64,000 bases of DNA from Fimbriimonadales bacterium. Lineage in GTDB: Bacteria > Armatimonadota > Fimbriimonadia > Fimbriimonadales > GBS-DC. The DNA lies in contig AP024673.1 of assembly GCA_025998675.1 (NCBI GenBank), positions 2,550,562 to 2,614,561 on the forward strand. The letters are read 5' to 3'. Positions 1 to 64,000 of this stretch are shown piece by piece. Position 1 is the first letter of the stretch, and each line of letters opens with the position of its first letter. The notes beneath the pieces are model-generated. The model ran no database searches and was not told the origin of the DNA. It saw only the letters and a program-made list of their open reading frames with translations. Position numbers and translations under genes: made by a program.

Positions 1-414
1 GCCTACCAGAAGATTCGAGAGGGGCTGGACTTCGCCGAAGCGGTGAAGGAATACTCCGAAGACCCATTCAGCAAGGACCGCGGCGGCAAGATGAACTGGC
101 AGAACATGAACTTCATCGTGCCCGACCTGCGCCAGAAACTGCAAGCGATGCAGCCCGGCGAAATCTCCGAGCCGTTCAAAATGATGGGGAGCATCATGAT
201 TATCCGCAAGGAGCGCACAGGCTCGCAGGCGTCGCCCGAAGAGCAGCAGGAGCTGCGCGAGCAGGCGGTGCGCCTGCAGATTGGCGAATATGTGCGCCAG
301 CTGCAGTCCAAAGCGAAAATCACCAACACCATCGTGCAGCCATTTGACCCGGCTGCCGCTGCGCCGCCACAGGGCGCGCCGCGTCCGCCCGCCGCGCGTC
401 CCGTGCCGCGCTGA
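1..414 (+). CDS. PpiC/SurA-type peptidyl-prolyl isomerase, C-terminal part (5' truncated)
   Basis: This is the 3' end of a gene that starts before the window; 137 codons are visible, read from base 1 in frame 1 to TGA at 412. The visible part is a parvulin rotamase domain: a FAEAVKEYSEDPFSKDRGGK stretch, then the LQAMQPGEISEPFK segment and an IMIIRKERTG strand, as in the second half of PpiC/SurA domains. It ends in an Ala/Pro/Arg-rich tail. Such proteins catalyse cis-trans isomerisation of Xaa-Pro bonds, usually outside the cytoplasm. A signal peptide cannot be checked because the N-terminus is missing. The next gene follows 57 bp downstream and has its own ribosome binding site. Confidence 0.85.
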   Translation, partial: AYQKIREGLDFAEAVKEYSEDPFSKDRGGKMNWQNMNFIVPDLRQKLQAMQPGEISEPFKMMGSIMIIRKERTGSQASPEEQQELREQAVRLQIGEYVRQLQSKAKITNTIVQPFDPAAAAPPQGAPRPPAARPVPR

Positions 415-470
415 GCCGCACACCGTTTGGCTGGGGCATGCGCGCCCCAGCCCTTCAATGGAGGCATCCT

Positions 471-1643
471 ATGGCGAAACGCAAACTGAATGTCGCGCTG
501 ATTGGCTATCAGTTCATGGGCAAGGCGCACAGCAACGCCTACCGTCAGGTGAGCCGCTTCTTCCCAGAGCTGGAGATTGAACCCGTGCTGAAAGTCATCT
601 GCGGGCGCAACGAGTCGCGCGTGCGCGCCGCCGCCGAGAAGTACGGCTTCGAAGAGTACGCCACCGATTGGCAACAGGTCGTCGCCCGTGAAGACATCCA
701 CCTTGTCGATGTGTCGACGCCGGGCAACCTGCACGCGCCCATCTCCATCGAAGCGGCGAAACACGGCAAAATCGTGCTGTGCGAGAAGCCGCTGGCGAAC
801 ACCCTCGCCGAAGCGCGCGCGATGGTCGAAGCCGTCGAGCAAAACGGCGTCAAGCACGGCGTGTTTTTCAACTACCGCAAGGCGCCTGCCGTCGCCTATG
901 CCCGACAGCTCATTCAGGAAGGGGTTATCGGCGAGATTTACCACTTCCGCGCCACCTACCTGCAGGACTGGATCGTTGACCCGAACTTCCCGCTGGTCTG
1001 GCGTTTGCAGAAGCCGATTGCTGGGTCGGGCGTGCATGGCGACCTGAACGCGCACATCATCGACCTCGCGCACATGCTCGTGGGCGACATCACGGAAGTG
1101 TGCGGCATGATGCACACCTTCATCAAGCAGCGACCGTTGCAAGCCGAGTCGGACGACCGACTGGGCGGCACTGCCAGCACGCAGATGGGCGAGGTCACCG
1201 TCGACGACGCGGCGATGTTCCTCGCGCGGTTCCGCAACGGCGCGATTGGCACTTTCGAGGCGACCCGCTTCGCGCTCGGACGCAAAAACTACAACCGCTT
1301 CGAGGTCAACGGCTCAAAGGGCAGCCTCGTGTTCAATCTGGAGCGGATGAACGAGCTGGAGCTGTATCTGGAGACGGACCCTGCCGGTACGCGCGGCTTC
1401 CGCACGATTCAGGTGACCGAGAGCGTGCATCCCTACATCAGCGCGTGGTGGCCGCCCGGACACATCATCGGCTACGAGCATACCTTCACGCATCTGGTGC
1501 GCGACGCGCTGGACGCCGTCAGCAAGGGCGAGCAGCCCTCGCCGAATTTTTACGACGGGCTGCGCTGTCAGGCGGTGCTGGAGGCGGTGGAAATCTCCGC
1601 CAACGAGCGACGCTGGGTCGAAGTGCCTGCTCCCAATCGCTGA
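471..1643 (+). CDS. Gfo/Idh/MocA family NAD(P)-dependent oxidoreductase
   Basis: The protein has 390 residues. The N-terminus KLNVALIGYQFMGKAHSNAY is the Rossmann nucleotide-binding strand-turn-helix, with a GxxxMG variant of the usual GxGxxG. The CEKPLANT motif is the conserved EKP cofactor and catalytic signature. The C-terminal alpha/beta domain has the family's usual length. An upstream ATG at 438 is in frame, but I chose 471 because GGAGG at 460-464 lies 6 nt before it and the Rossmann motif starts a few residues later. The substrate is probably a sugar or cyclitol but cannot be assigned. A second, unrelated paralogue lies at 43880-44848. Confidence 0.88.
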   Translation: MAKRKLNVALIGYQFMGKAHSNAYRQVSRFFPELEIEPVLKVICGRNESRVRAAAEKYGFEEYATDWQQVVAREDIHLVDVSTPGNLHAPISIEAAKHGKIVLCEKPLANTLAEARAMVEAVEQNGVKHGVFFNYRKAPAVAYARQLIQEGVIGEIYHFRATYLQDWIVDPNFPLVWRLQKPIAGSGVHGDLNAHIIDLAHMLVGDITEVCGMMHTFIKQRPLQAESDDRLGGTASTQMGEVTVDDAAMFLARFRNGAIGTFEATRFALGRKNYNRFEVNGSKGSLVFNLERMNELELYLETDPAGTRGFRTIQVTESVHPYISAWWPPGHIIGYEHTFTHLVRDALDAVSKGEQPSPNFYDGLRCQAVLEAVEISANERRWVEVPAPNR

Positions 1644-1657
1644 GGCGGACTTCCGAC

Positions 1658-1683
1658 GGTTCCCCCTACCTGCAGGGGGAACC
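1658..1683. terminator. Hairpin between convergent genes
   Basis: A perfect 10-bp stem (GGTTCCCCCT with AGGGGGAACC) closes a 6-nt loop just after the Gfo/Idh stop and before the panC stop on the other strand. There is no clear T-run on either side. It is a plausible bidirectional terminator or 3'-end stabiliser. Confidence 0.5.
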
Positions 1684-1736
1684 AACTCATACGCGATTAC
1701 TGGGCAACCTCACACACTGTGCCTGCACCGAGGGTC

Positions 1737-2582
1737 TCAATCCCCCAGCAGGCAGTTGTCAATCAGGCGCGCCTTGCCGAAGAAGACCGCCAGCGCCGCC
1801 ACCGCGGGACGCTCGATGCGCTCTATCGGCTGCAGCGTTTCTGCGTCCACCACTTCCACATAATCGATGCGCGCCAGCGGTTCGGCGGCAATCTGCCGGG
1901 CGACGCCCGCGCGGAGTTGGGCGGCGTCGCGTTCGCCTGCCGCGTATTGCGCCTGCGCCCACTGCAGGCTCCGATACAGCACCGTCGCCGCCGTGCGCTC
2001 CTCAGGCGTCAGATACACATTGCGCGACGACATCGCCAGCCCGTCCGCCTCGCGCACAATCGGGCAGGGCACAATCTCGATGGACAGATTCATATCGCGC
2101 ACCAGCTGCTGGATGATGCGCAGTTGCTGGTAGTCTTTCATCCCAAAGTAAGCGCGGTCGGGCGCGACGATGTTGAACAGTTTCAACACCACCGTCGCCA
2201 CGCCCTCAAAGTGCCCCGGACGCGACCTGCCGCACAGGGGCTTCGAAAGTTCCTTGACGCGCACTTCGGTCTGGTAGCCAGCAGGGTACATCTCGGCGAC
2301 CTCGGGGTAGAAAATCGCCTCCACGCCGACCGATTCTGCCATCTGGCGGTCGCGCTCGAAGTCGCGCGGGTAGCGTTCAAGGTCTTCGCGGGGTCCGAAC
2401 TGCAGCGGGTTAACGAAGATGCTCACAATCACTGCGCCGCCGTCCGCGCGGGCGCGGCGCATCAGGCTCAGGTGTCCCTCGTGGAAGTAGCCCATCGTAG
2501 GTACGAAGTGGATGGGGCGTCCCGCCGCGCGTTGCGCCCGTACCCACTGCCGAACCGAATCGATGGTGCGCAGGATTTCCAT
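1737..2582 (-). CDS. panC: Pantothenate synthetase (pantoate--beta-alanine ligase)
   Basis: The enzyme condenses pantoate and beta-alanine with ATP in pantothenate (CoA precursor) synthesis. The 281-residue length is normal. The PTMGYFHEGHLSL segment contains the HIGH-like nucleotidyl-transferase motif, here HEGH. SIFVNPLQFG, FGMKDYQQL and the SSRNVYL motif near residue 185 are all conserved. The ATG is at 2580-2582, only 2 bp after the stop of the upstream SIS gene, so the two are almost certainly co-transcribed and probably translationally coupled. No panB or panD is seen nearby. A type III pantothenate kinase (coaX) for the next committed step is at 44873. Confidence 0.95.
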   Translation of the reverse strand: MEILRTIDSVRQWVRAQRAAGRPIHFVPTMGYFHEGHLSLMRRARADGGAVIVSIFVNPLQFGPREDLERYPRDFERDRQMAESVGVEAIFYPEVAEMYPAGYQTEVRVKELSKPLCGRSRPGHFEGVATVVLKLFNIVAPDRAYFGMKDYQQLRIIQQLVRDMNLSIEIVPCPIVREADGLAMSSRNVYLTPEERTAATVLYRSLQWAQAQYAAGERDAAQLRAGVARQIAAEPLARIDYVEVVDAETLQPIERIERPAVAALAVFFGKARLIDNCLLGD

Positions 2583-2584
2583 GG

Positions 2585-3625
2585 CTACAGCGTCCTTGTG
2601 ACCTTTTGCAAGCCGCGGGGCTGGTCGGGGTTCAGGTCGCGCGCCAGCGCGAGGTGATAGGCGAACAACTGCCCCGCGACCGCGTACACGATGGGCGAAA
2701 GCATTTCGGGCACGCCTGCAGGCATCGGCACGGGCATGCGTGCGAGGCGCAGAATCTCTTCGTTGCTGGCGAAAGTCACCGTCTCCGCGCCGCCCGCGCG
2801 CAGTTTGGACGCGCTCTCCAGCGCGGTCGCGAAGGTCGCTCCATCGGGCGCAAACAGCAAGCATGGAAAGCCCGGCTCAATCAGCGCAAATGGACCGTGC
2901 ATGAAGTCGGCGACGGAGTACGCCTTGCACATCACATAGCAGGTCTCAATCAGTTTCAGCGCGGTCTCCTGCGCGGTTGCCTGATTGATTCCGCGCGCCA
3001 GGGCGACGCACTCGCGCATATAGCGGTAGCGGTCGGCGATTTCCTGCACGCGCGGTTCACTCTGCAGCGCCTGCTCAATCAGCGCGGCGGCGTGATGGAG
3101 GCGCTGCGGGGCGTCGTGCTGCCCGCGCAGGGCTTCCGAAAGCAGATAAATACACGCCAGCGTGCCCGTGTAGGTCTTGGTCGCGGCGACGCTCCGCTCC
3201 GCGCCCGCGCGCAGCAGCAGGGTGAAATGGCTGGCGCTGGCTAAGGGCGACTCGGGGTCGTTCGTGAGGCTGAGGGTCAGTGCGCCGTTCGCCCGCGCGT
3301 GCGCGAGGTATTCCACCACATCGGGCGCCTGACCCGACTGTGAGATACCGACCACCAGCGCGCCGTGCAGATTCAACTGCGCCCGATACAGGGTGACCAC
3401 CGACGGCGCCGCCAGCCCGCAGGGGAGACCGTTTTGGATCTCGAACAGGTACTTGAAGTAGGCGGCGGCGTTGTCCGAAGTGCCCCGCGCGGCGAGGAAC
3501 ACCGCATGAATCCCCTGGTCGCGTATCTGCTGGGCGACGGACTGAATCGCACGCCACTCCTCGTCCGCAATGCGCCGCAGCACTTCGGGCTGCTCGCCAA
3601 TCTCCGTTCGCATCAGGTAGGACAT
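2585..3625 (-). CDS. SIS-domain sugar isomerase/deaminase (GlmS C-half, AgaS/NagB-II-like)
   Basis: The protein has 346 residues and consists of two SIS domains without the glutaminase domain of GlmS. FLAARGTSDNAAAYFKYL and VGISQSGQAPDVVEY are the phosphosugar-binding loops of the first domain. The opening YLMRTEIGEQPEVLRRIAD is typical of GlmS C-terminal homologues that act as ammonia-independent glucosamine-6-phosphate deaminases or ketosamine isomerases. Exact specificity cannot be read from sequence. The start at 3625 is preferred over TTG at 3631 because a TACACT -10 lies 7 nt upstream and there is no Shine-Dalgarno sequence, so the mRNA should be leaderless. It is the first gene of a two-gene unit with panC. 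Confidence 0.8.
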   Translation of the reverse strand: MSYLMRTEIGEQPEVLRRIADEEWRAIQSVAQQIRDQGIHAVFLAARGTSDNAAAYFKYLFEIQNGLPCGLAAPSVVTLYRAQLNLHGALVVGISQSGQAPDVVEYLAHARANGALTLSLTNDPESPLASASHFTLLLRAGAERSVAATKTYTGTLACIYLLSEALRGQHDAPQRLHHAAALIEQALQSEPRVQEIADRYRYMRECVALARGINQATAQETALKLIETCYVMCKAYSVADFMHGPFALIEPGFPCLLFAPDGATFATALESASKLRAGGAETVTFASNEEILRLARMPVPMPAGVPEMLSPIVYAVAGQLFAYHLALARDLNPDQPRGLQKVTRTL

Positions 3626-3632
3626 CGGCAAT

Positions 3633-3638
3633 AGTGTA
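3633..3638 (-). promoter_or_regulatory. -10 box of the SIS-panC unit (leaderless)
   Basis: Reads TACACT on the minus strand, preceded by GG, and lies 7 nt before the ATG at 3625. Predicted transcription would start at or next to the A of the start codon. Confidence 0.6.
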
Positions 3639-3646
3639 CCTGCGCG

Positions 3647-4150
3647 TCAGTCCTCGTGCGACTCGCCTTCCGATTCGCCCCCATGCCCTTGTGTCGCGGG
3701 CGGCGCGCCGCCGCTTCGAATCTCAGGATGGCGGATTTGCCCGCCCAGATGCGCCGTGTAGCCCATCACACCCGACACGAAGAGACTCGCCAGCAGGGTC
3801 ATCACGACGCCCGCAGTGAGCCAGCGCGGGTATCTGACGCCTGCGCCCAGCGCGGTCGCCGCGACGACGCTCAACGCAACCCCACACCACAGCGCGAACC
3901 TGCCCATCGACTCGTGTTCCTCGATATAGGCTTCGGCGACGCCCGGAAGATGCTCGATCACATGCTCGGCAGGCTCGCCTGTCAGATAGGCAGGCGCGCT
4001 GCTCAGTCCCGCCAGCAGCGCCGTCGCCAACGCCAGCTTCTGAATCTCCGCGCTCCGCCGAATCAGGCTCCATCCGAGCAGCAGCATGGCAAACAGCGCG
4101 CCCATCACAGGCAAATGGTTTAGCATCAGGTGCAACTGTGCGCCGTTCAT
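3647..4150 (-). CDS. Four-helix integral membrane protein, DUF2231-like
   Basis: The protein has 167 residues with four hydrophobic helices (about residues 5-30, 37-56, 72-95 and 101-128) and a His/Gly/Glu-rich hydrophilic C-tail. Conserved-looking histidines (HLMLNHLPVMG at the start, MGYTAHLGGQIRH at the end of helix 4) resemble DUF2231-type membrane proteins, some of which are suspected haem or redox proteins; this assignment is tentative. An in-frame upstream ATG exists, but 4150 is chosen because GGAGG sits 8-12 nt upstream and a TATACT -10 (AGTATA at 4174-4179 on the plus strand) precedes it. It is transcribed alone, toward the SIS gene. Confidence 0.7.
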   Translation of the reverse strand: MNGAQLHLMLNHLPVMGALFAMLLLGWSLIRRSAEIQKLALATALLAGLSSAPAYLTGEPAEHVIEHLPGVAEAYIEEHESMGRFALWCGVALSVVAATALGAGVRYPRWLTAGVVMTLLASLFVSGVMGYTAHLGGQIRHPEIRSGGAPPATQGHGGESEGESHED

Positions 4151-4191
4151 CGGAACTCTTTCCTCCCACGGGCAGTATACCTGTGTAGCGC

Positions 4192-4221
4192 TTGAATTCA
4201 CGGCGCAAAATGGGTTATAAT
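4192..4221 (+). promoter_or_regulatory. Sigma-70-type promoter upstream of the HNH gene
   Basis: TTGAAT (4192-4197), an 18-bp spacer and TATAAT (4216-4221). The predicted start near 4228 leaves about 180 nt of untranslated leader before the HNH gene. Confidence 0.65.
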
Positions 4222-4227
4222 ATAGAT

Positions 4228-4380
4228 GATGCTGACGCATGGACTGAACGGGTTCGATTGTGAACGCTGGAGCACAGGCTCCTGGTTTGGCACACGCGGG
4301 CGCTACCGTTGCCGCGTCTTTGGGCGCGTGTCGAGCTGGGGAGCCTGCGCGGGTCTGTGCGTATGGCTCCCCTGTTTTAT
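4228..4380 (+). ncRNA. Candidate structured leader or small RNA ending in a terminator-like hairpin
   Basis: About 150 nt downstream of a good promoter can fold into three consecutive hairpins. The first is GGAGC/GCTCC with a 4-nt loop (4269-4282). The second is ACACGCG (4292-4298) with CGCGTGT (4325-4331), enclosing a smaller GGC/GCC pair. The third is GGGGAGCC (4338-4345) with GGCTCCCC (4365-4372), followed by TGTTTTATTA. The last looks like an intrinsic terminator placed before the HNH start at 4408. This could be a free small RNA or an attenuator for the HNH gene. I do not recognise the fold as a known class. Confidence 0.4.
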
Positions 4381-4407
4381 TAGGGGGTTCAAGGAGGCTG
4401 CGCCGCT

Positions 4408-4941
4408 ATGGCTGAGGTACTCGTTCTGAACCAGAACTTTGAGCCGCTTAATATCTGCACGATGCGCCGCGCCGTGAACATGGTGCTCACGGGGAAGGCG
4501 GAAGTGGTGCTGACGAACGGGCATTATGTGCGCACAGTGTCGGGGGGCTTCGAGGCGCCGTCGGTGGTGCGTTTGCGCTATCTGGTGAAGCGTCCGCTGC
4601 CGCAGGTGCGCGTGAGCCGCCGCGCGATTCTGGCGCGCGACAACTACACCTGCCAGTATTGCGGGCATGTGTCGCGCGACCTGACGGTGGACCATGTGGT
4701 GCCGCGCAGCATGGGCGGCGGCGACACATGGGAGAACCTCGTGGCGTGCTGCAGGCGGTGCAACCTCGTCAAGGGCGACCGCACGCCCCATCAGGCGGGC
4801 ATGAAGCTCGCGCGCAAGCCGCGCCGCCCCAACTTCGTGCCCTATCTCAGCCTGACGCAGTATGCCAAAGCCATCTCGCGCGAGGCGTGGCGGGATTTCC
4901 TGCCCGTCTATGATGGCTTCACACACGAAACCGTGGACTGA
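4408..4941 (+). CDS. HNH endonuclease domain protein
   Basis: The protein has 177 residues. The HNH centre is complete: CQYCG and a later CCRRCN supply the four zinc-binding cysteines, and LTVDHVVPRSMGGGDTWENL holds the catalytic His and Asn region. The N-terminal MAEVLVLNQNFEPLNICTMRRA is shared with the chromosomal stand-alone HNH proteins found in many bacteria, whose function is unknown. GGAGG at 4393-4397 precedes the ATG by 10 nt. It is expressed from the promoter at 4192 through the structured leader. Phage-derived genes lie just downstream, but this HNH type is usually cellular, so I do not assign it to the phage fragment. Confidence 0.85.
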   Translation: MAEVLVLNQNFEPLNICTMRRAVNMVLTGKAEVVLTNGHYVRTVSGGFEAPSVVRLRYLVKRPLPQVRVSRRAILARDNYTCQYCGHVSRDLTVDHVVPRSMGGGDTWENLVACCRRCNLVKGDRTPHQAGMKLARKPRRPNFVPYLSLTQYAKAISREAWRDFLPVYDGFTHETVD

Positions 4942-4980
4942 GCGCCTTCGTGTGCGAGGCGCCGCATGGCGCTGCCTGTA

Positions 4981-5012
4981 TGGAGTGCTGAAGCTCCCGC
5001 TTCAGCACTCCA
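4981..5012. repeat. Palindromic repeat, TGGAGTGC family, single-hairpin form
   Basis: A perfect 14-bp stem, TGGAGTGCTGAAGC with its complement, around a TCCC loop. It belongs to the family with double-hairpin copies at 27053, 34279 and 40311. The flanks (GTCGCTGAAAAT, CTGCAA) are also shared with the copy at 34279. Confidence 0.8.
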
Positions 5013-5086
5013 AATTACGATTACGCGCACGCGCGGATAGGGGAGTCGCTGAAAATTCCCTGCAAAGACACTTAATTGCCTTTGCG

Positions 5087-5117
5087 TGGAGTACGCAAAC
5101 GGAGCTTCCGTACTCCA
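5087..5117. repeat. Diverged palindrome of the TGGAGT family
   Basis: TGGAGTACG (5087-5095) pairs with CGTACTCCA (5109-5117). It lies 75 bp after the copy at 4981, directly upstream of the phage-like genes. Confidence 0.55.
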
Positions 5118-5211
5118 GTAGCACAAAGGCGCTTCTATGAGTGCCTCTTTTGCCGACGCCTGTCGGCTGTTGACGGCTATTCCGCGCCGTATCCCCCCTT
5201 GTGGTGAAGCC

Positions 5212-5625
5212 ATGCGACGCTACCGCGTCTCTGCTGTGCCGCATCCTGTCTTTCGCGGCTACCGCAAGGGGGGCGTCTGGTTCCCCAACGCGCCTGCGTT
5301 TGTGGAGCTGGACGCGCGCGCACTGACGGACGCCGTCCGCGCGTGCCCCTTGCTCCAGATCGAGGAGGTGAACGATGATGCGACAGACTCTTCTTCGCTG
5401 GGCGTGGCAGGCGATCAAGCCGACGCTGCGCCAGTGGCTGGACGAACGCGCCCTGCGCCTGCCCGCGCATCAACGCGACGCGCTCGCCCTGCGCCTGCGC
5501 CTGCCCGTGCAGACCATCGAACAGGTCGAAAACGCCCTGCGCCAGATGGCGCTGTACCGACTGGAACGCTGGAACCCATGACGGAGGCACATGATGGACT
5601 GGACGCAACTGATTCCTGTGATTAG
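5212..5625 (+). CDS. FluMu N-terminal-like phage protein, probably with a lost stop codon
   Basis: Only the first 54 or so codons look real. RRYRVSAVPHPVFRGYRKGG and a VRACPLLQIEE segment resemble the short N-terminal domain of Mu-like phage proteins (FluMu_N), a match made from memory of the pattern. After about 5370 the frame runs on for 250 bp as Ala/Pro/Arg-rich sequence on top of the next two genes, which is what an out-of-frame reading looks like, so the original stop has probably been lost by an indel or mutation. An upstream in-frame ATG at 5137 adds no recognisable sequence; the start at 5212 follows GGTGAAG. Confidence 0.35.
   Translation: MRRYRVSAVPHPVFRGYRKGGVWFPNAPAFVELDARALTDAVRACPLLQIEEVNDDATDSSSLGVAGDQADAAPVAGRTRPAPARASTRRARPAPAPARADHRTGRKRPAPDGAVPTGTLEPMTEAHDGLDATDSCD
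5375..5581 (+). CDS. Small phage-module protein, 68 aa
   Basis: I do not recognise the family. The protein is highly charged and helical (MRQTLLRWAWQAIKPTLRQW, then a QTIEQVENALRQMALYRLE segment). A GAGGAGGTG ribosome site (from 5362) precedes the ATG at 5375 (a second ATG follows at 5378). It lies within a tight run of small plus-strand genes that includes a phage head-tail connector, so a phage neck or accessory role is likely. Confidence 0.6.
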   Translation: MMRQTLLRWAWQAIKPTLRQWLDERALRLPAHQRDALALRLRLPVQTIEQVENALRQMALYRLERWNP

Positions 5626-5869
5626 CGCGCTGGTGGGCTGGGCGTTTCTGCTCACCCGCCAGATTCTTGGGCGGATGGACAAGCTGGTCGAGGCGGCGCA
5701 ACGGCAGGAGCAGGCGATTACCGACGAGTTCATCGCCTACCTGCGCCAGAGCGTCGCCCGCACCGAGGCGAGCTACGAGCGGCTCGAACTCGCGCTGGAC
5801 GATGTGCGCGACGCGCTGCTGAGCCTGCGGCAGACGCTGGCGCACTGGCAGGAGACCGCGAAACCGTAG
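5591..5869 (+). CDS. Small membrane-anchored coiled-coil protein (XhlA/holin-accessory-like)
   Basis: The protein has 92 residues: one N-terminal transmembrane helix (about residues 6-24, LIPVISALVGWAFLLTRQIL), then a long predicted coiled coil rich in Arg, Glu, Leu and Gln to the end. Phage genomes often carry such proteins near lysis or neck genes (haemolysin XhlA-like, Rz-like). It starts 9 bp after the previous stop with GGAGG immediately before it. Function is not certain. Confidence 0.6.
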   Translation: MMDWTQLIPVISALVGWAFLLTRQILGRMDKLVEAAQRQEQAITDEFIAYLRQSVARTEASYERLELALDDVRDALLSLRQTLAHWQETAKP

Positions 5870-5881
5870 GAGCGACCCGCG

Positions 5882-6280
5882 ATGCTCACCGTATCCCGCG
5901 CCGATGTGAAGCGCAAGCTGCGCCTGATGACGAACGAGTACGATTCGGAAATTGACGCGCTGATTGACGAGATGCTGCCCGCGCTACGCTATGCGATTGA
6001 ACCAGACTACCTCGCTACGAGCGACGCCGACCTGCTGGCGACGCTGAATCTGGGCGCGCTGGAGATTGTGGCGGGCGAGATGGGCGCGACGCTCTATCGC
6101 GAACTGGGCGCGTGGACAGGCTTTCGGATTGGCTGGCTGCAGGTCTCGCCGCCTGCGCCGCTCAATCCCGCCGACCCGACGCGCCTCAAAGCGCAGGGCT
6201 ACGCCCGCCTGAAGCCCTTTCTCAAGCGAGACGCGCAGTTGCTGTTCGTGTTCCGCGAACGGGAGGAGGAGACGCCGTGA
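5882..6280 (+). CDS. Phage head-tail connector protein, gp6-like
   Basis: The protein has 132 residues. The opening VSRADVKRKLRLMTNEYDSE, followed by IDALIDEMLPALRYAI, matches the first two helices of gp6-like/DNA-packaging connector proteins (typical pattern: a short helix, D-D-E-D, then an L-I-x-x-hydrophobic helix). In tailed phages these form the ring between portal and tail. GGAGCG precedes the ATG. It overlaps the next gene by 4 bp (GTGA). No capsid, portal, terminase or tail genes accompany it, so this is an isolated fragment of a phage structural module. Confidence 0.6.
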   Translation: MLTVSRADVKRKLRLMTNEYDSEIDALIDEMLPALRYAIEPDYLATSDADLLATLNLGALEIVAGEMGATLYRELGAWTGFRIGWLQVSPPAPLNPADPTRLKAQGYARLKPFLKRDAQLLFVFREREEETP

Positions 6281-6585
6281 TTCTGCATGAGTGTCTGAAC
6301 CACTGGCTGCGCCGCTATGGGGAGTCGTTTCGTGTGGGCGTGCAATTTTATCGCGGGCTGTTCTTCCAGCCGCCGGTTGGGCTTCTGCGCTGGCGGTTCA
6401 GCACGGAACAGATGGACGCGCTGTCGCGCCCGCTCTGGGCGATTGCCGTCGCGCCCACCGTGAGTTTGCCTGATGGCACCACGCTCGTGTGGCGCGGTTC
6501 TGACTATCGCGTGCTGCTGTCGCTGGAGTTTCGATTCGATACGACGCCCGTTTACCGTTTGATGCTTGTGGAGCCTGTGGTGTGA
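6277..6585 (+). CDS. Phage neck/head-tail adaptor-like protein, 102 aa
   Basis: It begins with GTG at 6277, overlapping the TGA of the connector gene (GTGA), and has a GGAGGAGGA ribosome site just upstream. The sequence is a beta-rich small protein (ILHECLNHWLRRYGESFRVG, then GTTLVWRGSDYRVLLSLEFR). Size, order and a start codon coupled to the gp6-like gene fit head-tail adaptor proteins, but I cannot name the family with confidence. Confidence 0.5.
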   Translation: MILHECLNHWLRRYGESFRVGVQFYRGLFFQPPVGLLRWRFSTEQMDALSRPLWAIAVAPTVSLPDGTTLVWRGSDYRVLLSLEFRFDTTPVYRLMLVEPVV

Positions 6586-6600
6586 GGGGGCGTCATGGGT

Positions 6601-6606
6601 TAAAAT
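6601..6606 (+). promoter_or_regulatory. -10 box of the J-domain gene (leaderless)
   Basis: TAAAAT ends 7 nt before the ATG at 6614, and there is no Shine-Dalgarno sequence in between. Confidence 0.5.
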
Positions 6607-6613
6607 ATGGGGG

Positions 6614-7297
6614 ATGCGCATCGACCCGAAACTGGACGCCTATCGCGAGCTGGGGGTGTCGCCGGGCGCGTCGGCGGAGGCGATTCGTCAGGCGTACCTT
6701 GCGCTGGCGCGGCGGTATCACCCGGACCGCGCGCCCATCGGACGCGCCGCCGAGTACGAAGAGCGGATGAAGCGGATTAACACCGCCTACGAGCTGCTGC
6801 GCGACCCCGAATCGCGCCAGCGGTACGACCAGCTCCGCGCGCCGCAACCGACGCGGACGCAGGCGACGGCGCACGCGCCCAGCGCCCCGCGCATGCAGCC
6901 CAACGACCCCTACGCGCAAATGCGCGCGGGCTACCAGCAGCGGGTGTCTCGGGTGCAGGCGTCCACGCGCGCGCTCCCCTCGTGGGCGCAGGCGTTATCG
7001 GGGCTGTTCGCGGGGCTGGGGCTGGTGGCAGGGTTCCTGCTGGGGCTTCCGTTCGGCATCATCGGCTGCATCCCCGGCGCGATGGTGGGGATGGTCGTGG
7101 GGATGCTGGTCGGCTTGTGGGCGGTCTACCTGTTCGCGCTAGGGCTGCCGACGGCGCTAATGGGCTGGCTGGGCTTTCTGGTCGGCGACATCGTGGGTAT
7201 GGGGGTCGGTGGAAGCGTCGGATTGGCGCTGGGCGTGCTGTGGGCGCGCCGCTTGTGGCGACGCGCCCGAATCACGGCGTCTCACCATTCCCGGTAG
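6614..7297 (+). CDS. J-domain (DnaJ-like) membrane protein
   Basis: The protein has 227 residues. Residues 8-70 form a J domain with the HPD tripeptide at 36-38, so it should stimulate the ATPase of an Hsp70. The glycine-rich zinc-finger part of true DnaJ is absent. Instead, after a Pro/Ala/Gln linker, residues 140-220 carry glycine-zipper-like hydrophobic segments (GLFAGLGLVAGFLLGLPFG, then a VGMVVGMLVGLWAVYLFAL stretch) that should insert in the membrane. It is therefore probably a membrane-tethered DnaK recruiter. The start follows a TAAAAT -10 by 7 nt. The 3' end overlaps the convergent pseudopilin gene by 16 bp. Confidence 0.85.
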   Translation: MRIDPKLDAYRELGVSPGASAEAIRQAYLALARRYHPDRAPIGRAAEYEERMKRINTAYELLRDPESRQRYDQLRAPQPTRTQATAHAPSAPRMQPNDPYAQMRAGYQQRVSRVQASTRALPSWAQALSGLFAGLGLVAGFLLGLPFGIIGCIPGAMVGMVVGMLVGLWAVYLFALGLPTALMGWLGFLVGDIVGMGVGGSVGLALGVLWARRLWRRARITASHHSR

Positions 7298-7710
7298 GGA
7301 CGCCCATCGCTGCCGACGCCCTCCGCTGGGGAGCGCACCTTCATCTCGCCCGTTGTGGGGTCGCTGTAATAGTCCAGCTCCTCGCCAGAGATGGGGCAGC
7401 GCGGAACCTCGCTCATGTACGGACCGCGATAATACTCTGGATTCATCAAGCTGGGGCGCCCCCATCGGTCCAGCCCGAACTGGGGCGCTTCGGTCGTCGT
7501 CAAGTCGCTCAGGTCGGTCGGGTAAACGCCTGTATCGTGATAGAACACAAGTATCGCATGGCGCGCCTCTGCCAGCACCACACGCAGGCGCGCCTCCGGG
7601 TCGCGCGGCAGGTGATGCGACACGCGCGGCGAAAACGCCGCCAGCACAGCCACACTCATCACCGCCAGCGATAACAACTCCACCATCGTCATTCCGCGTA
7701 GCCAGCGCAT
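7282..7710 (-). CDS. Type IV pilin-like pseudopilin (GspG-like)
   Basis: The protein has 142 residues. The N-terminus MRWLRGMTMVELLSLAVMSV fits a class III signal: a short basic leader, cleavage after Gly, Met in place of the usual Phe, and Glu at +5, followed by one hydrophobic helix. The rest (DPEARLRVVLAEARHAILVF, a DTGVYPTDLSDL segment, GRPSLMNPEYY) resembles GspG-type major pseudopilins with their Pro-rich C-terminal region. The start at 7710 has GGAGG 5 nt upstream; TTG at 7722 is less likely. It would be processed by a prepilin peptidase encoded elsewhere. The pil operon at 58-64 kb is a likely partner, which is an inference. Confidence 0.75.
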   Translation of the reverse strand: MRWLRGMTMVELLSLAVMSVAVLAAFSPRVSHHLPRDPEARLRVVLAEARHAILVFYHDTGVYPTDLSDLTTTEAPQFGLDRWGRPSLMNPEYYRGPYMSEVPRCPISGEELDYYSDPTTGEMKVRSPAEGVGSDGRPYREW

Positions 7711-7778
7711 ATAAACCTCCAACGCCCATCTGTCGGGGTTGTTCCATAGTCGCGTCGCACTTTAGAGCGATTATCGGG

Positions 7779-7784
7779 TATAAT
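7779..7784 (+). promoter_or_regulatory. -10 box upstream of the IscA-type gene
   Basis: TATAAT preceded by CGGG. Transcription should start near 7791, leaving a short leader that includes the GGAGG ribosome site before the ATG at 7805. Confidence 0.6.
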
Positions 7785-7804
7785 TTCCAACACTGGAGGA
7801 CGCT

Positions 7805-8188
7805 ATGGCAATCACGCTATCGGAACGCGCGGCGCATGAGTTGAAAACTTTACTGGACGAATCGGGCATTCAGAACGCGGGGCTTCGCGTCTGGGTTGCT
7901 GGCGGCGGCTGCAGCGGGCTGCAGTACCAGATGGCGATTGACGACGCAGAACCCGAAGCGACCGACCTCGTGTTCGATTCGCACGGCGTCAAAATCTATA
8001 TTGACAGCCTGAGCATCCGCTACATGGACGGCTCGTGCATCGATTATGTGGAGGACATGTTCGGCGGCGGGTTCAAAATCGACAACCCGAACGCTGTCAA
8101 CGGCTGCGGCTGCGGCTCGTCGTTCCAGACCGAGGACGAGATGGGCACGCCGGGCGCGGGCTGCGGCGGTTGCTCGTGCTGCGGATAA
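7805..8188 (+). CDS. IscA/ErpA/HesB-type iron-sulfur cluster carrier
   Basis: The protein has 127 residues, against a usual 105-115. It carries the A-type carrier signature: GGGCSGLQY with the first conserved Cys (about residue 36), and CGCGSSF with the C-x-C pair near residues 100-102. These proteins bind a [2Fe-2S] or [4Fe-4S] cluster and hand it to apo-enzymes. Unusually, the C-terminus continues past the family end with PGAGCGGCSCCG, which adds four cysteines. Whether these bind metal is unknown. The ribosome site TGGAGG lies 7 nt before the ATG. tRNA-Thr begins 25 bp downstream with its own promoter. Confidence 0.9.
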   Translation: MAITLSERAAHELKTLLDESGIQNAGLRVWVAGGGCSGLQYQMAIDDAEPEATDLVFDSHGVKIYIDSLSIRYMDGSCIDYVEDMFGGGFKIDNPNAVNGCGCGSSFQTEDEMGTPGAGCGGCSCCG

Positions 8189-8195
8189 GATTGGG

Positions 8196-8201
8196 TATAC
8201 T
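8196..8201 (+). promoter_or_regulatory. -10 box of tRNA-Thr(CGT)
   Basis: TATACT preceded by TTGGG, 12 nt before the first base of the tRNA. Confidence 0.6.
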
Positions 8202-8213
8202 CTTTCCCCGGAC

Positions 8214-8288
<75 letters not shown>

Positions 8289-8425
8289 CCTCTATCTTGT
8301 GTCCTTGCGCCCCGCATACCTACAATCCCTTGTACCCACATAGCACGGCGCACCATTAGTGCTTGGGTCTTCAGAGGCTTCTCGCAGGCAGGGCACTCCC
8401 AGCAGGATTCAGAGGCGATACGGGG

Positions 8426-8510
8426 TATACTGCTCCCGCGTGTCGCGCCCTAACCGCGATACGCCACGCCAGCGGGTAAGCACATACCGCGCTGGCATTC
8501 TCTCTTTCAG
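8426..8510 (+). ncRNA. Candidate short transcript at the element left end
   Basis: TATACT at 8426-8431, preceded by GGGG, is followed 40 nt later by a hairpin (GCCAGC 8468-8473 with GCTGGC 8491-8496, extended by GGTA/TACC) and then ATTCTCTCTTT. A transcript of about 70-75 nt would result. The only long reading frame here (GTG start) runs antisense through the next gene and does not look like protein. This is a promoter-terminator pair, not a recognised RNA family. Confidence 0.3.
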
Positions 8511-8567
8511 CGTCCCGAATCCGATTCCTGCCGACTCAGCGACAGAAACCGCACACTTCGGAACACC

Positions 8568-8894
8568 TCACCACAGCTCGAAGGAATCTTCCTCTACCCG
8601 CAAGTGCTTCAGCACCAGCTCTACCGCACGCAGTTGTACCTGCGGGTCAGGCGAATCCAGCAGCGCGTACAACGCCGATACCGCCCGATTCTGCAGCACC
8701 AGCAAGCTCGTTCGCGCCTGCTGGCGCAGGTCGTCTAACACCGCCTGCACCTCTGCACGCGCACGCCAGCGGCGAAGCGTCCGCTCGCTCACGCCCAGCC
8801 GACGGGCGGCTTCCGCACAGCTGCGGCTACTCCACAGTGCTTCTGCAATCTGAATCGGTTCCACGCCTATTAGATTGCGGACACCTGCGGACAC
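8568..8894 (-). CDS. Helix-turn-helix protein, terminase small subunit-like
   Basis: The protein has 108 residues. CAEAARRLGVSERTLRRWRA (about residues 27-46) is a clear HTH of the homeodomain/phBC6A51 kind. The C-terminal half (VSALYALLDSPDPQVQLRAV, then a VELVLKHL end) matches the oligomerisation helices of many short phage terminase small subunits. That role would let the element direct packaging, as in phage-inducible islands; a plain transcriptional regulator remains possible. The start is uncertain. GTG at 8894 lies inside an array of GCGGACAC repeats. An alternative GTG at 8864 would leave those repeats upstream as operators. Confidence 0.6.
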   Translation of the reverse strand: MSAGVRNLIGVEPIQIAEALWSSRSCAEAARRLGVSERTLRRWRARAEVQAVLDDLRQQARTSLLVLQNRAVSALYALLDSPDPQVQLRAVELVLKHLRVEEDSFELW

Positions 8895-9135
8895 AAGCGG
8901 ACACAGCCGCCGATTCTCGCCTCACCACGCAGGGGCAGGCGGGCGCAACGCCCCACGCACAACGCCCGCCAGCAGGCGCACAGTACGGCTCCAGTGGGCG
9001 CACAGGCGACACATAGCGGACACAAACGGACACGCCTCAGCCCCACGCCTCTGGGCGTGGGGCGTCAGAGGGTGTGCCCAGCGCAGGGGCTGCCCACTGC
9101 GCCTGCAGGCGGACACGCACGGGCAAGGGCGACAC
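8877..9135. repeat. GCGGACAC direct-repeat array (iterons or operators)
   Basis: Exact GCGGACAC at 8877, 8887, 8897, 9016 and 9109, with a one-base variant at 9026, and two GGCGACAC at 9005 and 9128. The first three are spaced exactly 10 bp apart, one helical turn. The array fills the divergent region between the HTH gene and the sigma-r4-like gene, where an origin or operator would be expected. Confidence 0.75.
9041..9062. repeat. Hairpin CCCCACGCC / GGCGTGGGG inside the iteron region
   Basis: A 9-bp perfect stem with a 4-nt loop (9050-9053). A longer relative with the same CACGCC/GGCGTG core lies at 9478-9511. Neither has a T-run, so they are structural rather than terminators. Confidence 0.6.
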
Positions 9136-9153
9136 ACAGGGTATGCTACCGCC

Positions 9154-9396
9154 ATGCAATCAGCGGTTCACTTCCCAGAGGAAACCGAAACCGAGTTCTG
9201 GGAACGCCTCGCACTGCGCGTAGACTTGCAACGCGCCCTGCACACACTCACGCCACAGGAACGCGCCCTGCTCGACGCCCTGCTTGCAGGCACGCCGCTC
9301 CAGCAAGCGGGCAGGCAGCTCGGAATCCGCAACGCGCCAGCGGTCTGGCACGCACTGCAGGCGCGTCTACGCGCAGCCCTCAGCGGGTACGGGTAA
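9154..9396 (+). CDS. Sigma-70 region 4-like small HTH protein
   Basis: The protein has 80 residues. LTPQERALLDALLAGTPLQQ, followed by AGRQLGIRNAPAVWHALQ, reads as the helix-turn-helix of sigma region 4 or a phage late-activator-like domain. It is the only element gene on the plus strand apart from any outward reading at the right end. A TATGCT -10-like box lies 6 nt upstream of ATG 9154 and no Shine-Dalgarno sequence is seen. As the divergent partner of the terminase-like gene it could be a regulator of the element; that is an inference. Confidence 0.5.
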   Translation: MQSAVHFPEETETEFWERLALRVDLQRALHTLTPQERALLDALLAGTPLQQAGRQLGIRNAPAVWHALQARLRAALSGYG

Positions 9397-9477
9397 TCAG
9401 GGGTTCCCGACTCTATAAGGGCAGTTCCAGAGTTCCACAATCCGACACAGCGCAGGTCAGGCGGGCACGGCAGGCAG

Positions 9478-9511
9478 CCGCCGCCTCACGCCCTTAGGCG
9501 TGGGGCGGCGG
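9478..9511. repeat. Long GC hairpin with CACGCC/GGCGTG core
   Basis: CCGCCGCC-TCACGCC pairs with GGCGTGG-GGCGGCGG around a CTTA loop. It lies between the ends of the sigma-r4-like gene (plus) and the VRR-NUC gene (minus), and may act as a bidirectional 3' hairpin. No T-run follows. Confidence 0.55.
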
Positions 9512-9538
9512 CGTCAGGGGCGTTCCCTCGCGCACAGC

Positions 9539-9859
9539 CTACCCCAGAATCGCCACAATCGCGCTCCAATCGCGGGGCGTCCATACATACACCTCCACGC
9601 CTGCACAGCCAGCCAGCGCGTCCAGCCACGCCTGCTGCTGGGGCGACGGGCGTCTACCCTCGCGCTTCAGCTCCACGAATAGCACGCGCCCGCCTCGCGC
9701 AAGCACCAAATCAGGAAACCCCGCGTCGCCCTGAATCGGCGTCAGCCACCTGCCGCGCCTGTCAAGGGCGGGGCGGGTATGGTGTACCCGCCAGCCCTTC
9801 AGCCGCGCCAGCTCCAGCAGCGTGCGCTGAAACTCCTGCTCACTCGCGAAGCTCAGCAT
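9539..9859 (-). CDS. VRR-NUC domain nuclease
   Basis: The protein has 106 residues and consists of a complete stand-alone VRR-NUC domain. GDAGFPDLVLARGGRVLFVE, then LKREGRRPSPQQQAWLDALA, contains the PD...ExK catalytic core (Asp in FPDLV, Glu and Lys in VELK) and the downstream Gln motif of this PD-(D/E)xK family. Phage members act as Holliday-junction or flap nucleases in replication and recombination. The ATG lies inside the 3' end of the next upstream gene (20-bp overlap). It is the last gene of the minus-strand replication run. Confidence 0.85.
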   Translation of the reverse strand: MLSFASEQEFQRTLLELARLKGWRVHHTRPALDRRGRWLTPIQGDAGFPDLVLARGGRVLFVELKREGRRPSPQQQAWLDALAGCAGVEVYVWTPRDWSAIVAILG

Positions 9860-10067
9860 GCGCTACAATCTCACCTGCAAGGCGTACCTTCGCAATCGCC
9901 TTCGCCAGCTCGCCTCGCACCGCGAAACGGCGACGGCTCCTGCCCTGCGACACAATCAGCACTACCTCGCCCTCGCGCGGCTCGAAGTCCACACTGAACG
10001 CGCCTGCGAAGTAGCACGCGCCTGAATCGCCGACATAGATTGTCAGAGTTCGGGGGCGTTCCGTCAT
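9840..10067 (-). CDS. Element hypothetical protein, 75 aa
   Basis: I do not recognise this family. It is a small beta-rich protein (TLTIYVGDSGACYFAGAFSV, then GEVVLIVSQGRSRRRFAVRG). It overlaps the upstream gene by 4 bp (ATGA) and the downstream VRR-NUC gene by 20 bp, so it is a member of the same operon and is probably translated. Confidence 0.65.
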   Translation of the reverse strand: MTERPRTLTIYVGDSGACYFAGAFSVDFEPREGEVVLIVSQGRSRRRFAVRGELAKAIAKVRLAGEIVAHAELRE

Positions 10068-10423
10068 GGCTGCACCTCCAGTCTTAACTGCGCGTCGCTG
10101 GGGTCTTCCACACTCCAGCGCGAAAGCGCAACGGCATACTGCTTCCCATAGCCGTACTCCAGTTCCCAGCGATACGACTCGAAACGCGCCGCCGAGATAC
10201 GGTACACGCGCCCCGTGTCGGTATCCCGAATCTCCAGCGCGTCAAAGTGCCGACGCCACCTGTCGTACATTCGCGCGTCTATCGCAATCGCAGGCGGCTT
10301 CCGTAGCAGGTGAACGCTGCTCCGAATCTCCTTAATCAGCGTGCGGTTGCAGATCACGCCTCTGAGCTTGCCCTGTGCGCCGCGAATCTCTATCGGGCGC
10401 ATGTTCGGTACAATCGTTCCCAC
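10064..10423 (-). CDS. Element hypothetical protein, 119 aa
   Basis: I do not recognise this family. The start GTG at 10423 is chosen because AGGAGGT lies 7 nt upstream on the minus strand; the in-frame GTG at 10432 would place the ribosome site too close. The sequence is mixed alpha/beta with several Arg and Tyr (MRPIEIRGAQGKLRGVICNR, then a ALEIRDTDTGRVYRIS strand). It overlaps the 75-aa gene by 4 bp (ATGA). Confidence 0.65.
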   Translation of the reverse strand: MGTIVPNMRPIEIRGAQGKLRGVICNRTLIKEIRSSVHLLRKPPAIAIDARMYDRWRRHFDALEIRDTDTGRVYRISAARFESYRWELEYGYGKQYAVALSRWSVEDPSDAQLRLEVQP

Positions 10424-10480
10424 GAATATCACCTCCTAACGGGGGCGGGCGTGTGCCAGCACGCCCAGCCCCTGTTCTGC

Positions 10481-10852
10481 TTAGTGGAACGGGTCCGCGT
10501 TGCCCTCGTCAGGCAGCAGGTCTTCAACGGCGTTGTATTCCGTGCCGTCGTCTTTGCGCTTGCGCACAACGGTAGCAATCGCCGTCTTACCCACCAGCGC
10601 GTCGAAGTTCACCTGTTCACCAGGCTTTATGGCGCGTCCGAGCAGCGCCGCCGCCCAGCGCACGCACTTGGCGTTCAGGCTCTCCGACACGCTGGAATAG
10701 GCAATCAGCGTCTTGCCGTGATCCAGCACGCTGAAAGTCCAGCGGAGCTGCTGCCCGAATTGACCGTCGGCAAGCTCAATCGCCGTCAGCTCGACGCGAT
10801 ACTCTCCCGTCGGAATCGGGGCGTTCTCCCGTACAGTGATTGTAATCGGCAT
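10481..10852 (-). CDS. DUF669-like phage ssDNA-binding-type protein
   Basis: The protein has 123 residues. IPTGEYRVELTAIELADGQF, then LRWTFSVLDHGKTLIAYSSV, followed by an Ala-rich helix and a LVGKTAIATVVRKRKDDGTE strand pair, has the layout of DUF669 and related phage replication proteins, thought to bind ssDNA like an SSB. Directly upstream is the primase-helicase, which fits. GGAGGG precedes the ATG. Assignment rests on pattern and context. Confidence 0.6.
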   Translation of the reverse strand: MPITITVRENAPIPTGEYRVELTAIELADGQFGQQLRWTFSVLDHGKTLIAYSSVSESLNAKCVRWAAALLGRAIKPGEQVNFDALVGKTAIATVVRKRKDDGTEYNAVEDLLPDEGNADPFH

Positions 10853-10856
10853 GTGA

Positions 10857-13232
10857 TTAACCCTCCTCTAAGGTGAGTTGCGCGGGGGTTCTACCCCCGT
10901 CGCCGTTGCGTAGTGTGGTATGGTGTGCTGGCGCTGCAGGTGAACCTGCAGCGTCCAATCTGTGCAGCAGGGCAGTTGCCCGCGCAACGGCGGGCGTGCC
11001 CGCCAGCTGCTGGGCAGCCGTGAGCCAGCCCGCCATATCGCCCTGAATCGCGTAGCCGTCTACCGTCAGCGGCGGGAAGCCCCGCGCCTCTGCGAATGCC
11101 AGCATAACGCGCACGGCGTCCGCCTCCTCTGGCGTAAGGGCGAAGGAATCTTCAGGGCTACTCTGGCGGGCAAGGAAATCGTCTATCGCGTCCCACACCA
11201 GCGGCGTGCGATTCTGAAAGGCGTCAGGCATAAGCGGCGGCGCAGGTTGCCCGTCAGTGCCTGCAGGCGATTCGTGCATTTGTGCATTTGTGCACTCGAT
11301 AGGGGAATTGCACGAATGCACGAATGCACAAAAGCGATAGGGGTTCCCTTTCTTGCCTGTTCCCTCGCGCTCTACTTGCCTCTCCGCATACAGCTCCTGC
11401 AGCGCGTCATAAACCGTGCGCCGCGAATATCCCGTCAGGCATTCGGTCAGTTCGTCTACTGTCGCCTCGCCCAACGCCTGCAACGCCTCCAGCACCTTCG
11501 CCTTCGCGTCCGCTCGCTTCTGCTCGCTCAGCACCTCGCTGGCAACGCCCTTCACAGCGTAGGTGGAGCCGTCTTCAGCCAGCTCCAGCACCAGCGCGTC
11601 AGGCGTGAACGCCCAGAGCCGACTGGCGACGGGCGTCAGCAATCGCTGGCGCGAATGCTCCCGCACAGGCGCAAGCAGCAGTATCGCGTCCACCTCAGCC
11701 GTGAACGCATGGGAACCCGCAATATCGCCTACCTCGCCCTCTGGCGAAAGATTCTTCCTGGTGTGGTGGGCAAAGACAATCGCCGTGCGGGGCAGGTCGT
11801 TCACCAAGTCCACAAAGTACGACAGAGCCGCCGACACCGACGCCGAATCGTTCTCGTCGCGAATCTGCGCAAAGCGGCGAATGGTGTCCACTATCACAAT
11901 ATCGGGAGCCTCGCGCAGGATAGCCTTCGCCCAGTTCTCAGGGTGGGCGCGAGGAATCTCATTCAGATACAAGCTCGCCAGTTCGGGATACTGCTTCAGG
12001 CGCAGGTTCCACACAGCCGTAGGCTCCTCAGTCAGGTACACCACCTTCAGCCCAAGCCTCAGCCACTCACGGCAGGCGTGTATCATTAGCGTGGTCTTAC
12101 CTGCTTTGGGGTGTGCGCCCAGCAGGGTGATTGTGCCCCGCGCTATCAGCCCGTCAGTTCCCAAGAGGGGCAGGTACTCCACCTCGCGGGATTCCGCACG
12201 GGCGAGTATCTCGCTCAGCGGCGCGAAGGTGGGTATCCCGTCCCACGAATCGGATTCGTGCATTTGTGCATTCGTGCATTCCTCTATGGGAGTGCACGAA
12301 TGCAATAATCCTGCAATCGCCTCTCGAAACCGCTCGCCGTCGCCGCCCACCTGCAGGTACAGCTCGTTCGCGTCCTTCACGCCCTCAGGCAGCTCCAGCA
12401 CCCGCACGCGCTCCTGCAGCTCCAGCGGGCAGGTGTGCCCCAGCTTCTCCAACAGCTGCCGCCCAGCGGCGTCGGCGTCGGGGATTATGCAGATTCGCGC
12501 GAAGCGTTTCAGCGGCTCCCACCATGCCTCGCGCCACACGCTCGCGCCAGGGATCCCCAGCGCGGGCATACCCGCGTGCCACAGCGTCAGCGCGTCCGTT
12601 TCACCTTCACACAGATAGACAGTTTCCGAATCGTCCCATAAGGGCAGATTCCACAGCCCATACATACAGGGGCGATTCCCACGCGCCCAGCTGAAGCGGT
12701 TCTCGCCCTCCAGCGCGTGGCGGTAGCGCGTCGCTACCTGATTGCCGTCGGCGTCCAGATAGGGGATAGCGACTCCGCGTTCGCACTCGATCAGTCCCCA
12801 CTCACGCAGCAGCAGCGCGTTCAGTCCCTTCGCGTCCGCGTAGGCGTCTACCGTGAGGCGTTCATGAGAAGATTCTGCGGGCGCGGGCGTGGAGCCGTTG
12901 CGCTGGTGTGTGCGCTGGCTGGGCAGGATTATGTTTGCGCGTGGGGGTTCCACTCTAGCCAGCTGGCACAGCGTGCGCCACACCGCCTCTTGCGAGCAGC
13001 CCGCTTTACAGTGTACGAGTAGCGTCCCGTCGGGGGTCTCGGTCAGCGACAGCGACGGGTTCCTGTCGCCGCGTTTCTTGCCATGACCAGGCACAGGGCA
13101 GCTCACCATATAGCTCCCGTCATGCTGTGGACGGCGGTTCTTCAGGTGGGGTAAAATATCGTCAAGGCGCAGGTTGGAACCCTTTACGCCTTGCCCCCTG
13201 CCTACATGGTGGGGGGCGTGTCCGTTTCTCAT
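10857..13232 (-). CDS. Primase-helicase (zinc finger, TOPRIM, RecA-like ATPase) of the element
   Basis: The protein has 791 residues. Residues 45-79 hold a CHC-type zinc motif (C45, H50, C75, C79). Residues 205-260 are TOPRIM-like (VYLCEGETDALTLWHAG and IIPDADAAGRQ). Residues 370-500 are a RepA/DnaB-type ATPase, with Walker A GAHPKAGKTT and Walker B IVIVD. A winged-helix-like segment follows near 585-630 (VDELTECLTGYSRRTVYDAL). The protein should prime and unwind the element's DNA. Two near-identical peptides (HSCTPIEECTNAQMHES near 311 and HSCNSPIECTNAQMHES near 640) are encoded by two iteron clusters. The ATG overlaps the 60-aa gene's stop (ATGA) and GGAGGG lies 8 nt upstream. Confidence 0.85.
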   Translation of the reverse strand: MRNGHAPHHVGRGQGVKGSNLRLDDILPHLKNRRPQHDGSYMVSCPVPGHGKKRGDRNPSLSLTETPDGTLLVHCKAGCSQEAVWRTLCQLARVEPPRANIILPSQRTHQRNGSTPAPAESSHERLTVDAYADAKGLNALLLREWGLIECERGVAIPYLDADGNQVATRYRHALEGENRFSWARGNRPCMYGLWNLPLWDDSETVYLCEGETDALTLWHAGMPALGIPGASVWREAWWEPLKRFARICIIPDADAAGRQLLEKLGHTCPLELQERVRVLELPEGVKDANELYLQVGGDGERFREAIAGLLHSCTPIEECTNAQMHESDSWDGIPTFAPLSEILARAESREVEYLPLLGTDGLIARGTITLLGAHPKAGKTTLMIHACREWLRLGLKVVYLTEEPTAVWNLRLKQYPELASLYLNEIPRAHPENWAKAILREAPDIVIVDTIRRFAQIRDENDSASVSAALSYFVDLVNDLPRTAIVFAHHTRKNLSPEGEVGDIAGSHAFTAEVDAILLLAPVREHSRQRLLTPVASRLWAFTPDALVLELAEDGSTYAVKGVASEVLSEQKRADAKAKVLEALQALGEATVDELTECLTGYSRRTVYDALQELYAERQVEREGTGKKGNPYRFCAFVHSCNSPIECTNAQMHESPAGTDGQPAPPLMPDAFQNRTPLVWDAIDDFLARQSSPEDSFALTPEEADAVRVMLAFAEARGFPPLTVDGYAIQGDMAGWLTAAQQLAGTPAVARATALLHRLDAAGSPAAPAHHTTLRNGDGGRTPAQLTLEEG
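11271..11332. repeat. Iteron dyad 1: three 8-bp repeats, 14-bp spacer, three inverted repeats
   Basis: TTCGTGCA, TTTGTGCA, TTTGTGCA (11271-11294, tandem with no gaps), spacer CTCGATAGGGGAAT, then TGCACGAA, TGCACGAA, TGCACAAA (11309-11332). The two halves are reverse complements apart from the C/T alternation. The whole array is in coding frame within the primase-helicase gene. Confidence 0.9.
12255..12308. repeat. Iteron dyad 2, same architecture
   Basis: TTCGTGCA, TTTGTGCA, TTCGTGCA (12255-12278), a 14-bp spacer (TTCCTCTATGGGAG), then TGCACGAA and a decayed TGCAATAA. Both dyads read in the same codon phase and encode nearly the same peptide, so this is one duplicated unit. Confidence 0.88.
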
Positions 13233-13411
13233 GAGGCGTTCCCTCCTTGCGCCTGCTCCTGCTCGCGCCGAATCGCCTCTACTTCCTCACGCAGGGCTTC
13301 GGCAAGGATTGCTCGCGCCTCGTCAGTCATGCGCCGATAGTTGCGCTTCGCTCGGCGTTTCAGTGCCTCTCGCAGTATTGGCTCGTTGTAGAGCAGTTCC
13401 CACAGTGGCAT
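13229..13411 (-). CDS. Element hypothetical protein, 60 aa
   Basis: I do not recognise this family. The short helical protein is rich in Arg and Glu (EALKRRAKRNYRRMTDEARA, then ILAEALREEVEAIRREQEQA), which suggests a nucleic-acid-binding or regulatory peptide. AGGTGAAG precedes the ATG at 13411. Its stop overlaps the primase start (ATGA), so it is the first gene of the replication operon and translationally couples to it. Confidence 0.65.
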   Translation of the reverse strand: MPLWELLYNEPILREALKRRAKRNYRRMTDEARAILAEALREEVEAIRREQEQAQGGNAS

Positions 13412-13426
13412 ATCGCTTCACCTGTG

Positions 13427-13500
13427 GGATAGTATGCAAGGTGGAGGGTGTATACCATCAATACCTATCGGGAATTGTGGGCGAAAGTATACACTTTTTG
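13427..13500 (-). promoter_or_regulatory. Replication-operon promoter and inverted GTGTATAC boxes
   Basis: Upstream of the 60-aa gene lies a CATACT -10-like box near 13427-13433 (minus strand). Two inverted boxes follow on the plus strand: GTGTATACC at 13448-13456 and AGTATACAC at 13487-13495. Their mirror placement about 30 bp apart suggests an operator, or opposing promoters. Confidence 0.4.
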
Positions 13501-13504
13501 GGTC

Positions 13505-14473
13505 TTAATCAGGTGGGTTCTCATGCATACCCAGTAGACTGAGTACCTGCAGTGTTGTCTTTCGCACGGCTGCACGCCCTAGATTTTCCTTTTTCACCTG
13601 CGCGAAGTAGGCTGCAATCTGCTGCCAGCTGTATCCCTTGAAGATTCGCAGGTACACTTGCTCGACGCTCCTGCTAATGTATTCGGGCGCGAGGCGTCGG
13701 GCATACTCGGCATGTACGCGATTCAGCTCGGAAGAAACACAGGGCAGCAAACCCTTCAGCTGTTCGTACCGCGTATGCCACGCGCGTTCTGGGAGTCGGT
13801 CGAGTTGCTGCTTTAAATGCGCCTCCAATTCATTTTCCAGTTCGGTAAGGCGTGTTCTGAAGCGTGTAGCCAGGGGTTGCTCGATAAGGCTAAATTCCTG
13901 TAGTTCAGGTATAAGGTTATGTAGCCTTGAACCCACCCTTTCAGCAAGGTGATAAAACCTCAGTTGGGACTTGAGAAAGTTGATTCGTAGCGTCAGCTGA
14001 AAGGCTACAGGGTCTTTGGTCAGGCTATTAATCACACCTTCTACCTCTGGCTCTAATGCCTGTAGGCACTCCCTTACTTGCTGCAGGTTCACAGTAAACA
14101 CGCCGCTTACAGGAATGCCACACCGCCTAAGATAAAGGGTAGTGCCTATTTCCCCTTTGAATGCCACTGGCAATTTCCAGCGCACGCGAAATTCCTCCAA
14201 CGCCTGCCAGAAATCTTCAGGTATAAGCCAATCTAACGGTTCCTCCTGTTCCTCTTCAGTAGGTTCGGGCGCAAGGTGGAACAGTGCTTCCAATCCTTCA
14301 CGGAATCCCTGCTCCTCACGAAGCAATACTTCCAAGTATGCCTTCCTGTAGGTGGGTTTTAGAATCAGTCGCTCATGAAGCCCTTTCGGGTTGCCTCGCT
14401 CACGCTCTATAATCTCCAGAGCAGTGCTGATAGTCAGCCGTGCTTCTGCAGTAAATATAGCTTGTCCACACAT
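13505..14473 (-). CDS. Orphan 322-aa element protein, mainly helical, lower GC
   Basis: I do not recognise this family. The protein is largely alpha-helical with charged amphipathic stretches (LTELENELEAHLKQQLDRL). The C-terminal FKGYSWQQIAAYFAQVKKEN, followed by LGRAAVRKTTLQVLSLLG, resembles a helix-turn-helix, so it may be a DNA-binding regulator. The base composition is visibly more AT-rich than its neighbours, a sign of separate origin. The ATG at 14473 has a GGGAG site upstream; an in-frame GTG at 14488 is the alternative. It has its own TATACT -10 (AGTATA at 14551 on the plus strand) next to the integrase stop. In satellites this position often holds an immunity, regulatory or defence gene. 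Confidence 0.6.
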   Translation of the reverse strand: MCGQAIFTAEARLTISTALEIIERERGNPKGLHERLILKPTYRKAYLEVLLREEQGFREGLEALFHLAPEPTEEEQEEPLDWLIPEDFWQALEEFRVRWKLPVAFKGEIGTTLYLRRCGIPVSGVFTVNLQQVRECLQALEPEVEGVINSLTKDPVAFQLTLRINFLKSQLRFYHLAERVGSRLHNLIPELQEFSLIEQPLATRFRTRLTELENELEAHLKQQLDRLPERAWHTRYEQLKGLLPCVSSELNRVHAEYARRLAPEYISRSVEQVYLRIFKGYSWQQIAAYFAQVKKENLGRAAVRKTTLQVLSLLGMHENPPD

Positions 14474-14481
14474 GTCCACTT

Positions 14482-14522
14482 CTCCCACTTAGCGCCCTGC
14501 TGGGCTGCTGATGAAGTGGGAG
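14482..14522 (-). promoter_or_regulatory. Leader hairpin before the orphan gene
   Basis: CTCCCACTT pairs with AAGTGGGAG across 23 nt that contain a second small GC hairpin. It lies in the predicted 5' leader between the TATACT box near 14551 and the start at 14473, and could control translation because it ends close to the ribosome site. Confidence 0.4.
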
Positions 14523-14557
14523 CAACACCAGCCCCCAGCAGGTCGTACCAAGTATAC

Positions 14558-15484
14558 CTACCGCTTCCGCAGGTTCCTCAGCGGGCTATGCTGGGCGTGC
14601 GCCTGCTTCAGGTCGTTCTCCACCAGCGCAAGGTACTGGCGCAGTACCGTGTAATCCGAGTGCCCCATCAGCTGGCGCAGGTGTTCGAGGTCGATTCCGT
14701 TGCGCAGGCTCCAAGTGGCGAAAGTTCGCCTGAAGGCGTGTGCGCCCAAGTGCTTGGGCAATCCTGCACGGCGTCCGATTCTGTCCACTACCTGCAGCAA
14801 GCCGTCCAGCGTCAGTGCGCCGTACCTGCCGTGCCACAAAGGAGAGGATTCCTGCAGGGGGAACGGGCACGCCTTCAGGTATCGCGCCAGCGCGAGGCGC
14901 ACTTCGGGCGACAGAAACACCATGCGCTGCTTCGCGCCTTTCCCGCGAATCAGCAGGCAGTTCTGTTTCGCGTCGCCGACAGCCATGCTATGCGCCTCGT
15001 GAATGCGCATGCCTGTGTCCAGCAGCAGCAGAATCAGGGCTTTATCGCGCAGGCGGAGCCAGTGCGTGCCCTCGCACGCCTGCAGAATCTGCTCTATCTC
15101 CTCAGGCGTCAGGGCGGGCTTCACCTTCTGGGGGGCTTTGGGCTTCTCCACCTTCGCGAAGGGGTTATGCTCGGTCAGTCCCTCGCGCATGCACCAGTTC
15201 CAGAAAGTGCGCAGAATCGTGTGGTGTTTCACGAGGGTATGCGGGGCGCGTCCCGCCTGCTTGAGTTGCAGCAGGTAGGCGCGAATATCGTGGGGCTGAA
15301 CCTCGTCGAATCGGGTCTTCTCGCGCTCCTGCAGGAACACAAGGAACGGGCGCGTGGTTCGTTCGTAGTTGTCTACCGTGCGCGGGCTGGGCGTCTTGAG
15401 GGCGACGCTCTCCAGCCACAGGGCGCGGGCTTCGGCAATCTCGCTTCTGTGCCAGAATTCAAGCAGTGCTTGGGTCTTGCGCAT
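14558..15484 (-). CDS. Tyrosine recombinase (integrase) of the element
   Basis: The protein has 308 residues, XerC/D-like in size. The N-terminal SAM-like core-binding domain spans about 15-105; the catalytic domain spans 125-300. Catalytic residues visible are Arg160 (DTGMRIHEA), a Lys near 182-185 (GKGAKQR), His249 and Arg252 (HAFRRT), His275 (MGHSDY) and the nucleophile Tyr284. ATG 15484 is chosen over the 36-bp longer form because GGAGG lies 7 nt upstream. The gene abuts attR, the usual place for an integrase, and reads away from it. No separate excisionase is evident; the small HTH proteins of the element are candidates. Confidence 0.92.
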   Translation of the reverse strand: MRKTQALLEFWHRSEIAEARALWLESVALKTPSPRTVDNYERTTRPFLVFLQEREKTRFDEVQPHDIRAYLLQLKQAGRAPHTLVKHHTILRTFWNWCMREGLTEHNPFAKVEKPKAPQKVKPALTPEEIEQILQACEGTHWLRLRDKALILLLLDTGMRIHEAHSMAVGDAKQNCLLIRGKGAKQRMVFLSPEVRLALARYLKACPFPLQESSPLWHGRYGALTLDGLLQVVDRIGRRAGLPKHLGAHAFRRTFATWSLRNGIDLEHLRQLMGHSDYTVLRQYLALVENDLKQAHAQHSPLRNLRKR

Positions 15485-15536
15485 ACTGTGCCTCCTTGCG
15501 CCATGCCAGATAGTAGACACAAGGGACGCGAGGGGG

Positions 15537-15566
15537 TTGACATTCCCGCAACAGGTTGGGTATACT
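15537..15566 (+). promoter_or_regulatory. Outward-facing promoter at the element right end
   Basis: TTGACA (15537-15542), an 18-bp spacer and TATACT (15561-15566), one of the best consensus promoters in the window. Predicted +1 falls at about 15573-15575, where an ATG (15575-15577) opens a frame that runs through attR into trpC without a stop. Confidence 0.75.
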
Positions 15567-15599
15567 GTGCGCAGATGGGGTCAACAGGAAACGACACGA

Positions 15600-15646
15600 C
15601 ACTCGTAATGCGCAGGTCGTGGGTTCGAGTCCCACTGTCGGCTCCA
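15600..15646 (+). repeat. attR, 47-bp direct repeat (tRNA-Thr 3' fragment)
   Basis: Identical to 8242-8288. It has the anticodon arm and T-arm but no acceptor 5' strand or D-arm, so it is not a tRNA gene. It ends 12 bp before the trpC GTG. Confidence 0.92.
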
Positions 15647-15658
15647 TGCCTCCTCACC

Positions 15659-16450
15659 GTGAGCGTCCTGCATCGGATTCTGGAGACCAAGCGCGAGGAG
15701 ATCGAGTCGCGGCGGCGCGCTGTTCCCCTGACCGAGCTGAAGGCGCGCCTGGCAGACGCGGCGCCCCCACGCGGCTTCCATCAAGCCCTGCGCCAGACAC
15801 AAAACCCCATCGCGCTGATTGCCGAAATCAAGCGCGCCTCGCCCAGTAAGGGCGTCATCCGCGAGGATTTTGACCCGTTGCGGATTGCCGCGCAGTACCA
15901 CGAGGCGGGCGCGGACGCGCTCAGCGTGCTGACCGACGAGCCATACTTTCAGGGCAAGCCCGAATATCTGACGCAGGCGCGCGCCCACACCCCTCTGCCC
16001 GCCCTGCGCAAGGATTTCCTCATCGACGCGTACCAGGTGTACGAAAGTCGCGCGCTCGGCGCGGATGCAATTCTGCTGATTGTCGCCGCCGTGCCCGACC
16101 GCGCCCATCTGCACGACCTGCGCGCCCTCGCCGAGTCGCTGGGGATGGACGCGCTCGTCGAAGTGCATGACGAATGGGAGCTGGAGACCGCCGCGCTGAC
16201 GGGCGCGACGCTGATTGGCGTGAACAATCGCGACCTGCGCACCTTCGAAGTGTCGCTGGAGACGACCCTGCGACTGCTGCGCTACTTCCCCGACGAGGCG
16301 ACGCGCGTGAGCGAGAGCGGCATCGAGACCGCCGACGATGTGCGGCGGCTACACGCGGCGGGCGTGCAGGCGATTCTGGTGGGCGAGACACTGATGCGCG
16401 CCGCCGACCCCGTCGCGACCGTTCGCGCATGGATGGACGCCTGCCGATGA
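15659..16450 (+). CDS. trpC: Indole-3-glycerol phosphate synthase
   Basis: The TIM-barrel enzyme converts CdRP to indole-3-glycerol phosphate in tryptophan synthesis. The protein has 263 residues from GTG 15659. EIKRASPSKG, the catalytic-Lys RKDFLID, GVNNRDL and SESGI motifs are all present. GTG 15659 gives the usual N-terminus (SVLHRILETKREEIESRR). However, ATG 15575 is in frame and lies close to the predicted +1 of the element promoter, which would add 28 residues encoded partly by attR. No Shine-Dalgarno sequence precedes either start. Before integration the gene would have begun 12 nt after the tRNA-Thr CCA. It overlaps the next gene by 4 bp. Confidence 0.93.
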   Translation: MSVLHRILETKREEIESRRRAVPLTELKARLADAAPPRGFHQALRQTQNPIALIAEIKRASPSKGVIREDFDPLRIAAQYHEAGADALSVLTDEPYFQGKPEYLTQARAHTPLPALRKDFLIDAYQVYESRALGADAILLIVAAVPDRAHLHDLRALAESLGMDALVEVHDEWELETAALTGATLIGVNNRDLRTFEVSLETTLRLLRYFPDEATRVSESGIETADDVRRLHAAGVQAILVGETLMRAADPVATVRAWMDACR

Positions 16451-17154
16451 GACTCACGCTCCTGCACACCAGCGACGCGCACAATCGCTGGAGCGAGGCG
16501 TTTGTAAACCATCTGCACGCATTAAAAACCCAGCATCACGCGCTGCTGCTCGATTCGGGCGACGCGATCCGAGCGGGCAATATCGCGGCGCCGTTGCGTC
16601 CTGAATCGGCGTGGGAGTGGATGCGCCGTGCCGGCTACGACGCGGCGACGATAGGCAACCGCGAGTTCCATCTGACGGCGGCGGGGTTTACAGCAAAGAC
16701 GCGCGGCGCGCCGTGCCCGCTGCTCTGCGCGAACCTGCGCCCGAAGCGTCCCGACGCGCCCATGCCCGTGCAACCCGTCTGGCGCACGGAGCATCAGGGC
16801 GTGCGAGTCGCCGTGCTGGGGCTGACCGTGCCGATGGTGACCTCGCGCATGCGAGTCGCCGCGCTCAGCGCGTACCTGTTCGACCCGCCGCTGACCGTCG
16901 CCCGTGAATGGGTTCCGCGCCTGCGCCCTGAAGCCGATCTGCTGATTGCGCTCACCCATATCGGCTACACGCAGGATTGCCTGCTGGCGGAGGCGTGCCC
17001 TGAACTCGATGTGATTCTCGGCGGGCACTCGCACACACCCACCGACGCGCCTGAACAGGTGAACGGCGTGTGGCTCAGCCATGCGCCCCCATTTTGCAAG
17101 GGCGCAACGCTGCTGACGCTCACACGCCGTGAGAGCCGTTGGACGCTGGAGTAG
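16447..17154 (+). CDS. Metallophosphoesterase, 5'-nucleotidase N-domain type
   Basis: The protein has 235 residues. The dinuclear-metal motifs are in order: HTSDAHNRW (DxH), DSGDA, GNREF (GNH/RE), ALTHIG and GGHSHT. It corresponds to the catalytic domain of the UshA/5'-nucleotidase family but lacks the C-terminal substrate-specificity domain and any signal peptide, so it is probably cytoplasmic. The ATG overlaps the trpC stop (ATGA), so it is co-expressed with trpC. A full-length exported relative is at 50747. The substrate is not predictable. Confidence 0.82.
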   Translation: MRLTLLHTSDAHNRWSEAFVNHLHALKTQHHALLLDSGDAIRAGNIAAPLRPESAWEWMRRAGYDAATIGNREFHLTAAGFTAKTRGAPCPLLCANLRPKRPDAPMPVQPVWRTEHQGVRVAVLGLTVPMVTSRMRVAALSAYLFDPPLTVAREWVPRLRPEADLLIALTHIGYTQDCLLAEACPELDVILGGHSHTPTDAPEQVNGVWLSHAPPFCKGATLLTLTRRESRWTLE

Positions 17155-17157
17155 CCG

Positions 17158-17913
17158 CTACTGCAGATCCATCAGCTCGTCGGTAGCAGGGTTGCCGTCG
17201 CGGTCGATGTCGCCCAGCGTGTAGCGACGGTGCGGCTCGTAGGCAGGCTCCGTGCGCAAGGCAGGCTTGAACGCCTTCGCGTGCCCGTCGCACCACAGCA
17301 CATTGCCCATCCCGTTGTGCCGCCCGTGAAAGGTAGGGTTGTTGTAGGACGGCGGCTCGAGGAAGCCTGTGCCCTCGAATGCGGGCGCGCCGTCGCCCCA
17401 GGTGCGCCACTGTGCCGAATCCGCCATCCATGCAGTCTCAGCGGGGGCAGTAATCTGCGCCAGCGCAACGGCAATCGGCGTGTAGCTCGGCGGCTGCATC
17501 GGGCTGAGGTACACATAGTTGTAGCCGTAGCCCAGCAGCCCGTACTGATAGGCGCGGCTCTCGCGGAACGAGGGACACGCCTGAATCTCCGCGTTGCGCA
17601 TGTAGGGCTGCAGGAAACTGCGCCGCGTGTCCAGCCGCTGATTCTGACGGTCGACATAGCCCCACCAGTAATGCGTCCAGTCGTCGTAGGCGATGGGGAA
17701 CAGCCGCTCGTCGTAGTCCTGGGCGTACATCAAGCCTGCCGTTCCAATCTGGCGCAGGTTGTTCAGGCACGAGGTCTGACGCGCCTTCTCGCGCGCCTGA
17801 GCAAACACGGGGAACAGTATCGCCGCCAGAATGGCGATAATCGCAATCACGACCAGCAACTCGATCAGCGTGAAGCCGCGCGTGCGGCGGATTATTGATT
17901 GGTTCTGCATCAT
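17158..17913 (-). CDS. H-x9-DG type pseudopilin (DUF1559-like)
   Basis: The protein has 251 residues. The class III signal [19 protein letters not shown] is followed by [20 protein letters not shown] and LNNLRQIG, the hallmark N-terminus of the very large pseudopilin families of Armatimonadota and Planctomycetota. The H-x9-DG motif ([12 protein letters not shown]) is near residue 200. It ends with [17 protein letters not shown]. The start at 17913 follows GGAGGG by 4 nt, or the next ATG at 17910 by 7 nt. It would be processed and displayed at the cell surface by pilus or type II secretion machinery. Its leader carries a cobalamin riboswitch, unexpected for a pilin. Confidence 0.85.
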
Positions 17914-17956
17914 CGTACCCTCCACATAGCGTAGCGCTCTGTGGGCGGGACGAAGG

Positions 17957-18041
17957 CTTGCGCAACAGCCCCTGCCGCTGGCGGTCTCCAGCCGCAGGCA
18001 AGCGTTGGCGCGCGCTCTTTCGCCCAACCCGCGAGGCGAAA
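17957..18041 (-). promoter_or_regulatory. Expression-platform hairpins after the cobalamin aptamer
   Basis: Between aptamer and gene are a TTTCGCC/GGCGAAA hairpin (18018-18041, 10-nt loop) and a longer stem that pairs GCTTGC with GCAAGC and nests CTGC-GGCTGG/CCAGC-GGCAG (17957-18004). Neither has a T-run, so control may act on translation or through Rho, rather than by an intrinsic terminator. Confidence 0.5.
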
Positions 18042-18052
18042 CGAGCGAGACA

Positions 18053-18195
18053 CGGCTGAATCGGTCTTCGGGCTTCTGGTTCGTCCTACTGGCGACGCCT
18101 TCCCAGCCGAAGCCAGTGGCGTTGTGTCGCGTTCGTCCCCAGTTACCGCTGCGCGTCAGCGTCGGATTTGCACCGACTTCCCGTGCATTCAGCCG
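18053..18195 (-). promoter_or_regulatory. Cobalamin (adenosylcobalamin-type) riboswitch aptamer
   Basis: Read on the minus strand, a 9-bp P1 stem (CGGCTGAAT with ATTCAGCCG) encloses, in order, GGGAAGTCGGTGCAAATCCG, GCTGACGCGCAGCGGTAACT, GGGGACGAA, the core GCCACTGG, GGGAAGGCG, and CAGAAGCCCGAAGACCG. These match the conserved blocks of cobalamin riboswitches: GGTGCAAATCC in P3, CGCAGCGGTAA, GCCACTG and the AAGACC B12 box. It lies 140 nt upstream of the pseudopilin at 17158-17913, on the same strand. No cobalamin gene lies next to it. Confidence 0.88.
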
Positions 18196-18222
18196 CCGCG
18201 AACTCGTTTGCCGAAGCAGGGG

Positions 18223-18228
18223 TATTAT
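18223..18228 (+). promoter_or_regulatory. -10 box of prmC (leaderless)
   Basis: TATTAT preceded by GGGG, 9 nt before ATG 18238, with no Shine-Dalgarno sequence. It is back to back with the riboswitch leader on the other strand. Confidence 0.5.
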
Positions 18229-18237
18229 ACCGCTCCG

Positions 18238-19128
18238 ATGACGGCGCAGCAGGCAGTGCAGTGGGCGCAGGCGCAGTTGCAGGCGGCGGAGATTGAAGAC
18301 GCGCCGCGCGAGGCGCATGCGCTGGTCGCCGCATGTCTGGGGTGGGAACGCGCGCGGCTGATTGCCCATCCCGACGCGCGGTTGAATGGGGCGCAGATTC
18401 GGCGACTGCACCGCTGGACGCGCCGCCGCGCCGCGCGCGAGCCGCTGGCGTACCTCACGCGCCGCGCGTGGTTCTACGGGCTACCGCTCACTGTCGGACG
18501 CGGCGCGCTCATCCCCCGCCCCGAAACGGAGCTGCTGGTGGAGCGGTTTTTGCACTGGGCGAAGCAAGATGCCCTCACCCCCTGCCCCTCTCCCACAGTG
18601 CAGGAGAGGGGAGACGCGCCTGTGCTGGTCGATGCAGGCACGGGAACCGGGGCGATTGCGCTCGCATGCCTGACGCATGCGCCGGGCTGGCGGGCAATCG
18701 GCGTCGATCGCAGCCGCCGCGCGTTGCGATACGCCCAGATTAACCGCCGTGCGCTGGGACTGGAATCGCGTCTCCTGCTGGCGCAGAGCAACTGGCTTCG
18801 GGGACTGCGTAATACTTCGGTGGACGCCGTGTTGAGCAACCCGCCCTATGTGCTGCCTGACGAGTGGGACGCACTGCCGCCCGAAGCAGCGCGCTACGAG
18901 CCGAAAGGCGCGCTGCTCGCGCCCGCGCATGACCCCTTACAGCCCTACCGTCGGATAGCGCGGGACGCACGGCGCGTGCTGCGCACGGGCGGTCTGCTCG
19001 CGTTCGAGACCAGTCCGCGACTGGCTCCCCTGATCGCTGCGCAACTGCCTGCGTGGGGCTTTGCGCAGCCCCAGATAATGCATGACTACGCGGGCGCGAT
19101 GCGCGTCGTGTGGGCGATAACGACTTAG
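18238..19128 (+). CDS. prmC: Release factor glutamine methyltransferase
   Basis: It methylates the Gln of the GGQ motif in release factors RF1/RF2 with SAM. The protein has 296 residues. The N-terminal helical domain (1-75) is followed by the Rossmann fold, with [12 protein letters not shown] as motif I and SNPPYV as the substrate-Gln-binding NPPY. Residues 112-125 ([14 protein letters not shown]) are not part of the family. They are encoded by a palindromic repeat inserted in frame between the two domains (18571-18611). The fold can tolerate this because it lies in the interdomain linker. Start is leaderless from TATTAT at 18223. Confidence 0.9.
18571..18611. repeat. CCCTCACCCCC-family palindrome inserted in prmC
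   Basis: GCCCTCACCCCC is followed by a CCCCTCTCC/GGAGAGGGG hairpin (18585-18611). It is a half-unit of the double-hairpin repeat at 30720-30837 and keeps the prmC frame open. Confidence 0.75.
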
Positions 19129-19134
19129 GCGCGG

Positions 19135-19722
19135 CTACTCCCTGCGTTTGTGGCGGCGCGCCTTGCGCTTGATTCGAGCCAGCGCGTTGTCCACCGCCTT
19201 CGGCGAACAGCCCAGCCGCTCGGCAATCTCGCGGTAGGTGAACTGCTGCTGATACAGCGCGACCACCTGCGCCTCCAGCGGGCTGAGGCGCGTCGCCAGA
19301 AACTCGCGCTGCCGCTGCCAGGTCTCCTGCTCGCTCATCTGCTCGTACAGGTTCTGGCGCGGGTCCGGCAACTGCTCCAGCCACGAGCGTCCCTCCTCTT
19401 CCCCCGACAGGCTCACTATCGGCGCCGTCCAGCGCAGGGCGCGTTTCAACTCGGACAAAATCTGCCGACGGATACAAACCCGCGCGAACGCGGCGAACCC
19501 CGCCTTGCGCTGCGGATCAAAACACTGCACCGCACGCCACAGCCCCATCAGCGCAATCTGACACACATCCTCTGGGTCATGATTTGGCATATAGAATCGC
19601 CCTGCCACGCTCTGCGCCAGCGGGCGGAACAGCGTCAGCACCTGCTCCGCCGCGTATTCGTCCCCCTGCTGCGCTCGCAGCACCAGATCCTCTGCCGCAA
19701 GATACTCGCCATACGCTTCCAT
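19135..19722 (-). CDS. SigH-like sigma-70 family factor
   Basis: The protein has 195 residues. Region 2 spans about 10-85 (YMPNHDPEDVCQIALMGLWR) and region 4 about 140-190 (TYREIAERLGCSPKAVDNAL). There is no region 3 or region 1.1. The style (HDPEDVCQIALMGLWRAVQ, FAAFARVCIRRQI) resembles sporulation SigH or ECF-like factors. A second factor of this type is at 42155-42889. Upstream on its strand are two -10 boxes (TATAAT at 19741-19746 and TATACT at 19812-19817), so it may have a housekeeping and a second promoter. An in-frame extension upstream of 19722 is rejected because it runs through both boxes. Confidence 0.85.
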   Translation of the reverse strand: MEAYGEYLAAEDLVLRAQQGDEYAAEQVLTLFRPLAQSVAGRFYMPNHDPEDVCQIALMGLWRAVQCFDPQRKAGFAAFARVCIRRQILSELKRALRWTAPIVSLSGEEEGRSWLEQLPDPRQNLYEQMSEQETWQRQREFLATRLSPLEAQVVALYQQQFTYREIAERLGCSPKAVDNALARIKRKARRHKRRE

Positions 19723-19740
19723 CGTGCGCTCACCCACCCT

Positions 19741-19817
19741 ATTATAGCCCAATTCTGTGTCATCTGGGGGCGATACGCGGGGGAAATTCAGGTTATGCCA
19801 CCCATCTCCCCAGTATA
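19741..19817 (-). promoter_or_regulatory. Two tandem -10 boxes upstream of the SigH-like gene
   Basis: TATAAT (plus-strand ATTATA 19741-19746) lies 18 nt before the start codon. TATACT (plus-strand AGTATA 19812-19817) lies 65 bp further upstream. Confidence 0.5.
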
Positions 19818-19875
19818 CACACGCAATTAACCCAGATTCGGCAAGATTCCATCCTTGACTCGGTGCAACATGGGG

Positions 19876-19881
19876 TATACT
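19876..19881 (+). promoter_or_regulatory. -10 box upstream of the GNAT gene
   Basis: TATACT preceded by GGGG, with TTGACT at 19855-19860 (15-bp spacing, short). It leaves a leader of about 105 nt before ATG 19995. Confidence 0.5.
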
Positions 19882-19994
19882 ATGACTCAACAACGCCTGA
19901 TTCAGCTGCTGCACCGAAGGGTAGCTGGCAAGCCTCGCCGTGCGCCACAAACACAGATTACTGGTGCTTCCCTTTTCAGAAAGAGGTCAACGCC

Positions 19995-20681
19995 ATGATA
20001 CCTGTAGGTCTCTTCACGATACGGCAGGCAGAATGCGCCGACCTGAGCCGTATAGAGGAACTGGATCGGTTGTTCGGCAACGCGGCGCTCACGCGCGACT
20101 ACTTCGAGGCGTGGCTGCGCCATCATCCTGAGGGCTTTCTGGTCGCCGAGTACGACGGGCGCGTCTACGGCTACAGCATGGTCATCTACCTGCACGGGCA
20201 TCAGATTCACGAGAACTGGTACCGTGACACAGGGGGTGGGACATGCAGCACGCACACGCCGCTGGGCGAGTATCTCTACGCCGTCAGTATCGCCTCACAG
20301 AAGCAGGAGGCGGCGCGCGCGCTGTTCATCGCGAGCCGACGCCTGTTCATTCGCTCGCATGTGTACCAGACGGTTATCTTCGGCAGGCTGCCCCGATTCC
20401 GTAAATGGGTCGAGGCGCAGGGCTACGCGCCCGAAGCGCTGGACTGGCGCACCAAACGCCGCCTGCTCGATCTCTATGTGAATATCCTGCATGACCCGTA
20501 TCAGGTGTTCTACGAAGGGATGAACTTTATGGCAGAGTACGGCGTGGTGGACTATCTTGAGGGCGACAACGATTCGCTCAACTGCGCGCTGAAGCTCGTC
20601 TGGCGCAACCCGTACTACAAGCCGTTGACGCTGGAGCGCGCCGTCGCCGCGGTTGCCGAGCCGACGCCTGCAAGTCTGTAG
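19995..20681 (+). CDS. GNAT-family acetyltransferase
   Basis: The protein has 228 residues. The N-terminal half has the GNAT order: FTIRQAECADLSRIEELDRL (beta1-alpha1), GFLVAEYDGRVYGYSMVIYL (beta3-beta4), then EYLYAVSIASQKQEAARALF (beta4 to helix 3, Q/R-x-x-G/A region). The acetyl-CoA loop QKQEAAR is close to the usual QRxGxG but lacks its glycines, so activity may be weak or the acceptor unusual. Later residues are family-specific. The 105-nt leader contains a 38-codon frame that ends over its start (ATGA). It is transcribed divergently from the sigma gene. Confidence 0.72.
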   Translation: MIPVGLFTIRQAECADLSRIEELDRLFGNAALTRDYFEAWLRHHPEGFLVAEYDGRVYGYSMVIYLHGHQIHENWYRDTGGGTCSTHTPLGEYLYAVSIASQKQEAARALFIASRRLFIRSHVYQTVIFGRLPRFRKWVEAQGYAPEALDWRTKRRLLDLYVNILHDPYQVFYEGMNFMAEYGVVDYLEGDNDSLNCALKLVWRNPYYKPLTLERAVAAVAEPTPASL

Positions 20682-20707
20682 GCGCAGCGCCCTGCCGAAA
20701 GAATCGC

Positions 20708-21604
20708 CTACTTGCGCGGCAGCCCGACGCGCCATTCTTTCTGCAGGAGCGGGAAGCCCTCCGCCTCGCGCTTTTCGAGGTGCTTGAGGCAGCAGGCGCG
20801 TGAAAGGGCGCGAATCCGCTGAATGTAGCTCGCGCGCTCCGTCACCGAGATGCTGCCCCGCGCGTCCAGCAGATTGAAAATGTGCGAACACTTCAGCGCG
20901 AGGTCGAATGCGGGATGCACATAGCCCAGCTCGGCAATCCGCGCGCTCTCCGCCTCGTACATCTCGAACAGTTTAAAAAGCATCTCGGTGTCGGCGTGTT
21001 CGAAGTTGTAGTAGTTATGCTCCAGCTCGGACTGGTAATCCACATCGGCGTAGGAGACGCCGCGGCTCCACTCCATCTCCCAGACGCTGTTTTTGCCTTG
21101 CAGGAGCAGGGCAAGCCGTTCGGGTCCGTAGGTGATTTCGGCGCACACGGGGTCGCACTCGATGCCGCCGACCTGCTGGAAGTAGGTGAATTGGGTGATT
21201 TCCGCGCCGTTGAGCCACACCTCCCAGCCGACGCCCGACGCGCCCAGCGTCGGCGCTTCCCAGTCGTCCTCCACGAAGCGGATGTCGTTCTCGCTGGGGT
21301 CGATGCCAATCGCGCGCAGGCTCTCTAAGTAGACATCGACCACATCGTCGGGCGACGGTTTGAGGATGACCTGGTACTGGTAGTAATGTTGCAGGCGCAT
21401 AGGGTTGCGGGCGTAGCGTCCGTCGGCGGGGCGGCGGCTGGGCTGCACATACGCCACATACCACGGCTCCGGACCCAGCGCGCGCAGAGTTGTCGCCGGC
21501 GCCATCGTGCCCGCGCCCACCTCCACATCATACGGCTGCAGAATCAGACACCCGTAGTCGGACCAGAACTGCTCCAGCCGAAACAGCAACTCCTGAAAGG
21601 TCAT
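20708..21604 (-). CDS. glyQ: Glycyl-tRNA synthetase alpha subunit
   Basis: The protein has 298 residues, the normal length of the alpha subunit of the bacterial heterotetrameric enzyme. [40 protein letters not shown] and [20 protein letters not shown] are characteristic and include the class II motif region. The alpha subunit activates glycine and needs the beta subunit GlyS for tRNA binding. No glyS gene is adjacent, so the two subunits are unlinked, at least within this window. Start is leaderless: TATACT lies 10 nt before ATG 21604. Confidence 0.96.
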
Positions 21605-21614
21605 AGGCGCGGTA

Positions 21615-21636
21615 AGTATACCCTGCAAGGTATACT
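21615..21636. promoter_or_regulatory. Back-to-back divergent -10 boxes, glyQ / site-2 protease
   Basis: TATACT for glyQ (plus-strand AGTATA 21615-21620) and TATACT for the protease gene (21631-21636) are only 10 bp apart. The 40-bp intergenic region leaves no room for separate -35 boxes; each must lie beyond the other promoter's -10. Confidence 0.65.
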
Positions 21637-21644
21637 CTCGCCCG

Positions 21645-22301
21645 ATGTTTAATCTGGACACACTCATCAGCACGGTCGTCTGGATCCTCGCGATTCTGCT
21701 CAGCCTGGCGGTGCACGAGTACGCGCACGCGAAGTACGCTGACTGGGCGGGCGACCCGACGCCGCGTCGTCAGGGGCGCGTGACGCTGAACCCTGCGGCG
21801 CATCTCGACCCGCTGGGCACTATCCTGATTATCTTCATGGCGTTTTCGGGCTACGGCATTGGCTGGGGCAAGCCCGTGCCCGTCAATCCGGGCTACTTTC
21901 GCCATCCCCGCCGCGACTGGGTGATGTGCGCCTTCTGGGGACCGCTCTCGAACATCATTCTGGCGGTGCTGTTTGCCATCCCGCTGCGCCTGATACTCGC
22001 GTCGGGGCAACCGCTCCCGGACAATGTGTTTGTCGAATTTATGCTGGTGATGGTGCTGGCGAACATCGGGCTGGCGGTGTTCAACATGATTCCGCTCCAC
22101 CCGCTGGACGGTTCGAAGGTGCTGTCGGGCGTTTTGCCCGACATCTACGACCGCAACTACTGGGGCTTCCAGACGGTGTATGGTCCGATTATCCTGTTTG
22201 GCTCGATCCTGATTCTGCCGCTGCTGGGCTTGCCGAACCCGCTGCGCTATGTGCTGTTGCCCGCGCGCGATTTTCTGGTGAAGCTGTTGCTGGGACTGTA
22301 G
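21645..22301 (+). CDS. Site-2 protease family (M50) membrane metalloprotease
   Basis: The protein has 218 residues with about six hydrophobic segments. HEYAH (HExxH, near residue 24) and [13 protein letters not shown] (NPxPPLDG motif) are the zinc-binding and catalytic elements of the YdiL/YwhC-like short S2P branch, which lacks PDZ domains. It would cleave transmembrane substrates in the membrane. ATG 21645 lies 8 nt after TATACT. The following apgM has its own promoter starting at the stop codon of this gene. Confidence 0.9.
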
Positions 22302-22302
22302 G

Positions 22303-22308
22303 TATACT
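22303..22308 (+). promoter_or_regulatory. -10 box of apgM (leaderless)
   Basis: TATACT preceded by AGG, 2 bp after the M50 stop codon and 9 nt before ATG 22318. Confidence 0.6.
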
Positions 22309-22317
22309 TCCCGTGTT

Positions 22318-23562
22318 ATGGCGCGCGCGTTGTATAAGGGACTACTGCTGATAGCGGATGGGTTGGGCGACCGCCCCGTGCCCGCGATGGGCAGCAAGAC
22401 GCCGCTGGAGTACGCCGCCACGCCGACGCTGGATCGGCTGGCGCGCGAGGGCGAGTGCGGCTTGATGGACCCGATTGCGCCCGGCATTCGCGCAGGCTCC
22501 GACACGGCGCATCTGGCGATCCTGGGCTACGACCCTTACCGCGTGTATCAGGGGCGCGGTCCGTTCGAGGCGCTGGGGATTGGCATGGAGGTGCGCGGGG
22601 GCGATGTCGCCCTGCGCTGCAACTTCAGCACGGTCGATTCCGAAATGCGCGTGATAGACCGCCGCGCGGGGCGCATCACGGCGGGCACACGCGAACTGGC
22701 AGAGGCGGTCAACGGCGTCGAAATCGACGGCGTACAGTGCTTTTTCAAAGAGTCGGTCGCCCATCGCGGCGCGCTGGTGCTGCGCGGCGAACGACTCAGC
22801 CCAAACATTACGGATGTCGACCCGCACGCCGACGGCGAACCGATTCACGAAGCGCGTCCGATAGACCCCAGCGACGCCGACGCCGCGCGCACGGCGCAGG
22901 TGGTGAACGCCTTCGTGCGCATGTCCTATGAGCGGCTCAACGACCACCCCGTCAACCGCGCGCGGCGCGAGCAGGGGCTGCCCCCTGCGAACATCATCCT
23001 GCCGCGCGGGGCGGGGGTCGCGCCGCATCTGGAGCCGTTCCCCGCCAAACACGGCATGACCGCTGTCGCGGTGGTGGAGACGGGGCTGATACGGGGCATC
23101 GCGCGCTTTGTGGGGATGGACACGCTGGACGCGCCGGGCGCGACGGGCGGTGTGGACACCGACTTCGCCAGCATCGCCGACACAATCGCCCGCGCCCTGC
23201 AGCAGTACGACTTCGTGCTGTGCAATGTGAAAGCGCCCGACCTGTGCGGGCACGACCGCAACCCCCAGCTCAAAGCGCAGGTCATCGAGCAAATTGACGC
23301 GATGATTGCGCGATTGCTGGTGAACTATCGCGAGCCGTTTTACCTCATCGTGACGGGCGACCACTCAACGCCGTGTTCCGTCGGCGACCATTCGGGCGAC
23401 CCAGCGCCCGTGCTGCTGCACGGACCCGACCTGCGCGGCGACGAGGTACTGCGCTTCCACGAGTACGCCTGTGCAAAAGGCGCGCTCGGACGCCTGCGCG
23501 GGGGCGATTTGATTCCCATCCTGACCCAGCTGATGGGCGTCCAGGAGAAATTCGGCGCATAG
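22318..23562 (+). CDS. apgM: 2,3-bisphosphoglycerate-independent phosphoglycerate mutase, archaeal type
   Basis: It interconverts 3- and 2-phosphoglycerate in glycolysis and gluconeogenesis. The protein has 414 residues, the length of the ApgM (aPGAM) group and shorter than GpmI. LLLIADGLGDRP starts with the metal-binding Asp. GIRAGSDTAHLAILGYDPYR contains the catalytic Ser. VKAPDLCGHD, then VTGDHSTPCSVGDHSGDPAP, supply the two-metal site of the alkaline-phosphatase superfamily. It has its own leaderless promoter. Confidence 0.93.
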   Translation: MARALYKGLLLIADGLGDRPVPAMGSKTPLEYAATPTLDRLAREGECGLMDPIAPGIRAGSDTAHLAILGYDPYRVYQGRGPFEALGIGMEVRGGDVALRCNFSTVDSEMRVIDRRAGRITAGTRELAEAVNGVEIDGVQCFFKESVAHRGALVLRGERLSPNITDVDPHADGEPIHEARPIDPSDADAARTAQVVNAFVRMSYERLNDHPVNRARREQGLPPANIILPRGAGVAPHLEPFPAKHGMTAVAVVETGLIRGIARFVGMDTLDAPGATGGVDTDFASIADTIARALQQYDFVLCNVKAPDLCGHDRNPQLKAQVIEQIDAMIARLLVNYREPFYLIVTGDHSTPCSVGDHSGDPAPVLLHGPDLRGDEVLRFHEYACAKGALGRLRGGDLIPILTQLMGVQEKFGA

Positions 23563-23567
23563 TCGGG

Positions 23568-23573
23568 TATACT
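23568..23573 (+). promoter_or_regulatory. -10 box of the secE-nusG-rplK-rplA operon
   Basis: TATACT preceded by CGGG, 38 nt before ATG 23612. The short leader contains a GGAGAGG ribosome site. Confidence 0.6.
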
Positions 23574-23611
23574 TAACCCTCGACGCTGAATCCAACGGAG
23601 AGGCGACAACG

Positions 23612-23851
23612 ATGGCATCGACGAAAACGCAAACGGAGCGCTCTGGACCGATCGCGTGGTTACGCAACTGGTTCCACGACATCGTGGCGGAACTGCGCCG
23701 CGTCACGAAACCCACGCCCGAAGAGACCACGCAAATGATGCTGGTGGTGATCGGGTTCGTGATTGTGGTGGCAATCTGGTTCGCGGTCTGGGACGCCGCG
23801 CTGACCTATGTGACCCAACGAATCGAGAACTGGGTCGAGACCCTGCGCTGA
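23612..23851 (+). CDS. secE: Preprotein translocase subunit SecE
   Basis: The protein has 79 residues: a charged N-terminus (TQTERSGPIAWLRNWFHDIV), the amphipathic AELRRVTKPTPEETTQMMLV hinge typical of SecE, and one transmembrane helix (about 45-65). It clamps SecY in the SecYEG channel. nusG follows 11 bp downstream, the classical order. tRNA-Trp and rpmG, usually just upstream, are instead at 39.9-40.2 kb. Confidence 0.95.
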   Translation: MASTKTQTERSGPIAWLRNWFHDIVAELRRVTKPTPEETTQMMLVVIGFVIVVAIWFAVWDAALTYVTQRIENWVETLR

Positions 23852-23862
23852 AGGAGTCGGCT

Positions 23863-24402
23863 ATGTTAGGGATTGCACGAAGCGCGTGGTATGTGGTGCG
23901 CACGCTGGTGGGACACGAAAGCAAGGTCAAGCTGGCTATCGAGAAGCGGGCGCAGGCGAAGGGACTCAACGACCGCGTCTTTCAGGTGCTGATTCCCACC
24001 GAGCAGGAGGTGCGCACCCGCGGCGGCAAAAAGCACACCGTCACGCGACGCGTGTTCCCGGGCTATGTGCTGGTGGAGATGATTCTGGACGACGAGACCT
24101 GGACGCTGATTCGCACGACGCCCGGCGTGACGGGCTTTGTGGAGTCGGGCGGCAAGCCCGTGCCGCTCTCGCCCGAAGAGGTGGAGGAGATTAAACGCTC
24201 CATCGTCGAGAGCAAAGAGCGCCCGCGCATCGCGTTCTCGCCCGGCGACACCGTGCGCGTGATTGAAGGCGCCTTCGCCGACTTCAACGGCAAGGTCGAA
24301 AGCGTTGATCCCGAACGCAGTAAAGTGAAAATCCTGATTAACATCTTCGGGCGCGAAACGCCCGTCGAGCTGGAAGTAGACCAGGTCGAGAAAATCTCGT
24401 AG
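23863..24402 (+). CDS. nusG: Transcription termination/antitermination protein NusG
   Basis: The protein has 179 residues. The N-terminal NGN domain ([20 protein letters not shown], then [20 protein letters not shown] and a [19 protein letters not shown] segment) contacts the beta-prime clamp helices of RNA polymerase. The C-terminal KOW domain ([20 protein letters not shown]) binds Rho or S10. AAGGAGTCGGCT precedes the ATG. Confidence 0.97.
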
Positions 24403-24413
24403 GAGGCGTATGT

Positions 24414-24839
24414 ATGGCGAAAGAGGTAATTAATGTGGTGAAGTTGAACCTGCCTGCAGGCGCGGCGACGCCCGCGCCCCCCGTGGGACCCGCGCTCGGT
24501 CAGGCAGGCGTCAACATTATGGAGTTCGTGAAGGCGTTCAACGAGCGCACCGCCAGCCAGAAAGGCTCCACGCTGCCCGTGGAGATTACGGTCTACAAAG
24601 ACCGCACCTTCACCTTCGTGGTCAAGCAACCGCTGGCGTCGGACCTGATTCGGCAGGCGGCGGGTATCCCGTCGGGTTCGGCAAATCCCCTGCGCAATAA
24701 GGTGGGCAAAATCACCCGCCAGCAGCTGCGCGAAATCGCCGAACGCAAGATGCCCGACCTGAACGCCAACGATGTCGAGGCGGCGATGCGCATCATCGCT
24801 GGCACGGCGCGCTCGATGGGCGTCGAAATCGTCGACTAA
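24414..24839 (+). CDS. rplK: 50S ribosomal protein uL11
   Basis: The protein has 141 residues, normal length. [20 protein letters not shown], then [20 protein letters not shown], is the uL11 N-domain. The [20 protein letters not shown] stretch and [11 protein letters not shown] form the rRNA-binding C-domain. Ribosome site AGGAGG is 8 nt before the ATG. Confidence 0.98.
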
Positions 24840-24890
24840 CACAACCCAGTGGCAGGGGCGCACGCTCCGCTACGACCACAGGAGGCAACT

Positions 24891-25640
24891 ATGAGAGGAC
24901 GCACGATTAAGAAAAAACAACGGCACAGCAACCGCTATCTGCAGGCGGTACAGGCAATCGGCAACGGGCAGCAGACCTACGCGCCCATCGAAGCCATCCG
25001 CAAGGTCAAGCAGACCGCCACCGCTAAATTCGATGAGGCGGTCGACATGGCGGTCAATCTGGGCGTCGACCCGCGCAAGAGCGACCAGATGGTGCGCGGC
25101 GTGGTGAACCTGCCGCACGGCACGGGCAAAAAGCAGAAGGTGCTCGTGTTCGCTAAGGGCGAGCAGGCGGACGCCGCCCGCGAAGCAGGCGCGGATATGG
25201 TCGGCGCCGAGGACATCGTCGAACAGGTGCAGAAAGGCTGGAAGGGCTGGAAGAACTTCGACCTCATCGTCGCGGGACAGGATATGATGCCCATTATCAG
25301 CCGAATCGGCGGCGTTTTGAAAGCGCGTATGCCCAACCCCAAATCGGGCACAGTTTCGCCGAACCCCGCCAAAGTGGTACAGGAAATCAAGCAAGCCTCG
25401 CGCGTGGAGTACCGCGTCGACAAGGCGGGCATCGTGCATATGCCCATCGGACGCGCCTCGTTCAGCGAGGAGCAGCTGCTGGAGAACATGATGGTCGCCC
25501 TGAACGCCCTGCTGAAGGCGAAACCCGCGACCTCCAAGGGGCGCTACCTGCAGAAAATCACCCTCTCCAGCACGATGGGACCCGGCGTGCAGGTCGATGT
25601 GAACGAAGCGCAACGCCTGGCGGAGCAGGTGAAAGGCTAA
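24891..25640 (+). CDS. rplA: 50S ribosomal protein uL1
   Basis: The protein has 249 residues. FDEAVDMAVNLGVDPRKSDQ, MVRGVVNLPHGTGKKQKVLV and the RMPNPKSGTVSPNP motif are diagnostic. uL1 forms the L1 stalk and often represses its own operon by binding the mRNA leader; the 51-bp rplK-rplA gap or the operon leader could hold such a site, though I cannot identify one. CAGGAGG lies 6 nt before the ATG. A strong terminator ends the operon here, so rplJ, rplL and rpoBC are not in the same run. Confidence 0.98.
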   Translation: MRGRTIKKKQRHSNRYLQAVQAIGNGQQTYAPIEAIRKVKQTATAKFDEAVDMAVNLGVDPRKSDQMVRGVVNLPHGTGKKQKVLVFAKGEQADAAREAGADMVGAEDIVEQVQKGWKGWKNFDLIVAGQDMMPIISRIGGVLKARMPNPKSGTVSPNPAKVVQEIKQASRVEYRVDKAGIVHMPIGRASFSEEQLLENMMVALNALLKAKPATSKGRYLQKITLSSTMGPGVQVDVNEAQRLAEQVKG

Positions 25641-25669
25641 TTCCCGTACTCTCATCATCTCCACCATCA

Positions 25670-25703
25670 ACCCACCCACAGCGTTTGGGTGGGTCTCTTT
25701 TTA
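25670..25703 (+). terminator. Intrinsic terminator of the secE-rplA operon
   Basis: ACCCACCCA pairs with TGGGTGGGT around a 7-nt loop, followed by CTCTTTTTAT. Confidence 0.9.
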
Positions 25704-25729
25704 TGCCTGTACTGGCGTGTTTCCTCAGG

Positions 25730-25735
25730 TATACT
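25730..25735 (+). promoter_or_regulatory. -10 box of the ROK kinase gene (leaderless)
   Basis: TATACT preceded by AGG, 5 nt before ATG 25741, so transcription should begin at the start codon. Confidence 0.65.
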
Positions 25736-25740
25736 CCCGC

Positions 25741-26775
25741 ATGATGGCGACGGCGGTTGTGGGCGTGGATCTGGGCGGGACGAATGTGCGTGCGGCGGTG
25801 GTGAACCGCGCAGGCGAGCTGCTTGCCCCGCCTGTGCAACATCCCTCGCGCGCGCAGGAGGGATTCGCGCTGACGCTGGAGCAAATCACGCTCACCATCC
25901 GCGAGGCGATTGCGGCGGCAGGCGTCAGCCCCGCGAGGATTGGGATGGCGGTGCCGGGGCATATCGACTCGGCGCGTGGGGTGGTGCGCTGGGCGCCGAA
26001 TTTTGGCGAAATGCGGGACGAGGTGTTCGAAGTGTGGCGCGATGTGCCGCTGGCGGACGCCCTGCAGGCGCGGCTGAACCTGCCCGTGGTGATGGGCAAC
26101 GACGCGAACCTCGCCGCGCTGGGCGAGTATACCTACGGCGTTGGGCGCGGCGCGGCGCGCGGGCTGGTGATGCTCACGCTCGGCACAGGCATCGGCGGCG
26201 GCGTGGTGCTGACCCGCCATCAGGTGCAGGGCAACGCGCACTGGGAGGGCGGCGTGCTGCTGGTGGGGCTGAGCGGCGGCGCGGGCGAGCTGGGGCACAC
26301 GATTATCAACTTCGCAGGTCCGCGCTGCGGGTGCGGCGCGCGCGGCTGCATCGAAGCATACGCCCGACGCGACGCGATTGTCGAACTCGCCCGCGAGCAG
26401 GCGCGACGCAACCCCGATAGCCTGCTGAACCGCCTCACAGAGGGCGACCCTGCCAAAATCACGCCCGCGCTGGTCAGCGAGGCGGCGGCGCAGGGCGACC
26501 CGACCGCCCTCGCCATCTGGCGCGAGGTGGGCTACTACCTGGGGATTGCGATTGCGAGCCTGATTAGCGTCTTCAACCCCGAAATCGTCGCGATTGGCGG
26601 GCAAATTGCCAAAGCGGGCGCGCCGCTCTTTGCGGCGATTCACGAAGCCGTGCGCGACTACGCGCTGCCCACGCTCCTGCAGGACTGTCGCATCGTGCCC
26701 GCCGAGCGCATCGAGGACGCGGGCATTCTCGGCGGCGCGGCGCTCGCATGGCAGGCAGTGGAGGCGCGCCGATGA
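25741..26775 (+). CDS. ROK-family sugar kinase (glucokinase-like)
   Basis: The protein has 344 residues (ATG 25741 or the adjacent 25744). GVDLGGTNVRAAVV is the phosphate-1 loop. MGNDANLAALGEY carries the catalytic Asp. TLGTGIGGGVV and the CGCGARGCIEAY zinc-binding signature define ROK proteins. There is no N-terminal DNA-binding domain, so it is an enzyme, most likely ATP-dependent glucokinase, although N-acetylmannosamine or fructose kinases share these motifs. The 69-aa gene downstream overlaps by 4 bp. Confidence 0.9.
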   Translation: MMATAVVGVDLGGTNVRAAVVNRAGELLAPPVQHPSRAQEGFALTLEQITLTIREAIAAAGVSPARIGMAVPGHIDSARGVVRWAPNFGEMRDEVFEVWRDVPLADALQARLNLPVVMGNDANLAALGEYTYGVGRGAARGLVMLTLGTGIGGGVVLTRHQVQGNAHWEGGVLLVGLSGGAGELGHTIINFAGPRCGCGARGCIEAYARRDAIVELAREQARRNPDSLLNRLTEGDPAKITPALVSEAAAQGDPTALAIWREVGYYLGIAIASLISVFNPEIVAIGGQIAKAGAPLFAAIHEAVRDYALPTLLQDCRIVPAERIEDAGILGGAALAWQAVEARR

Positions 26776-26981
26776 AGTATCGGATGCATAAGCGCGTCGA
26801 GACCAAGCCCGACGGACGCAAAATCTATTACTACACTTTCGAACCCGTCGAGGCGACGCACGCTGTCCCTGAAGATAGCGAACCGCCCCTGAACGCCAAT
26901 CCGCGCGGCAGCCCTCGTGAACACGAGCCAGCGTCGCTGCAATTGCCCGTTTCTCCGCCTTCAGATTCTTCTCAAGGGTAG
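26772..26981 (+). CDS. Small hypothetical protein, 69 aa
   Basis: I do not recognise this protein. The ATG overlaps the ROK stop (ATGA), which argues that it is translated. The first half (KYRMHKRVETKPDGRKIYYY) looks protein-like, a charged beta hairpin. The second half is Pro/Ser-rich and disordered. Confidence 0.55.
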   Translation: MKYRMHKRVETKPDGRKIYYYTFEPVEATHAVPEDSEPPLNANPRGSPREHEPASLQLPVSPPSDSSQG

Positions 26982-27052
26982 GTTTTTTCTGGATATTCTG
27001 TGCCGTTGCAGTGAGTTTGTAGCAGCCCCTCTGTTCGTGCATGCGCGTGATT

Positions 27053-27106
27053 TGGAGTGCTGAAGCGCAGCTTCAGATCACGCGGAAGCTCCGCTTCCGC
27101 ACTCCA
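27053..27106. repeat. Palindromic repeat, TGGAGTGC family, double-hairpin form
   Basis: The outer stem TGGAGTGC/GCACTCCA encloses two hairpins: CTGAAGC-GCAGCTTCAG and GCGGAAGC-TCC-GCTTCCGC. It sits in the 171-bp gap between the 69-aa gene and the YyaL-type gene. Sequence just after it (CGAAGTCTGACTCGCCGAT) is shared with the copy at 40311. Confidence 0.8.
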
Positions 27107-27152
27107 TACAAAAGGCGTTTCGCGTATACGAAGTCTGACTCGCCGATAGACA

Positions 27153-29438
27153 TCACTCCTGCGGGCGCAGGCTGAGCGGCAACAGGTAGACGCGCTCGAC
27201 GGGCAAGCCGCACTCGGTGTCTGTGCAGGGCTGATAGCGCACGAAAATCCGTGCGAAGCCGTCTTCGCCGCCCTCGCCGCCAATCTCCAGCACGGGCACC
27301 AGCGCCTGCGCCATCCCTGTGTAGCCTTCAATCACCTCGCTGCCCGCTTGAATTTGCGTGGGGGGCATCCAGATGGGCGCGCCCAGACGCAACGGCAGGT
27401 CGGTGGACACCTCTACTACAGTTGGCGCGCGCTCGCCCGTCGCCTGACTGGAATTGATGTGCCAGCCCTCGTCGATGTCGAACTGCACCAGCAAGCCTTC
27501 GGGCATCGGCACGATCGACACACGCACGGGACCCTCCTCCGCGTCCTCATCGCCGAAGTCAGGCGTGGGAACCTGCATATCGGGCGGCGTCATCGTCTCG
27601 CCCTCCAGTTGCAGGTAGCCATAGAGCAGGCTGTCGCCCGCCGTCGGCGCGCGCTGCAGGATGCCCCAGCAGCTATCGAGCGTCTCGGCAGCCAGTTGCG
27701 CGTACTGCTCACTGCGCTGCGGGTCGTCGATGGTCAGCGCGGCGCCAAGCGCGGCGAGGAACTGCACCGCCGCGCCGTTGCCCGACGGCATCGCGCGATC
27801 CTGATACGACTTGACGGGCATAATCAGCAGGTCGTGCGCGGGGTCGGTCGTGAAGAACCCGCCATACTCGCGGTCGTGGAAGCGTTCAATCATCTGGTCG
27901 GCAATCGCGACGGCGCGCTCCAGCCACTGCGGCGCCAGCGTCAGGCTATACAGCTCCATCAGCCCCATGCCGTAGCAGGCGTAGTCGCTCAGGTAGGCGG
28001 GGATGCTCGCCTCGCCGTCGCGGTAGCGATGGAGGAGCCTGCCGCTGGAGTCGCGCATCTGCTGCCAGATAAACTCGGCGGCTTCGCGCGCGGCTTGCGT
28101 ATAGCGTTCGCGGTGCGCCTCCAGCGCGTCGGCGGCGTAAGCGAACGCCCAGATTGCCAGCCCGTTCCAGTCGGTCAGCGCCTTGTCGTCGCGCGCGGGC
28201 GCATGGCGCGTCTGGCGCGCGACCAGCAGCCGCGCACGGATGTCGCGCAGCCGCTCCTCCAGCGCCTCGAGCGGAATCCCCAGCTGCTCGGCATGCGATT
28301 CCAGCGGAAGCAGCAGATGCGGGATGTTGCGCCCTGTCTGACGGCGGGTCGCCTCGTCGTGGTAGTTGCCTTCGGGCTGAATCTGGTACACCTTGCAGAA
28401 CAAATCCGCCTCATCGCGCGGCAGGATGTCGTAAATCTCGCGCTCCGTCCAGGTGTAGTAGTGCCCTTCGCCTTCGGGGGTGTCGGCGTCCAGCGCGCTG
28501 GCGAACGCGCCTTCGGGCAGACGCATCTCGCGCAGCATCCAGTCGAGGGTGCGCACGGCGATGTCGGCGTAGAACTCGTCGCCCGTCAGCGCGTAGGCGT
28601 GCGCGTATGCCCAGCCGAGCTGCGCGTTGTCGTAGAGCATCTTCTCAAAGTGGGGCAGCAGCCAGCGCTCGTCGGTCGAGTAGCGATGGAAGCCGCCGCC
28701 GATGTGGTCGAAGATGCCCCCCAGCGCCATCGCGGTCATGGTGAGCAGCGCAATCCCTGCGCACTCATTGTCGTCCCATTCGCCGCCGAGCGTCAGCAGC
28801 ACAGGCAGCGCGGTGCTGGGTGGGAACTTGGGCGCGCCGCCAAAGCCGCCAAACAGTGGGTCGTAGCCTTCCAGCATCTGCGCTTTGTAGGCGCGGAACA
28901 CTTCGGGGCTACGCGCCCCCCGCAGCGACTGGTGGCGCATCGCGACCAGCTGCTCTAACTCGGTTTTCAGCTCCGTCGCGGCGGCAAGCACCTGCCCGCG
29001 ATTGGTGCGCCAGACGCTCGCCACCCGCGCCAGCACCTCGGCGAACACCTGCGGCGGATAATACGTGCCGCCGTAGAAGGGATAGCCGTCGGGCGTCAGG
29101 AAGACCGACAGGGGCCAGCCCGCATGTCCCGCCATCAGCTGCACCGCGCTGATGTAAATCTCGTCCACATCGGGGCGCTCCTCGCGGTCGACCTTGATGC
29201 TCACAAAATGCTGGTTCAGCAGGTCAGCAAGCGCGGGGTTCTCGAACGACTCGCGCTCCATCACATGGCACCAGTGGCACGAGGAGTAGCCGATGGAGAG
29301 GAAAATGGGCTTGTCCTCCACACGCGCCTTGAAAAACGCCTCCGCCCCCCAGGGATACCAGTCCACAGGATTATAGGCGTGCTGCAGCAGGTACGGGCTT
29401 TTTTCGTCAATCAATCGGTTCGGTTTGCGTATCAGCAT
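27153..29438 (-). CDS. YyaL/SPATA20-type protein (DUF255 thioredoxin-like domain plus (alpha/alpha)6 barrel)
   Basis: The protein has 761 residues. Residues 1-165 are a thioredoxin-fold DUF255 domain ([40 protein letters not shown] with a CHWC redox motif). Residues 180-560 form an (alpha/alpha)6 barrel resembling N-acylglucosamine 2-epimerase or glycosidases. About 120 extra C-terminal residues ([25 protein letters not shown]) resemble the N-terminal domain of DsbD-type proteins, a noteworthy extension. The biochemical role is unknown. A TATCCT -10 lies 17 nt upstream of the ATG, back to back with the thiolase promoter. Confidence 0.85.
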
Positions 29439-29455
29439 CGTAGCGCCTCGAGAAT

Positions 29456-29480
29456 AGGATACCCTATCAGCGGGTACACT
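29456..29480. promoter_or_regulatory. Back-to-back divergent -10 boxes, YyaL-type gene / thiolase
   Basis: TATCCT on the minus strand (AGGATA 29456-29461) and TACACT on the plus strand (29475-29480) are 13 bp apart. The thiolase ATG follows TACACT by 8 nt. Confidence 0.5.
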
Positions 29481-29488
29481 ATGGCACT

Positions 29489-30664
29489 ATGCAAGCAGCG
29501 TATGTGGTTGCCGCGGTCCGAACCGCGATAGGGAAGGCGCCGCGCGGGAGCCTGCGCAACACACGCCCTGACGACCTCGCCGCGTTCGCCATTCAGGGCG
29601 CACTGAAGCGCGTCCCGCAACTGGAGCCGAAGCAGATTGAAGATGTTGTGTTGGGCTGCGCCGTGCCCGAAGCCGAGCAGGGGATGAATGTCGCCCGAAT
29701 CGCGGTGCTGCGCGCGGGGCTGCCCATCGATGTGCCTGCCGCCACCGTGAACCGCATGTGCGCCTCTGGACTGGAAGCCATCGCCATCATCGCCCAGCGC
29801 ATCATGACGGGGCAAATCGATGTCGGCATCGCAGGCGGCACGGAGAGCATGTCGATGATCCCGATGGAAGGGCATGTATTCCGCCCGAACCCCTACCTGA
29901 CCCAGCACTACCCCGACGCCTATCTGGGGATGGGCATGACGACCGAGAACCTCGTGGCGGAGCATGGGATTACGCGCGAGGAAGCCGACCAGTTCTCGCT
30001 GGAGAGCCACCAGAAAGCCCTGCGCGCGCAGGCGGAAGGCGCGTTCGACGGCGAAATCGTGCCCGTCGAGGTGCATGAAAAGGTGATTAAGGGCGGCAGC
30101 GTCCACGAAAGCCGATTCGTGTTCGACCGCGACGAGGGTCCCCGCGCCGACACGAGCCTGGACGCGCTGGCGAAGCTCAAGCCCGTGTTCAAATTGAACG
30201 GCACGGTCACGGCAGGCAACGCCTCCCAGCGCAGCGACGGCGCGGCGGCGGTCGTGCTGATGAGCGAGCGGATGGTGAACCAGCTGGGCGTTCAGCCGCT
30301 GGCGCGATTCGTGGGCTATGCCGTCGCAGGCGTGCCCCCGGAGACGATGGGCATCGGTCCCGCCTACGCCATCCCGAAACTGCTCCAGCGCTTCGGCAAG
30401 CGCGTCGAGGACATCGACCTGTTCGAGATTAACGAGGCGTTCGCTGCGCAGGTGCTGGCGGTGCTGCGCCAGTTGCCCATTCCGCGCGAGAAGCTGAATG
30501 TGAACGGCGGCGCAGTCGCGCTGGGGCATCCGCTGGGCGCGACCGGCTCGCGGATGACCGCCACTCTGCTGAACGCGCTACACAAACGCGGCGGCGCATG
30601 GGGCATCGTGAGCATGTGCGTCGGCGGCGGCATGGGCGCAGCGGGGCTGTACGAGCGGGTGTAG
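29489..30664 (+). CDS. Thiolase (acetyl-CoA C-acyltransferase)
   Basis: The protein has 391 residues. Catalytic Cys is in NRMCASGLEA (near residue 90), His in NGGAVALGHPLGATG and the second Cys in SMCVGGGMGAA. EINEAFAAQ is also typical. It catalyses thiolytic cleavage or Claisen condensation of acyl-CoA. Degradative 3-ketoacyl-CoA thiolase (FadA-like) or acetoacetyl-CoA thiolase are both possible; no other beta-oxidation gene is adjacent. Leaderless promoter at 29475. Confidence 0.93.
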   Translation: MQAAYVVAAVRTAIGKAPRGSLRNTRPDDLAAFAIQGALKRVPQLEPKQIEDVVLGCAVPEAEQGMNVARIAVLRAGLPIDVPAATVNRMCASGLEAIAIIAQRIMTGQIDVGIAGGTESMSMIPMEGHVFRPNPYLTQHYPDAYLGMGMTTENLVAEHGITREEADQFSLESHQKALRAQAEGAFDGEIVPVEVHEKVIKGGSVHESRFVFDRDEGPRADTSLDALAKLKPVFKLNGTVTAGNASQRSDGAAAVVLMSERMVNQLGVQPLARFVGYAVAGVPPETMGIGPAYAIPKLLQRFGKRVEDIDLFEINEAFAAQVLAVLRQLPIPREKLNVNGGAVALGHPLGATGSRMTATLLNALHKRGGAWGIVSMCVGGGMGAAGLYERV

Positions 30665-30719
30665 GTTCGGCGGCGTATACCCGTTGGCGCCTCGTCGGTT
30701 GTAAAGCGGCGACGCATGT

Positions 30720-30837
30720 TGCCCTCACCCCCTTTGTCCCCCTCTCCCAAGGGATTGGGAGAGGGGGACGGCGCGTCGCGCGAGGCTTGCAGGGCTCCCC
30801 TCTCCCGCAGGCGGGAGAGGGGCTGGGGGTGAGGGCA
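30720..30837. repeat. CCCTCACCCCC-family double-hairpin repeat
   Basis: The outer 13-bp stem TGCCCTCACCCCC/GGGGGTGAGGGCA encloses two hairpins: CCCCCTCTCCCAA/TTGGGAGAGGGGG (30739-30767) and CCCCTCTCCCGC/GCGGGAGAGGGG (30797-30822). It fills most of the 294-bp gap between thiolase and SQR; nothing else is seen there except a short CGAAGTCTGAC motif shared with the other repeat family. Confidence 0.85.
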
Positions 30838-30958
30838 CAAAGCGCGCGGCTCTCTGGCTGTAGACGCATGGCAATAACGAAGTCTGACCTGCACTTTTCC
30901 CTGCGACCATGAATCCTTTTCCTGCCGTCCCGCCTCTAACTCTATGGAGGATACGCAG

Positions 30959-32215
30959 ATGCAGACCTACACTGCAGTAGGCAACGCGCCAGGCAAGGCG
31001 CGAGAGACCTATCGCTGCCGAGTGGCGATTATCGGCGGCGGCACCGCGGGTATCACGGTCGCGGCGCAGCTCGCCCGACGGGGTATTCACGATGTCGCCC
31101 TGATTGAACCATCCCAGAAACATTATTACCAGCCGCTCTGGACGCTTGTCGGCGCAGGAGTCGCAACCGCTGAGCAGAGCGTGCGCGACGAGGCGCGCTT
31201 CATCCCCAGAGGGGTGCGCTGGATTCAGGACTACGCGGTAGAGATTGACCCCGAACAGCAGCTCGTCTGCACGCGCGACGGCACGCGCGTGCAGTACGAT
31301 TTCCTCGTGGTCGCGCCTGGCGTGGAGTCGCACTGGGAGAAGATTGAGGGCGCGTCCGAAACGCTGGGGCGCAACGGCGTCTCGACGAACTACAGCTATG
31401 ACCTCGCGCCCAGAACCTGGGAGTTCATCCAGCAGACGCGTGAGGGCGTCGCGCTGTTTACGATGCCCAACACCGCCGAGCCGGGCTACACCATCAAGTG
31501 CGGCGGCGCGCCCCAGAAAATCGCCTATATGGCGGCGGATTACTTCCGCATGCAGGGACGCCCCGTGAAGGTCATCTACGCGACAGCGGGCGGCGTGCTG
31601 TTTGGCGTGCCAGAGTTCTGCAGGGTGCTGGAGCAAGTATGCGAGCGCTACGGCATCGAAGTGCTGACCAAGCATGAACTGATTGCCGTAGACCCCGTGC
31701 GCAAGCAGGCGACCTTCGCGCTCAAGGACAAACCCGGCGAAACGAAAACCATCGCCTTCGACATGCTGCATATCGGACCGCCCCAGCGCGCCGCGCAGGT
31801 CGTGCGCGAATCGCCGCTGGCGCACCGCGAGGGCGCAATGGTCGGCTTCGTGAATGTGGACATCCATACCCTGCAGCATGTGGAGTACCCGAATGTGTTC
31901 GGGCTGGGCGACGCGGCGGGGCTGCCCGTGTCGCGCACAGGCGCCGCCGTGCGCAAGCAAGCGCCCGTGCTCATCAACAACCTGCTCAAGGTGATGCAGG
32001 GCAAAGAACCCGACAAACGCTACAACGGCTACACCTCGTGCCCGCTGGTAACGGCGTATGGGCGCATGGTGCTGGCAGAGTTCGATTACAACAACACGCC
32101 TACCCCGTCCATCCCGTTCATCGACGCGCAACGGGAGCGGTTCGACATGTGGCTGCTCAAGAAGTACGGGCTGCCGTTCATGTATTGGAACCTGATGCTG
32201 CGCGGACGGGCGTAA
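30959..32215 (+). CDS. sqr: Sulfide:quinone oxidoreductase (SQRDL-like)
   Basis: The protein has 418 residues. The FAD-binding VAIIGGGTAGITVAAQLARR is near residue 22. Redox cysteines fit the eukaryotic/type II SQR pattern: Cys181 in KCGGAPQKIAY and Cys361 in GYTSCPLVTAYGRM, the latter followed by LAEFDYNNTP. GDAAGLPVSRTGAAVRKQAP binds flavin. It oxidises sulfide to persulfide and reduces the quinone pool at the inner face of the membrane; an amphipathic C-terminus (MWLLKKYGLPFMYWNLMLRG) provides membrane contact. ATG 30959 is chosen over 30944 because TGGAGG lies 8 nt upstream. It is first in a three-gene sulfide operon. Confidence 0.9.
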   Translation: MQTYTAVGNAPGKARETYRCRVAIIGGGTAGITVAAQLARRGIHDVALIEPSQKHYYQPLWTLVGAGVATAEQSVRDEARFIPRGVRWIQDYAVEIDPEQQLVCTRDGTRVQYDFLVVAPGVESHWEKIEGASETLGRNGVSTNYSYDLAPRTWEFIQQTREGVALFTMPNTAEPGYTIKCGGAPQKIAYMAADYFRMQGRPVKVIYATAGGVLFGVPEFCRVLEQVCERYGIEVLTKHELIAVDPVRKQATFALKDKPGETKTIAFDMLHIGPPQRAAQVVRESPLAHREGAMVGFVNVDIHTLQHVEYPNVFGLGDAAGLPVSRTGAAVRKQAPVLINNLLKVMQGKEPDKRYNGYTSCPLVTAYGRMVLAEFDYNNTPTPSIPFIDAQRERFDMWLLKKYGLPFMYWNLMLRGRA

Positions 32216-32233
32216 TCCATCTGGAGAACTGCC

Positions 32234-32821
32234 ATGCGACGGATGGGATGGTTTTTGGGTTCGTTGGGACTGCTGCTGACGGCGAGTATCGGACAGCAGA
32301 CGCTTGAAGAGACGCTCCGTGCGCGGGCGCGCGCGGCGGCGGACGCGCTGTTCACCCAGTTGCTCGGTCGCCTCACTCAAGAGTATCAGCAGGGCGGCGC
32401 CGTGCGGGGTGTGCAGGTGTGCGCGGAGGTTGCTCAATCGCTCACCCGCCAGGTCGGGCGCGAGCAGGGCGTGGCGATTCGTCGCGTTTCGCTCAAGAAC
32501 CGCAACCCACGCAACGCGCCCGATTCGTGGGAGCGGCAGGTACTGCTGCGCTGGCAGCGCGACAGCCGCGCCGGACGCCCCATCGGTGAGGTCGCCCAGT
32601 GGCGCACGGAAAAGGGACAGCGCGTGTACCGATATATGCGCCCCATCACTCTCGCGATGCCGCTCTGTCTGGAGTGCCACGGCGACCCAAAAACCATCCA
32701 ACCCGAAGTGCGCCGCCTGATCCGCCAGAACTACCCCGACGATAAGGCAACGGGCTACAAACAGGGCGAGTTGCGCGGCGCATTCTCTGTGACAATCATA
32801 CCGAAGGAGGCGCAACAATGA
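32234..32821 (+). CDS. Exported haem-binding protein, DUF3365/Tll0287-like
   Basis: The protein has 195 residues. Residues 1-20 form a signal peptide (MRRMGWFLGSLGLLLTASIG). CLECHGDP near residue 150 is a CxxCH covalent haem site. The YRYMRPITLAMPLCLECHGD segment and GELRGAFSVTI match DUF3365 (Tll0287-like) domains, which bind one haem c in a PAS-like fold. It lies between SQR and the persulfide dioxygenase and overlaps the latter by 4 bp (ATGA). It may sense redox state or pass electrons in sulfide oxidation; this role is an inference. Confidence 0.8.
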   Translation: MRRMGWFLGSLGLLLTASIGQQTLEETLRARARAAADALFTQLLGRLTQEYQQGGAVRGVQVCAEVAQSLTRQVGREQGVAIRRVSLKNRNPRNAPDSWERQVLLRWQRDSRAGRPIGEVAQWRTEKGQRVYRYMRPITLAMPLCLECHGDPKTIQPEVRRLIRQNYPDDKATGYKQGELRGAFSVTIIPKEAQQ

Positions 32822-34233
32822 TTTTCCGACAACTCTACGAAGACGGTCTGGCGCAGGCGTCCTACTTTTTCGGATGCCCGGCGACGGGGGAGGCGATGGT
32901 GATTGACCCCCGACGCGATATCGATGTCTATCTGAAGCTTGCGGAAGAGACGAAGCTCAGAATTGTCGCCGTGGGCGAGACGCACATCCACGCGGACTTC
33001 CTGTCGGGCGCGCGCGAGCTGGCGCACGCCACGGGCGCAACGCTCTACCTCTCCGACGAGGGCGACGCGAACTGGAAATATCGGGGACTGGAGGGCTTCC
33101 GGGTGCGCCTGCTCAAAGACGGCGACGAGTGGGAAGTGGGCAATGTGCGCGTGCGCGCCGTGCATACGCCCGGACACACCCCAGAACATATCACCTTCCT
33201 GCTCTACGAGTCGCCCGACGCGACCGACCCGATGATTGCCATCACGGGCGACTTTATTTTCGTGGGCGATCTGGGGCGTTCCGACCTGCTGGAGGAGGCG
33301 GCGGGCATTCAGCACACGGCGGAGCCGGGCGCGCGCAAACTCTATCAGACCCTTGTGCGCTTTCTTGAACAGCCCGACTACCTGCAAATCTGGCCCGGGC
33401 ATGGCGCCGGCTCTGCCTGCGGCAAGGCGCTGGGCGCACTGCCTGCGACCACACTCGGCTACGAGAAACGCCACGCCTGGTGGGCGCGCTCGATCGCAAA
33501 CTACAACGAGGACCAGTTTGTGCGCGACCTGCTCGCCGACCAGCCCGAAGCGCCCACCTACTTCGCCGTGATGAAACGCCTCAACCGCGACGGGATGCCG
33601 ATTCTGGGCAAGCTCCCCGAACCACCCTTGCTCAGTTCAGAGGCGTTCCGAAGCGCGCTGGAGGCGGGCGCCGTGCTGGTGGACACGCGCGATAAGTACG
33701 CTTTTGCAGGCGGGCACATTAAGGGCGCGATTAACATCCCCGCGGGCAGAATGTTCTCCACCTGGGCGGGCTGGTTGCTGCCCTACGATAAGCCGCTGAT
33801 CCTGCTCGCGCCCGCCGAGCAGGTCGAGACGCTCGTGCGCCAGCTGATTCGCGTCGGGCTGGACAACATCGTTGGCTATATCCCCACGCTGGAGGGCTAC
33901 GCGCCCAGTGAGCTGGAGACCGTGCCGCAACTCACGGCGGAGCAGGCGCATCGGCTCTGGCAGTCGGGCGAGGCGGTCATTCTCGATGTGCGCGGGCTAT
34001 CCGAATATCGCGAGGGACATATCCCCCACGCGAAGCATATCCACGCGGGGCGCGTGCTGCAGCGCATCCACGAAATCCCCAGCGACCGTCCCGTGATTGT
34101 CCACTGTCTGGGCGGCGACCGCTCCAGCACGGCGATTAGCGCCCTGATGGCGCGCGGCTACCATAATCTCTACAACCTCACGGGCGGCATGCTTGCCTGG
34201 CAGGAACACAACTATCCCATCCAGCAGGGCTGA
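32818..34233 (+). CDS. Persulfide dioxygenase (ETHE1-like) fused to two rhodanese domains
   Basis: The protein has 471 residues. Residues 1-240 are a metallo-beta-lactamase fold with GETHIHADFLSGARELA (HxHxDH variant of ETHE1/SdoA), HTPGHTPEHI, ITGDFIFVGDLGRSD and WPGHGAGSACGK. Residues 265-360 form a rhodanese domain without the active-site Cys (LLAPAEQ loop). Residues 370-468 form a second one with Cys in HCLGGDRSS. The first half should oxidise glutathione- or small-thiol persulfide to sulfite; the active rhodanese can form thiosulfate. With SQR upstream this is a compact sulfide detoxification or oxidation pathway. Confidence 0.92.
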   Translation: MIFRQLYEDGLAQASYFFGCPATGEAMVIDPRRDIDVYLKLAEETKLRIVAVGETHIHADFLSGARELAHATGATLYLSDEGDANWKYRGLEGFRVRLLKDGDEWEVGNVRVRAVHTPGHTPEHITFLLYESPDATDPMIAITGDFIFVGDLGRSDLLEEAAGIQHTAEPGARKLYQTLVRFLEQPDYLQIWPGHGAGSACGKALGALPATTLGYEKRHAWWARSIANYNEDQFVRDLLADQPEAPTYFAVMKRLNRDGMPILGKLPEPPLLSSEAFRSALEAGAVLVDTRDKYAFAGGHIKGAINIPAGRMFSTWAGWLLPYDKPLILLAPAEQVETLVRQLIRVGLDNIVGYIPTLEGYAPSELETVPQLTAEQAHRLWQSGEAVILDVRGLSEYREGHIPHAKHIHAGRVLQRIHEIPSDRPVIVHCLGGDRSSTAISALMARGYHNLYNLTGGMLAWQEHNYPIQQG

Positions 34234-34278
34234 GTGCCTTTGCGTGCGAATTGCGACATGCGCGCGCAGCGCCATCTT

Positions 34279-34334
34279 TATGGAGTGCGGAAGCGGGCTT
34301 CCGCGTAGGGGCTGAAGCTCCCGCTTCAGCACTC
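34279..34334. repeat. Palindromic repeat, TGGAGTGC family, double-hairpin form
   Basis: The outer TGGAGTGC/GCACTCCA stem holds GCGGAAGC/GCTTCCGC-type and GCTGAAGC/GCTTCAGC hairpins. Flanks match the copy at 4981 on both sides (GCCTTTGCGTGCGA before; AAGTCGCTGAAAATC after). It occupies the 172-bp gap between the sulfide operon and the M14 gene, which converge here. Confidence 0.8.
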
Positions 34335-34405
34335 CAAATTAAGCGGATGCGCGAACAGGCAAGTCGCTGAAAATCACTGCAAGGACATCTAATGCGAGGC
34401 GTTCT

Positions 34406-35653
34406 TTATTCGCGCCAGTCGCGCTGCAGCGTCCAGCGCACGAGCGCCAGAAACGCGGGATAGACCTCCTCGCAGGTAGGCAAAATCTGGTCGGGCGGCA
34501 GCAGAAAGCCGTACTGCCCCGTATCGCGCAGCTCGAAGGTGAACGACAGCGCGCCCCGCGCCGCGAACACCCAGTCGGTCATGCCGCCGCTGGCGACATA
34601 GAGCGTCGGCGCAATCGGTCCCGCGTCGTAGAACGCGCCATGCACGCTCTGTATCGCCGCCTGCATCTCCAGCCCAACGCGCTGGAAGACGGCGTCGAAC
34701 GGCGCAGGGTCGGTCGTCAAGCCCCACGGCCAGAGGATGAGCTGCGAGTAGCTATGCACATCCACATGCGCGCGCAGAGTCGGCAGGCTCAGCATCCAGC
34801 GGCTGAGCCAGTAGGTCTCTGGCTCCGAAAAAGGCGCGCTGCCGCGATAAGTGTCGCTCCATGGCTGCCCGCTGGACCCCGCGCCGCCCCAGCCGTAGCG
34901 CCAGTTGCGATTCAGGTCTACCCCATACACCGCCTGATTGAACACCACGCCGATGTAGCGCCGATTCTTGCGCCAGAGGCGGTTCGTCGTGTGCGTGAAC
35001 ACATAGCCGTCAGGGTTCACCACCGGCACGACATAAATCTCCAGCCGATCGAGCGCGTCGCGCGCCTGCGTGTGCGTCGGATACTCCGCGACCAATCGGG
35101 AGGCAAAGTAAAGCGCCACAGGCGGGGTAATCCACTCGCGGGCGTGCTGCATGGCATTGATAACCACCTGCGGGCGGTCGCGATAGACGCGAGCGCGACG
35201 CGGCTCGCGCGTCAGGCGTAGCGCGTAGATAGGACGGTTCTCGATAGACCTGCCAATCTCCAGCATCTGCACCAGCCGCGGGTTCTGGTCAGCCAGCTGG
35301 CGCATGGCGGCGTAAATCTCGTCCAGCGTCAGGTAGCGCGTGAACAGGCTGCCGTCCTGCGGCGTGAACGCGCTCTTTTGCTGGCGAATCAGCGCGCCCA
35401 CATCGGCAATCAGCGCCTCACCCTGAAAGCCCGCCTTGCGCAGCGTCGCCTGCTCGTCAGGCGAGAGGCACACATCGACCGTGCGTCCACGAATCATCCA
35501 CACATCGCGCGCCAGTTGCTGCAGAGTCTCCAGCTCGGCGGGCGTGCGGAGCGTAATGCGCCACACCTGATAGCCGTCGTACTTGACCTCCTGCGCCTGC
35601 ACTATCCAAACCAGCGTCAGGCACAGCGCCAGAACACCCACGATGCGCCGCAT
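34406..35653 (-). CDS. Secreted M14 zinc carboxypeptidase
   Basis: The protein has 415 residues. Signal peptide about 1-20. The propeptide-like region reaches residue about 100, and the peptidase M14 domain spans about 105-400. Zinc ligands: His and Glu in MQHAREWITP (HxxE) and His in VDVHSYSQLI. VDLNRNWRYGWGG is the substrate-binding Asn-Arg motif. The catalytic Glu is in FTFELRDTGQYGF. It should cleave C-terminal residues from peptides outside the cell. Start is leaderless: TATAAT ends 6 nt upstream of the ATG, next to the end of valS. Confidence 0.93.
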   Translation of the reverse strand: MRRIVGVLALCLTLVWIVQAQEVKYDGYQVWRITLRTPAELETLQQLARDVWMIRGRTVDVCLSPDEQATLRKAGFQGEALIADVGALIRQQKSAFTPQDGSLFTRYLTLDEIYAAMRQLADQNPRLVQMLEIGRSIENRPIYALRLTREPRRARVYRDRPQVVINAMQHAREWITPPVALYFASRLVAEYPTHTQARDALDRLEIYVVPVVNPDGYVFTHTTNRLWRKNRRYIGVVFNQAVYGVDLNRNWRYGWGGAGSSGQPWSDTYRGSAPFSEPETYWLSRWMLSLPTLRAHVDVHSYSQLILWPWGLTTDPAPFDAVFQRVGLEMQAAIQSVHGAFYDAGPIAPTLYVASGGMTDWVFAARGALSFTFELRDTGQYGFLLPPDQILPTCEEVYPAFLALVRWTLQRDWRE

Positions 35654-35659
35654 AGCCTT

Positions 35660-35665
35660 ATTATA
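35660..35665 (-). promoter_or_regulatory. -10 box of the M14 gene (leaderless)
   Basis: TATAAT on the minus strand, 6 nt before ATG 35653 and 2 bp after the valS stop codon. The -35 must lie inside valS. Confidence 0.65.
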
Positions 35666-35667
35666 GC

Positions 35668-38394
<2,727 letters not shown>

Positions 38395-38404
38395 GGCGGG
38401 GAGT

Positions 38405-38410
38405 ATTGTA
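38405..38410 (-). promoter_or_regulatory. -10 box of valS (leaderless)
   Basis: TACAAT preceded by AGG on the minus strand, 10 nt before the start codon. Confidence 0.55.
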
Positions 38411-38441
38411 CCTGCTGGGCGAATCGCGCCATGCGCACCCC

Positions 38442-38472
38442 TTGACACGCGCCAGAGCCTTTGAGGTATACT
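38442..38472 (+). promoter_or_regulatory. Promoter of tRNA-Tyr / tRNA-Thr / tuf cluster
   Basis: TTGACA (38442-38447), a 19-bp spacer and TATACT (38467-38472). The first tRNA base is 11 nt downstream. Confidence 0.7.
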
Positions 38473-38482
38473 TGTTGCTCGC

Positions 38483-38567
38483 GGGGGGATGCCCGAGCGG
38501 CCAAAGGGGCCAGACTGTAAATCTGGTGGCGACGCCTTCGCAGGTTCGAATCCTGCTCCCCCCACCA
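38483..38567 (+). tRNA. tRNA-Tyr (GTA)
   Basis: Acceptor GGGGGGA/TCCCCCC, long variable arm (class II), anticodon loop CTGTAAA, T-arm GCAGG-TTCGAAT-CCTGC, encoded CCA. 85 nt. Confidence 0.95.
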
Positions 38568-38571
38568 GGAC

Positions 38572-38646
38572 GCCCTCGTAGCTCAGGGGCAGAGCGCGTC
38601 TTTGGTAAAGACGAGGTCACGGGTTCGATTCCCGTCGAGGGCTCCA
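38572..38646 (+). tRNA. tRNA-Thr (GGT)
   Basis: Acceptor GCCCTCG/CGAGGGC, anticodon stem CGTCT/AGACG with loop TTGGTAA (anticodon GGT), T-arm CGGGTTCGATTCCCG, encoded CCA. 75 nt. The tRNA-Tyr, tRNA-Thr, tuf order matches the tufB locus of many bacteria. Confidence 0.95.
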
Positions 38647-38659
38647 TTCACTTATCGGG

Positions 38660-38665
38660 TACACT
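38660..38665 (+). promoter_or_regulatory. -10 box of tuf
   Basis: TACACT preceded by CGGG, 14 bp after the tRNA-Thr end and 23 nt before ATG 38689. Confidence 0.5.
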
Positions 38666-38688
38666 AAATAAATAGCGAGGAGACGACT

Positions 38689-39906
38689 ATGGCGCGACAG
38701 AAATTTGAACGCACGAAACCACATGTCAACATCGGCACCATCGGACATGTCGACCACGGCAAAACCACGCTCACAGCCGCCATCACGCGCGTGCTGAGCA
38801 AAAGCGGATTCGCCGAGTACCAACCCTACGACCGCATCGATAGCGCGCCCGAAGAGCGCGCCCGCGGCGTCACCATCAACATCTACCACGCCGAATACCA
38901 GACCGAAACCCGACACTACGCCCATGTCGACTGCCCCGGACACGCCGACTACATCAAAAACATGATTACAGGCGCCGCACAAATGGACGGCGCTATCCTC
39001 GTCGTCGCCGCCACCGACGGCCCCATGCCCCAGACCCGCGAACACATCCTGCTCGCACGACAGGTGAATGTGCCCGCGATCGTGGTCTTTATGAACAAAG
39101 TGGATATGGTCGACGACGAAGAGCTGCTGGATCTCGTGGAGCTGGAGGTGCGCGAACTGCTCTCCAAGTACGGCTTCCCCGGCGACGAAATCCCCGTCAT
39201 TCGCGGCAGCGGGCTGCAGGTGGTGGAAGCGCCCGACAGCGAGGACTGGAGCCGCAACACCAGCAACCGCTGGATCAAGGCGATATGGGATCTGATGGAC
39301 GCGGTGGACAGCTACATCCCGTTGCCGCAGCGTGAGCTGGACAAGCCATTCCTGATGGCGGTAGAGGATGTGTTCACGATTACCGGGCGCGGCACGGTGG
39401 CGACGGGTCGCGTGGAGCGCGGCGTGCTGAAGACCGGCGAAGAGGTGGAGATTATCGGTTTTCGGGACGAGACGCGCAAGACGGTGGTGACGAGCATCGA
39501 GATGTTCCGCAAGATCCTGGACAGCGCGGAGGCGGGCGATAATGTGGGTCTGCTGCTGCGCGGTGTGGACAGGGACGATATTGAGCGCGGGATGGTGATA
39601 GCCAAGCCTGGGAGCATCAAGCCGCACAAGCACTTCAAGGCGGAGGTGTATGTGTTGCGCAAGGAGGAGGGCGGTCGCCACACGCCGTTTGTGACGGGGT
39701 ATCGTCCGCAGTTTTACTTTAGGACGACGGATGTGACAGGTGAGATTAAGTTGCCCGCGGGCGTGGAGATGGTGATGCCTGGGGATAATGTGAATATGGA
39801 GGTTCAGTTGGTGTCTCCTGTGGCGATTGAGTCTGGCTTGCGTTTTGCGATTCGCGAGGGCGGTCGCACGGTGGGCGCGGGCGTCGTCACGGAGATGCTC
39901 GACTAA
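38689..39906 (+). CDS. tuf: Translation elongation factor EF-Tu
   Basis: The protein has 405 residues. G1 [10 protein letters not shown], switch [16 protein letters not shown]3 [13 protein letters not shown]4 FMNKVDM, then the barrel domains with [20 protein letters not shown]. It delivers aminoacyl-tRNA to the ribosome. GAGGAG lies 7 nt before the ATG. Codon use changes within the gene: the first third prefers C-ending codons, the rest G- and T-ending codons, with the change near 39070-39130, which suggests a mosaic or conversion with another tuf copy. Confidence 0.98.
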
Positions 39907-39910
39907 ACGC

Positions 39911-39939
39911 GCAGGGGGAGTGGGAACCCACTCCCCTGC
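39911..39939. repeat. Strong hairpin between tuf and rpmG
   Basis: GCAGGGGGAGTGGG pairs with CCCACTCCCCTGC around AA, with one bulged G. There is no T-run, and rpmG follows with its own ribosome site, so it is likely an RNA-processing or stability element rather than a full terminator. Confidence 0.65.
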
Positions 39940-39956
39940 GAAGGAGGTATTAAGTT

Positions 39957-40121
39957 ATGGCGACGGTTAGTAAGCGCGTGATTATCGTGCTGGCGTGTAC
40001 CGAGTGCAAAGACCGAAACTACACCACAACGAAGCATCGCGAGAAGCAGCGCGATCGGCTGGAGTTGAAGAAATACTGTCCGCGCTGCCGAAAACATGTG
40101 GTGCATCGCGAGTCGAAGTAA
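39957..40121 (+). CDS. rpmG: 50S ribosomal protein bL33
   Basis: The protein has 54 residues, normal for bL33. [11 protein letters not shown] and [14 protein letters not shown] give the four zinc-binding cysteines (C14, C17, C41, C44) of the zinc form. AAGGAGGT lies 8 nt before ATG 39957. It sits between tuf and tRNA-Trp, the classical position. Confidence 0.97.
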
Positions 40122-40130
40122 GTCGCGCAC

Positions 40131-40206
40131 AGGGGCGTAGCTCAGCTGGCAGAGCGTCGGTCTCCAAAACCGAAGGTCGTCGGTTCGAATCCGGCCGCCC
40201 CTGCCA
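40131..40206 (+). tRNA. tRNA-Trp (CCA)
   Basis: Acceptor AGGGGCG/CGCCCCT, D-arm AGCTCAGCTGGCAGAGC, anticodon loop CTCCAAA (anticodon CCA), T-loop TTCGAAT, discriminator G and encoded CCA. 76 nt. It is followed by a terminator rather than by secE. Confidence 0.96.
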
Positions 40207-40212
40207 TTTTGA

Positions 40213-40241
40213 AGCCCCCTCCAGTTCTGGAGGGGGCTTTC
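40213..40241 (+). terminator. Intrinsic terminator of the tuf-rpmG-tRNA-Trp unit
   Basis: AGCCCCCTCCAG pairs with CTGGAGGGGGCT around TT, followed by TTCT; the upstream A-side is TTTTGA. Confidence 0.85.
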
Positions 40242-40310
40242 TGCTATACCAACTACATGGATTGCCTCGCACACACCTGCAGAGGGTGCTTGTTGCTCAC
40301 CCTGCTACTA

Positions 40311-40365
40311 TGGAGTGCTGAAGCGGGAGCTTCAGCCTACGCGGAAGCTCCGCTTCCGCACTCCA
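40311..40365. repeat. Palindromic repeat, TGGAGTGC family, double-hairpin form
   Basis: TGGAGTGC/GCACTCCA outer stem with GCTGAAGC-GGGA-GCTTCAGC and GCGGAAGC-TCC-GCTTCCGC hairpins. Followed by CGAACTCTGACGCGCCGAT, a variant of the sequence after the copy at 27053. Located between convergent units. Confidence 0.8.
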
Positions 40366-40404
40366 TAAGTCGCCGTTTTGCGAACTCTGACGCGCCGATT
40401 GGTA

Positions 40405-41862
40405 TTATTCGCGGTCGGTGTTGACCGCCACCTGCCCGTTCGCGCCGTCGTAGAGGACTTCGGCGTTCAGAATCTCGCGCAGGGCGGAGGCTGGAATCAG
40501 CACGCGCCCGCGCACGATACGCAGCGGCGCATCGAGGGGGAGCGTCCTGCCGTCTATCTGTGCTTCGTTTTCGCGCACGCGCAGGGTCGCCGTGCGCCCG
40601 CCGAATTGTAGTGTGGCGGTCTTGGTCTGGTTGTCCCAGCGCAGTTGCGCGCCCACCTGCTCCAGCACATGGCGCACGGGGATCAGGGCGACGCCCTCCT
40701 CCACCACAGGCGCGACATCGAAGGCAATCGGCGCGGCGTCCACCACGACATCGAACTGCGACACGCCTACAGGCAGTCGCACCCCGTACTCCAGCTGCAC
40801 CAGTACGCCCGCTGTGCTGGGAGCGGCGTTTTTCGTCGCAGGCGCATTTGGCGCGAGGGCGACCTGCGGCGCGCGGAGTTTCTGCCCGCGCATCTGTGGC
40901 TCCGCCGATACGCTTCGAGGCTCGCGCACGGGCTGGCTCGGTGTGGTCGCACTCGGAATCAGGTTCGGCTCGTCCTGCGGCGCGCTGAGGCGATTGGGGC
41001 TGGGCTGTGCGGGGGCGGCGCCATTCGTCGTCGCCGTGAGCGCAGGCTTCGCAAGGGCGGGCGCGACGCTCGGCTCAGTGGGCAGCGCTGCAGGCGATTC
41101 GGGCAGGCTCAGGCGCGCGTCCTCGCTGGGGCGCACTTCGGGCGCGGCGAGAACGGGCTGGGCGCTCTCAACCGTCGCAGGCTCGCTCGCGGCGACCTGG
41201 GTGGCAGGCTCCACCGACTCGGATTCACTCGATACCGCGCGCTCCGTTCGACCGCCGGGGTTGTTCACAAACACGCGCATCGGCGGCGTCTTCAGCGTCT
41301 GATTGCCGTCGTAGCTCCAGACCTCAATCGTGTGCCAGCCATTTGTCTCGCGGGTGGTGTCCCAGGTATACACATAGGGCGGGTAGTTGCGCAGCCCGCG
41401 AATCTGCCCATCCACGAAAAACGACACATAGACCGAATCGCGGCGATTCACGCGCGCCTCGATAGGCACAGCGCCCATCACCTGCACGCCGTTGCGCGGC
41501 ACAACGATTGTCAGCGGGCTGTTCGGGTCCGGCAACAACTCAATAGCTATTTGCTGTTGCCCGATCAGGCGTCCCTGCGCGTCGTAGAGCTTGAGAAGCG
41601 CGTTATGCATGCCGGGCGCCAGCCCTGCGCTCTGCAGATTGAGCATGACCGTATCTGCTTGCCCAATGGCGCGCGTGGCAATTACCGCGCCGTCGACTTC
41701 GACCTCGACGGTTGCCGCCCTGAGGTTGCGCAACTGCAGGGTCAGCTGCCCCGGTTTGCCCGCGCGGACGCGAAACCCCAACTGCGGCTGCCAGGTGGCA
41801 ATCGCCGTCGAGGACAGCCCCGTCAGCGCCAGCAAGCTCAAAATCCATTTCCGATTCTCCAT
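40405..41862 (-). CDS. Exported protein with copper-amine-oxidase-N-like (stalk) domain
   Basis: The protein has 485 residues. Signal peptide about 1-22. Residues 25-205 hold beta-rich Ig-like segments (PLTIVVPRNGVQVMGAVPIE, VSFFVDGQIRGLRNYPPYVY). Residues 210-370 are a Pro/Ala/Ser/Glu-rich linker. Residues 375-485 carry the copper amine oxidase N-terminal domain pattern (EEGVALIPVRHVLEQVGAQL, then VLIPASALREILNAEVLYDG), with no catalytic amine oxidase domain. Such domains occur in cell-surface and protease-inhibitor-like proteins. GGAGG lies 6 nt before the ATG. Function unknown; likely cell envelope. Confidence 0.78.
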   Translation of the reverse strand: MENRKWILSLLALTGLSSTAIATWQPQLGFRVRAGKPGQLTLQLRNLRAATVEVEVDGAVIATRAIGQADTVMLNLQSAGLAPGMHNALLKLYDAQGRLIGQQQIAIELLPDPNSPLTIVVPRNGVQVMGAVPIEARVNRRDSVYVSFFVDGQIRGLRNYPPYVYTWDTTRETNGWHTIEVWSYDGNQTLKTPPMRVFVNNPGGRTERAVSSESESVEPATQVAASEPATVESAQPVLAAPEVRPSEDARLSLPESPAALPTEPSVAPALAKPALTATTNGAAPAQPSPNRLSAPQDEPNLIPSATTPSQPVREPRSVSAEPQMRGQKLRAPQVALAPNAPATKNAAPSTAGVLVQLEYGVRLPVGVSQFDVVVDAAPIAFDVAPVVEEGVALIPVRHVLEQVGAQLRWDNQTKTATLQFGGRTATLRVRENEAQIDGRTLPLDAPLRIVRGRVLIPASALREILNAEVLYDGANGQVAVNTDRE

Positions 41863-41936
41863 AACTCGACCTCCGTATCGGCGTGTAGTCTATCCCTCCG
41901 CCGCGCGTACAGCGTACTCGATTCGGCGTTTCTGGC

Positions 41937-41974
41937 GAATTCCTGCCGAATTCGGCGCGAATTTGCCCCGAATT
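41937..41974. promoter_or_regulatory. Four GAATT motifs phased at exactly 11 bp
   Basis: GAATT at 41937, 41948, 41959 and 41970, each within CGAATT. They lie 13-50 bp upstream of the TTGACT -35 of the sigma-factor promoter. The flanks TCTGGCGAA (41931) and TTCGCCAGA (41974) are inverted repeats enclosing the array. Confidence 0.7.
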
Positions 41975-41986
41975 TTCGCCAGACTC

Positions 41987-42016
41987 TTGACTTTCGAGGC
42001 GGCTATCGTATACACT
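41987..42016 (+). promoter_or_regulatory. Promoter of the SigH-like/KdsD unit
   Basis: TTGACT (41987-41992) and TATACA (42009-42014) or TACACT (42011-42016) with 16- or 18-bp spacing. A leader of about 130 nt precedes ATG 42155. Confidence 0.65.
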
Positions 42017-42154
42017 AATCATGTCCGCAGGGGAGCGCTGGACGGACGCAACAGAGCGCAGGCGTTGGAGTCTAACGGAGAGTGGGCGCAGGACGATGGA
42101 TTTCAACGGCGCGACTCCTGGTGGGCGTTCACGAACCGACGGAGGGATACAGGC

Positions 42155-42889
42155 ATGGCGATGATGGACAACCAGCACACGGTTGAGGACTCAATCCTGT
42201 GCACGACCTACATGGCAGATGAAGAACTCGTTTTCTACGCCAAACAAGGCAACGAACGCGCCACAGAGACCCTACTCAAGCGGTATCGCTCCCTGGTCGA
42301 GAGCAAGGCGCGTTCTTATTTTCTCATCGGCGCGGACCACGAAGATGTGGTGCAGGAAGGGCTGATTGGGCTGTTCAAGGCAATTCGCGACTTTCGCGAT
42401 GAGCGCGTGCATAAGTTCCGCCCGTTCGCTGAGCTCTGTGTGACGCGGCAGATTATCTCCGCCGTCAAAGCCGCCACACGCCAGAAGCATGTCCCCCTCA
42501 ACGATTATGTCTCCCTCTATCGCCCGCTCCAGAACCACCATAACGACGAGACCGATTCCAACCTCACCGATGTGCTGCCCGACCCCAACACGCTGACCCC
42601 GGAAGAGTGGATTCTGCAACGGCGCGTCCCGCTCGCCGTGATGGCGATGGCGCGCGAGCGCATGAGCGAACTCGAACGGCAGGTGCTGGAGTTCTATCTG
42701 GATGGGCTTTCCTATAAAGATATGTCCGAGCGACTCGCGCGGGGCACGAAGTGTATCGATAACGCCCTGCAGCGCGTGAAAAAGAAATTAATTCAGGTCT
42801 ATGAAGAGAATTATGGCGAGCTGTCGCAGTGTCCCCGTCGGCGGCGGAATATGCGCATTACCCCTGAGCTGGACGACAATCTCCTATGA
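42155..42889 (+). CDS. SigH-like sigma-70 family factor (second copy)
   Basis: The protein has 244 residues. Region 2: ELVFYAKQGNERATETLLKR, then ADHEDVVQEGLIGLFKAIRD and FAELCVTRQIISAVKAATRQ. Region 4: MSELERQVLEFYLDGLSYKD, followed by MSERLARGTKCIDNALQRVK. This is strikingly SigH (Spo0H)-like, although nothing suggests sporulation. The start at 42155 has GGAGGG 8 nt upstream; the longer in-frame reading from 41591 is an artefact of an open frame. It overlaps the KdsD-like gene by 4 bp. Expression is probably controlled by the phased GAATT region. Confidence 0.9.
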   Translation: MAMMDNQHTVEDSILCTTYMADEELVFYAKQGNERATETLLKRYRSLVESKARSYFLIGADHEDVVQEGLIGLFKAIRDFRDERVHKFRPFAELCVTRQIISAVKAATRQKHVPLNDYVSLYRPLQNHHNDETDSNLTDVLPDPNTLTPEEWILQRRVPLAVMAMARERMSELERQVLEFYLDGLSYKDMSERLARGTKCIDNALQRVKKKLIQVYEENYGELSQCPRRRRNMRITPELDDNLL

Positions 42890-43875
42890 GTAAGATTCTG
42901 GAGCGCACGGACGCGCTGCGCGTGGCGCGTGAGGTGCTACAGATTGAGCAGGACGCACTCCAGCGGGTCGCCGAGTCGCTCGACTCGCGCTTCGAGCAGG
43001 CGGTCGAGGCGCTGCTGGCGTGTTCGGGGCGCGTGGTGCTGAGCGGGGTCGGCAAATCGGGCGCGATTGCCCGCAAACTGGCAGGCACTTTCAGCAGCAC
43101 GGGCACGCCCGCCATCTTCGTGCATCCCACCGAGGCGGCGCACGGCGACCTCGGCACGATTACCGAGCAGGATGTGGCGATTTTGCTTTCCTTTCGCGGC
43201 GAGAGCGACGAGCTGGTGCTGCTGTGCCCCGCGCTGAAGCGGCTGGGCGTCTACACGATTGTGTTCACGGGGCGCGCCGATTCCACGCTGGGCAGAATGG
43301 CGGACCTGGTGCTGGAGATTCCGATTGAGCGCGAGGCGTGCCCGCATAACCTCGCGCCGACCGCCAGCACGACGGCGATGCTCGCGCTGGGCGACGCGCT
43401 CGCGCTGGCGACGATGACCGCGCGCGGGTTCACGCCCGACGATTTCGCACGCAATCACCCGGCGGGTGCGCTGGGGCGACGCCTGCTGCTGCGCGCGCAC
43501 GATGTGATGCGCACAGGCGATGCGCTTGCGGTTGTGTCCGAAACCGCGCCCCTGCGCGATGCGCTGTTTGCCATCACCCGCGCGGGCGCAGGCGCAGCAT
43601 GCGTGGTCGACGCCAGCGGCGTGATGGTCGGGCTGGTGACCGACGGCGACATCCGTCGCCGCCTGCTGCAGGACGAAACCGCCCTGACGCGCCCCGTCAG
43701 CGAAGCGATGACCCGCCAGCCGACCACCCTGCGCGGCAATCCGCTCGCGATTGAGGTGCTGGAACGATTCCACCGCGCGCACGCCAAAATCGGCGACCTG
43801 CCCGTGCTGGACGACGCGGGCAGACCCATTGGGATGATTGTACTGAAAGACCTGCTGCGCGCGGGGATTCTTTAG
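42886..43875 (+). CDS. kdsD: KpsF/GutQ-family sugar-phosphate isomerase (D-arabinose-5-phosphate isomerase)
   Basis: The protein has 329 residues. Residues 30-180 are a SIS domain (VVLSGVGKSGAIARKLAGTF, TEAAHGDLGTITEQDVAILL, the glutamate-histidine motifs of this family). Residues 205-329 are two CBS domains. It converts ribulose-5-phosphate to arabinose-5-phosphate, the first step to KDO in lipopolysaccharide. The ATG overlaps the sigma-factor stop (ATGA), an odd coupling of a sigma factor with an envelope-sugar enzyme. Confidence 0.9.
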   Translation: MSKILERTDALRVAREVLQIEQDALQRVAESLDSRFEQAVEALLACSGRVVLSGVGKSGAIARKLAGTFSSTGTPAIFVHPTEAAHGDLGTITEQDVAILLSFRGESDELVLLCPALKRLGVYTIVFTGRADSTLGRMADLVLEIPIEREACPHNLAPTASTTAMLALGDALALATMTARGFTPDDFARNHPAGALGRRLLLRAHDVMRTGDALAVVSETAPLRDALFAITRAGAGAACVVDASGVMVGLVTDGDIRRRLLQDETALTRPVSEAMTRQPTTLRGNPLAIEVLERFHRAHAKIGDLPVLDDAGRPIGMIVLKDLLRAGIL

Positions 43876-43879
43876 CGCT

Positions 43880-44848
43880 ATGCACACACCGTTGAATCTG
43901 GGCTTAATCGGCGCGGGGGGCATCGGGCGACACCTCGCGTGGCAGTTGCGTCCGTTGAGCGAGGCGCGTCTAACGGGCGTGTACGATGTGGACGCGACGC
44001 TTGCCCAGCGCGCCGCCGAAGAGTTAGAGACCACCGCCTACCCAAGCCTCGACGCGCTGCTGGACGCCGTCGACGCATGCATTCTGGCGACCCCGCCCCA
44101 TACGCACTACGCACTGGGCATGCAGGCGCTTCAGCGCGGCAAGCACCTGTTCTGCGAGAAGCCGCTCGCGCTCACCGTCGCCGACTGCGACGCGCTGCTC
44201 CACGCCGCGCAGCAGGCGGGCGTGCGCCTGATGGCAGGGCAGGTGCTGCGTCTGTTCCCGCTGTTCTGGCAGTCGCGCCAGTGGCTGCAGGAAGGCGTCA
44301 TCGGCGCGCCGATTGCCGTCAACCTGCAGCGGCGCGGCTACGAGATTAACCTGTTCCGCGAGGGCTGGCGCGCCGACCCCACATGTAGCGGCGGCGTGCT
44401 GCTGGAGATGAATGTGCATGAGCTGGACTACCTGCGCTGGCTGCTGGGCGAGTTCACCGTCGTCGCTGCGCAGGGCAGTCAGCCGTTCCCCGAACCAAAT
44501 TTTGTGCAGCACTGGCAGGCGACGCTGCGATTTGAGAGCGGCGTCATCGGCAGCGTCGAGTGCAGCATCGTCGACGCGCTGGGCGGCTACACGGTTCGAA
44601 TCGTCGGCGCGGAGGGGACGCTGGAACACACGGGCTTCAGCGGCGTCATCCGCTACAAGAAGCACGGCGGGCACGAGGTGAGCCTCACGCCTGAAGAGAT
44701 TGGCACGCCCGAACCGTATCTGTGGGAGTTGCGTAGCTTCGTGCGTGCGATTCTGTACGACGAGACGCTCCCCTTCGATGGCTACGACGGGCGCATGGCG
44801 GTCGCCAGCGCGCATGCTATCCTGCAGGCGATGGGGCGCGAGGCGTAG
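43880..44848 (+). CDS. Gfo/Idh/MocA family oxidoreductase
   Basis: The protein has 322 residues. LNLGLIGAGGIGRHLAWQLR is the Rossmann GxGxxG, and CEKPLALTVADCD the EKP motif. LLEMNVHELDYLRWLLGEF contains the conserved His-Asp pair of the C-terminal domain. The ATG lies 4 bp after the kdsD stop, so it belongs to the same transcription unit; a sugar substrate is therefore likely. It shares little sequence with the oxidoreductase at 471-1643. Confidence 0.88.
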   Translation: MHTPLNLGLIGAGGIGRHLAWQLRPLSEARLTGVYDVDATLAQRAAEELETTAYPSLDALLDAVDACILATPPHTHYALGMQALQRGKHLFCEKPLALTVADCDALLHAAQQAGVRLMAGQVLRLFPLFWQSRQWLQEGVIGAPIAVNLQRRGYEINLFREGWRADPTCSGGVLLEMNVHELDYLRWLLGEFTVVAAQGSQPFPEPNFVQHWQATLRFESGVIGSVECSIVDALGGYTVRIVGAEGTLEHTGFSGVIRYKKHGGHEVSLTPEEIGTPEPYLWELRSFVRAILYDETLPFDGYDGRMAVASAHAILQAMGREA

Positions 44849-44859
44849 GCGCGCTCAGG

Positions 44860-44865
44860 TATAAT
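44860..44865 (+). promoter_or_regulatory. -10 box of coaX (leaderless, GTG start)
   Basis: TATAAT preceded by AGG, 7 nt before GTG 44873. No Shine-Dalgarno sequence. Confidence 0.65.
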
Positions 44866-44872
44866 CCCTGCC

Positions 44873-45643
44873 GTGCTGCTGGGCATTGATGTGGGCAATA
44901 CGCATACCGTGCTGGGCGTCTACGAATCGGGGCGCTGGCGCGCGTGGCGCGTGCATACGAACCCCGCCCGCACGGAAGACGAACACTACATTTTGCTCCG
45001 CTCCCTGCTGGACGCCGAAGGGCTGATGGCGCCGATTAGTGGCGTAGCGATTAGCTCCGTCGTGCCCGCGCTGGAGGAGCCGCTGCGTCAGCTGGCGCGG
45101 CGGTGGCTGCACTGCGAGCCGCTGTTTGTGTCGCACGAACTGGCGCTGGGCTTCCGCGTGGCGTATGAGCCGCCGACGGCGGTGGGCGCGGATCGGCTGG
45201 CGAACGCAGTCGCGGCGGTACAGCGCTTCGGCATGCCCGTGATTGTGGTCGATTTCGGCACGGCGACCACGCTGGACGCCGTCTCGCGCGAGGGGGTCTA
45301 TGTGGGCGGCGCGATTTTGCCCGGCGTGGAGCTGATGCTGGAGTCGCTGGCGGGGCGCACAGCGCGCCTGCCCCGAATCGCGCTGGAGGGCGCGTGTCAG
45401 CCCATCGGCACAAGCACGCCTGAGAGCCTGCGCAGCGGCGTGCTGCTCGGCTCCGTCGGCGCGATTGAACACCTGCTGCGCCTGTTCCGACAGGAACTGG
45501 GCGACGACGCACAGGTAATCGCCACGGGCGGGCTGGCGAGCCGATTCGCGCCCAACTGCCCCAGCATCCAGCATGTGGAGCCGATGCTGACCCTGGAGGG
45601 ACTGCGCATTCTGTGGCAACGCCATCATCGGGAGGTCGCATGA
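44873..45643 (+). CDS. coaX: Type III pantothenate kinase
   Basis: It phosphorylates pantothenate, the first step of CoA synthesis, in a form not inhibited by CoA. The protein has 256 residues. LLGIDVGNTHTVLGVYESGR is the phosphate loop of the ASKHA fold, VGADRLANAVAA and VVDFGTATTLDAVSREGVYV carry the pantothenate-binding and catalytic residues, and GGAILPGVELMLESL completes the family signature. GTG start at 44873, where leaderless transcription should begin. Its substrate would come from panC at 1.7 kb. Confidence 0.95.
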   Translation: MLLGIDVGNTHTVLGVYESGRWRAWRVHTNPARTEDEHYILLRSLLDAEGLMAPISGVAISSVVPALEEPLRQLARRWLHCEPLFVSHELALGFRVAYEPPTAVGADRLANAVAAVQRFGMPVIVVDFGTATTLDAVSREGVYVGGAILPGVELMLESLAGRTARLPRIALEGACQPIGTSTPESLRSGVLLGSVGAIEHLLRLFRQELGDDAQVIATGGLASRFAPNCPSIQHVEPMLTLEGLRILWQRHHREVA

Positions 45644-46263
45644 GTCAGGAGATGCAACAGGCATGGAGCGCCATTCGCGAGCGCATCAAGCAGAAGGTTT
45701 CGGGACCGACGGTCTACCGCGCGCTGGACGCCCTGCAACTGGTGACCATCGAGGGCGAAACGGTCGTGCTGGGACTGCCCCACGAGGCGTACTCGCTGGT
45801 GGGACACCTGAACGCGCCCACCGTGCGCAAATGGATTGACCAGTGTCTGGAGGAGGCATACGCCTTTCGCCCGCAGGTGGTGATTATCGAGGGCGCGACG
45901 CTGCAGGATTGGCAATTGCATCTGCGCAAGCAGGAGGAGCTGCGTCGCCTGAGCGAGCAGGGCACGCGCAAGCGCGAGACGGAAAGCCGCGTCTACAGCA
46001 ACTGGGAGTCGGTCTACGAGCAGGTGGGGCGCAAGTTCGCCGAGACGCCTGGACGCAGCCTCGCCAGCAACCGCGCCCGCTACCTGAATGAGATGATTGG
46101 CTTCGTGCGCGACGCGCTGACCCGCCTGCCCGTCGAAACCGAAGCCGACGAGCGGCAGCTGAACCGCATCATCGAGCGCATCGCGAACAATGTGGACGCG
46201 CCGTCCGCCGTTGTCGCTTGGTTGATCCTGCACGCGCCCACCGCCCCTGAGACCGAATCATGA
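45640..46263 (+). CDS. DnaA N-terminal-domain-like protein of unknown function
   Basis: The protein has 207 residues. MQQAWSAIRERIKQKVSGPT, then VYRALDALQLVTIEGETVVL and a HEAYSLVGHLNAPTVRKWID helix, resemble the DnaA N-terminal fold (helix, LxxLxxxSxxTxxxWLxP-like, two strands, helix), but there is no AAA+ or DNA-binding domain. The C-terminal half is helical and charged, ending in ADERQLNRIIERIANNVDAP. The ATG overlaps the coaX stop. A regulator of replication or DnaB loading is conceivable; the function is not known. Confidence 0.6.
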   Translation: MSQEMQQAWSAIRERIKQKVSGPTVYRALDALQLVTIEGETVVLGLPHEAYSLVGHLNAPTVRKWIDQCLEEAYAFRPQVVIIEGATLQDWQLHLRKQEELRRLSEQGTRKRETESRVYSNWESVYEQVGRKFAETPGRSLASNRARYLNEMIGFVRDALTRLPVETEADERQLNRIIERIANNVDAPSAVVAWLILHAPTAPETES

Positions 46264-47408
46264 ACCGAATCAAACGCCGCGAACGCCTGCTGATTGGTGT
46301 GCTGATTGTGGTGATTATGGCGGCTGCGCTCGCGCTTATTCGCTCGCAGCCGTGGGGACGCCTCGATTTGCGCCCCATCAAGCCCAACACACCCGACTGG
46401 ATTGCCTGCGTGCGCCTGAACGAGGACGCCTACGGCGACCTGATGGTAATCAAGCCCGACGGCGAGACGCTGATGCTCACCGAAGACGAACACGACGACC
46501 GCAGCCCCGACTGGGCGCCCGACGGCAAAAAGATTGTGTTTGCGTCCAATCGGCGTGATCAGGTGTTCCAGCTCTGGACGATTGACCCCGACGGCAAGGG
46601 GCTGGCGCAGCTGACGCTGGGCGGCGGCGCGAAGCAATCGCCTCTCTACGACCGCGACGGGCAACAGATTCTGCATATTGCGCAGGGGCTGGTGACCGAG
46701 ATTGACCCCAAAGGCGTTCACGCGCTCCAGCTCATCCCCTCAGCGTCGCAGATGCTGCAGGTGCGCGAGCAGTACGGGCAGGTCGCCTTCCGCTACGCGA
46801 AGCGCCCGGACCCCAACCTCATCGCCGCCGTGCAACGCATCGACGACGGCGAGCAGGTCGTGCTGCAGGACCTCACGCAGGCGCAACAGCAGTTCACCCT
46901 GCCGGTGGTGATTGCCGGCGAGCAGGTGGACATCGACTGGTCGCCTTCGGGCAGGAGTCTGGTAGTGAGCGGCGCGGGGCTGATTGTGCCCCTACCCGAA
47001 GGCGAGCGGCGCGTGGGGGGCGTAATCCGCTTCGATTTCGGCGAGACGGCAGGCGAGGTGCAGCCGCGCCCGCTGTGGCTCTCGCCCGACAACGCGGAAG
47101 CCGCCATCGAGGTCGTCTGGTCGCCCGACGGCGCGCGGGTGGCGTTCGTGCTGTGCGAACGGCGCAACGACGGCTCGCTCAAGCGACTTGGGCTGGCGAC
47201 TGTGCCCGAAACGGGCGGTCCGCCGACGCTGATTGTGGAAGGCGAGGTGTACCACCCGCACTGGGCGCCTGATGGGCAGCGGCTCGTGTTCGCCATGGGC
47301 GCGCCGGGCAGCCGCCAGATTTACACCGTGCGCATCGACGGTTCGGAACTAACCCAGCGCACCCAATCGGGCGACCACATCACCCCGCGCTGGTCGCCCG
47401 CGAAGTAG
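46260..47408 (+). CDS. TolB-like beta-propeller protein, membrane anchored
   Basis: The protein has 382 residues. One N-terminal transmembrane helix (about 8-30). PD40/WD40-like blades recur: DRSPDWAPDGKKIVFASNRR, IDWSPSGRSLVVSGAG, EVVWSPDGARVAFVLCERRN, YHPHWAPDGQRLVFAMGAPG, ITPRWSPAK. Such TolB-like propellers usually bind proteins or peptides outside the membrane. The ATG overlaps the previous stop (ATGA), so coaX, the DnaA-N-like gene and this gene form one unit. Confidence 0.82.
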   Translation: MNRIKRRERLLIGVLIVVIMAAALALIRSQPWGRLDLRPIKPNTPDWIACVRLNEDAYGDLMVIKPDGETLMLTEDEHDDRSPDWAPDGKKIVFASNRRDQVFQLWTIDPDGKGLAQLTLGGGAKQSPLYDRDGQQILHIAQGLVTEIDPKGVHALQLIPSASQMLQVREQYGQVAFRYAKRPDPNLIAAVQRIDDGEQVVLQDLTQAQQQFTLPVVIAGEQVDIDWSPSGRSLVVSGAGLIVPLPEGERRVGGVIRFDFGETAGEVQPRPLWLSPDNAEAAIEVVWSPDGARVAFVLCERRNDGSLKRLGLATVPETGGPPTLIVEGEVYHPHWAPDGQRLVFAMGAPGSRQIYTVRIDGSELTQRTQSGDHITPRWSPAK

Positions 47409-47421
47409 CCCGCGCTTCAGG

Positions 47422-47427
47422 TACACT
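47422..47427 (+). promoter_or_regulatory. -10 box of ald (leaderless)
   Basis: TACACT preceded by AGG, 9 nt before ATG 47437. Confidence 0.55.
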
Positions 47428-47436
47428 ATAGGCGCG

Positions 47437-48549
47437 ATGGTTATTGGCGTCCCGAAGGAGATTAAGCCCGACGAGTACCGCGTGGCGATGACGCCGTCGG
47501 GCGTGGAGGTGCTCACCCAGCACGGGCACACGGTGCTGATTGAACGCGGCGCAGGCGACGGCACAGGCATCCCCGACTGCGAATACGAATCGGCGGGCGC
47601 GCATGTGGTGGACGACGCCGCACAGGTGTGGCGCGACGCCGAAATGATTGTCAAGGTCAAAGAGCCGCTGCCTCAGGAGTATCCCCACATCCGCCCCCAG
47701 CAGGTGGTGTTCACCTTTTTCCACTTCGCGGCGAGCGAGTCGCTCACCCGCGCGATGGTCGACAGCGGCGCGGTGTGCATCGCCTACGAGACCATCCAGA
47801 CGCCCGACGGGGCGCACCCGATTCTGCTGCCGATGAGCGAGATTGCGGGGCGCATGGCGGTACAGGTCGGCGCGTGGTGTCTGGAGCGTCCGATGGGCGG
47901 GCGCGGGGTGCTGCTGGCGGGCGCGCCGGGCGTGCTGCCCGGCACCGTGGTGGTGATTGGCGCGGGCGTGGTCGGCGCGAACGCCGCCCGTATCGCCGCG
48001 GGGTTCGGCGCGCGTGTGCTGATACTGGACATCAATGTCGCCCGCCTGCGCGCCCTCGAAGAGACCTTGCCCGCGAATGTGGACACGCTTTACTCCAACC
48101 CCGCCAACCTGCGCGAGGCGACGCGCCAGGCAGACCTCATCGTCGGCGCCATCTATGTCACGGGCGGACGCACGCCGATCCTCATCACGCGCGAGATGCT
48201 CCCCACCCTCAAAACAGGCGCGGTGCTGGTCGATGTCTCCGTCGATCAGGGCGGACTGGCGGAGACGATTCGCCCCACCACTCACCGCGAGCCGACCTAT
48301 GTGGTGGACGGCGTGGTGCATTACGCGGTGAGCAACATGCCCGGCGCGGTCGCGCGCACCTCCACCTACGCGCTGACCAACATCACCACGCCCTACATCC
48401 TGCGCCTGGCGGAACACGGCTGGCAGGAGGCGTGCCGCCATGACCCCGCGCTGCGTCTGGGGCTGAATATCGTGCATGGCAAAGTGACGCTTCAGCCCAT
48501 CGCCGAGCAGTTCGGCTACGAATACATCGCGCCCGAAAAGGCGCTTTAG
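47437..48549 (+). CDS. ald: Alanine dehydrogenase
   Basis: It interconverts L-alanine and pyruvate with NAD and ammonia. The protein has 370 residues. MVIGVPKEIKPDEYRVAMTP carries the substrate-binding Arg and Lys. VVVIGAGVVGANAARIAAGF is the NAD-binding Rossmann loop. The MSEIAGRMAVQVGAWCLERP segment and DVSVDQGGLAETIRPTTHRE are diagnostic of Ald rather than transhydrogenase alpha. It has its own leaderless promoter and is followed 9 bp later by a dioxygenase gene. Confidence 0.95.
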   Translation: MVIGVPKEIKPDEYRVAMTPSGVEVLTQHGHTVLIERGAGDGTGIPDCEYESAGAHVVDDAAQVWRDAEMIVKVKEPLPQEYPHIRPQQVVFTFFHFAASESLTRAMVDSGAVCIAYETIQTPDGAHPILLPMSEIAGRMAVQVGAWCLERPMGGRGVLLAGAPGVLPGTVVVIGAGVVGANAARIAAGFGARVLILDINVARLRALEETLPANVDTLYSNPANLREATRQADLIVGAIYVTGGRTPILITREMLPTLKTGAVLVDVSVDQGGLAETIRPTTHREPTYVVDGVVHYAVSNMPGAVARTSTYALTNITTPYILRLAEHGWQEACRHDPALRLGLNIVHGKVTLQPIAEQFGYEYIAPEKAL

Positions 48550-48558
48550 GAGGCGACG

Positions 48559-49383
48559 ATGCTCACTGACCAGAAACAGTACGCGCTCACGCCCGAACAG
48601 ATTGCGTTTTATCATGAGAACGGCTACCTGCATTTGGCGGGGGTGTTCACGGCGGAAGAGGCGGCGTACCTGCGCGCGGAGGCGCACGCGCTAATCCAGC
48701 GGCTGGCGCGGGCGCAGGGCGGCGAAGAATCGCTGCACGCCCAGTGGGGCAGCGCGAAACTGGTGAGCGACGCGCCCACCACTCTGCTCCACTGCCACAA
48801 CGCGCAGTTCCACAGCGCGGCGTTCACGCGCCTGATGTGCGACCCGCGCCTGACCGACCGAATCGCCGACCTGATTGGACCCAATATCCAGCTGCACCAC
48901 ACGAAGCTGTTCATCAAGCCGCCCGAACGCGGCGCGCCGTTCCCCATGCATCAGGACTACCCCTACTTCCCCCACGAGAAGCACACGATGCTGGCGGCGA
49001 TTGTGTTTTTCGACGACGCGCCGATTGAGAAGGGGTGCCTGCTGGTGGTTCCGGGCAGCCACAAACTGGGACCCGTGCCGCACAATCCCGAAGGCGGCTG
49101 GCATCTGCCGGTGGACGAGTACCCGCTGGAGCGGGCGACTCCCGTGCCTGCGCAGGCGGGCGATGTGGTGGTGTTCAACTACCTCACCATTCACGGCTCG
49201 GGCGTGAACACGACTCAGGAGGCGCGCACCACGCTGCTGATTCAGATGCGCGACCCGACCGACCACCCCACCGTCGCGACGCACCTCTCGCGCGGACAGG
49301 GGATGATGTTGCGCGGGATTGACCCCGAAGCGGACGCTATGCCGGGCGTCGATTCCGCCTCACGCTCCCTGCGCGGACTGTGA
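48559..49383 (+). CDS. Phytanoyl-CoA dioxygenase (PhyH) family protein
   Basis: The protein has 274 residues. The iron ligands of the 2-oxoglutarate-dependent double-stranded beta-helix are visible: His and Asp in PMHQDYPYFP (HxD) and a distal His in FNYLTIHGSGVN, followed by Arg in QEARTTLLIQMRD, which would bind 2-oxoglutarate. Substrate unknown; such enzymes hydroxylate lipids, amino acids or natural products. GGAGG lies 6 nt before the ATG. Probably co-transcribed with ald. Confidence 0.85.
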   Translation: MLTDQKQYALTPEQIAFYHENGYLHLAGVFTAEEAAYLRAEAHALIQRLARAQGGEESLHAQWGSAKLVSDAPTTLLHCHNAQFHSAAFTRLMCDPRLTDRIADLIGPNIQLHHTKLFIKPPERGAPFPMHQDYPYFPHEKHTMLAAIVFFDDAPIEKGCLLVVPGSHKLGPVPHNPEGGWHLPVDEYPLERATPVPAQAGDVVVFNYLTIHGSGVNTTQEARTTLLIQMRDPTDHPTVATHLSRGQGMMLRGIDPEADAMPGVDSASRSLRGL

Positions 49384-49404
49384 ATCGTTCGAAGCGGGGT
49401 GGTC

Positions 49405-50550
49405 TCAAGCCGTCGTTTCCAGCGGCGGCAGGCTAAGCATCTCACGCAGATGGCTCACCGCGCCCTGCCATGCCCGAAACTCGGCTTCGTTGGCGCCCAG
49501 CAGGATACACCGTTCAATCCGCGTGAGCGTCTCGTGCAGGTAGTCGCTGATGGTCTCGGCGACGAGCGCGGCGAACGCCTCCGCCGATAGCCCCTGCAGG
49601 GGATTGGGCGTTGGAATCAGCACGGTGCGCAGCCACTGGGTATGCGCCAGCGCGAGCGCGGCGCGCACGGCAGACTGTACCGCATCGCTCGAAGCGATTC
49701 GCCCGCCCTCCAGCGCCGCCAGATGAATCACAAAGGGCTGCGCCAGTGCGCCGCCCGCGCTGATTGCCGCGTCGCCCAGCGCAATCGGCGCGAGCGCGTG
49801 TACCTTCTCGCGCAGAATCGCCCCGCCCCGCGCCACGACGGGGTCTGAAGGGTTCAGATTCGAATCCGTGAAACGCCACAACCCGTGCGCCGGGACGCTT
49901 CTCCAGTCGCCCTGCGCCGCATGGAGCATCGTGTGGCGGATGCGGTACATCGCGGGATATGGCTCGAAGCCGCGCGCGGCTATCCAGCCCAGTACCTGCT
50001 GGTACGCCCAGCCGTTCACCGCGTCCGTGCAAATCAGCTTGAACTGCTGGATGCTGGATGGGCGCTGGGCAATCGCCTGCGCAATCGTCCATGCGGTCTC
50101 TTCGGCGAGCGCGCGGCGCAAATCGAGTGTGTAGTCGGCAATCGCGAGACTGCTCCAGCCGCGCTCCGATGCGACCTGCAGCGCGTTCGCCAGCGCCTGC
50201 GCCTGCAAATCGGGCGCGGTGGTGTATTGCGCGTCGTACAGGTTCGCATGCAGCAGATGTTTAAAGCGCGTGCGTCCGGCGCCCGTGATGGCAATCCCCA
50301 GCGGCGGCAGCGGCGCGCACGAGACCGCCTCCTGCTCCACCAGATTGAACCCCGCATAGTCGCGCAGCTGCTTGCGGAAGCCTTTCGTCATGCGCATCGT
50401 GGCGTCCGTCGCCACAATCAGCGCGTCTGCCGCCACACGATGCAAACTGGTATGGGGCAGCACATACAGCTCGACGCGCACGCCCTGCAGCGTGTAGGTC
50501 GCTGTGGGACGCACGCGCGTCATCCACGGGTGGCTCGCCGTCCGTAGCAT
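49405..50550 (-). CDS. Tandem macro-domain-like protein
   Basis: The protein has 381 residues and appears to contain two macro-like folds. The first (residues 22-165) has VAADALIVATDATMRMTKGF in place of the VDAIVNAAN/GGGV loop, then GIAITGAGRTRFKHLLHANL. The second (250-340) has GDAAISAGGALAQPFVIHLA, then LALAHTQWLRTVLIPTPNPL. Macro domains bind ADP-ribose or related nucleotides. The classic GGGxxxAI loop is degenerate in both, so binding is uncertain. Start is leaderless from TATAAT 9 nt upstream. Confidence 0.55.
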   Translation of the reverse strand: MLRTASHPWMTRVRPTATYTLQGVRVELYVLPHTSLHRVAADALIVATDATMRMTKGFRKQLRDYAGFNLVEQEAVSCAPLPPLGIAITGAGRTRFKHLLHANLYDAQYTTAPDLQAQALANALQVASERGWSSLAIADYTLDLRRALAEETAWTIAQAIAQRPSSIQQFKLICTDAVNGWAYQQVLGWIAARGFEPYPAMYRIRHTMLHAAQGDWRSVPAHGLWRFTDSNLNPSDPVVARGGAILREKVHALAPIALGDAAISAGGALAQPFVIHLAALEGGRIASSDAVQSAVRAALALAHTQWLRTVLIPTPNPLQGLSAEAFAALVAETISDYLHETLTRIERCILLGANEAEFRAWQGAVSHLREMLSLPPLETTA

Positions 50551-50559
50551 AGCGCGGGG

Positions 50560-50581
50560 ATTATACCTGAGCGGGTAGAAT
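50560..50581. promoter_or_regulatory. Back-to-back divergent -10 boxes
   Basis: TATAAT on the minus strand (ATTATA 50560-50565) for the macro gene and TAGAAT (50576-50581) on the plus strand for the 37-aa gene, 10 bp apart, the same geometry as glyQ/M50. Confidence 0.55.
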
Positions 50582-50631
50582 TAGCCCCACGACGGCATGG
50601 TCGTCAGTCTACAGAATGGAGGTTGTTGCCT

Positions 50632-50745
50632 ATGCGAATGCGTGTACGCGAGTTGCGTCAGCGACGCCATCGGCGCATGAAACGGCTGAAACAGCGTCGG
50701 AAGGAAGCCATCAAAGCCGCGCAGGCGGCGAAAGCGGAGAAATAA
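50632..50745 (+). CDS. Tiny basic protein, 37 aa
   Basis: A clear GGAGG lies 9 nt before ATG 50632, and the -10 TAGAAT is at 50576. The product has about 12 Arg, 5 Lys and 5 Ala in 37 residues (RMRVRELRQRRHRRMKRLKQ, then RRKEAIKAAQAAKAEK). Its basic RxxKxLxxRR style resembles small ribosome-associated proteins such as the AURKAIP1/COX24-type or Thx peptides. I cannot assign it to a family. It ends 1 bp before the nucleotidase start. Confidence 0.6.
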   Translation: MRMRVRELRQRRHRRMKRLKQRRKEAIKAAQAAKAEK

Positions 50746-50746
50746 G

Positions 50747-52264
50747 ATGAAAAAACTGTGGTTCACTTTCAGCCTGCTGGGGCTTGTGCTGCAGCTGGGC
50801 TACAGCGCGGACTCCAGCGGGCGATGGTTCCGTCTCACCATCCTGCACACGAACGACACGCACGGACACCTGCTCCCGTTCAGCTACCCCGAAGGCGTTG
50901 CGCCCGACTCGCCCGTGGCGCAGATGCCGCACAAGACGAACATCGGCGGGGTGGCGCGACGGGCGACCCTGATCCAGCGACTGCGCGAACAGCTGCAGCC
51001 CTACCCGTCGCTGGTCATCGACGCAGGCGACTACATGGACGGCACGCCCTTCTCGCTGGAGTTCCTCGGCGAGGCGGATGTGGCGTGCATGAACACCTGC
51101 GGGTACGACTTCGGCACGCTGGGCAATCACGAGTTCAGCAACATGCTCGATCAGGTGCTGCGCCTGGTGCAGATGAGCCGCTTCCAGACCGTGTGTGCGA
51201 ACCTGCGCTATCGCGACACAGGCGAGCCGCTCGTGCCCCCCTACACGATTACGCAAGTCGGCGAGTTGCGCGTCGCGCTCTTCGGGCTGGTAATCACCGA
51301 CACGCAGAATTATCGCGGGGCGCGCGAGCGCGTGGAGGTACAGAACCCGTTCGAGGTCGCGCGCCAGCTTGTACCCCAGCTGCGCCAGCAGGCGGATGTG
51401 GTGATTCTCATCTCGCATCTGGGCATCGGCGACGATGAGCGACTCGCGCGTGAAGCGCCCGGCATCGATGTGATTATCGGCGGGCACTCGCACACGCGCC
51501 TCGCCGAGCCGCGCTTCATCGAGTGGCAGCAGAAAGCCCCCGTGAATCTGGGCGGCACGGTGATTGTGCAGGCGCACCAGTGGGGCGGCGAGCTGGGCAG
51601 GCTGGATCTGCTCTTCTGGCGCGATATCGACACGAACCGCCTCGAAATGGTTGGCTACAAGGGGCAGCTCATCCCCATCACCGCCGACATTCCCGAGCAC
51701 CCTGAGACGCGGCGCGTGCTGAACGGCTACTGGAAGCGCATCGCGGGCAAGTACGGGCGCGTCGTGGGCGAGGCGACGGACGACTTCGTGCAGCGCGGCG
51801 ACGACTTCGCGCACTACTACCTGGTGGGCGACGCCGTGCGCGCGAGCTTCGGCGTGGACTTCGATCTGCAGAATATGTTCGGCATCCGCATCGAGCTGGC
51901 GCGCGGCGCAATCCGCTATTACGACCTGGCGCGGATGATGCCCTTCGGCAACACGGTGGTGCGCTTCGAAATCACGGGGCGCGACCTCAAACGCCTGCTC
52001 GCCGAGCAGCGCCCGACCGTGAGCGGCATCCGCTATCGCGTGCAGAACCGCCAGCTACTGGAAGCGACCATTAACGGCGCGCCGATTGAAGACGACCGAA
52101 TCTACAAGGGCACGACCAATTCGTATTTCGCTGACCGCTATCTGAAGCCGCTGGGCGTCTCGTATGCCGACACGGGCAAAGTGCTGCTGGATGTCGTCGC
52201 GGACTACATTCGCAAGCAGCGCAGGGTCTCGCCCGTGTATGATGGCAGGCGCGTGGTGCGATGA
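50747..52264 (+). CDS. Exported 5'-nucleotidase (UshA-like, two domains)
   Basis: The protein has 505 residues. Signal peptide about 1-20. Metallophosphatase domain 27-320: ILHTNDTHGHL, VIDAGDYMDG, GTLGNHEFSN, LISHLGIGDD and IGGHSHTRL. C-terminal 5'-nucleotidase domain 345-500, with NMFGIRIELARGAIRYYDLA and MPFGNTVVRFEITG, supplying the nucleotide pocket. It should hydrolyse extracellular nucleotides. Its ATG overlaps or abuts the 37-aa gene, and its stop overlaps the DUF5693 gene (ATGA). Confidence 0.92.
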   Translation: MKKLWFTFSLLGLVLQLGYSADSSGRWFRLTILHTNDTHGHLLPFSYPEGVAPDSPVAQMPHKTNIGGVARRATLIQRLREQLQPYPSLVIDAGDYMDGTPFSLEFLGEADVACMNTCGYDFGTLGNHEFSNMLDQVLRLVQMSRFQTVCANLRYRDTGEPLVPPYTITQVGELRVALFGLVITDTQNYRGARERVEVQNPFEVARQLVPQLRQQADVVILISHLGIGDDERLAREAPGIDVIIGGHSHTRLAEPRFIEWQQKAPVNLGGTVIVQAHQWGGELGRLDLLFWRDIDTNRLEMVGYKGQLIPITADIPEHPETRRVLNGYWKRIAGKYGRVVGEATDDFVQRGDDFAHYYLVGDAVRASFGVDFDLQNMFGIRIELARGAIRYYDLARMMPFGNTVVRFEITGRDLKRLLAEQRPTVSGIRYRVQNRQLLEATINGAPIEDDRIYKGTTNSYFADRYLKPLGVSYADTGKVLLDVVADYIRKQRRVSPVYDGRRVVR

Positions 52265-54099
52265 GGCTTTCGGGCGCGCTGCTCGCGGTTGGGCTGATAG
52301 TGTCTTCGCTGGCGGCGGGCGCGGCGGCGCTGCAACGCCTGCGCGTCGAGCAGGCGAACCGCTCGGTCGAGCTGGCGCTGGACTACCCCGATGTCGCGCA
52401 GTGGGCGAGCGCGGAGGGCAAACCCGTCGCCGCATGGCTGCAGGGGTTCAGCACGCCGTTCAGCGTCGCGCTCACGGAGGGCACGCTCGCGGATTGGGGC
52501 GCGCCCATCCCTGCGTCGACGCCGACCTACCTGCTGAGCGAGGCGCGCTTCCAGCAAGCCAAGCGCATGCTCGCGCTCAAGGCGCGGGTGGAACTCCAGC
52601 CGCCCCAGGATGCGCCCGCGATTGAGGTACGCTCGGCGCGTGGGGCGCGATTCTGGGTCGTTGGCGATGCGGCGACCGTCGCGCAAATCGGATTGGGCTT
52701 GGATCCCGTGCAGGTGGCGCAAGTACGCGCAGGGGGCAAGCCGATCATCGCGCGGCTGGTCAATCCGCAGGGCGTCACGCCGCTCGCGCTGCGCGGCAGC
52801 CTGCTGTTCGCGCGGGAGCAGGGCGCGTCGCTACTGATTTTCGCGGGCGATCAGGCGCTGGGCTACCGCCCCGGACTGCAGGCGACCGCGCACAACATTA
52901 AAGCAAACGGCATGCGTTTCGGCGCAATCGAGTTCGCCAAACAGGCGGGCGCGGGCAACCTGATGGGGGCAATCCCCGAGCGTACCGTGCGTGTGCATAG
53001 CGTCGGGCTTGCCGAGTCGCTGCTGCTGTCGCCGAATGAGATTGTGGAGCGTCTGGAGCGCGCCGCGCAGGAGCGCAATATCCGCGTGCTGTACCTGCGC
53101 GCGGCGGGCGCGGACACCGCAACCCTGCGCGAATTGCTCCAGAGCCTGACCCATCGGCTTCAGCGCGCGGGGTATGTCATCCGAGAGTCGGGCGCGCGTC
53201 CCTTTGGCGCGTTGCAGCCTTCCGCGTGGCAGTTTGCGCTGGCGGGGCTGGGTGTGGGCGTGCTGGGCGGCTGGCTGCTGACGCTGTTTCGGCGCACGGG
53301 GGTGTGGGCGCTTGCGCCGCTGGCGCTGGGTGGGCTATGCGCCGCGCTGTGCCTGTTCCCGATGGGGCGCAAACTCGTCGCGCTCGCCGCCGCGCTGCTG
53401 TTCCCGACCGTCGGCATGCTGGCGATGGCATGGCTTGCGCCGGGCGGCATGCCCAACCTGTGGCAGGGCGCGCGGCTCCTGATTGTGCCCTTCGCCTGGA
53501 GCCTGATGGGCGCGCTGCACATCGTGGGACTGCTCGCCGAAACGCCGTTCCTGATTAAGGCAGACCAGTTCGCAGGAGTGAAGCTGGCGCACGCGCTGCC
53601 CCTGTTGCTCGTGCTGGGCTTCTACACAGCGTGGGTGGTCGGGCGGTGGGACTTCTGGCGCGAGTGGCTCACACGCCCCGTGCTGTGGGGGCAGGTGTTG
53701 CTCGCGCTGGTGATACTGGCGGCGGTGGGGCTGATGCTGCTGCGCACGGGCAACGAAGCGCCCGGCGCGGTTCCTGACTGGGAGCTGCGCCTGCGCGCCC
53801 TGCTGGAGACCGTAATGAATGTGCGTCCCCGCACCAAAGAGTTCCTGATCGGGCATCCCGCGCTGGTCATCGGCGCGGCGATGCTGCTGATGCGCCAGAC
53901 GCGCCTCCTGCCCCTGACGATGTTTCTCGCAACGATTGGACAGGTCTCGCTCGTGAACACCTTCTGTCATCTGCACAGCCCGCTGCTGGTCTCGCTCCAG
54001 CGCACGGGATGGGGTATACTGCTGGGTGTGGGGTTGGGACTGCTTGCGCTCTGGCTGATGCGGCGCATTAACCTGCTCACAACGCACGCGGTGCGATAA
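52261..54099 (+). CDS. DUF5693-family polytopic membrane protein
   Basis: The protein has 612 residues. An N-terminal transmembrane helix is followed by a soluble domain (about 30-305; RLRVEQANRSVELALDYPDV at its start matches DUF5693 proteins) and then about 8 transmembrane helices (320-600). Family members lie in polysaccharide or S-layer export loci of Armatimonadota, Chloroflexota and Deinococcota-like genomes and are uncharacterised; this is recalled, not tested. It overlaps the nucleotidase gene by 4 bp. A -10-like GATAAT at its very end probably starts the next gene. Confidence 0.75.
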   Translation: MRLSGALLAVGLIVSSLAAGAAALQRLRVEQANRSVELALDYPDVAQWASAEGKPVAAWLQGFSTPFSVALTEGTLADWGAPIPASTPTYLLSEARFQQAKRMLALKARVELQPPQDAPAIEVRSARGARFWVVGDAATVAQIGLGLDPVQVAQVRAGGKPIIARLVNPQGVTPLALRGSLLFAREQGASLLIFAGDQALGYRPGLQATAHNIKANGMRFGAIEFAKQAGAGNLMGAIPERTVRVHSVGLAESLLLSPNEIVERLERAAQERNIRVLYLRAAGADTATLRELLQSLTHRLQRAGYVIRESGARPFGALQPSAWQFALAGLGVGVLGGWLLTLFRRTGVWALAPLALGGLCAALCLFPMGRKLVALAAALLFPTVGMLAMAWLAPGGMPNLWQGARLLIVPFAWSLMGALHIVGLLAETPFLIKADQFAGVKLAHALPLLLVLGFYTAWVVGRWDFWREWLTRPVLWGQVLLALVILAAVGLMLLRTGNEAPGAVPDWELRLRALLETVMNVRPRTKEFLIGHPALVIGAAMLLMRQTRLLPLTMFLATIGQVSLVNTFCHLHSPLLVSLQRTGWGILLGVGLGLLALWLMRRINLLTTHAVR

Positions 54100-54113
54100 T
54101 CGGCTGGTTGCTT

Positions 54114-55202
54114 ATGAAAGGACAACGGATTTTTGGACTGATGCTGACGCTGGGAATGCTAATTGCGCTGGCGGGCGCGACTGAAGTGCGCATTCTCAGC
54201 TGGAACATCAAGCGCGCGGTCGGCGTGAACAACCCGAACGACGCGCAGCAGCCCTATGTCGCCAAGATTATGAATCATCTGCGCCCCGATATTGTGCTCC
54301 TGCAGGAGGTCGGCGGCGAGACGCGCACCAGCTGGAACGCCCTTACGCAGGAGAGCGCGCTGGATAGCTTCGTGCGCAATAACCTGACCTTTTTCGGGAC
54401 GAACCCGCAGCGCAATCAGGATTACTATATTTATGTCAACCGCCTCTCGGACGGCTGGATCAGCAACGCGGTGATTAGCCGCTACCCGTTTCAGAATATC
54501 ACCGATGTGGGGATTGGCTCGCCCAATCGCGGGCTGACGATTGGGCTGATTGATGTGCCGGGCACGAACGGGCTGGGCGTGTTTGGGGCGCACTTCAAGG
54601 CGGGCGGCTACACCAGCGACGCCGTCGCCCGTCAGACCAACGCCGAGAACACGCGCGACCGTGTGCGCGACTGGCGCGTGCGCAACCGTCGCGCGGCGTA
54701 TGTGCTGGGCGGCGACCTCAACGAGAACGAAGACCCCGACCTGAGTTCGACCTTCGATATTGGCGGGACGCTCCCCGACGGGCGGGTTTACGCGCCCATC
54801 AGCACGGTGCAATCGGCGCGCCTGCGCGATACCGTACCTGTGGATGCGCTCGGCGGCAAGCGCACCTACCAGGTTTCAGACCGCAATTCCGACCTGCGCC
54901 GACGGCTGGATTACCTCATGGTCTCCGCCACTGAACCCGGACGCGATCGTATCAATGTGCTGGAGGCGACGATTTTCAACACGCGCCGATTCCCCACGGG
55001 CGGACTGCCCGCAGGCTTCGACATCACCGACAGTCAGAACGCCTCCGACCACGCCGCGCTGTTCGTGCGCCTTCGAATCGACGAGTGGCGTTCCTACGGC
55101 AACGGTGGGGGCTATTGGGTTCCAGAACCGGGCTCGATGCTTGCGCTGCTGATTTTCTCCGGAGGCGGGATAATCGTGCTGCGCCGCCGCACGGGACGAT
55201 AG
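54114..55202 (+). CDS. Endonuclease/exonuclease/phosphatase family protein with PEP-CTERM anchor
   Basis: The protein has 362 residues. Signal peptide about 1-24. EEP domain: VRILSWNIKR, PDIVLLQEVGGETR, then FGAHFKAGG, GGDLNENEDPD and the final SDHAALFVRLR (metal ligands Asn, Glu, Asp, Asn, Asp-His). C-terminus YWVPEPGSMLALLIFSGGGI, then Arg-rich, is a PEP-CTERM sorting signal for exosortase-dependent export. It could be an extracellular nuclease or phosphodiesterase. No exosortase gene is in this window. GATAAT lies 13 nt before ATG 54114. Confidence 0.88.
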   Translation: MKGQRIFGLMLTLGMLIALAGATEVRILSWNIKRAVGVNNPNDAQQPYVAKIMNHLRPDIVLLQEVGGETRTSWNALTQESALDSFVRNNLTFFGTNPQRNQDYYIYVNRLSDGWISNAVISRYPFQNITDVGIGSPNRGLTIGLIDVPGTNGLGVFGAHFKAGGYTSDAVARQTNAENTRDRVRDWRVRNRRAAYVLGGDLNENEDPDLSSTFDIGGTLPDGRVYAPISTVQSARLRDTVPVDALGGKRTYQVSDRNSDLRRRLDYLMVSATEPGRDRINVLEATIFNTRRFPTGGLPAGFDITDSQNASDHAALFVRLRIDEWRSYGNGGGYWVPEPGSMLALLIFSGGGIIVLRRRTGR

Positions 55203-55207
55203 CACCC

Positions 55208-56098
55208 CTACCGACGCCGTAGCCGCCGACGCAGGGCGTCCCAGTAATTCTTCAGCAGAAACAGCGACGCTCGCAACGACAACCCCACAGGCACGAGCGG
55301 GCGCAACAAGGGGAAAGTCTTCCGCGCGTAGTGCTTCTTGTAGAACAGGTACATGCTCCTGTGAAAGGTGATAATCATTCGGTTCGCCACCAGGTCTGTG
55401 CTGCGCCCAATCGCGTGAACAATCTTCGGTTCGGGATAATAGACCACTTTGTAGCCCGCTTCCCACGCGCGATAGCACAGGTCGGTGTCCTCGCAATACA
55501 TGAAAAATCGCTCGTCAAAACCGCCCAGCTGCTCGTAAACGGCGCGCCGAATGAACAGCGCCGCGCCCGACACCCAGTCCACCTCGCGAACCGAGTTGTG
55601 GTCCCAGTCGGTCATCAGGTAGTCGCGCGTGTAGGGGTTGTTGGGAAAGAGCCTGCCCAGCGGCGTGTTGCGAAACAGCGCGGCGGTCGGGTTCGGAAAC
55701 CGTCGACACGAGTATTGCAGGCTACCGTCGGGGTTCAGAATCTTCGGTCCGAGGACGGCAATCTCAGGATGGCGCTCGGCGTACTCCACCAGCAAATCCA
55801 GCGCGCCGGGCAGCACCTCCGTGTCGGGGTTCAGGATGAAGAGGTACCTACCCTGCGCGGCGCGCGCCGCCAGATTGTGCCCCCGCGAAAAGCCCAGATT
55901 CTGCTCGCTGACCAGCAGGCGCACTTCGGGGAACTCTTTCTCGATCATCTGCACGCTGCCGTCGCTGGAGGCGTTGTCCAGCACGACGATTTCGTAGGGA
56001 CACTGCGGCGGGTGCGCGCGTATTGAGCGCAGGGCAGCGCGCAGTGGCTCCCGCGCGTTCCAGTTCACAATCTGCACGGTCAACAGCAGCTCCGACAT
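55208..56098 (-). CDS. GT2-family glycosyltransferase (rhamnosyltransferase-like)
   Basis: The protein has 296 residues. GT-A fold: VQIVNWNAREPLRAALRSIR, VLDNASSDGSVQMIEKEFPE, then FILNPDTEVLPGALDLLVEY with the metal-binding DxD-like NPD. The GGFDERFFMYCEDTDLCYRA segment gives the acceptor/base ED motif. It probably adds a deoxyhexose to a surface glycan. Start at 56098 follows TATCCT by 8 nt, back to back with the TATAAT of the next gene. Confidence 0.9.
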   Translation of the reverse strand: MSELLLTVQIVNWNAREPLRAALRSIRAHPPQCPYEIVVLDNASSDGSVQMIEKEFPEVRLLVSEQNLGFSRGHNLAARAAQGRYLFILNPDTEVLPGALDLLVEYAERHPEIAVLGPKILNPDGSLQYSCRRFPNPTAALFRNTPLGRLFPNNPYTRDYLMTDWDHNSVREVDWVSGAALFIRRAVYEQLGGFDERFFMYCEDTDLCYRAWEAGYKVVYYPEPKIVHAIGRSTDLVANRMIITFHRSMYLFYKKHYARKTFPLLRPLVPVGLSLRASLFLLKNYWDALRRRLRRR

Positions 56099-56106
56099 CC
56101 GCAGGT

Positions 56107-56129
56107 AGGATACCCTGAAGGGGTATAAT
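56107..56129. promoter_or_regulatory. Back-to-back divergent -10 boxes
   Basis: Minus-strand TATCCT (AGGATA 56107-56112) and plus-strand TATAAT (56124-56129) are 11 bp apart, with CCCTGAAGGGG between them. Confidence 0.55.
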
Positions 56130-56141
56130 CGGCATCGATTA

Positions 56142-56525
56142 ATGAAAGCAACAACGCGACTGATTGCCCTGTTCTGGCTGCTGGTGGGCGCGAGTATCTG
56201 GTGGACGGCGCTGCAGGGCGCGCCGACGCCGCTCAGCCTGCGCTTTTTCGCAACCATCCAGGTGCTGGGCGGCATCTTTCTGCTGATGCGCCTCGCCATC
56301 GGCTGGGTGTTCCTGATTACGATGTCTGTCTTCGCGATGGTCACCGGGCTGTTCGCGCTGATTACCGTGCCCTTGATGCCGCCTGAAGTGGTGCAGAACG
56401 CGCCGCGTCTGCTGGGGCTAAGCCCGCACGGGGTGCTGGCGCTGACCGCCGTGCTGGGCGTCGTGCTGGGGCGACTTTGCTGGCTGGGACTGCGCAACGA
56501 CCCGCCGGGCAACTGGAGCCAGTAG
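56142..56525 (+). CDS. Small four-helix membrane protein, 127 aa
   Basis: I do not recognise this family. Four hydrophobic helices (about 5-27, 33-52, 54-80, 94-116) with very short loops and a Pro/Asn/Ser tail. ATG 56142 lies 12 nt after TATAAT. The Nif3-type gene starts after its stop with a separate -10. Confidence 0.6.
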   Translation: MKATTRLIALFWLLVGASIWWTALQGAPTPLSLRFFATIQVLGGIFLLMRLAIGWVFLITMSVFAMVTGLFALITVPLMPPEVVQNAPRLLGLSPHGVLALTAVLGVVLGRLCWLGLRNDPPGNWSQ

Positions 56526-56526
56526 G

Positions 56527-56532
56527 TACAAT
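56527..56532 (+). promoter_or_regulatory. -10 box of the Nif3-type gene (leaderless)
   Basis: TACAAT preceded by AGG, 10 nt before ATG 56543. Confidence 0.55.
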
Positions 56533-56542
56533 TCCCCCCGCT

Positions 56543-57634
56543 ATGGCAGTATCGGTGCGTGAGGCGCTTGGCTTCCTCAACGAGATTGCGCCCCCCGAAT
56601 GGGCGTTCCCGAACGACCCGGTGGGCTTGCAGATTGGCGACCCCAATCAGTCGGTGGAGCGCGTGCTGGTGGCGTTAGACCCCGACCCGCGCACGGTCGC
56701 CAGCGCGCAGTACCGTCAATGCCAGCTGCTGGTGACGCACCATCCGCTGATCTACCGCCCGCTGAGCAAGGTGCGCTTCGATGACCCTGTGGGGCAGGCG
56801 GTGCAGGGGCTGTGCGCCGCCCGAATCGCGCTGATTGCCGTTCACACGAACTGGGATGTCGCGCCCGGCGGGGTCAACGACACGCTGGCGGAGGTGGTGG
56901 GGCTGACCGAAGTGCGCCCGTTTGGCGAGGGTCCGGCGCAGAAGCGCTACAAAATCGCTGTGTTCACCCCAACGGCGCATGCGGACGCCGTGATCGACGC
57001 GATGGCGAACGCAGGCGCGGGCGTCATCGGGCTGTATCGGCGATGCGCGTTCTACACGGCAGGCACGGGCACTTACGAGCCGATGGAGGGCGCGAACCCC
57101 TATCTGGGGCAGGTGGGCGCGCGCGAACACGCCGAAGAGCTGCGCATCGAGATGCTCACCCCCGCCGAACGCCTGAACACGGTGGTGAACGCGATGCTCC
57201 GCGCGCACCCCTACGAAGAGGTCGCCTACGATGTCTATCCGCTGCACACGCAGGCGGAGCATGCGCTGGGGCGCGTCGGCGCGCTGCCCAAGCCGATGCT
57301 CGCCCGCGAGCTGCGCGATTACCTCGCCGAGAAGCTGGGCAACCCCTATGTGCGCGTGTACGGCAAGCCCAGCCAGATTGTGCGCACGCTGGCGGTGGTG
57401 GGCGGCTCCGGCGGCGATTATTTGCCCGACGCCCAGCGCGCGCACGCCGACGCCCTGCTCACGGGCGAAGTGCGCCACCACCACACATGGGAGGCGTGGG
57501 CGCGCGACATCGTGCTGCTGGAAGGCGGGCACGCCGAGACCGAACAGCCCGGCGTCGTGCGACTGGCGGAACGGCTGCGCGAATCTCTCGAACCGCGCGG
57601 CGTGGAAGTGATTGTGGAAGGGAGCAACGAATGA
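56543..57634 (+). CDS. Nif3-like dinuclear metal centre protein (YqfO type)
   Basis: The protein has 363 residues. VTHHPLIYRPLSKV, AVHTNWD and TGEVRHHHTWEA carry the His/Asp/Glu ligands of the two-metal centre. The NPVGLQIG-like opening (DPVGLQIGDPNQSVERVLVA) is typical. Residues 130-245 are the PII-like insertion domain (KRYKIAVFTPTAHADAVIDA) found in the longer YqfO-type members. Its biochemical role is debated (GTP cyclohydrolase I type 2 homologue). It overlaps the response regulator gene by 4 bp. Confidence 0.9.
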   Translation: MAVSVREALGFLNEIAPPEWAFPNDPVGLQIGDPNQSVERVLVALDPDPRTVASAQYRQCQLLVTHHPLIYRPLSKVRFDDPVGQAVQGLCAARIALIAVHTNWDVAPGGVNDTLAEVVGLTEVRPFGEGPAQKRYKIAVFTPTAHADAVIDAMANAGAGVIGLYRRCAFYTAGTGTYEPMEGANPYLGQVGAREHAEELRIEMLTPAERLNTVVNAMLRAHPYEEVAYDVYPLHTQAEHALGRVGALPKPMLARELRDYLAEKLGNPYVRVYGKPSQIVRTLAVVGGSGGDYLPDAQRAHADALLTGEVRHHHTWEAWARDIVLLEGGHAETEQPGVVRLAERLRESLEPRGVEVIVEGSNE

Positions 57635-58224
57635 AAGCCTATCGCGTGCTAATCGTGGACGATGAACCCGTGATTCGCCTCGACCTGCGGGCAATGCTGG
57701 AGGCGATGGGGCACGAGGTGGTGGGCGAGGCAGATAACGGCGCTGACGCGCTCCAGCTTGCGCGCACGCTCCAGCCCGACCTCGTGATTGCCGACATCAT
57801 GATGCCCGAAATGGACGGGATTGAACTCTCGCGGCGGCTGGCGCGGGAGCGGATTGCCCCCGTGCTGGTGCTGACCGCCTACAGCGAGCCGGAGATGGTC
57901 ATGGGCGCCGACCGCGCGGGCGTGCTGGGCTATCTGGTCAAGCCGTTTCGCGAGGCGGACCTCGCGCCTGCCATTCAGGTCGCCGTCAGCCGCTACCGCG
58001 AGTTGCGCGCGCTGGAGACCCAGAACCTGAACCTCGCGCAGGAGATTCAGGCGCGGCGACGCATCGGACGCGCCAAGCGCGTGCTGATGCAACAGCTCGG
58101 TCTCGCTGAAGAGGACGCCTTCCGCCGCCTGCAGCAAACCGCCGAACAGACGGGCAAACCGCTCGCGGAAGTCGCCGAAGCTATCCTGCTGGCGTATCAG
58201 GTACAGCCCGAAAGCGAGTCGTAG
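57631..58224 (+). CDS. Response regulator with ANTAR RNA-binding domain
   Basis: The protein has 197 residues. Receiver domain 1-120: VLIVDDEPVIRLDL (acidic pair), phospho-acceptor Asp in LVIADIMMPEMDG, Thr in LVLTAYSEPEM, Lys in GYLVKPF. ANTAR domain 135-195: RRRIGRAKRVLMQQLGLAEE, then DAFRRLQQTAEQTGKPLAEV. ANTAR regulators bind paired hexaloop hairpins in RNA and prevent termination. No histidine kinase is adjacent. A terminator hairpin follows immediately. Confidence 0.93.
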   Translation: MKAYRVLIVDDEPVIRLDLRAMLEAMGHEVVGEADNGADALQLARTLQPDLVIADIMMPEMDGIELSRRLARERIAPVLVLTAYSEPEMVMGADRAGVLGYLVKPFREADLAPAIQVAVSRYRELRALETQNLNLAQEIQARRRIGRAKRVLMQQLGLAEEDAFRRLQQTAEQTGKPLAEVAEAILLAYQVQPESES

Positions 58225-58227
58225 AAA

Positions 58228-58256
58228 AGGGGCGCGGCGAGCGCGCCCCTGTGTTA
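58228..58256. terminator. Bidirectional terminator between the ANTAR gene and pilQ
   Basis: AGGGGCGCG pairs with CGCGCCCCT around GCGAG. On the minus strand it is followed by TTTTC, ending the pil operon; on the plus strand by GTGTTAT. Confidence 0.75.
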
Positions 58257-58265
58257 TGGGTTCGT

Positions 58266-60395
58266 CTACTCGATCACGCGCACGGTGAGGCTGATCATGA
58301 TTTCCGACTTGTCGCGTGAGGTGCTGGTGCGTCGGAACAGATAGCCCAGAAACGGCAGGTCGCCCAGCAGCGGCACTTTCTGGATGGTCTTGATGTCCGC
58401 CTCACGGATTAGCCCGCCGATGACGACTGTCTCGCCGTTGTTCACGCGGATGGTGGTGTCGGTGTTGCGCCGTGCGAGCTGGGGCAGGCGTCCACCGCCG
58501 GGCACATCCAGAAAGCCCGTGATGACGCTCACTTCGGGCTGGATGTGCAGCGTGATGGAGTTGTCTTCATGCACGCGCGGCAGCACGCGCAGGATAATGC
58601 CCGCCTGCACCGTGTCGGTCTGCACATTCGCGCCCTGCGGCGTCTGCTGGATGAGCTTGACATAGTTCACCTCGTCGCCGATGAAGATGGTCGCCGGGCG
58701 TCCATCGAGCGTGGCGACGCGCGGGTTCGCCAGCAGGCGGTTGCGACGGTCTTCCGCCAGCGCGTTCAGCGTGACGGAGAAGTCGATGGGCTTTTTGACG
58801 ATGGTGAAGTCCAGCCCAAGTTGTCCATCACGGTTGAACCCGACGCCCTGCTGATTGGGGGTATTGGTGGTGCTGTCGGGCAGGGGCAGGCGGTTCGCCG
58901 TGCGGTCGAGCGTGTTGATGCTGCCCGACTGCAGGATGTTCCAGTTCAGCCCCAGCGATTTGAGGCTGCCTTCGGAGATGTCCATCACCTTCGCCTCGAT
59001 GACCACCTGCGGCTGCTTGACATCTACTTTGCGCAGGATTTCGAGGGCGCGCAGCACCTCGCGCGCCGTGCCGACCAGCACGAGCGTGTTGGGCGGTTGC
59101 GCTCCCTGCGCCGATGCGCCGCTCTCGCCGCCCTGCATAGGCGCGCCCATCTGCTGGGCGGTCGCGCTGGGCGCCTCACCGCCCGTCATCGAACCTGTCT
59201 GCCCGCCGCCCCCTGCGCTGCTGCCCATGCCGCCGCGACTGAGCAGCGCGTCGGGACCGAGCGAGACCGTGACGCCCGGCACTAACTGCGTCACAATCCG
59301 CGCCAGATCGCGCGAATCGGCGAACTTGACGCGATAGACCTCCGTGACAATTTCCACGCTGCCCGTGAGTTGCTGCTCGAAGGCGTAGGCGGCGTCGCGG
59401 GCGCGGGCGACCGTCTCCTCGTCGCCCTCAATCAGCAGGTACGCTGCGTCTTTCTCGCCAGAGGGCGTGATTTTCAGCTCAGGGAAGCGTGCGCCGAGAT
59501 AGGTTGCGATGTCGCCCGGCCTGGCGACCTTGAAGGTGAGCGCTTCAACCGTGCGCGGCTTGGGGGTCTCGGCAGGCGCAGGCGTCGCGCGGAACGCCTT
59601 CAGCGATGCCTCTGTGCCCACCACATAGGTATTGTCAATCTTCTCGTAGCGGTAGCCGCTCAGGCGCGTAATCAGGTTCAGCGACTCCTCGACCGTGAGT
59701 CGGCTCAGGCTCACCGTCACGGTTCCCTTCACATCGGGCGCGGTGATGATGTTTGCGCCCGACTGAATCGCCAGCGCCTTCAGCACATCGCCAATCTCGG
59801 CGTTCACAAAATCGAGCGAGACGAGGATTCTGGGGGGCGCGCTGGGACGCGGCGGTTCAGGCGCACGAGCAACAGTTGTCTCCTCGTGTGCAGGCTTCGG
59901 CTCAGGCGCGTAGGTGCGTGGGGGTGTGGGACGCGCGCTCGCTGATACCGTCGGCTTGGGCGGCGCGTCGGTGGGCTGGCTGTCGGCTTGCGCGGTCTCC
60001 TCCGTCGCCTGAGGCGTCGCCCTGCCGATGCGCACTTGCCAACCTGTGGGCGTTTGCTCCAGCGTGTGGGGCTGGCTGCCGCGCATGGTCGCCACCACGC
60101 GCACCTTCGGCGGGCGATTCGAGAACCAGCCGTAGCGCAGCTTCATCACATGCGGCGTCTTCAGACTGACCTCGCGCCCGCGCCCGCTGAAACGCGCATT
60201 GAACTCCACAATCAGGAACTGATTGCGCCAGACGCTCACGCTGGGGCGCGGCAATCGCTCGCCTGTGATGGCAATCAGGGTCTGTCCCTGCTCTTGCGAA
60301 ACATTAACTGACTGCACGACCTGCGCCGCAGCCAGCGCAGGCAACGCTATCAGGGTTCCAAGCAACCAAAACAGTATCGATGTTCGCGTTCTCAT
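58266..60395 (-). CDS. pilQ: Type IV pilus secretin PilQ
   Basis: The protein has 709 residues. Signal peptide about 1-25. AMIN domain 25-125 (peptidoglycan binding). Pro-rich linker 130-190. STN domain 190-260 (LDFVNAEIGDVLKALAIQSG). N1-type domains follow, then the secretin domain 430-709 (VVIEAKVMDISEGSLKSLGL; VPLLGDLPFLGYLFRRTSTS). A Gly/Ser/Gln-rich insert sits near 385-430. It forms the outer-membrane gate of the pilus, so the cell should be diderm. It is the last gene of the operon and overlaps pilP by 4 bp. Confidence 0.95.
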   Translation of the reverse strand: MRTRTSILFWLLGTLIALPALAAAQVVQSVNVSQEQGQTLIAITGERLPRPSVSVWRNQFLIVEFNARFSGRGREVSLKTPHVMKLRYGWFSNRPPKVRVVATMRGSQPHTLEQTPTGWQVRIGRATPQATEETAQADSQPTDAPPKPTVSASARPTPPRTYAPEPKPAHEETTVARAPEPPRPSAPPRILVSLDFVNAEIGDVLKALAIQSGANIITAPDVKGTVTVSLSRLTVEESLNLITRLSGYRYEKIDNTYVVGTEASLKAFRATPAPAETPKPRTVEALTFKVARPGDIATYLGARFPELKITPSGEKDAAYLLIEGDEETVARARDAAYAFEQQLTGSVEIVTEVYRVKFADSRDLARIVTQLVPGVTVSLGPDALLSRGGMGSSAGGGGQTGSMTGGEAPSATAQQMGAPMQGGESGASAQGAQPPNTLVLVGTAREVLRALEILRKVDVKQPQVVIEAKVMDISEGSLKSLGLNWNILQSGSINTLDRTANRLPLPDSTTNTPNQQGVGFNRDGQLGLDFTIVKKPIDFSVTLNALAEDRRNRLLANPRVATLDGRPATIFIGDEVNYVKLIQQTPQGANVQTDTVQAGIILRVLPRVHEDNSITLHIQPEVSVITGFLDVPGGGRLPQLARRNTDTTIRVNNGETVVIGGLIREADIKTIQKVPLLGDLPFLGYLFRRTSTSRDKSEIMISLTVRVIE

Positions 60396-61045
60396 GGTGT
60401 GTTGCCTCCGTTCGGGGCGGTCGATTCGCCGACGCGGACGGTAATGCGCTGTTTGCCTTTTTGCAGCGCAATCGCGCCGCGCTGGATGCCGACAATCCGC
60501 CAGCCCTCTTCCAGCAGGTCGCCCTGCTTGACGAAGCGTCGGCGTCCCTCTTTGTCCACTAAAATCGCGACGGAGTTCGGTCCCTGCACGACGCCCGTGA
60601 CGGCGTACTGGGGCTGATCAGGGTCTGGCGCGGGCGCGTTTTCGGCGGGCTGCAAGCTGAGTTGTCCTGTAGGCGGCAGCGTCATCGGCGCAATGGGCGG
60701 CGTCCCTGTGATTTCGCGTGGCGGGCGCGTGTTCGGCTCGCGTTGAGTTGCCCGACTCGGCTCCTGACCTTGCCTGGCGATGGCAATCACAGGGCGGAAC
60801 GGGTCGCGCGGCTCCAGCGGCGGCAGCGACAGCCGATTCTCAGCGGTTTGCGCCGTCTGGGTCGCCTGCGACGGGGCGTTGCCCGAAGGCGCGGCGGGCT
60901 TCGGCGCAGGCGACGCGCCGCCGCCCAGTAGCCCACTGAACTGCACGACGCCCACCGTAATCAGCACCGCGAACAGCGCCGCCAGAATCAGCAACTGCTT
61001 CGGGTTCGCGGCTGGCTTGCCATGTTCGGATTTCGTGTTCGCCAT
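60392..61045 (-). CDS. pilP: PilP-like pilus assembly protein
   Basis: The protein has 217 residues. One transmembrane helix (about 18-38), a long Pro/Ala/Gln linker, and a C-terminal beta domain (YAVTGVVQGPNSVAILVDKE, GRRRFVKQGDLLEEGWRIVG), like PilP/GspC homology regions, which link the inner-membrane complex to the secretin. Unlike typical PilP it lacks an obvious lipoprotein Cys. Position between pilO and pilQ supports the call. Confidence 0.82.
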   Translation of the reverse strand: MANTKSEHGKPAANPKQLLILAALFAVLITVGVVQFSGLLGGGASPAPKPAAPSGNAPSQATQTAQTAENRLSLPPLEPRDPFRPVIAIARQGQEPSRATQREPNTRPPREITGTPPIAPMTLPPTGQLSLQPAENAPAPDPDQPQYAVTGVVQGPNSVAILVDKEGRRRFVKQGDLLEEGWRIVGIQRGAIALQKGKQRITVRVGESTAPNGGNTP

Positions 61046-61047
61046 CG

Positions 61048-61704
61048 TTAGCCTCCTGAAGCGTTGGCGCTGGTCTGCCCCCGACTCTCGCGGAAGATGA
61101 AGGCTTTGACCGCCATCTTGACCTCCAGATCAGGATTTTCCATACTCGGTTCAGCGGTGGTCTTCGCCTGCGCGTTCAGACTCTGCACCGAGAGGATTTT
61201 GGGGAAGGTCTCCAGGGTCTTGAGCAGGCGCAGCGTATCCCAGAACTTGCCCCGCAGCTGGATTTCGAACAGTTGCTCGTCATAGGGCTTGGGCGGTTCC
61301 TTCGGCTGACTGGAGTTGTTGTTGCCGTCCGTGTTGCTGGTGGGCGGCTTGACGGGCGTCGCCTGCGGGCGGATAGCGACTATCTGCAGATTCAGGGCGC
61401 GCACGGTCTGCTCGAACTGCTTGAGCATCGTGGGCACATAGGCGGCTTCGCTCACGCCGCGCTCCAGAAACTGCAATTCGCGCTGGGTGGTCTGCAGTTG
61501 TTCCTGCGCCTGTCGAAGCTGACTGGCAGCCTGTTGCGCCTCATTCAGTTCCTGCTGTTTGGCGTGCAGTTGCGTCTGGTTTTCCTGAACCGTGCCCCAC
61601 GGCAGGTAGAGGCTCGCCGCGCCCAGCACGAAAGTGGCGGCTGTGAGTAGCCCCGTCATTTTCGCGGCGCGTTGCGCGCGCTGTAAGCGTTTGCTAACTG
61701 CCAC
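61048..61704 (-). CDS. pilO: PilO-like pilus assembly protein
   Basis: The protein has 218 residues. Transmembrane helix about 17-38, coiled coil 40-90 (HAKQQELNEAQQAASQLRQA), then a ferredoxin-like domain (FEIQLRGKFWDTLRLLKTLE, ILSVQSLNAQ). A low-complexity Asn/Ser/Gly stretch sits near 125-140. It pairs with PilN in the inner membrane. Overlaps pilN by 11 bp. Confidence 0.85.
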   Translation of the reverse strand: MAVSKRLQRAQRAAKMTGLLTAATFVLGAASLYLPWGTVQENQTQLHAKQQELNEAQQAASQLRQAQEQLQTTQRELQFLERGVSEAAYVPTMLKQFEQTVRALNLQIVAIRPQATPVKPPTSNTDGNNNSSQPKEPPKPYDEQLFEIQLRGKFWDTLRLLKTLETFPKILSVQSLNAQAKTTAEPSMENPDLEVKMAVKAFIFRESRGQTSANASGG

Positions 61705-62299
61705 TTTGCCCTCCTTGCCCGCTGGATTGGGGCGGCGCAGTACCCTTGATTTGCGCGGTTATCTGGAACTCGACGGCGGTTGTGAGTTCGGACAGCGCGC
61801 GCTCCTGACTGTAGTCGAGGCGTACCTGCTCCAGCTCAGGGTGCTGATTCAGGCGCAGCATAAACTCGCCGACGATTTGCTGATTCTCGGCGATTCCCTT
61901 AAGCGTGATTTCCATCGGCTTTTTGGGGTCTGTGCGTTTGCCCAACTCTCCCCCAGTGAGGTAGCAGCCCTGCGGTGTGTGCTGGCTGAAGTGCTGGAAG
62001 AGTTTTTGCCAGCGTCCCGTATCTTTGCGGGCGTTCTGGAGCGTTTCGATGAGCGGTTGGAGCGCGCCCAGCTGCGCCTGCGTCTGCTTGAGTTGTTGCA
62101 GGGTGGGACGCAGTTGCGCGAGTTGCGCTTCGACCTGCGCGCGCTGGGCGTTCAGGCTACTGCCATAGAGCAGCAGGCTTGCCCAGCCCGCGCCGATAAC
62201 GCCTGCGACGCTCAGCCAGCTGAAGCCCAGCACGCGCGTTTTGCGCTCCAGCTGGCGCCGAATCTGCTGCTCCTGTGCAATCAGGTTAATCACTGCCAT
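61694..62299 (-). CDS. pilN: PilN-like pilus assembly protein
   Basis: The protein has 201 residues. The first residues MAVINLIAQEQQIRRQLERK match the INLL-type cytoplasmic motif that docks into PilM. Transmembrane helix about 28-48, coiled coil 50-90, then the periplasmic domain (GCYLTGGELGKRTDPKKPME, VRLDYSQERALSELTTAVEF). Confidence 0.88.
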   Translation of the reverse strand: MAVINLIAQEQQIRRQLERKTRVLGFSWLSVAGVIGAGWASLLLYGSSLNAQRAQVEAQLAQLRPTLQQLKQTQAQLGALQPLIETLQNARKDTGRWQKLFQHFSQHTPQGCYLTGGELGKRTDPKKPMEITLKGIAENQQIVGEFMLRLNQHPELEQVRLDYSQERALSELTTAVEFQITAQIKGTAPPQSSGQGGQSGS

Positions 62300-62309
62300 A
62301 GACGCCTCC

Positions 62310-63461
62310 TCAGGCTGCCGCTGTGGCGACGGCGGGTTCCGTTTCGTCTACAGGTTCGGCGAACGGTTGCACGAGTTCCAGCGGCGCGAGTGCGGTTCCC
62401 AAAACGGTCGCCCACCGTGCGCCCGAATCCAGATGCTCGATGGCGACGCCGCCAGGTACGATAGCCTCGCCCTCGAACGGGTTGACCCGCTGTGTGGGAA
62501 TGCCCAGCTTCTGCTCGAAGTAAGCCGTGACGCCGTGCATGTGCGAGCCGCCGCCATAGAGAAAGAGCCGCTCAATGCGCCCCTGCGCGCTCTGCGAGGG
62601 GTACTGCGACTGGTAGTAGTTTAACGAGCGACGAATCTCGCGAATCAGCTCGTCGATAATCGGCTGCAGCAGGCGCAGCGGCGGGTTCTCCTGCGGTTGC
62701 CCTGTCTGGAGCAGTTCCTCAAGGTTCAGCCCGCGTTTGACCTGTTCGGCTTCCTCGTCGGTGTAGGTGAAGTAGCCCTTGAGCGCGGCGCTGAAGGTGT
62801 TGCTGGCGATGGGGATAAAGCGCGTCAGCGCCAGCGTAGTATTGCGGGCGACGGTAATCTGTGTATGCTCGCCGCCCAGATCGACCAGCGCATAGGCGTA
62901 GGGCAGCGAGTCGCCGTGGATTGCCTGCACGGTGCGGAGCGCCGCAAACGGCTGCAGTTCCAGCATTTGCGGCTCCAGCCCCGCCTTCTCGACCAGCTCC
63001 AGCAGCGGCTCGGCGGTGGAGCGCGGCGCAGCGACCAGCAGCACCTCCATCTGTTCCTCGCTTGCGGTGGGCAGAATCTGGAAACCAATCAGATGCTCCT
63101 CCGCCGCCGAGGGCAGGTAGCGCGTTGCTTCGAACTGGATGGACTTCTGAAGCGTTTCGGGGGTCATGCGGGGCAGGCGCACGGGACGCGCGGTGGTCTG
63201 CGGTCCGCCGACCGAGAGCCACACCTGTTTGTGTTTCACGCCTGCGCTCTGGAGCGTGGCGCGCAGGGCGCGGTAGACTGCGTCGGGGTCTAAAATCGCG
63301 CCTTCGCGCACGGCGTCAGGCGGCAAGGGCGTTTCGGCAAGCCGTTCCACACGCAGGCTCCGCCCCTGCAGCGCGCCCACACAGAGCTTCACGCTGCTGG
63401 CGCCCACATCGATCGCCAGCACAGGCGCAGACTTAACCATCGAACGCGCTTTACGCGACAT
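62310..63461 (-). CDS. pilM: PilM, actin-like pilus assembly ATPase
   Basis: The protein has 383 residues. APVLAIDVGASSVKLCVGAL is the phosphate-1 loop of the actin/FtsA fold. TPETLQKSIQFEATRYLPSA, AYALVDLGGEHTQITVARNT and LFLYGGGSHMHGVTAYFEQK follow in PilM order. It sits on the cytoplasmic side and binds the N-terminus of PilN. Start at 63461 has AAGGAGG about 6 nt upstream and overlaps the previous gene by 11 bp. Confidence 0.93.
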   Translation of the reverse strand: MSRKARSMVKSAPVLAIDVGASSVKLCVGALQGRSLRVERLAETPLPPDAVREGAILDPDAVYRALRATLQSAGVKHKQVWLSVGGPQTTARPVRLPRMTPETLQKSIQFEATRYLPSAAEEHLIGFQILPTASEEQMEVLLVAAPRSTAEPLLELVEKAGLEPQMLELQPFAALRTVQAIHGDSLPYAYALVDLGGEHTQITVARNTTLALTRFIPIASNTFSAALKGYFTYTDEEAEQVKRGLNLEELLQTGQPQENPPLRLLQPIIDELIREIRRSLNYYQSQYPSQSAQGRIERLFLYGGGSHMHGVTAYFEQKLGIPTQRVNPFEGEAIVPGGVAIEHLDSGARWATVLGTALAPLELVQPFAEPVDETEPAVATAAA

Positions 63462-63849
63462 GGGGTTCCTCCTTCACTTCGTATTCTGCGGCGCGTTGCG
63501 CCAGCATCCACTCATCCAGCGCGGCTTTCAGAAATCGCCACTTGTTGTCCACCTTAAACGCGGGAATCGCGCCCGATTCGGCAAGCGTCTCCAGCTCTGC
63601 CGCGTGCAGACGCAGATAGCGCGCGGCTTCGCGCAGGGTCATCACGGGATGCATGTTCCGCGCCAGCCACTGGAGCAGGTCGTGCAACTGTTGATTCGTC
63701 AGGCGCACTTCGAAGCGCACGGTCTGCATCACCTCCGTCTCATCGACTGGCGCAGGTGCGACGGCAGGCTCTGGGACAGCGGCTGGTTCCTCCGCCTGAC
63801 TACGGAAGCGTTGCTGGCTTGCCATTCGGATTGCGTCCACTAAGTTCAT
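63451..63849 (-). CDS. Helix-turn-helix (excisionase/MerR-like) domain protein in the pil operon
   Basis: The protein has 132 residues. The C-terminal half (HPVMTLREAARYLRLHAAEL, then ETLAESGAIPAFKVDNKWRF and LKAALDEWM) is an excisionase-family winged HTH. The N-terminal half is Pro/Ala-rich plus a VRFEVRLTNQQLHDLLQWLA helix. Placed between the ExeA-like ATPase gene and pilM, it may regulate pilus gene expression; that is an inference. ATG 63849 lies 2 bp after the ATPase stop. Confidence 0.7.
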   Translation of the reverse strand: MNLVDAIRMASQQRFRSQAEEPAAVPEPAVAPAPVDETEVMQTVRFEVRLTNQQLHDLLQWLARNMHPVMTLREAARYLRLHAAELETLAESGAIPAFKVDNKWRFLKAALDEWMLAQRAAEYEVKEEPHVA

Positions 63850-63851
63850 CC

Positions 63852-64000
63852 TCACCACTCCTTCCCTTCGTAGTCCTGAATCACACCGTGCATCAGGTAG
63901 CCGTCGATGACCTGCGCCTTCTGCGCCATACCCATTAGTAGCGCGTTGTCCGCCAGCTGGCAAATCAGGCGCGGGTAGCCCCCTGTGAACTGGTACAGTT
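63852..64000 (-). CDS. ExeA/GspA-like AAA ATPase, C-terminal end (truncated by window)
   Basis: Only the last 49 codons are visible. LYQFTGGYPRLICQLADNAL, then LMGMAQKAQVIDGYLMHGVI, is the C-terminal lid pattern of ExeA/GspA-type AAA ATPases (GGxPRxIxxLxDxAL...A). In type II secretion and pilus systems these help place the secretin through peptidoglycan, which fits the operon ending in pilQ. Confidence 0.7.
   Translation of the reverse strand, partial: LYQFTGGYPRLICQLADNALLMGMAQKAQVIDGYLMHGVIQDYEGKEW

Follow-up and report, generated by a model that had tools for sequence, protein, structure and literature searches.

P4 alpha is a fusion of primase and helicase that recognizes octamer iterons in two cis regions, ori and crr, both of which are needed. 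The iterons of P4 are located outside the alpha gene, and the helicase of alpha comes from another superfamily than the one described below. To our knowledge, T7 gp4 lacks a winged helix at its C terminus and its gene holds no iterons, nor is lambda O a helicase or a primase. Lambdoid origins are placed centrally within gene O, where iterons occur together with an AT-rich tract (PMC7466680), and extra iterons there add amino acids that are predicted to lie outside the DNA contact (PMC7466680, PMC6022878). The Rep protein of SaPIs binds iterons through its C-terminal domain (PMC7581432), and in PICI origins two iteron sets flank an AT-rich region (PMC6092414).

The window analyzed here is a stretch of 64,000 nt from Fimbriimonadales bacterium (GCA_025998675.1, contig AP024673.1, positions 2,550,562-2,614,561, forward). 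It contains an element of approximately 7.36 kb, integrated in the tRNA-Thr(CGT) gene and ending in 47-bp direct repeats, with the following features:

8242-8288, plus strand: left 47-bp attachment repeat, the 3' end of the tRNA-Thr(CGT) gene (8214-8288)
8568-8894, minus strand: small HTH protein, like terminase small subunits (TerS; phrog_7344, E = 2.5e-6)
9539-9859, minus strand: VRR-NUC nuclease (Holliday junction resolvase type)
10064-10432, minus strand: p122, a conserved element protein of 122 aa
10481-10852, minus strand: p123, a conserved element protein of 123 aa, adjoining the primase gene
10857-13232, minus strand: primase-helicase, T7 gp4-like, 791 aa, containing both dyads
13505-14488, minus strand: 327-aa protein between the integrase and primase genes, without a family match
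14558-15520, minus strand: tyrosine integrase of the element
15600-15646, plus strand: right 47-bp attachment repeat

Among the eight proteins searched, no structural gene was found in the element except for the TerS-like one, which hints at packaging as a phage satellite. The 327-aa protein was found, weakly, in just two of the compared homologous loci (L049 and L054), and its sequence differs greatly between sister elements that resemble each other in other respects; in some elements the gap between integrase and primase genes is only 500-700 bp, too short to encode it. Four further related elements are present in this genome, with duplicated tRNA ends of Lys-TTT, Gln-TTG, Gln-CTG and Leu-TAA, and p123 shares 83% identity with its counterpart in the tRNA-Lys sister. 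Five related tRNA-integrated elements thus share one 2.99-Mb genome, each in another tRNA gene (the other loci being L049, L050, L051 and L052). Other genomes also contain relatives; one collection gives their hosts as Armatimonadetes and Fimbriimonadales bacteria, and a remote relative comes from a Dehalococcoidia bacterium. A search of viral sequences with the single primase sequence returned nothing, and one with the primase alignment returned distant relatives only.

Within the primase-helicase gene, the domains and dyads are arranged as follows, from the 5' end of the gene:

12360-12617, minus strand: TOPRIM domain, aa 206-291 (PF13155, Toprim_2)
12255-12308: site 1 dyad, 5' part of the gene, three TTYGTGCA units, 14-bp spacer, two inverted units
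12279-12292: site 1 spacer, 14 bp, coding strand CTCCCATAGAGGAA
11751-12155, minus strand: RecA-like helicase domain, aa 360-494 (PF13481, AAA_25)
11325-11501, minus strand: winged-helix domain, aa 578-636, the proposed iteron reader
11271-11332: site 2 dyad, 3' part of the gene, three TTYGTGCA units, 14-bp spacer, three TGCACRAA units
11295-11308: site 2 spacer, 14 bp, coding strand ATTCCCCTATCGAG

The winged-helix match of the window protein was to the TrmB family and fell under the curated cut-off; in sister proteins, Zn_ribbon_DnaG and other winged-helix families were matched. Across seven primase proteins, Pfam matches were obtained for Zn_ribbon_DnaG (3/7), Toprim_2 (6/7) and AAA_25 (7/7). 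There was no Pfam match to an SF3 or D5-type helicase domain (the P4 alpha family), the AAA_25/RecA-like domain being found there instead. The nearest solved proteins, both by sequence and by fold, were T7 gp4, then Twinkle, DnaG and RadA. A predicted model based on an alignment of seven sequences had a mean pLDDT of 63. Its low-confidence segments (321-377 and 638-669) correspond to most of the two dyad-encoded stretches, the winged helix alongside being confident, and the model suggests that the linkers encoded by the dyads are probably disordered.

A previous reading of this DNA, made from sequence only, had described two TTYGTGCA dyads with 14-bp spacers, the last unit decayed, and the coordinates given are exact. 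At site 2 the TTYGTGCA units occupy 11271-11294 and the TGCACRAA units 11309-11332, encoding a linker just after the winged helix. Approximately 1 kb away, site 1 has three TTYGTGCA units at 12255-12278, followed by an exact inverted unit at 12293-12300 and a decayed one with two mismatches at 12301-12308, and the linker that it encodes lies between the TOPRIM and helicase domains. Allowing up to two mismatches, the tandem pair TTYGTGCATTYGTGCA had seven matches in the window, all within the two dyads, against 0.14 expected from shuffles; seven was reached in 0/100 shuffles. Across the genome (2,987,958 bases) there were six exact TTYGTGCA tandem pairs, again all within these two dyads; the other four matches had two mismatches each, the decayed arm of site 1 being among them. 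Triple tandem TTYGTGCA was absent from all 60 relatives searched. The proposed search of the genome and relatives for tandem dyads led back to this gene only.

Most close homologues of the primase carry iteron dyads in the same two gene positions, one in the TOPRIM-helicase linker and one directly behind the winged helix, but each with its own iteron:

L049 and L053: ATAGTGCA
L050: ATCTGGCA
L051: CATTTTTC
L055: AACTCTGG
L056: AACTCGGA
L057: AACTCTGC
L113: AACTGACG
L052, L058 and L059: 9-mers

Because sister elements place the dyads alike but in different DNA words, they are almost certainly the element's private binding sites, as judged from these comparisons. The same comparisons strongly support the earlier suggestion that the DNA itself is probably bound, with peptides and iterons both differing between homologues and a dyad standing in the same place. 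By eye, at least two dyads are kept in most elements. The primase ORF of L055 (4210-6621) has no dyad at site 1 and two dyads head to head at site 2, a layout that looks as if the number of two dyads is kept and not their place. One relative (G187) has two contigs, L113 and L114, with two copies of the element whose primase gene and dyads are apparently identical. Clusters of octamer-like inverted repeats were also seen inside two remote primase genes, at other positions (L069, 4280-6847, from the Dehalococcoidia bacterium, and L100, 5581-7866, a viral contig). A clear dyad was not found in some remote homologues (L063, L117, L118 and L101), and the phage primase relatives THSA-485A, phPA-G and ctuNt529 were without dyads in the regions read. 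IMG/VR contigs contained five stretches of tandem TTYGTGCA-like repeats, with a primase relative seen in none of these loci. One of them, L006:10019-10091, is a TTYGTGCA dyad with a 33-bp gap, within an AT-rich stretch near the contig end and outside the listed ORFs; its octamer is possibly convergent.

Strict dyads numbered 14 inside the primase ORFs (48 kb) and zero in the surrounding 270 kb, and a strict dyad was present in 1/280 codon-shuffled ORFs. With a looser score, 16/27 primases exceeded the threshold, compared to 1.9% of 257 other ORFs at the same loci. Many 9-mers were common to sites 1 and 2 when both came from one element, and few when they came from different elements (mean 1.6; permutation p < 1e-5), the exception being L049 and L053, which have one iteron in common. 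The pair of dyads within an element changes in concert.

The spacers of homologues have an AT-rich core beside runs of C or G, CCCTTAAT or CCTATATA, with ATTCCCCTATCGAG at site 2 of the window as the counterpart. The core was present in 21/27 spacers of the family compared to 4.7% of random segments drawn from genes of mostly 58-63% G+C, the pattern having been picked post hoc. The window's own two spacers fail the shared pattern and show a loose likeness by eye. Given this post hoc choice and the failure of the pattern in the window, we treat the core as supporting evidence only.

When the window element was compared with L049, p123, p122, VRR-NUC and TOPRIM were 81-91% identical, but the winged helix only 48%, and the iterons differ. 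That the winged helix has diverged further than TOPRIM and the neighboring proteins suggests the winged helix of Rep (the primase-helicase) as the reader, and on these alignments it would be what binds the iterons. A host protein is unlikely to be the reader, because the iterons of elements in one host differ. No other DNA-binding gene common to all elements was found among the elements compared. Covariation between winged helix and iteron beyond overall relatedness, controlled for helicase distance, was suggestive but not significant (partial Mantel p = 0.07 and 0.08).

Could the repeats instead belong to the protein? Both window dyads are read in one frame of the primase-helicase ORF and give the common peptide PIE(E)CTNAQMHES, so the same codon phase and near-identical peptide previously remarked upon are real. 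However, the argument drawn from them is weak, because a tandem 8-mer yields one and the same cyclic octapeptide whichever frame is used (8 mod 3 = 2). L057 has two 62-bp dyads that match at 58/62 positions but are read in different frames, giving the unrelated peptides QQLCNSATPLIHLQTCRVAE and SATLQLCSSPNTLADLQSCR; it is therefore the DNA which is conserved. The two right arms of L049, L053 and L056 are likewise in different frames, and several homologues have different frames at their two sites. These repeats are real and conserved at the DNA level. A protein feature would be expected to appear as the same peptide over different DNA lacking a dyad, and the opposite was found, the dyad being kept with differing peptides. 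As the peptides of homologues are unrelated and the segments are mostly low-confidence linkers, we rejected a repeated peptide with a function in the protein as having next to no probability. An in-frame mobile palindrome of the Rickettsia palindromic element type would account for two palindromic copies in frame within one gene, but it was rejected as equally improbable: searches of the genome and of 60 relatives found the window's two sites and no dispersed copies, and each element has a different sequence. Linkers of almost the same length are also found in the sister genes.

A reading of the dyads as operators, through which Rep or another regulator represses or activates the primase operon or an internal promoter, has more in its favor. 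Paired inverted sites are typical of regulators, site 2 precedes p123, the next gene, by approximately 420 bp, and autoregulation through the same iterons is common among initiators. Against this, both sites are deep within coding sequence and away from the gene's promoter, the single promoter-like match on each strand does not adjoin a dyad, and a second DNA-binding gene common to all elements was not found; two coordinated sites of 3+3 tandem octamers with an AT-rich core also exceed what an operator needs, and we regard this role as unlikely. Hairpins in mRNA or single-stranded DNA, acting as an attenuator or as an ssi-like primase assembly site known from some plasmids, are rather less probable still. 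RNA of the window dyads folds far below shuffles (z about -6), yet any inverted repeat would do so, and a hairpin does not require tandem 8-mer repetition within its arms. In L052, moreover, site 2 consists for the most part of direct repeats and shows no particular fold (z -0.98), and no Rfam family reached gathering score at the dyads. Sites for partition, packaging or recombination of the element are repeated too; the element has a TerS-like gene, and the segment of helicase and winged helix lies between the dyads. However, the proteins searched included no partition genes, and a TerS-like gene turned up in few elements only while dyads are nearly general. A location in the replicase gene and two sites that change jointly suit an initiator better, and we hold a partition, packaging or recombination role to be very improbable. 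A swap of the helicase segment by recombination between dyads was also considered and is unsupported, since the dyads differ between elements.

Of the three options raised by the sequence-only reading, origin iterons bound by the encoded replicase are thus clearly favored, and the mobile palindrome fell for want of copies elsewhere. We consider it probable (roughly 0.75) that the dyads serve as iterons, specific to each element, of a bipartite replication origin which lies within the gene for its own initiator and is recognized by the encoded Rep; that the winged helix binds there, that the duplex melts, that replication starts from the dyads and that both sites are required is what we infer. 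In the proposed mechanism, the element would excise and the winged helices of Rep, a primase-helicase of the hexameric type, would then bind the tandem octamers flanking the AT-rich spacer. The duplex would melt at the spacer, and Rep, once loaded, would unwind and prime. The two sites, approximately 1 kb apart, may cooperate, perhaps by each receiving a helicase hexamer, or with one serving as origin and the other as an additional cis site. The 3+3 octamers of a dyad could correspond to the winged helices of a hexamer, one per subunit, which would provide two paired sites for loading. Having its own iteron, each element would allow several to reside in one cell without cross-initiation. A broader and more tentative proposal, which we hold to be somewhat less probable than even, is that the gene is a replication-specificity module in which helicase, winged-helix reader and two targets are one unit, that specificity diverges or swaps as that unit, and that the tRNA-integrated family coexists through mutually foreign iterons.

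If true, these elements provide a natural series of initiator-origin pairs with reader and target in one gene, among which specificity has switched repeatedly, in some cases within one genome. The code between winged helix and iteron, the reason for paired dyads and the replicon compatibility of coexisting elements would become directly testable, and origins of unknown satellites could be found as octamer dyads in the interdomain linkers of primase-helicases.

A published account of such an arrangement was not found in the literature searched, the coverage of which was incomplete. Rickettsia palindromic elements differ in having dispersed in-frame copies, compared to only two sites genome-wide here. 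The protein resembles T7 gp4 and Twinkle, with sequence and fold matches across TOPRIM and helicase, and zinc finger, TOPRIM and RecA-like helicase were all matched among the family proteins, as in T7 gp4-like proteins. Unlike P4 alpha, the window protein has no SF3 or D5-type Pfam match. With the PICIs and SaPIs the window element shares a specific attachment site and integrase, small size and, among the eight proteins searched, no structural gene but the TerS-like one; with them (and with SCCmec Cch2) it would also share a self-loading helicase, a C-terminal iteron-binding domain and possibly two iteron sets flanking an AT-rich region, as well as an element-encoded integrase and sometimes TerS and primase (PMC7581432, PMC6092414). 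However, their origin lies directly downstream of rep, whereas here the iteron sets are inside the gene, twice, and the helicase is RecA-like and T7 gp4-like rather than a DUF927 or D5-type Rep. As in lambda O, the iteron clusters of the window lie inside the coding sequence of a replication protein, but lambda has one iteron cluster beside an AT tract, in contrast to the two dyads of 3+3 octamers here, each enclosing a short core. By analogy, these elements appear to combine the in-gene location of lambda and the SaPI helicase with a C-terminal reader, with two dyads per gene.
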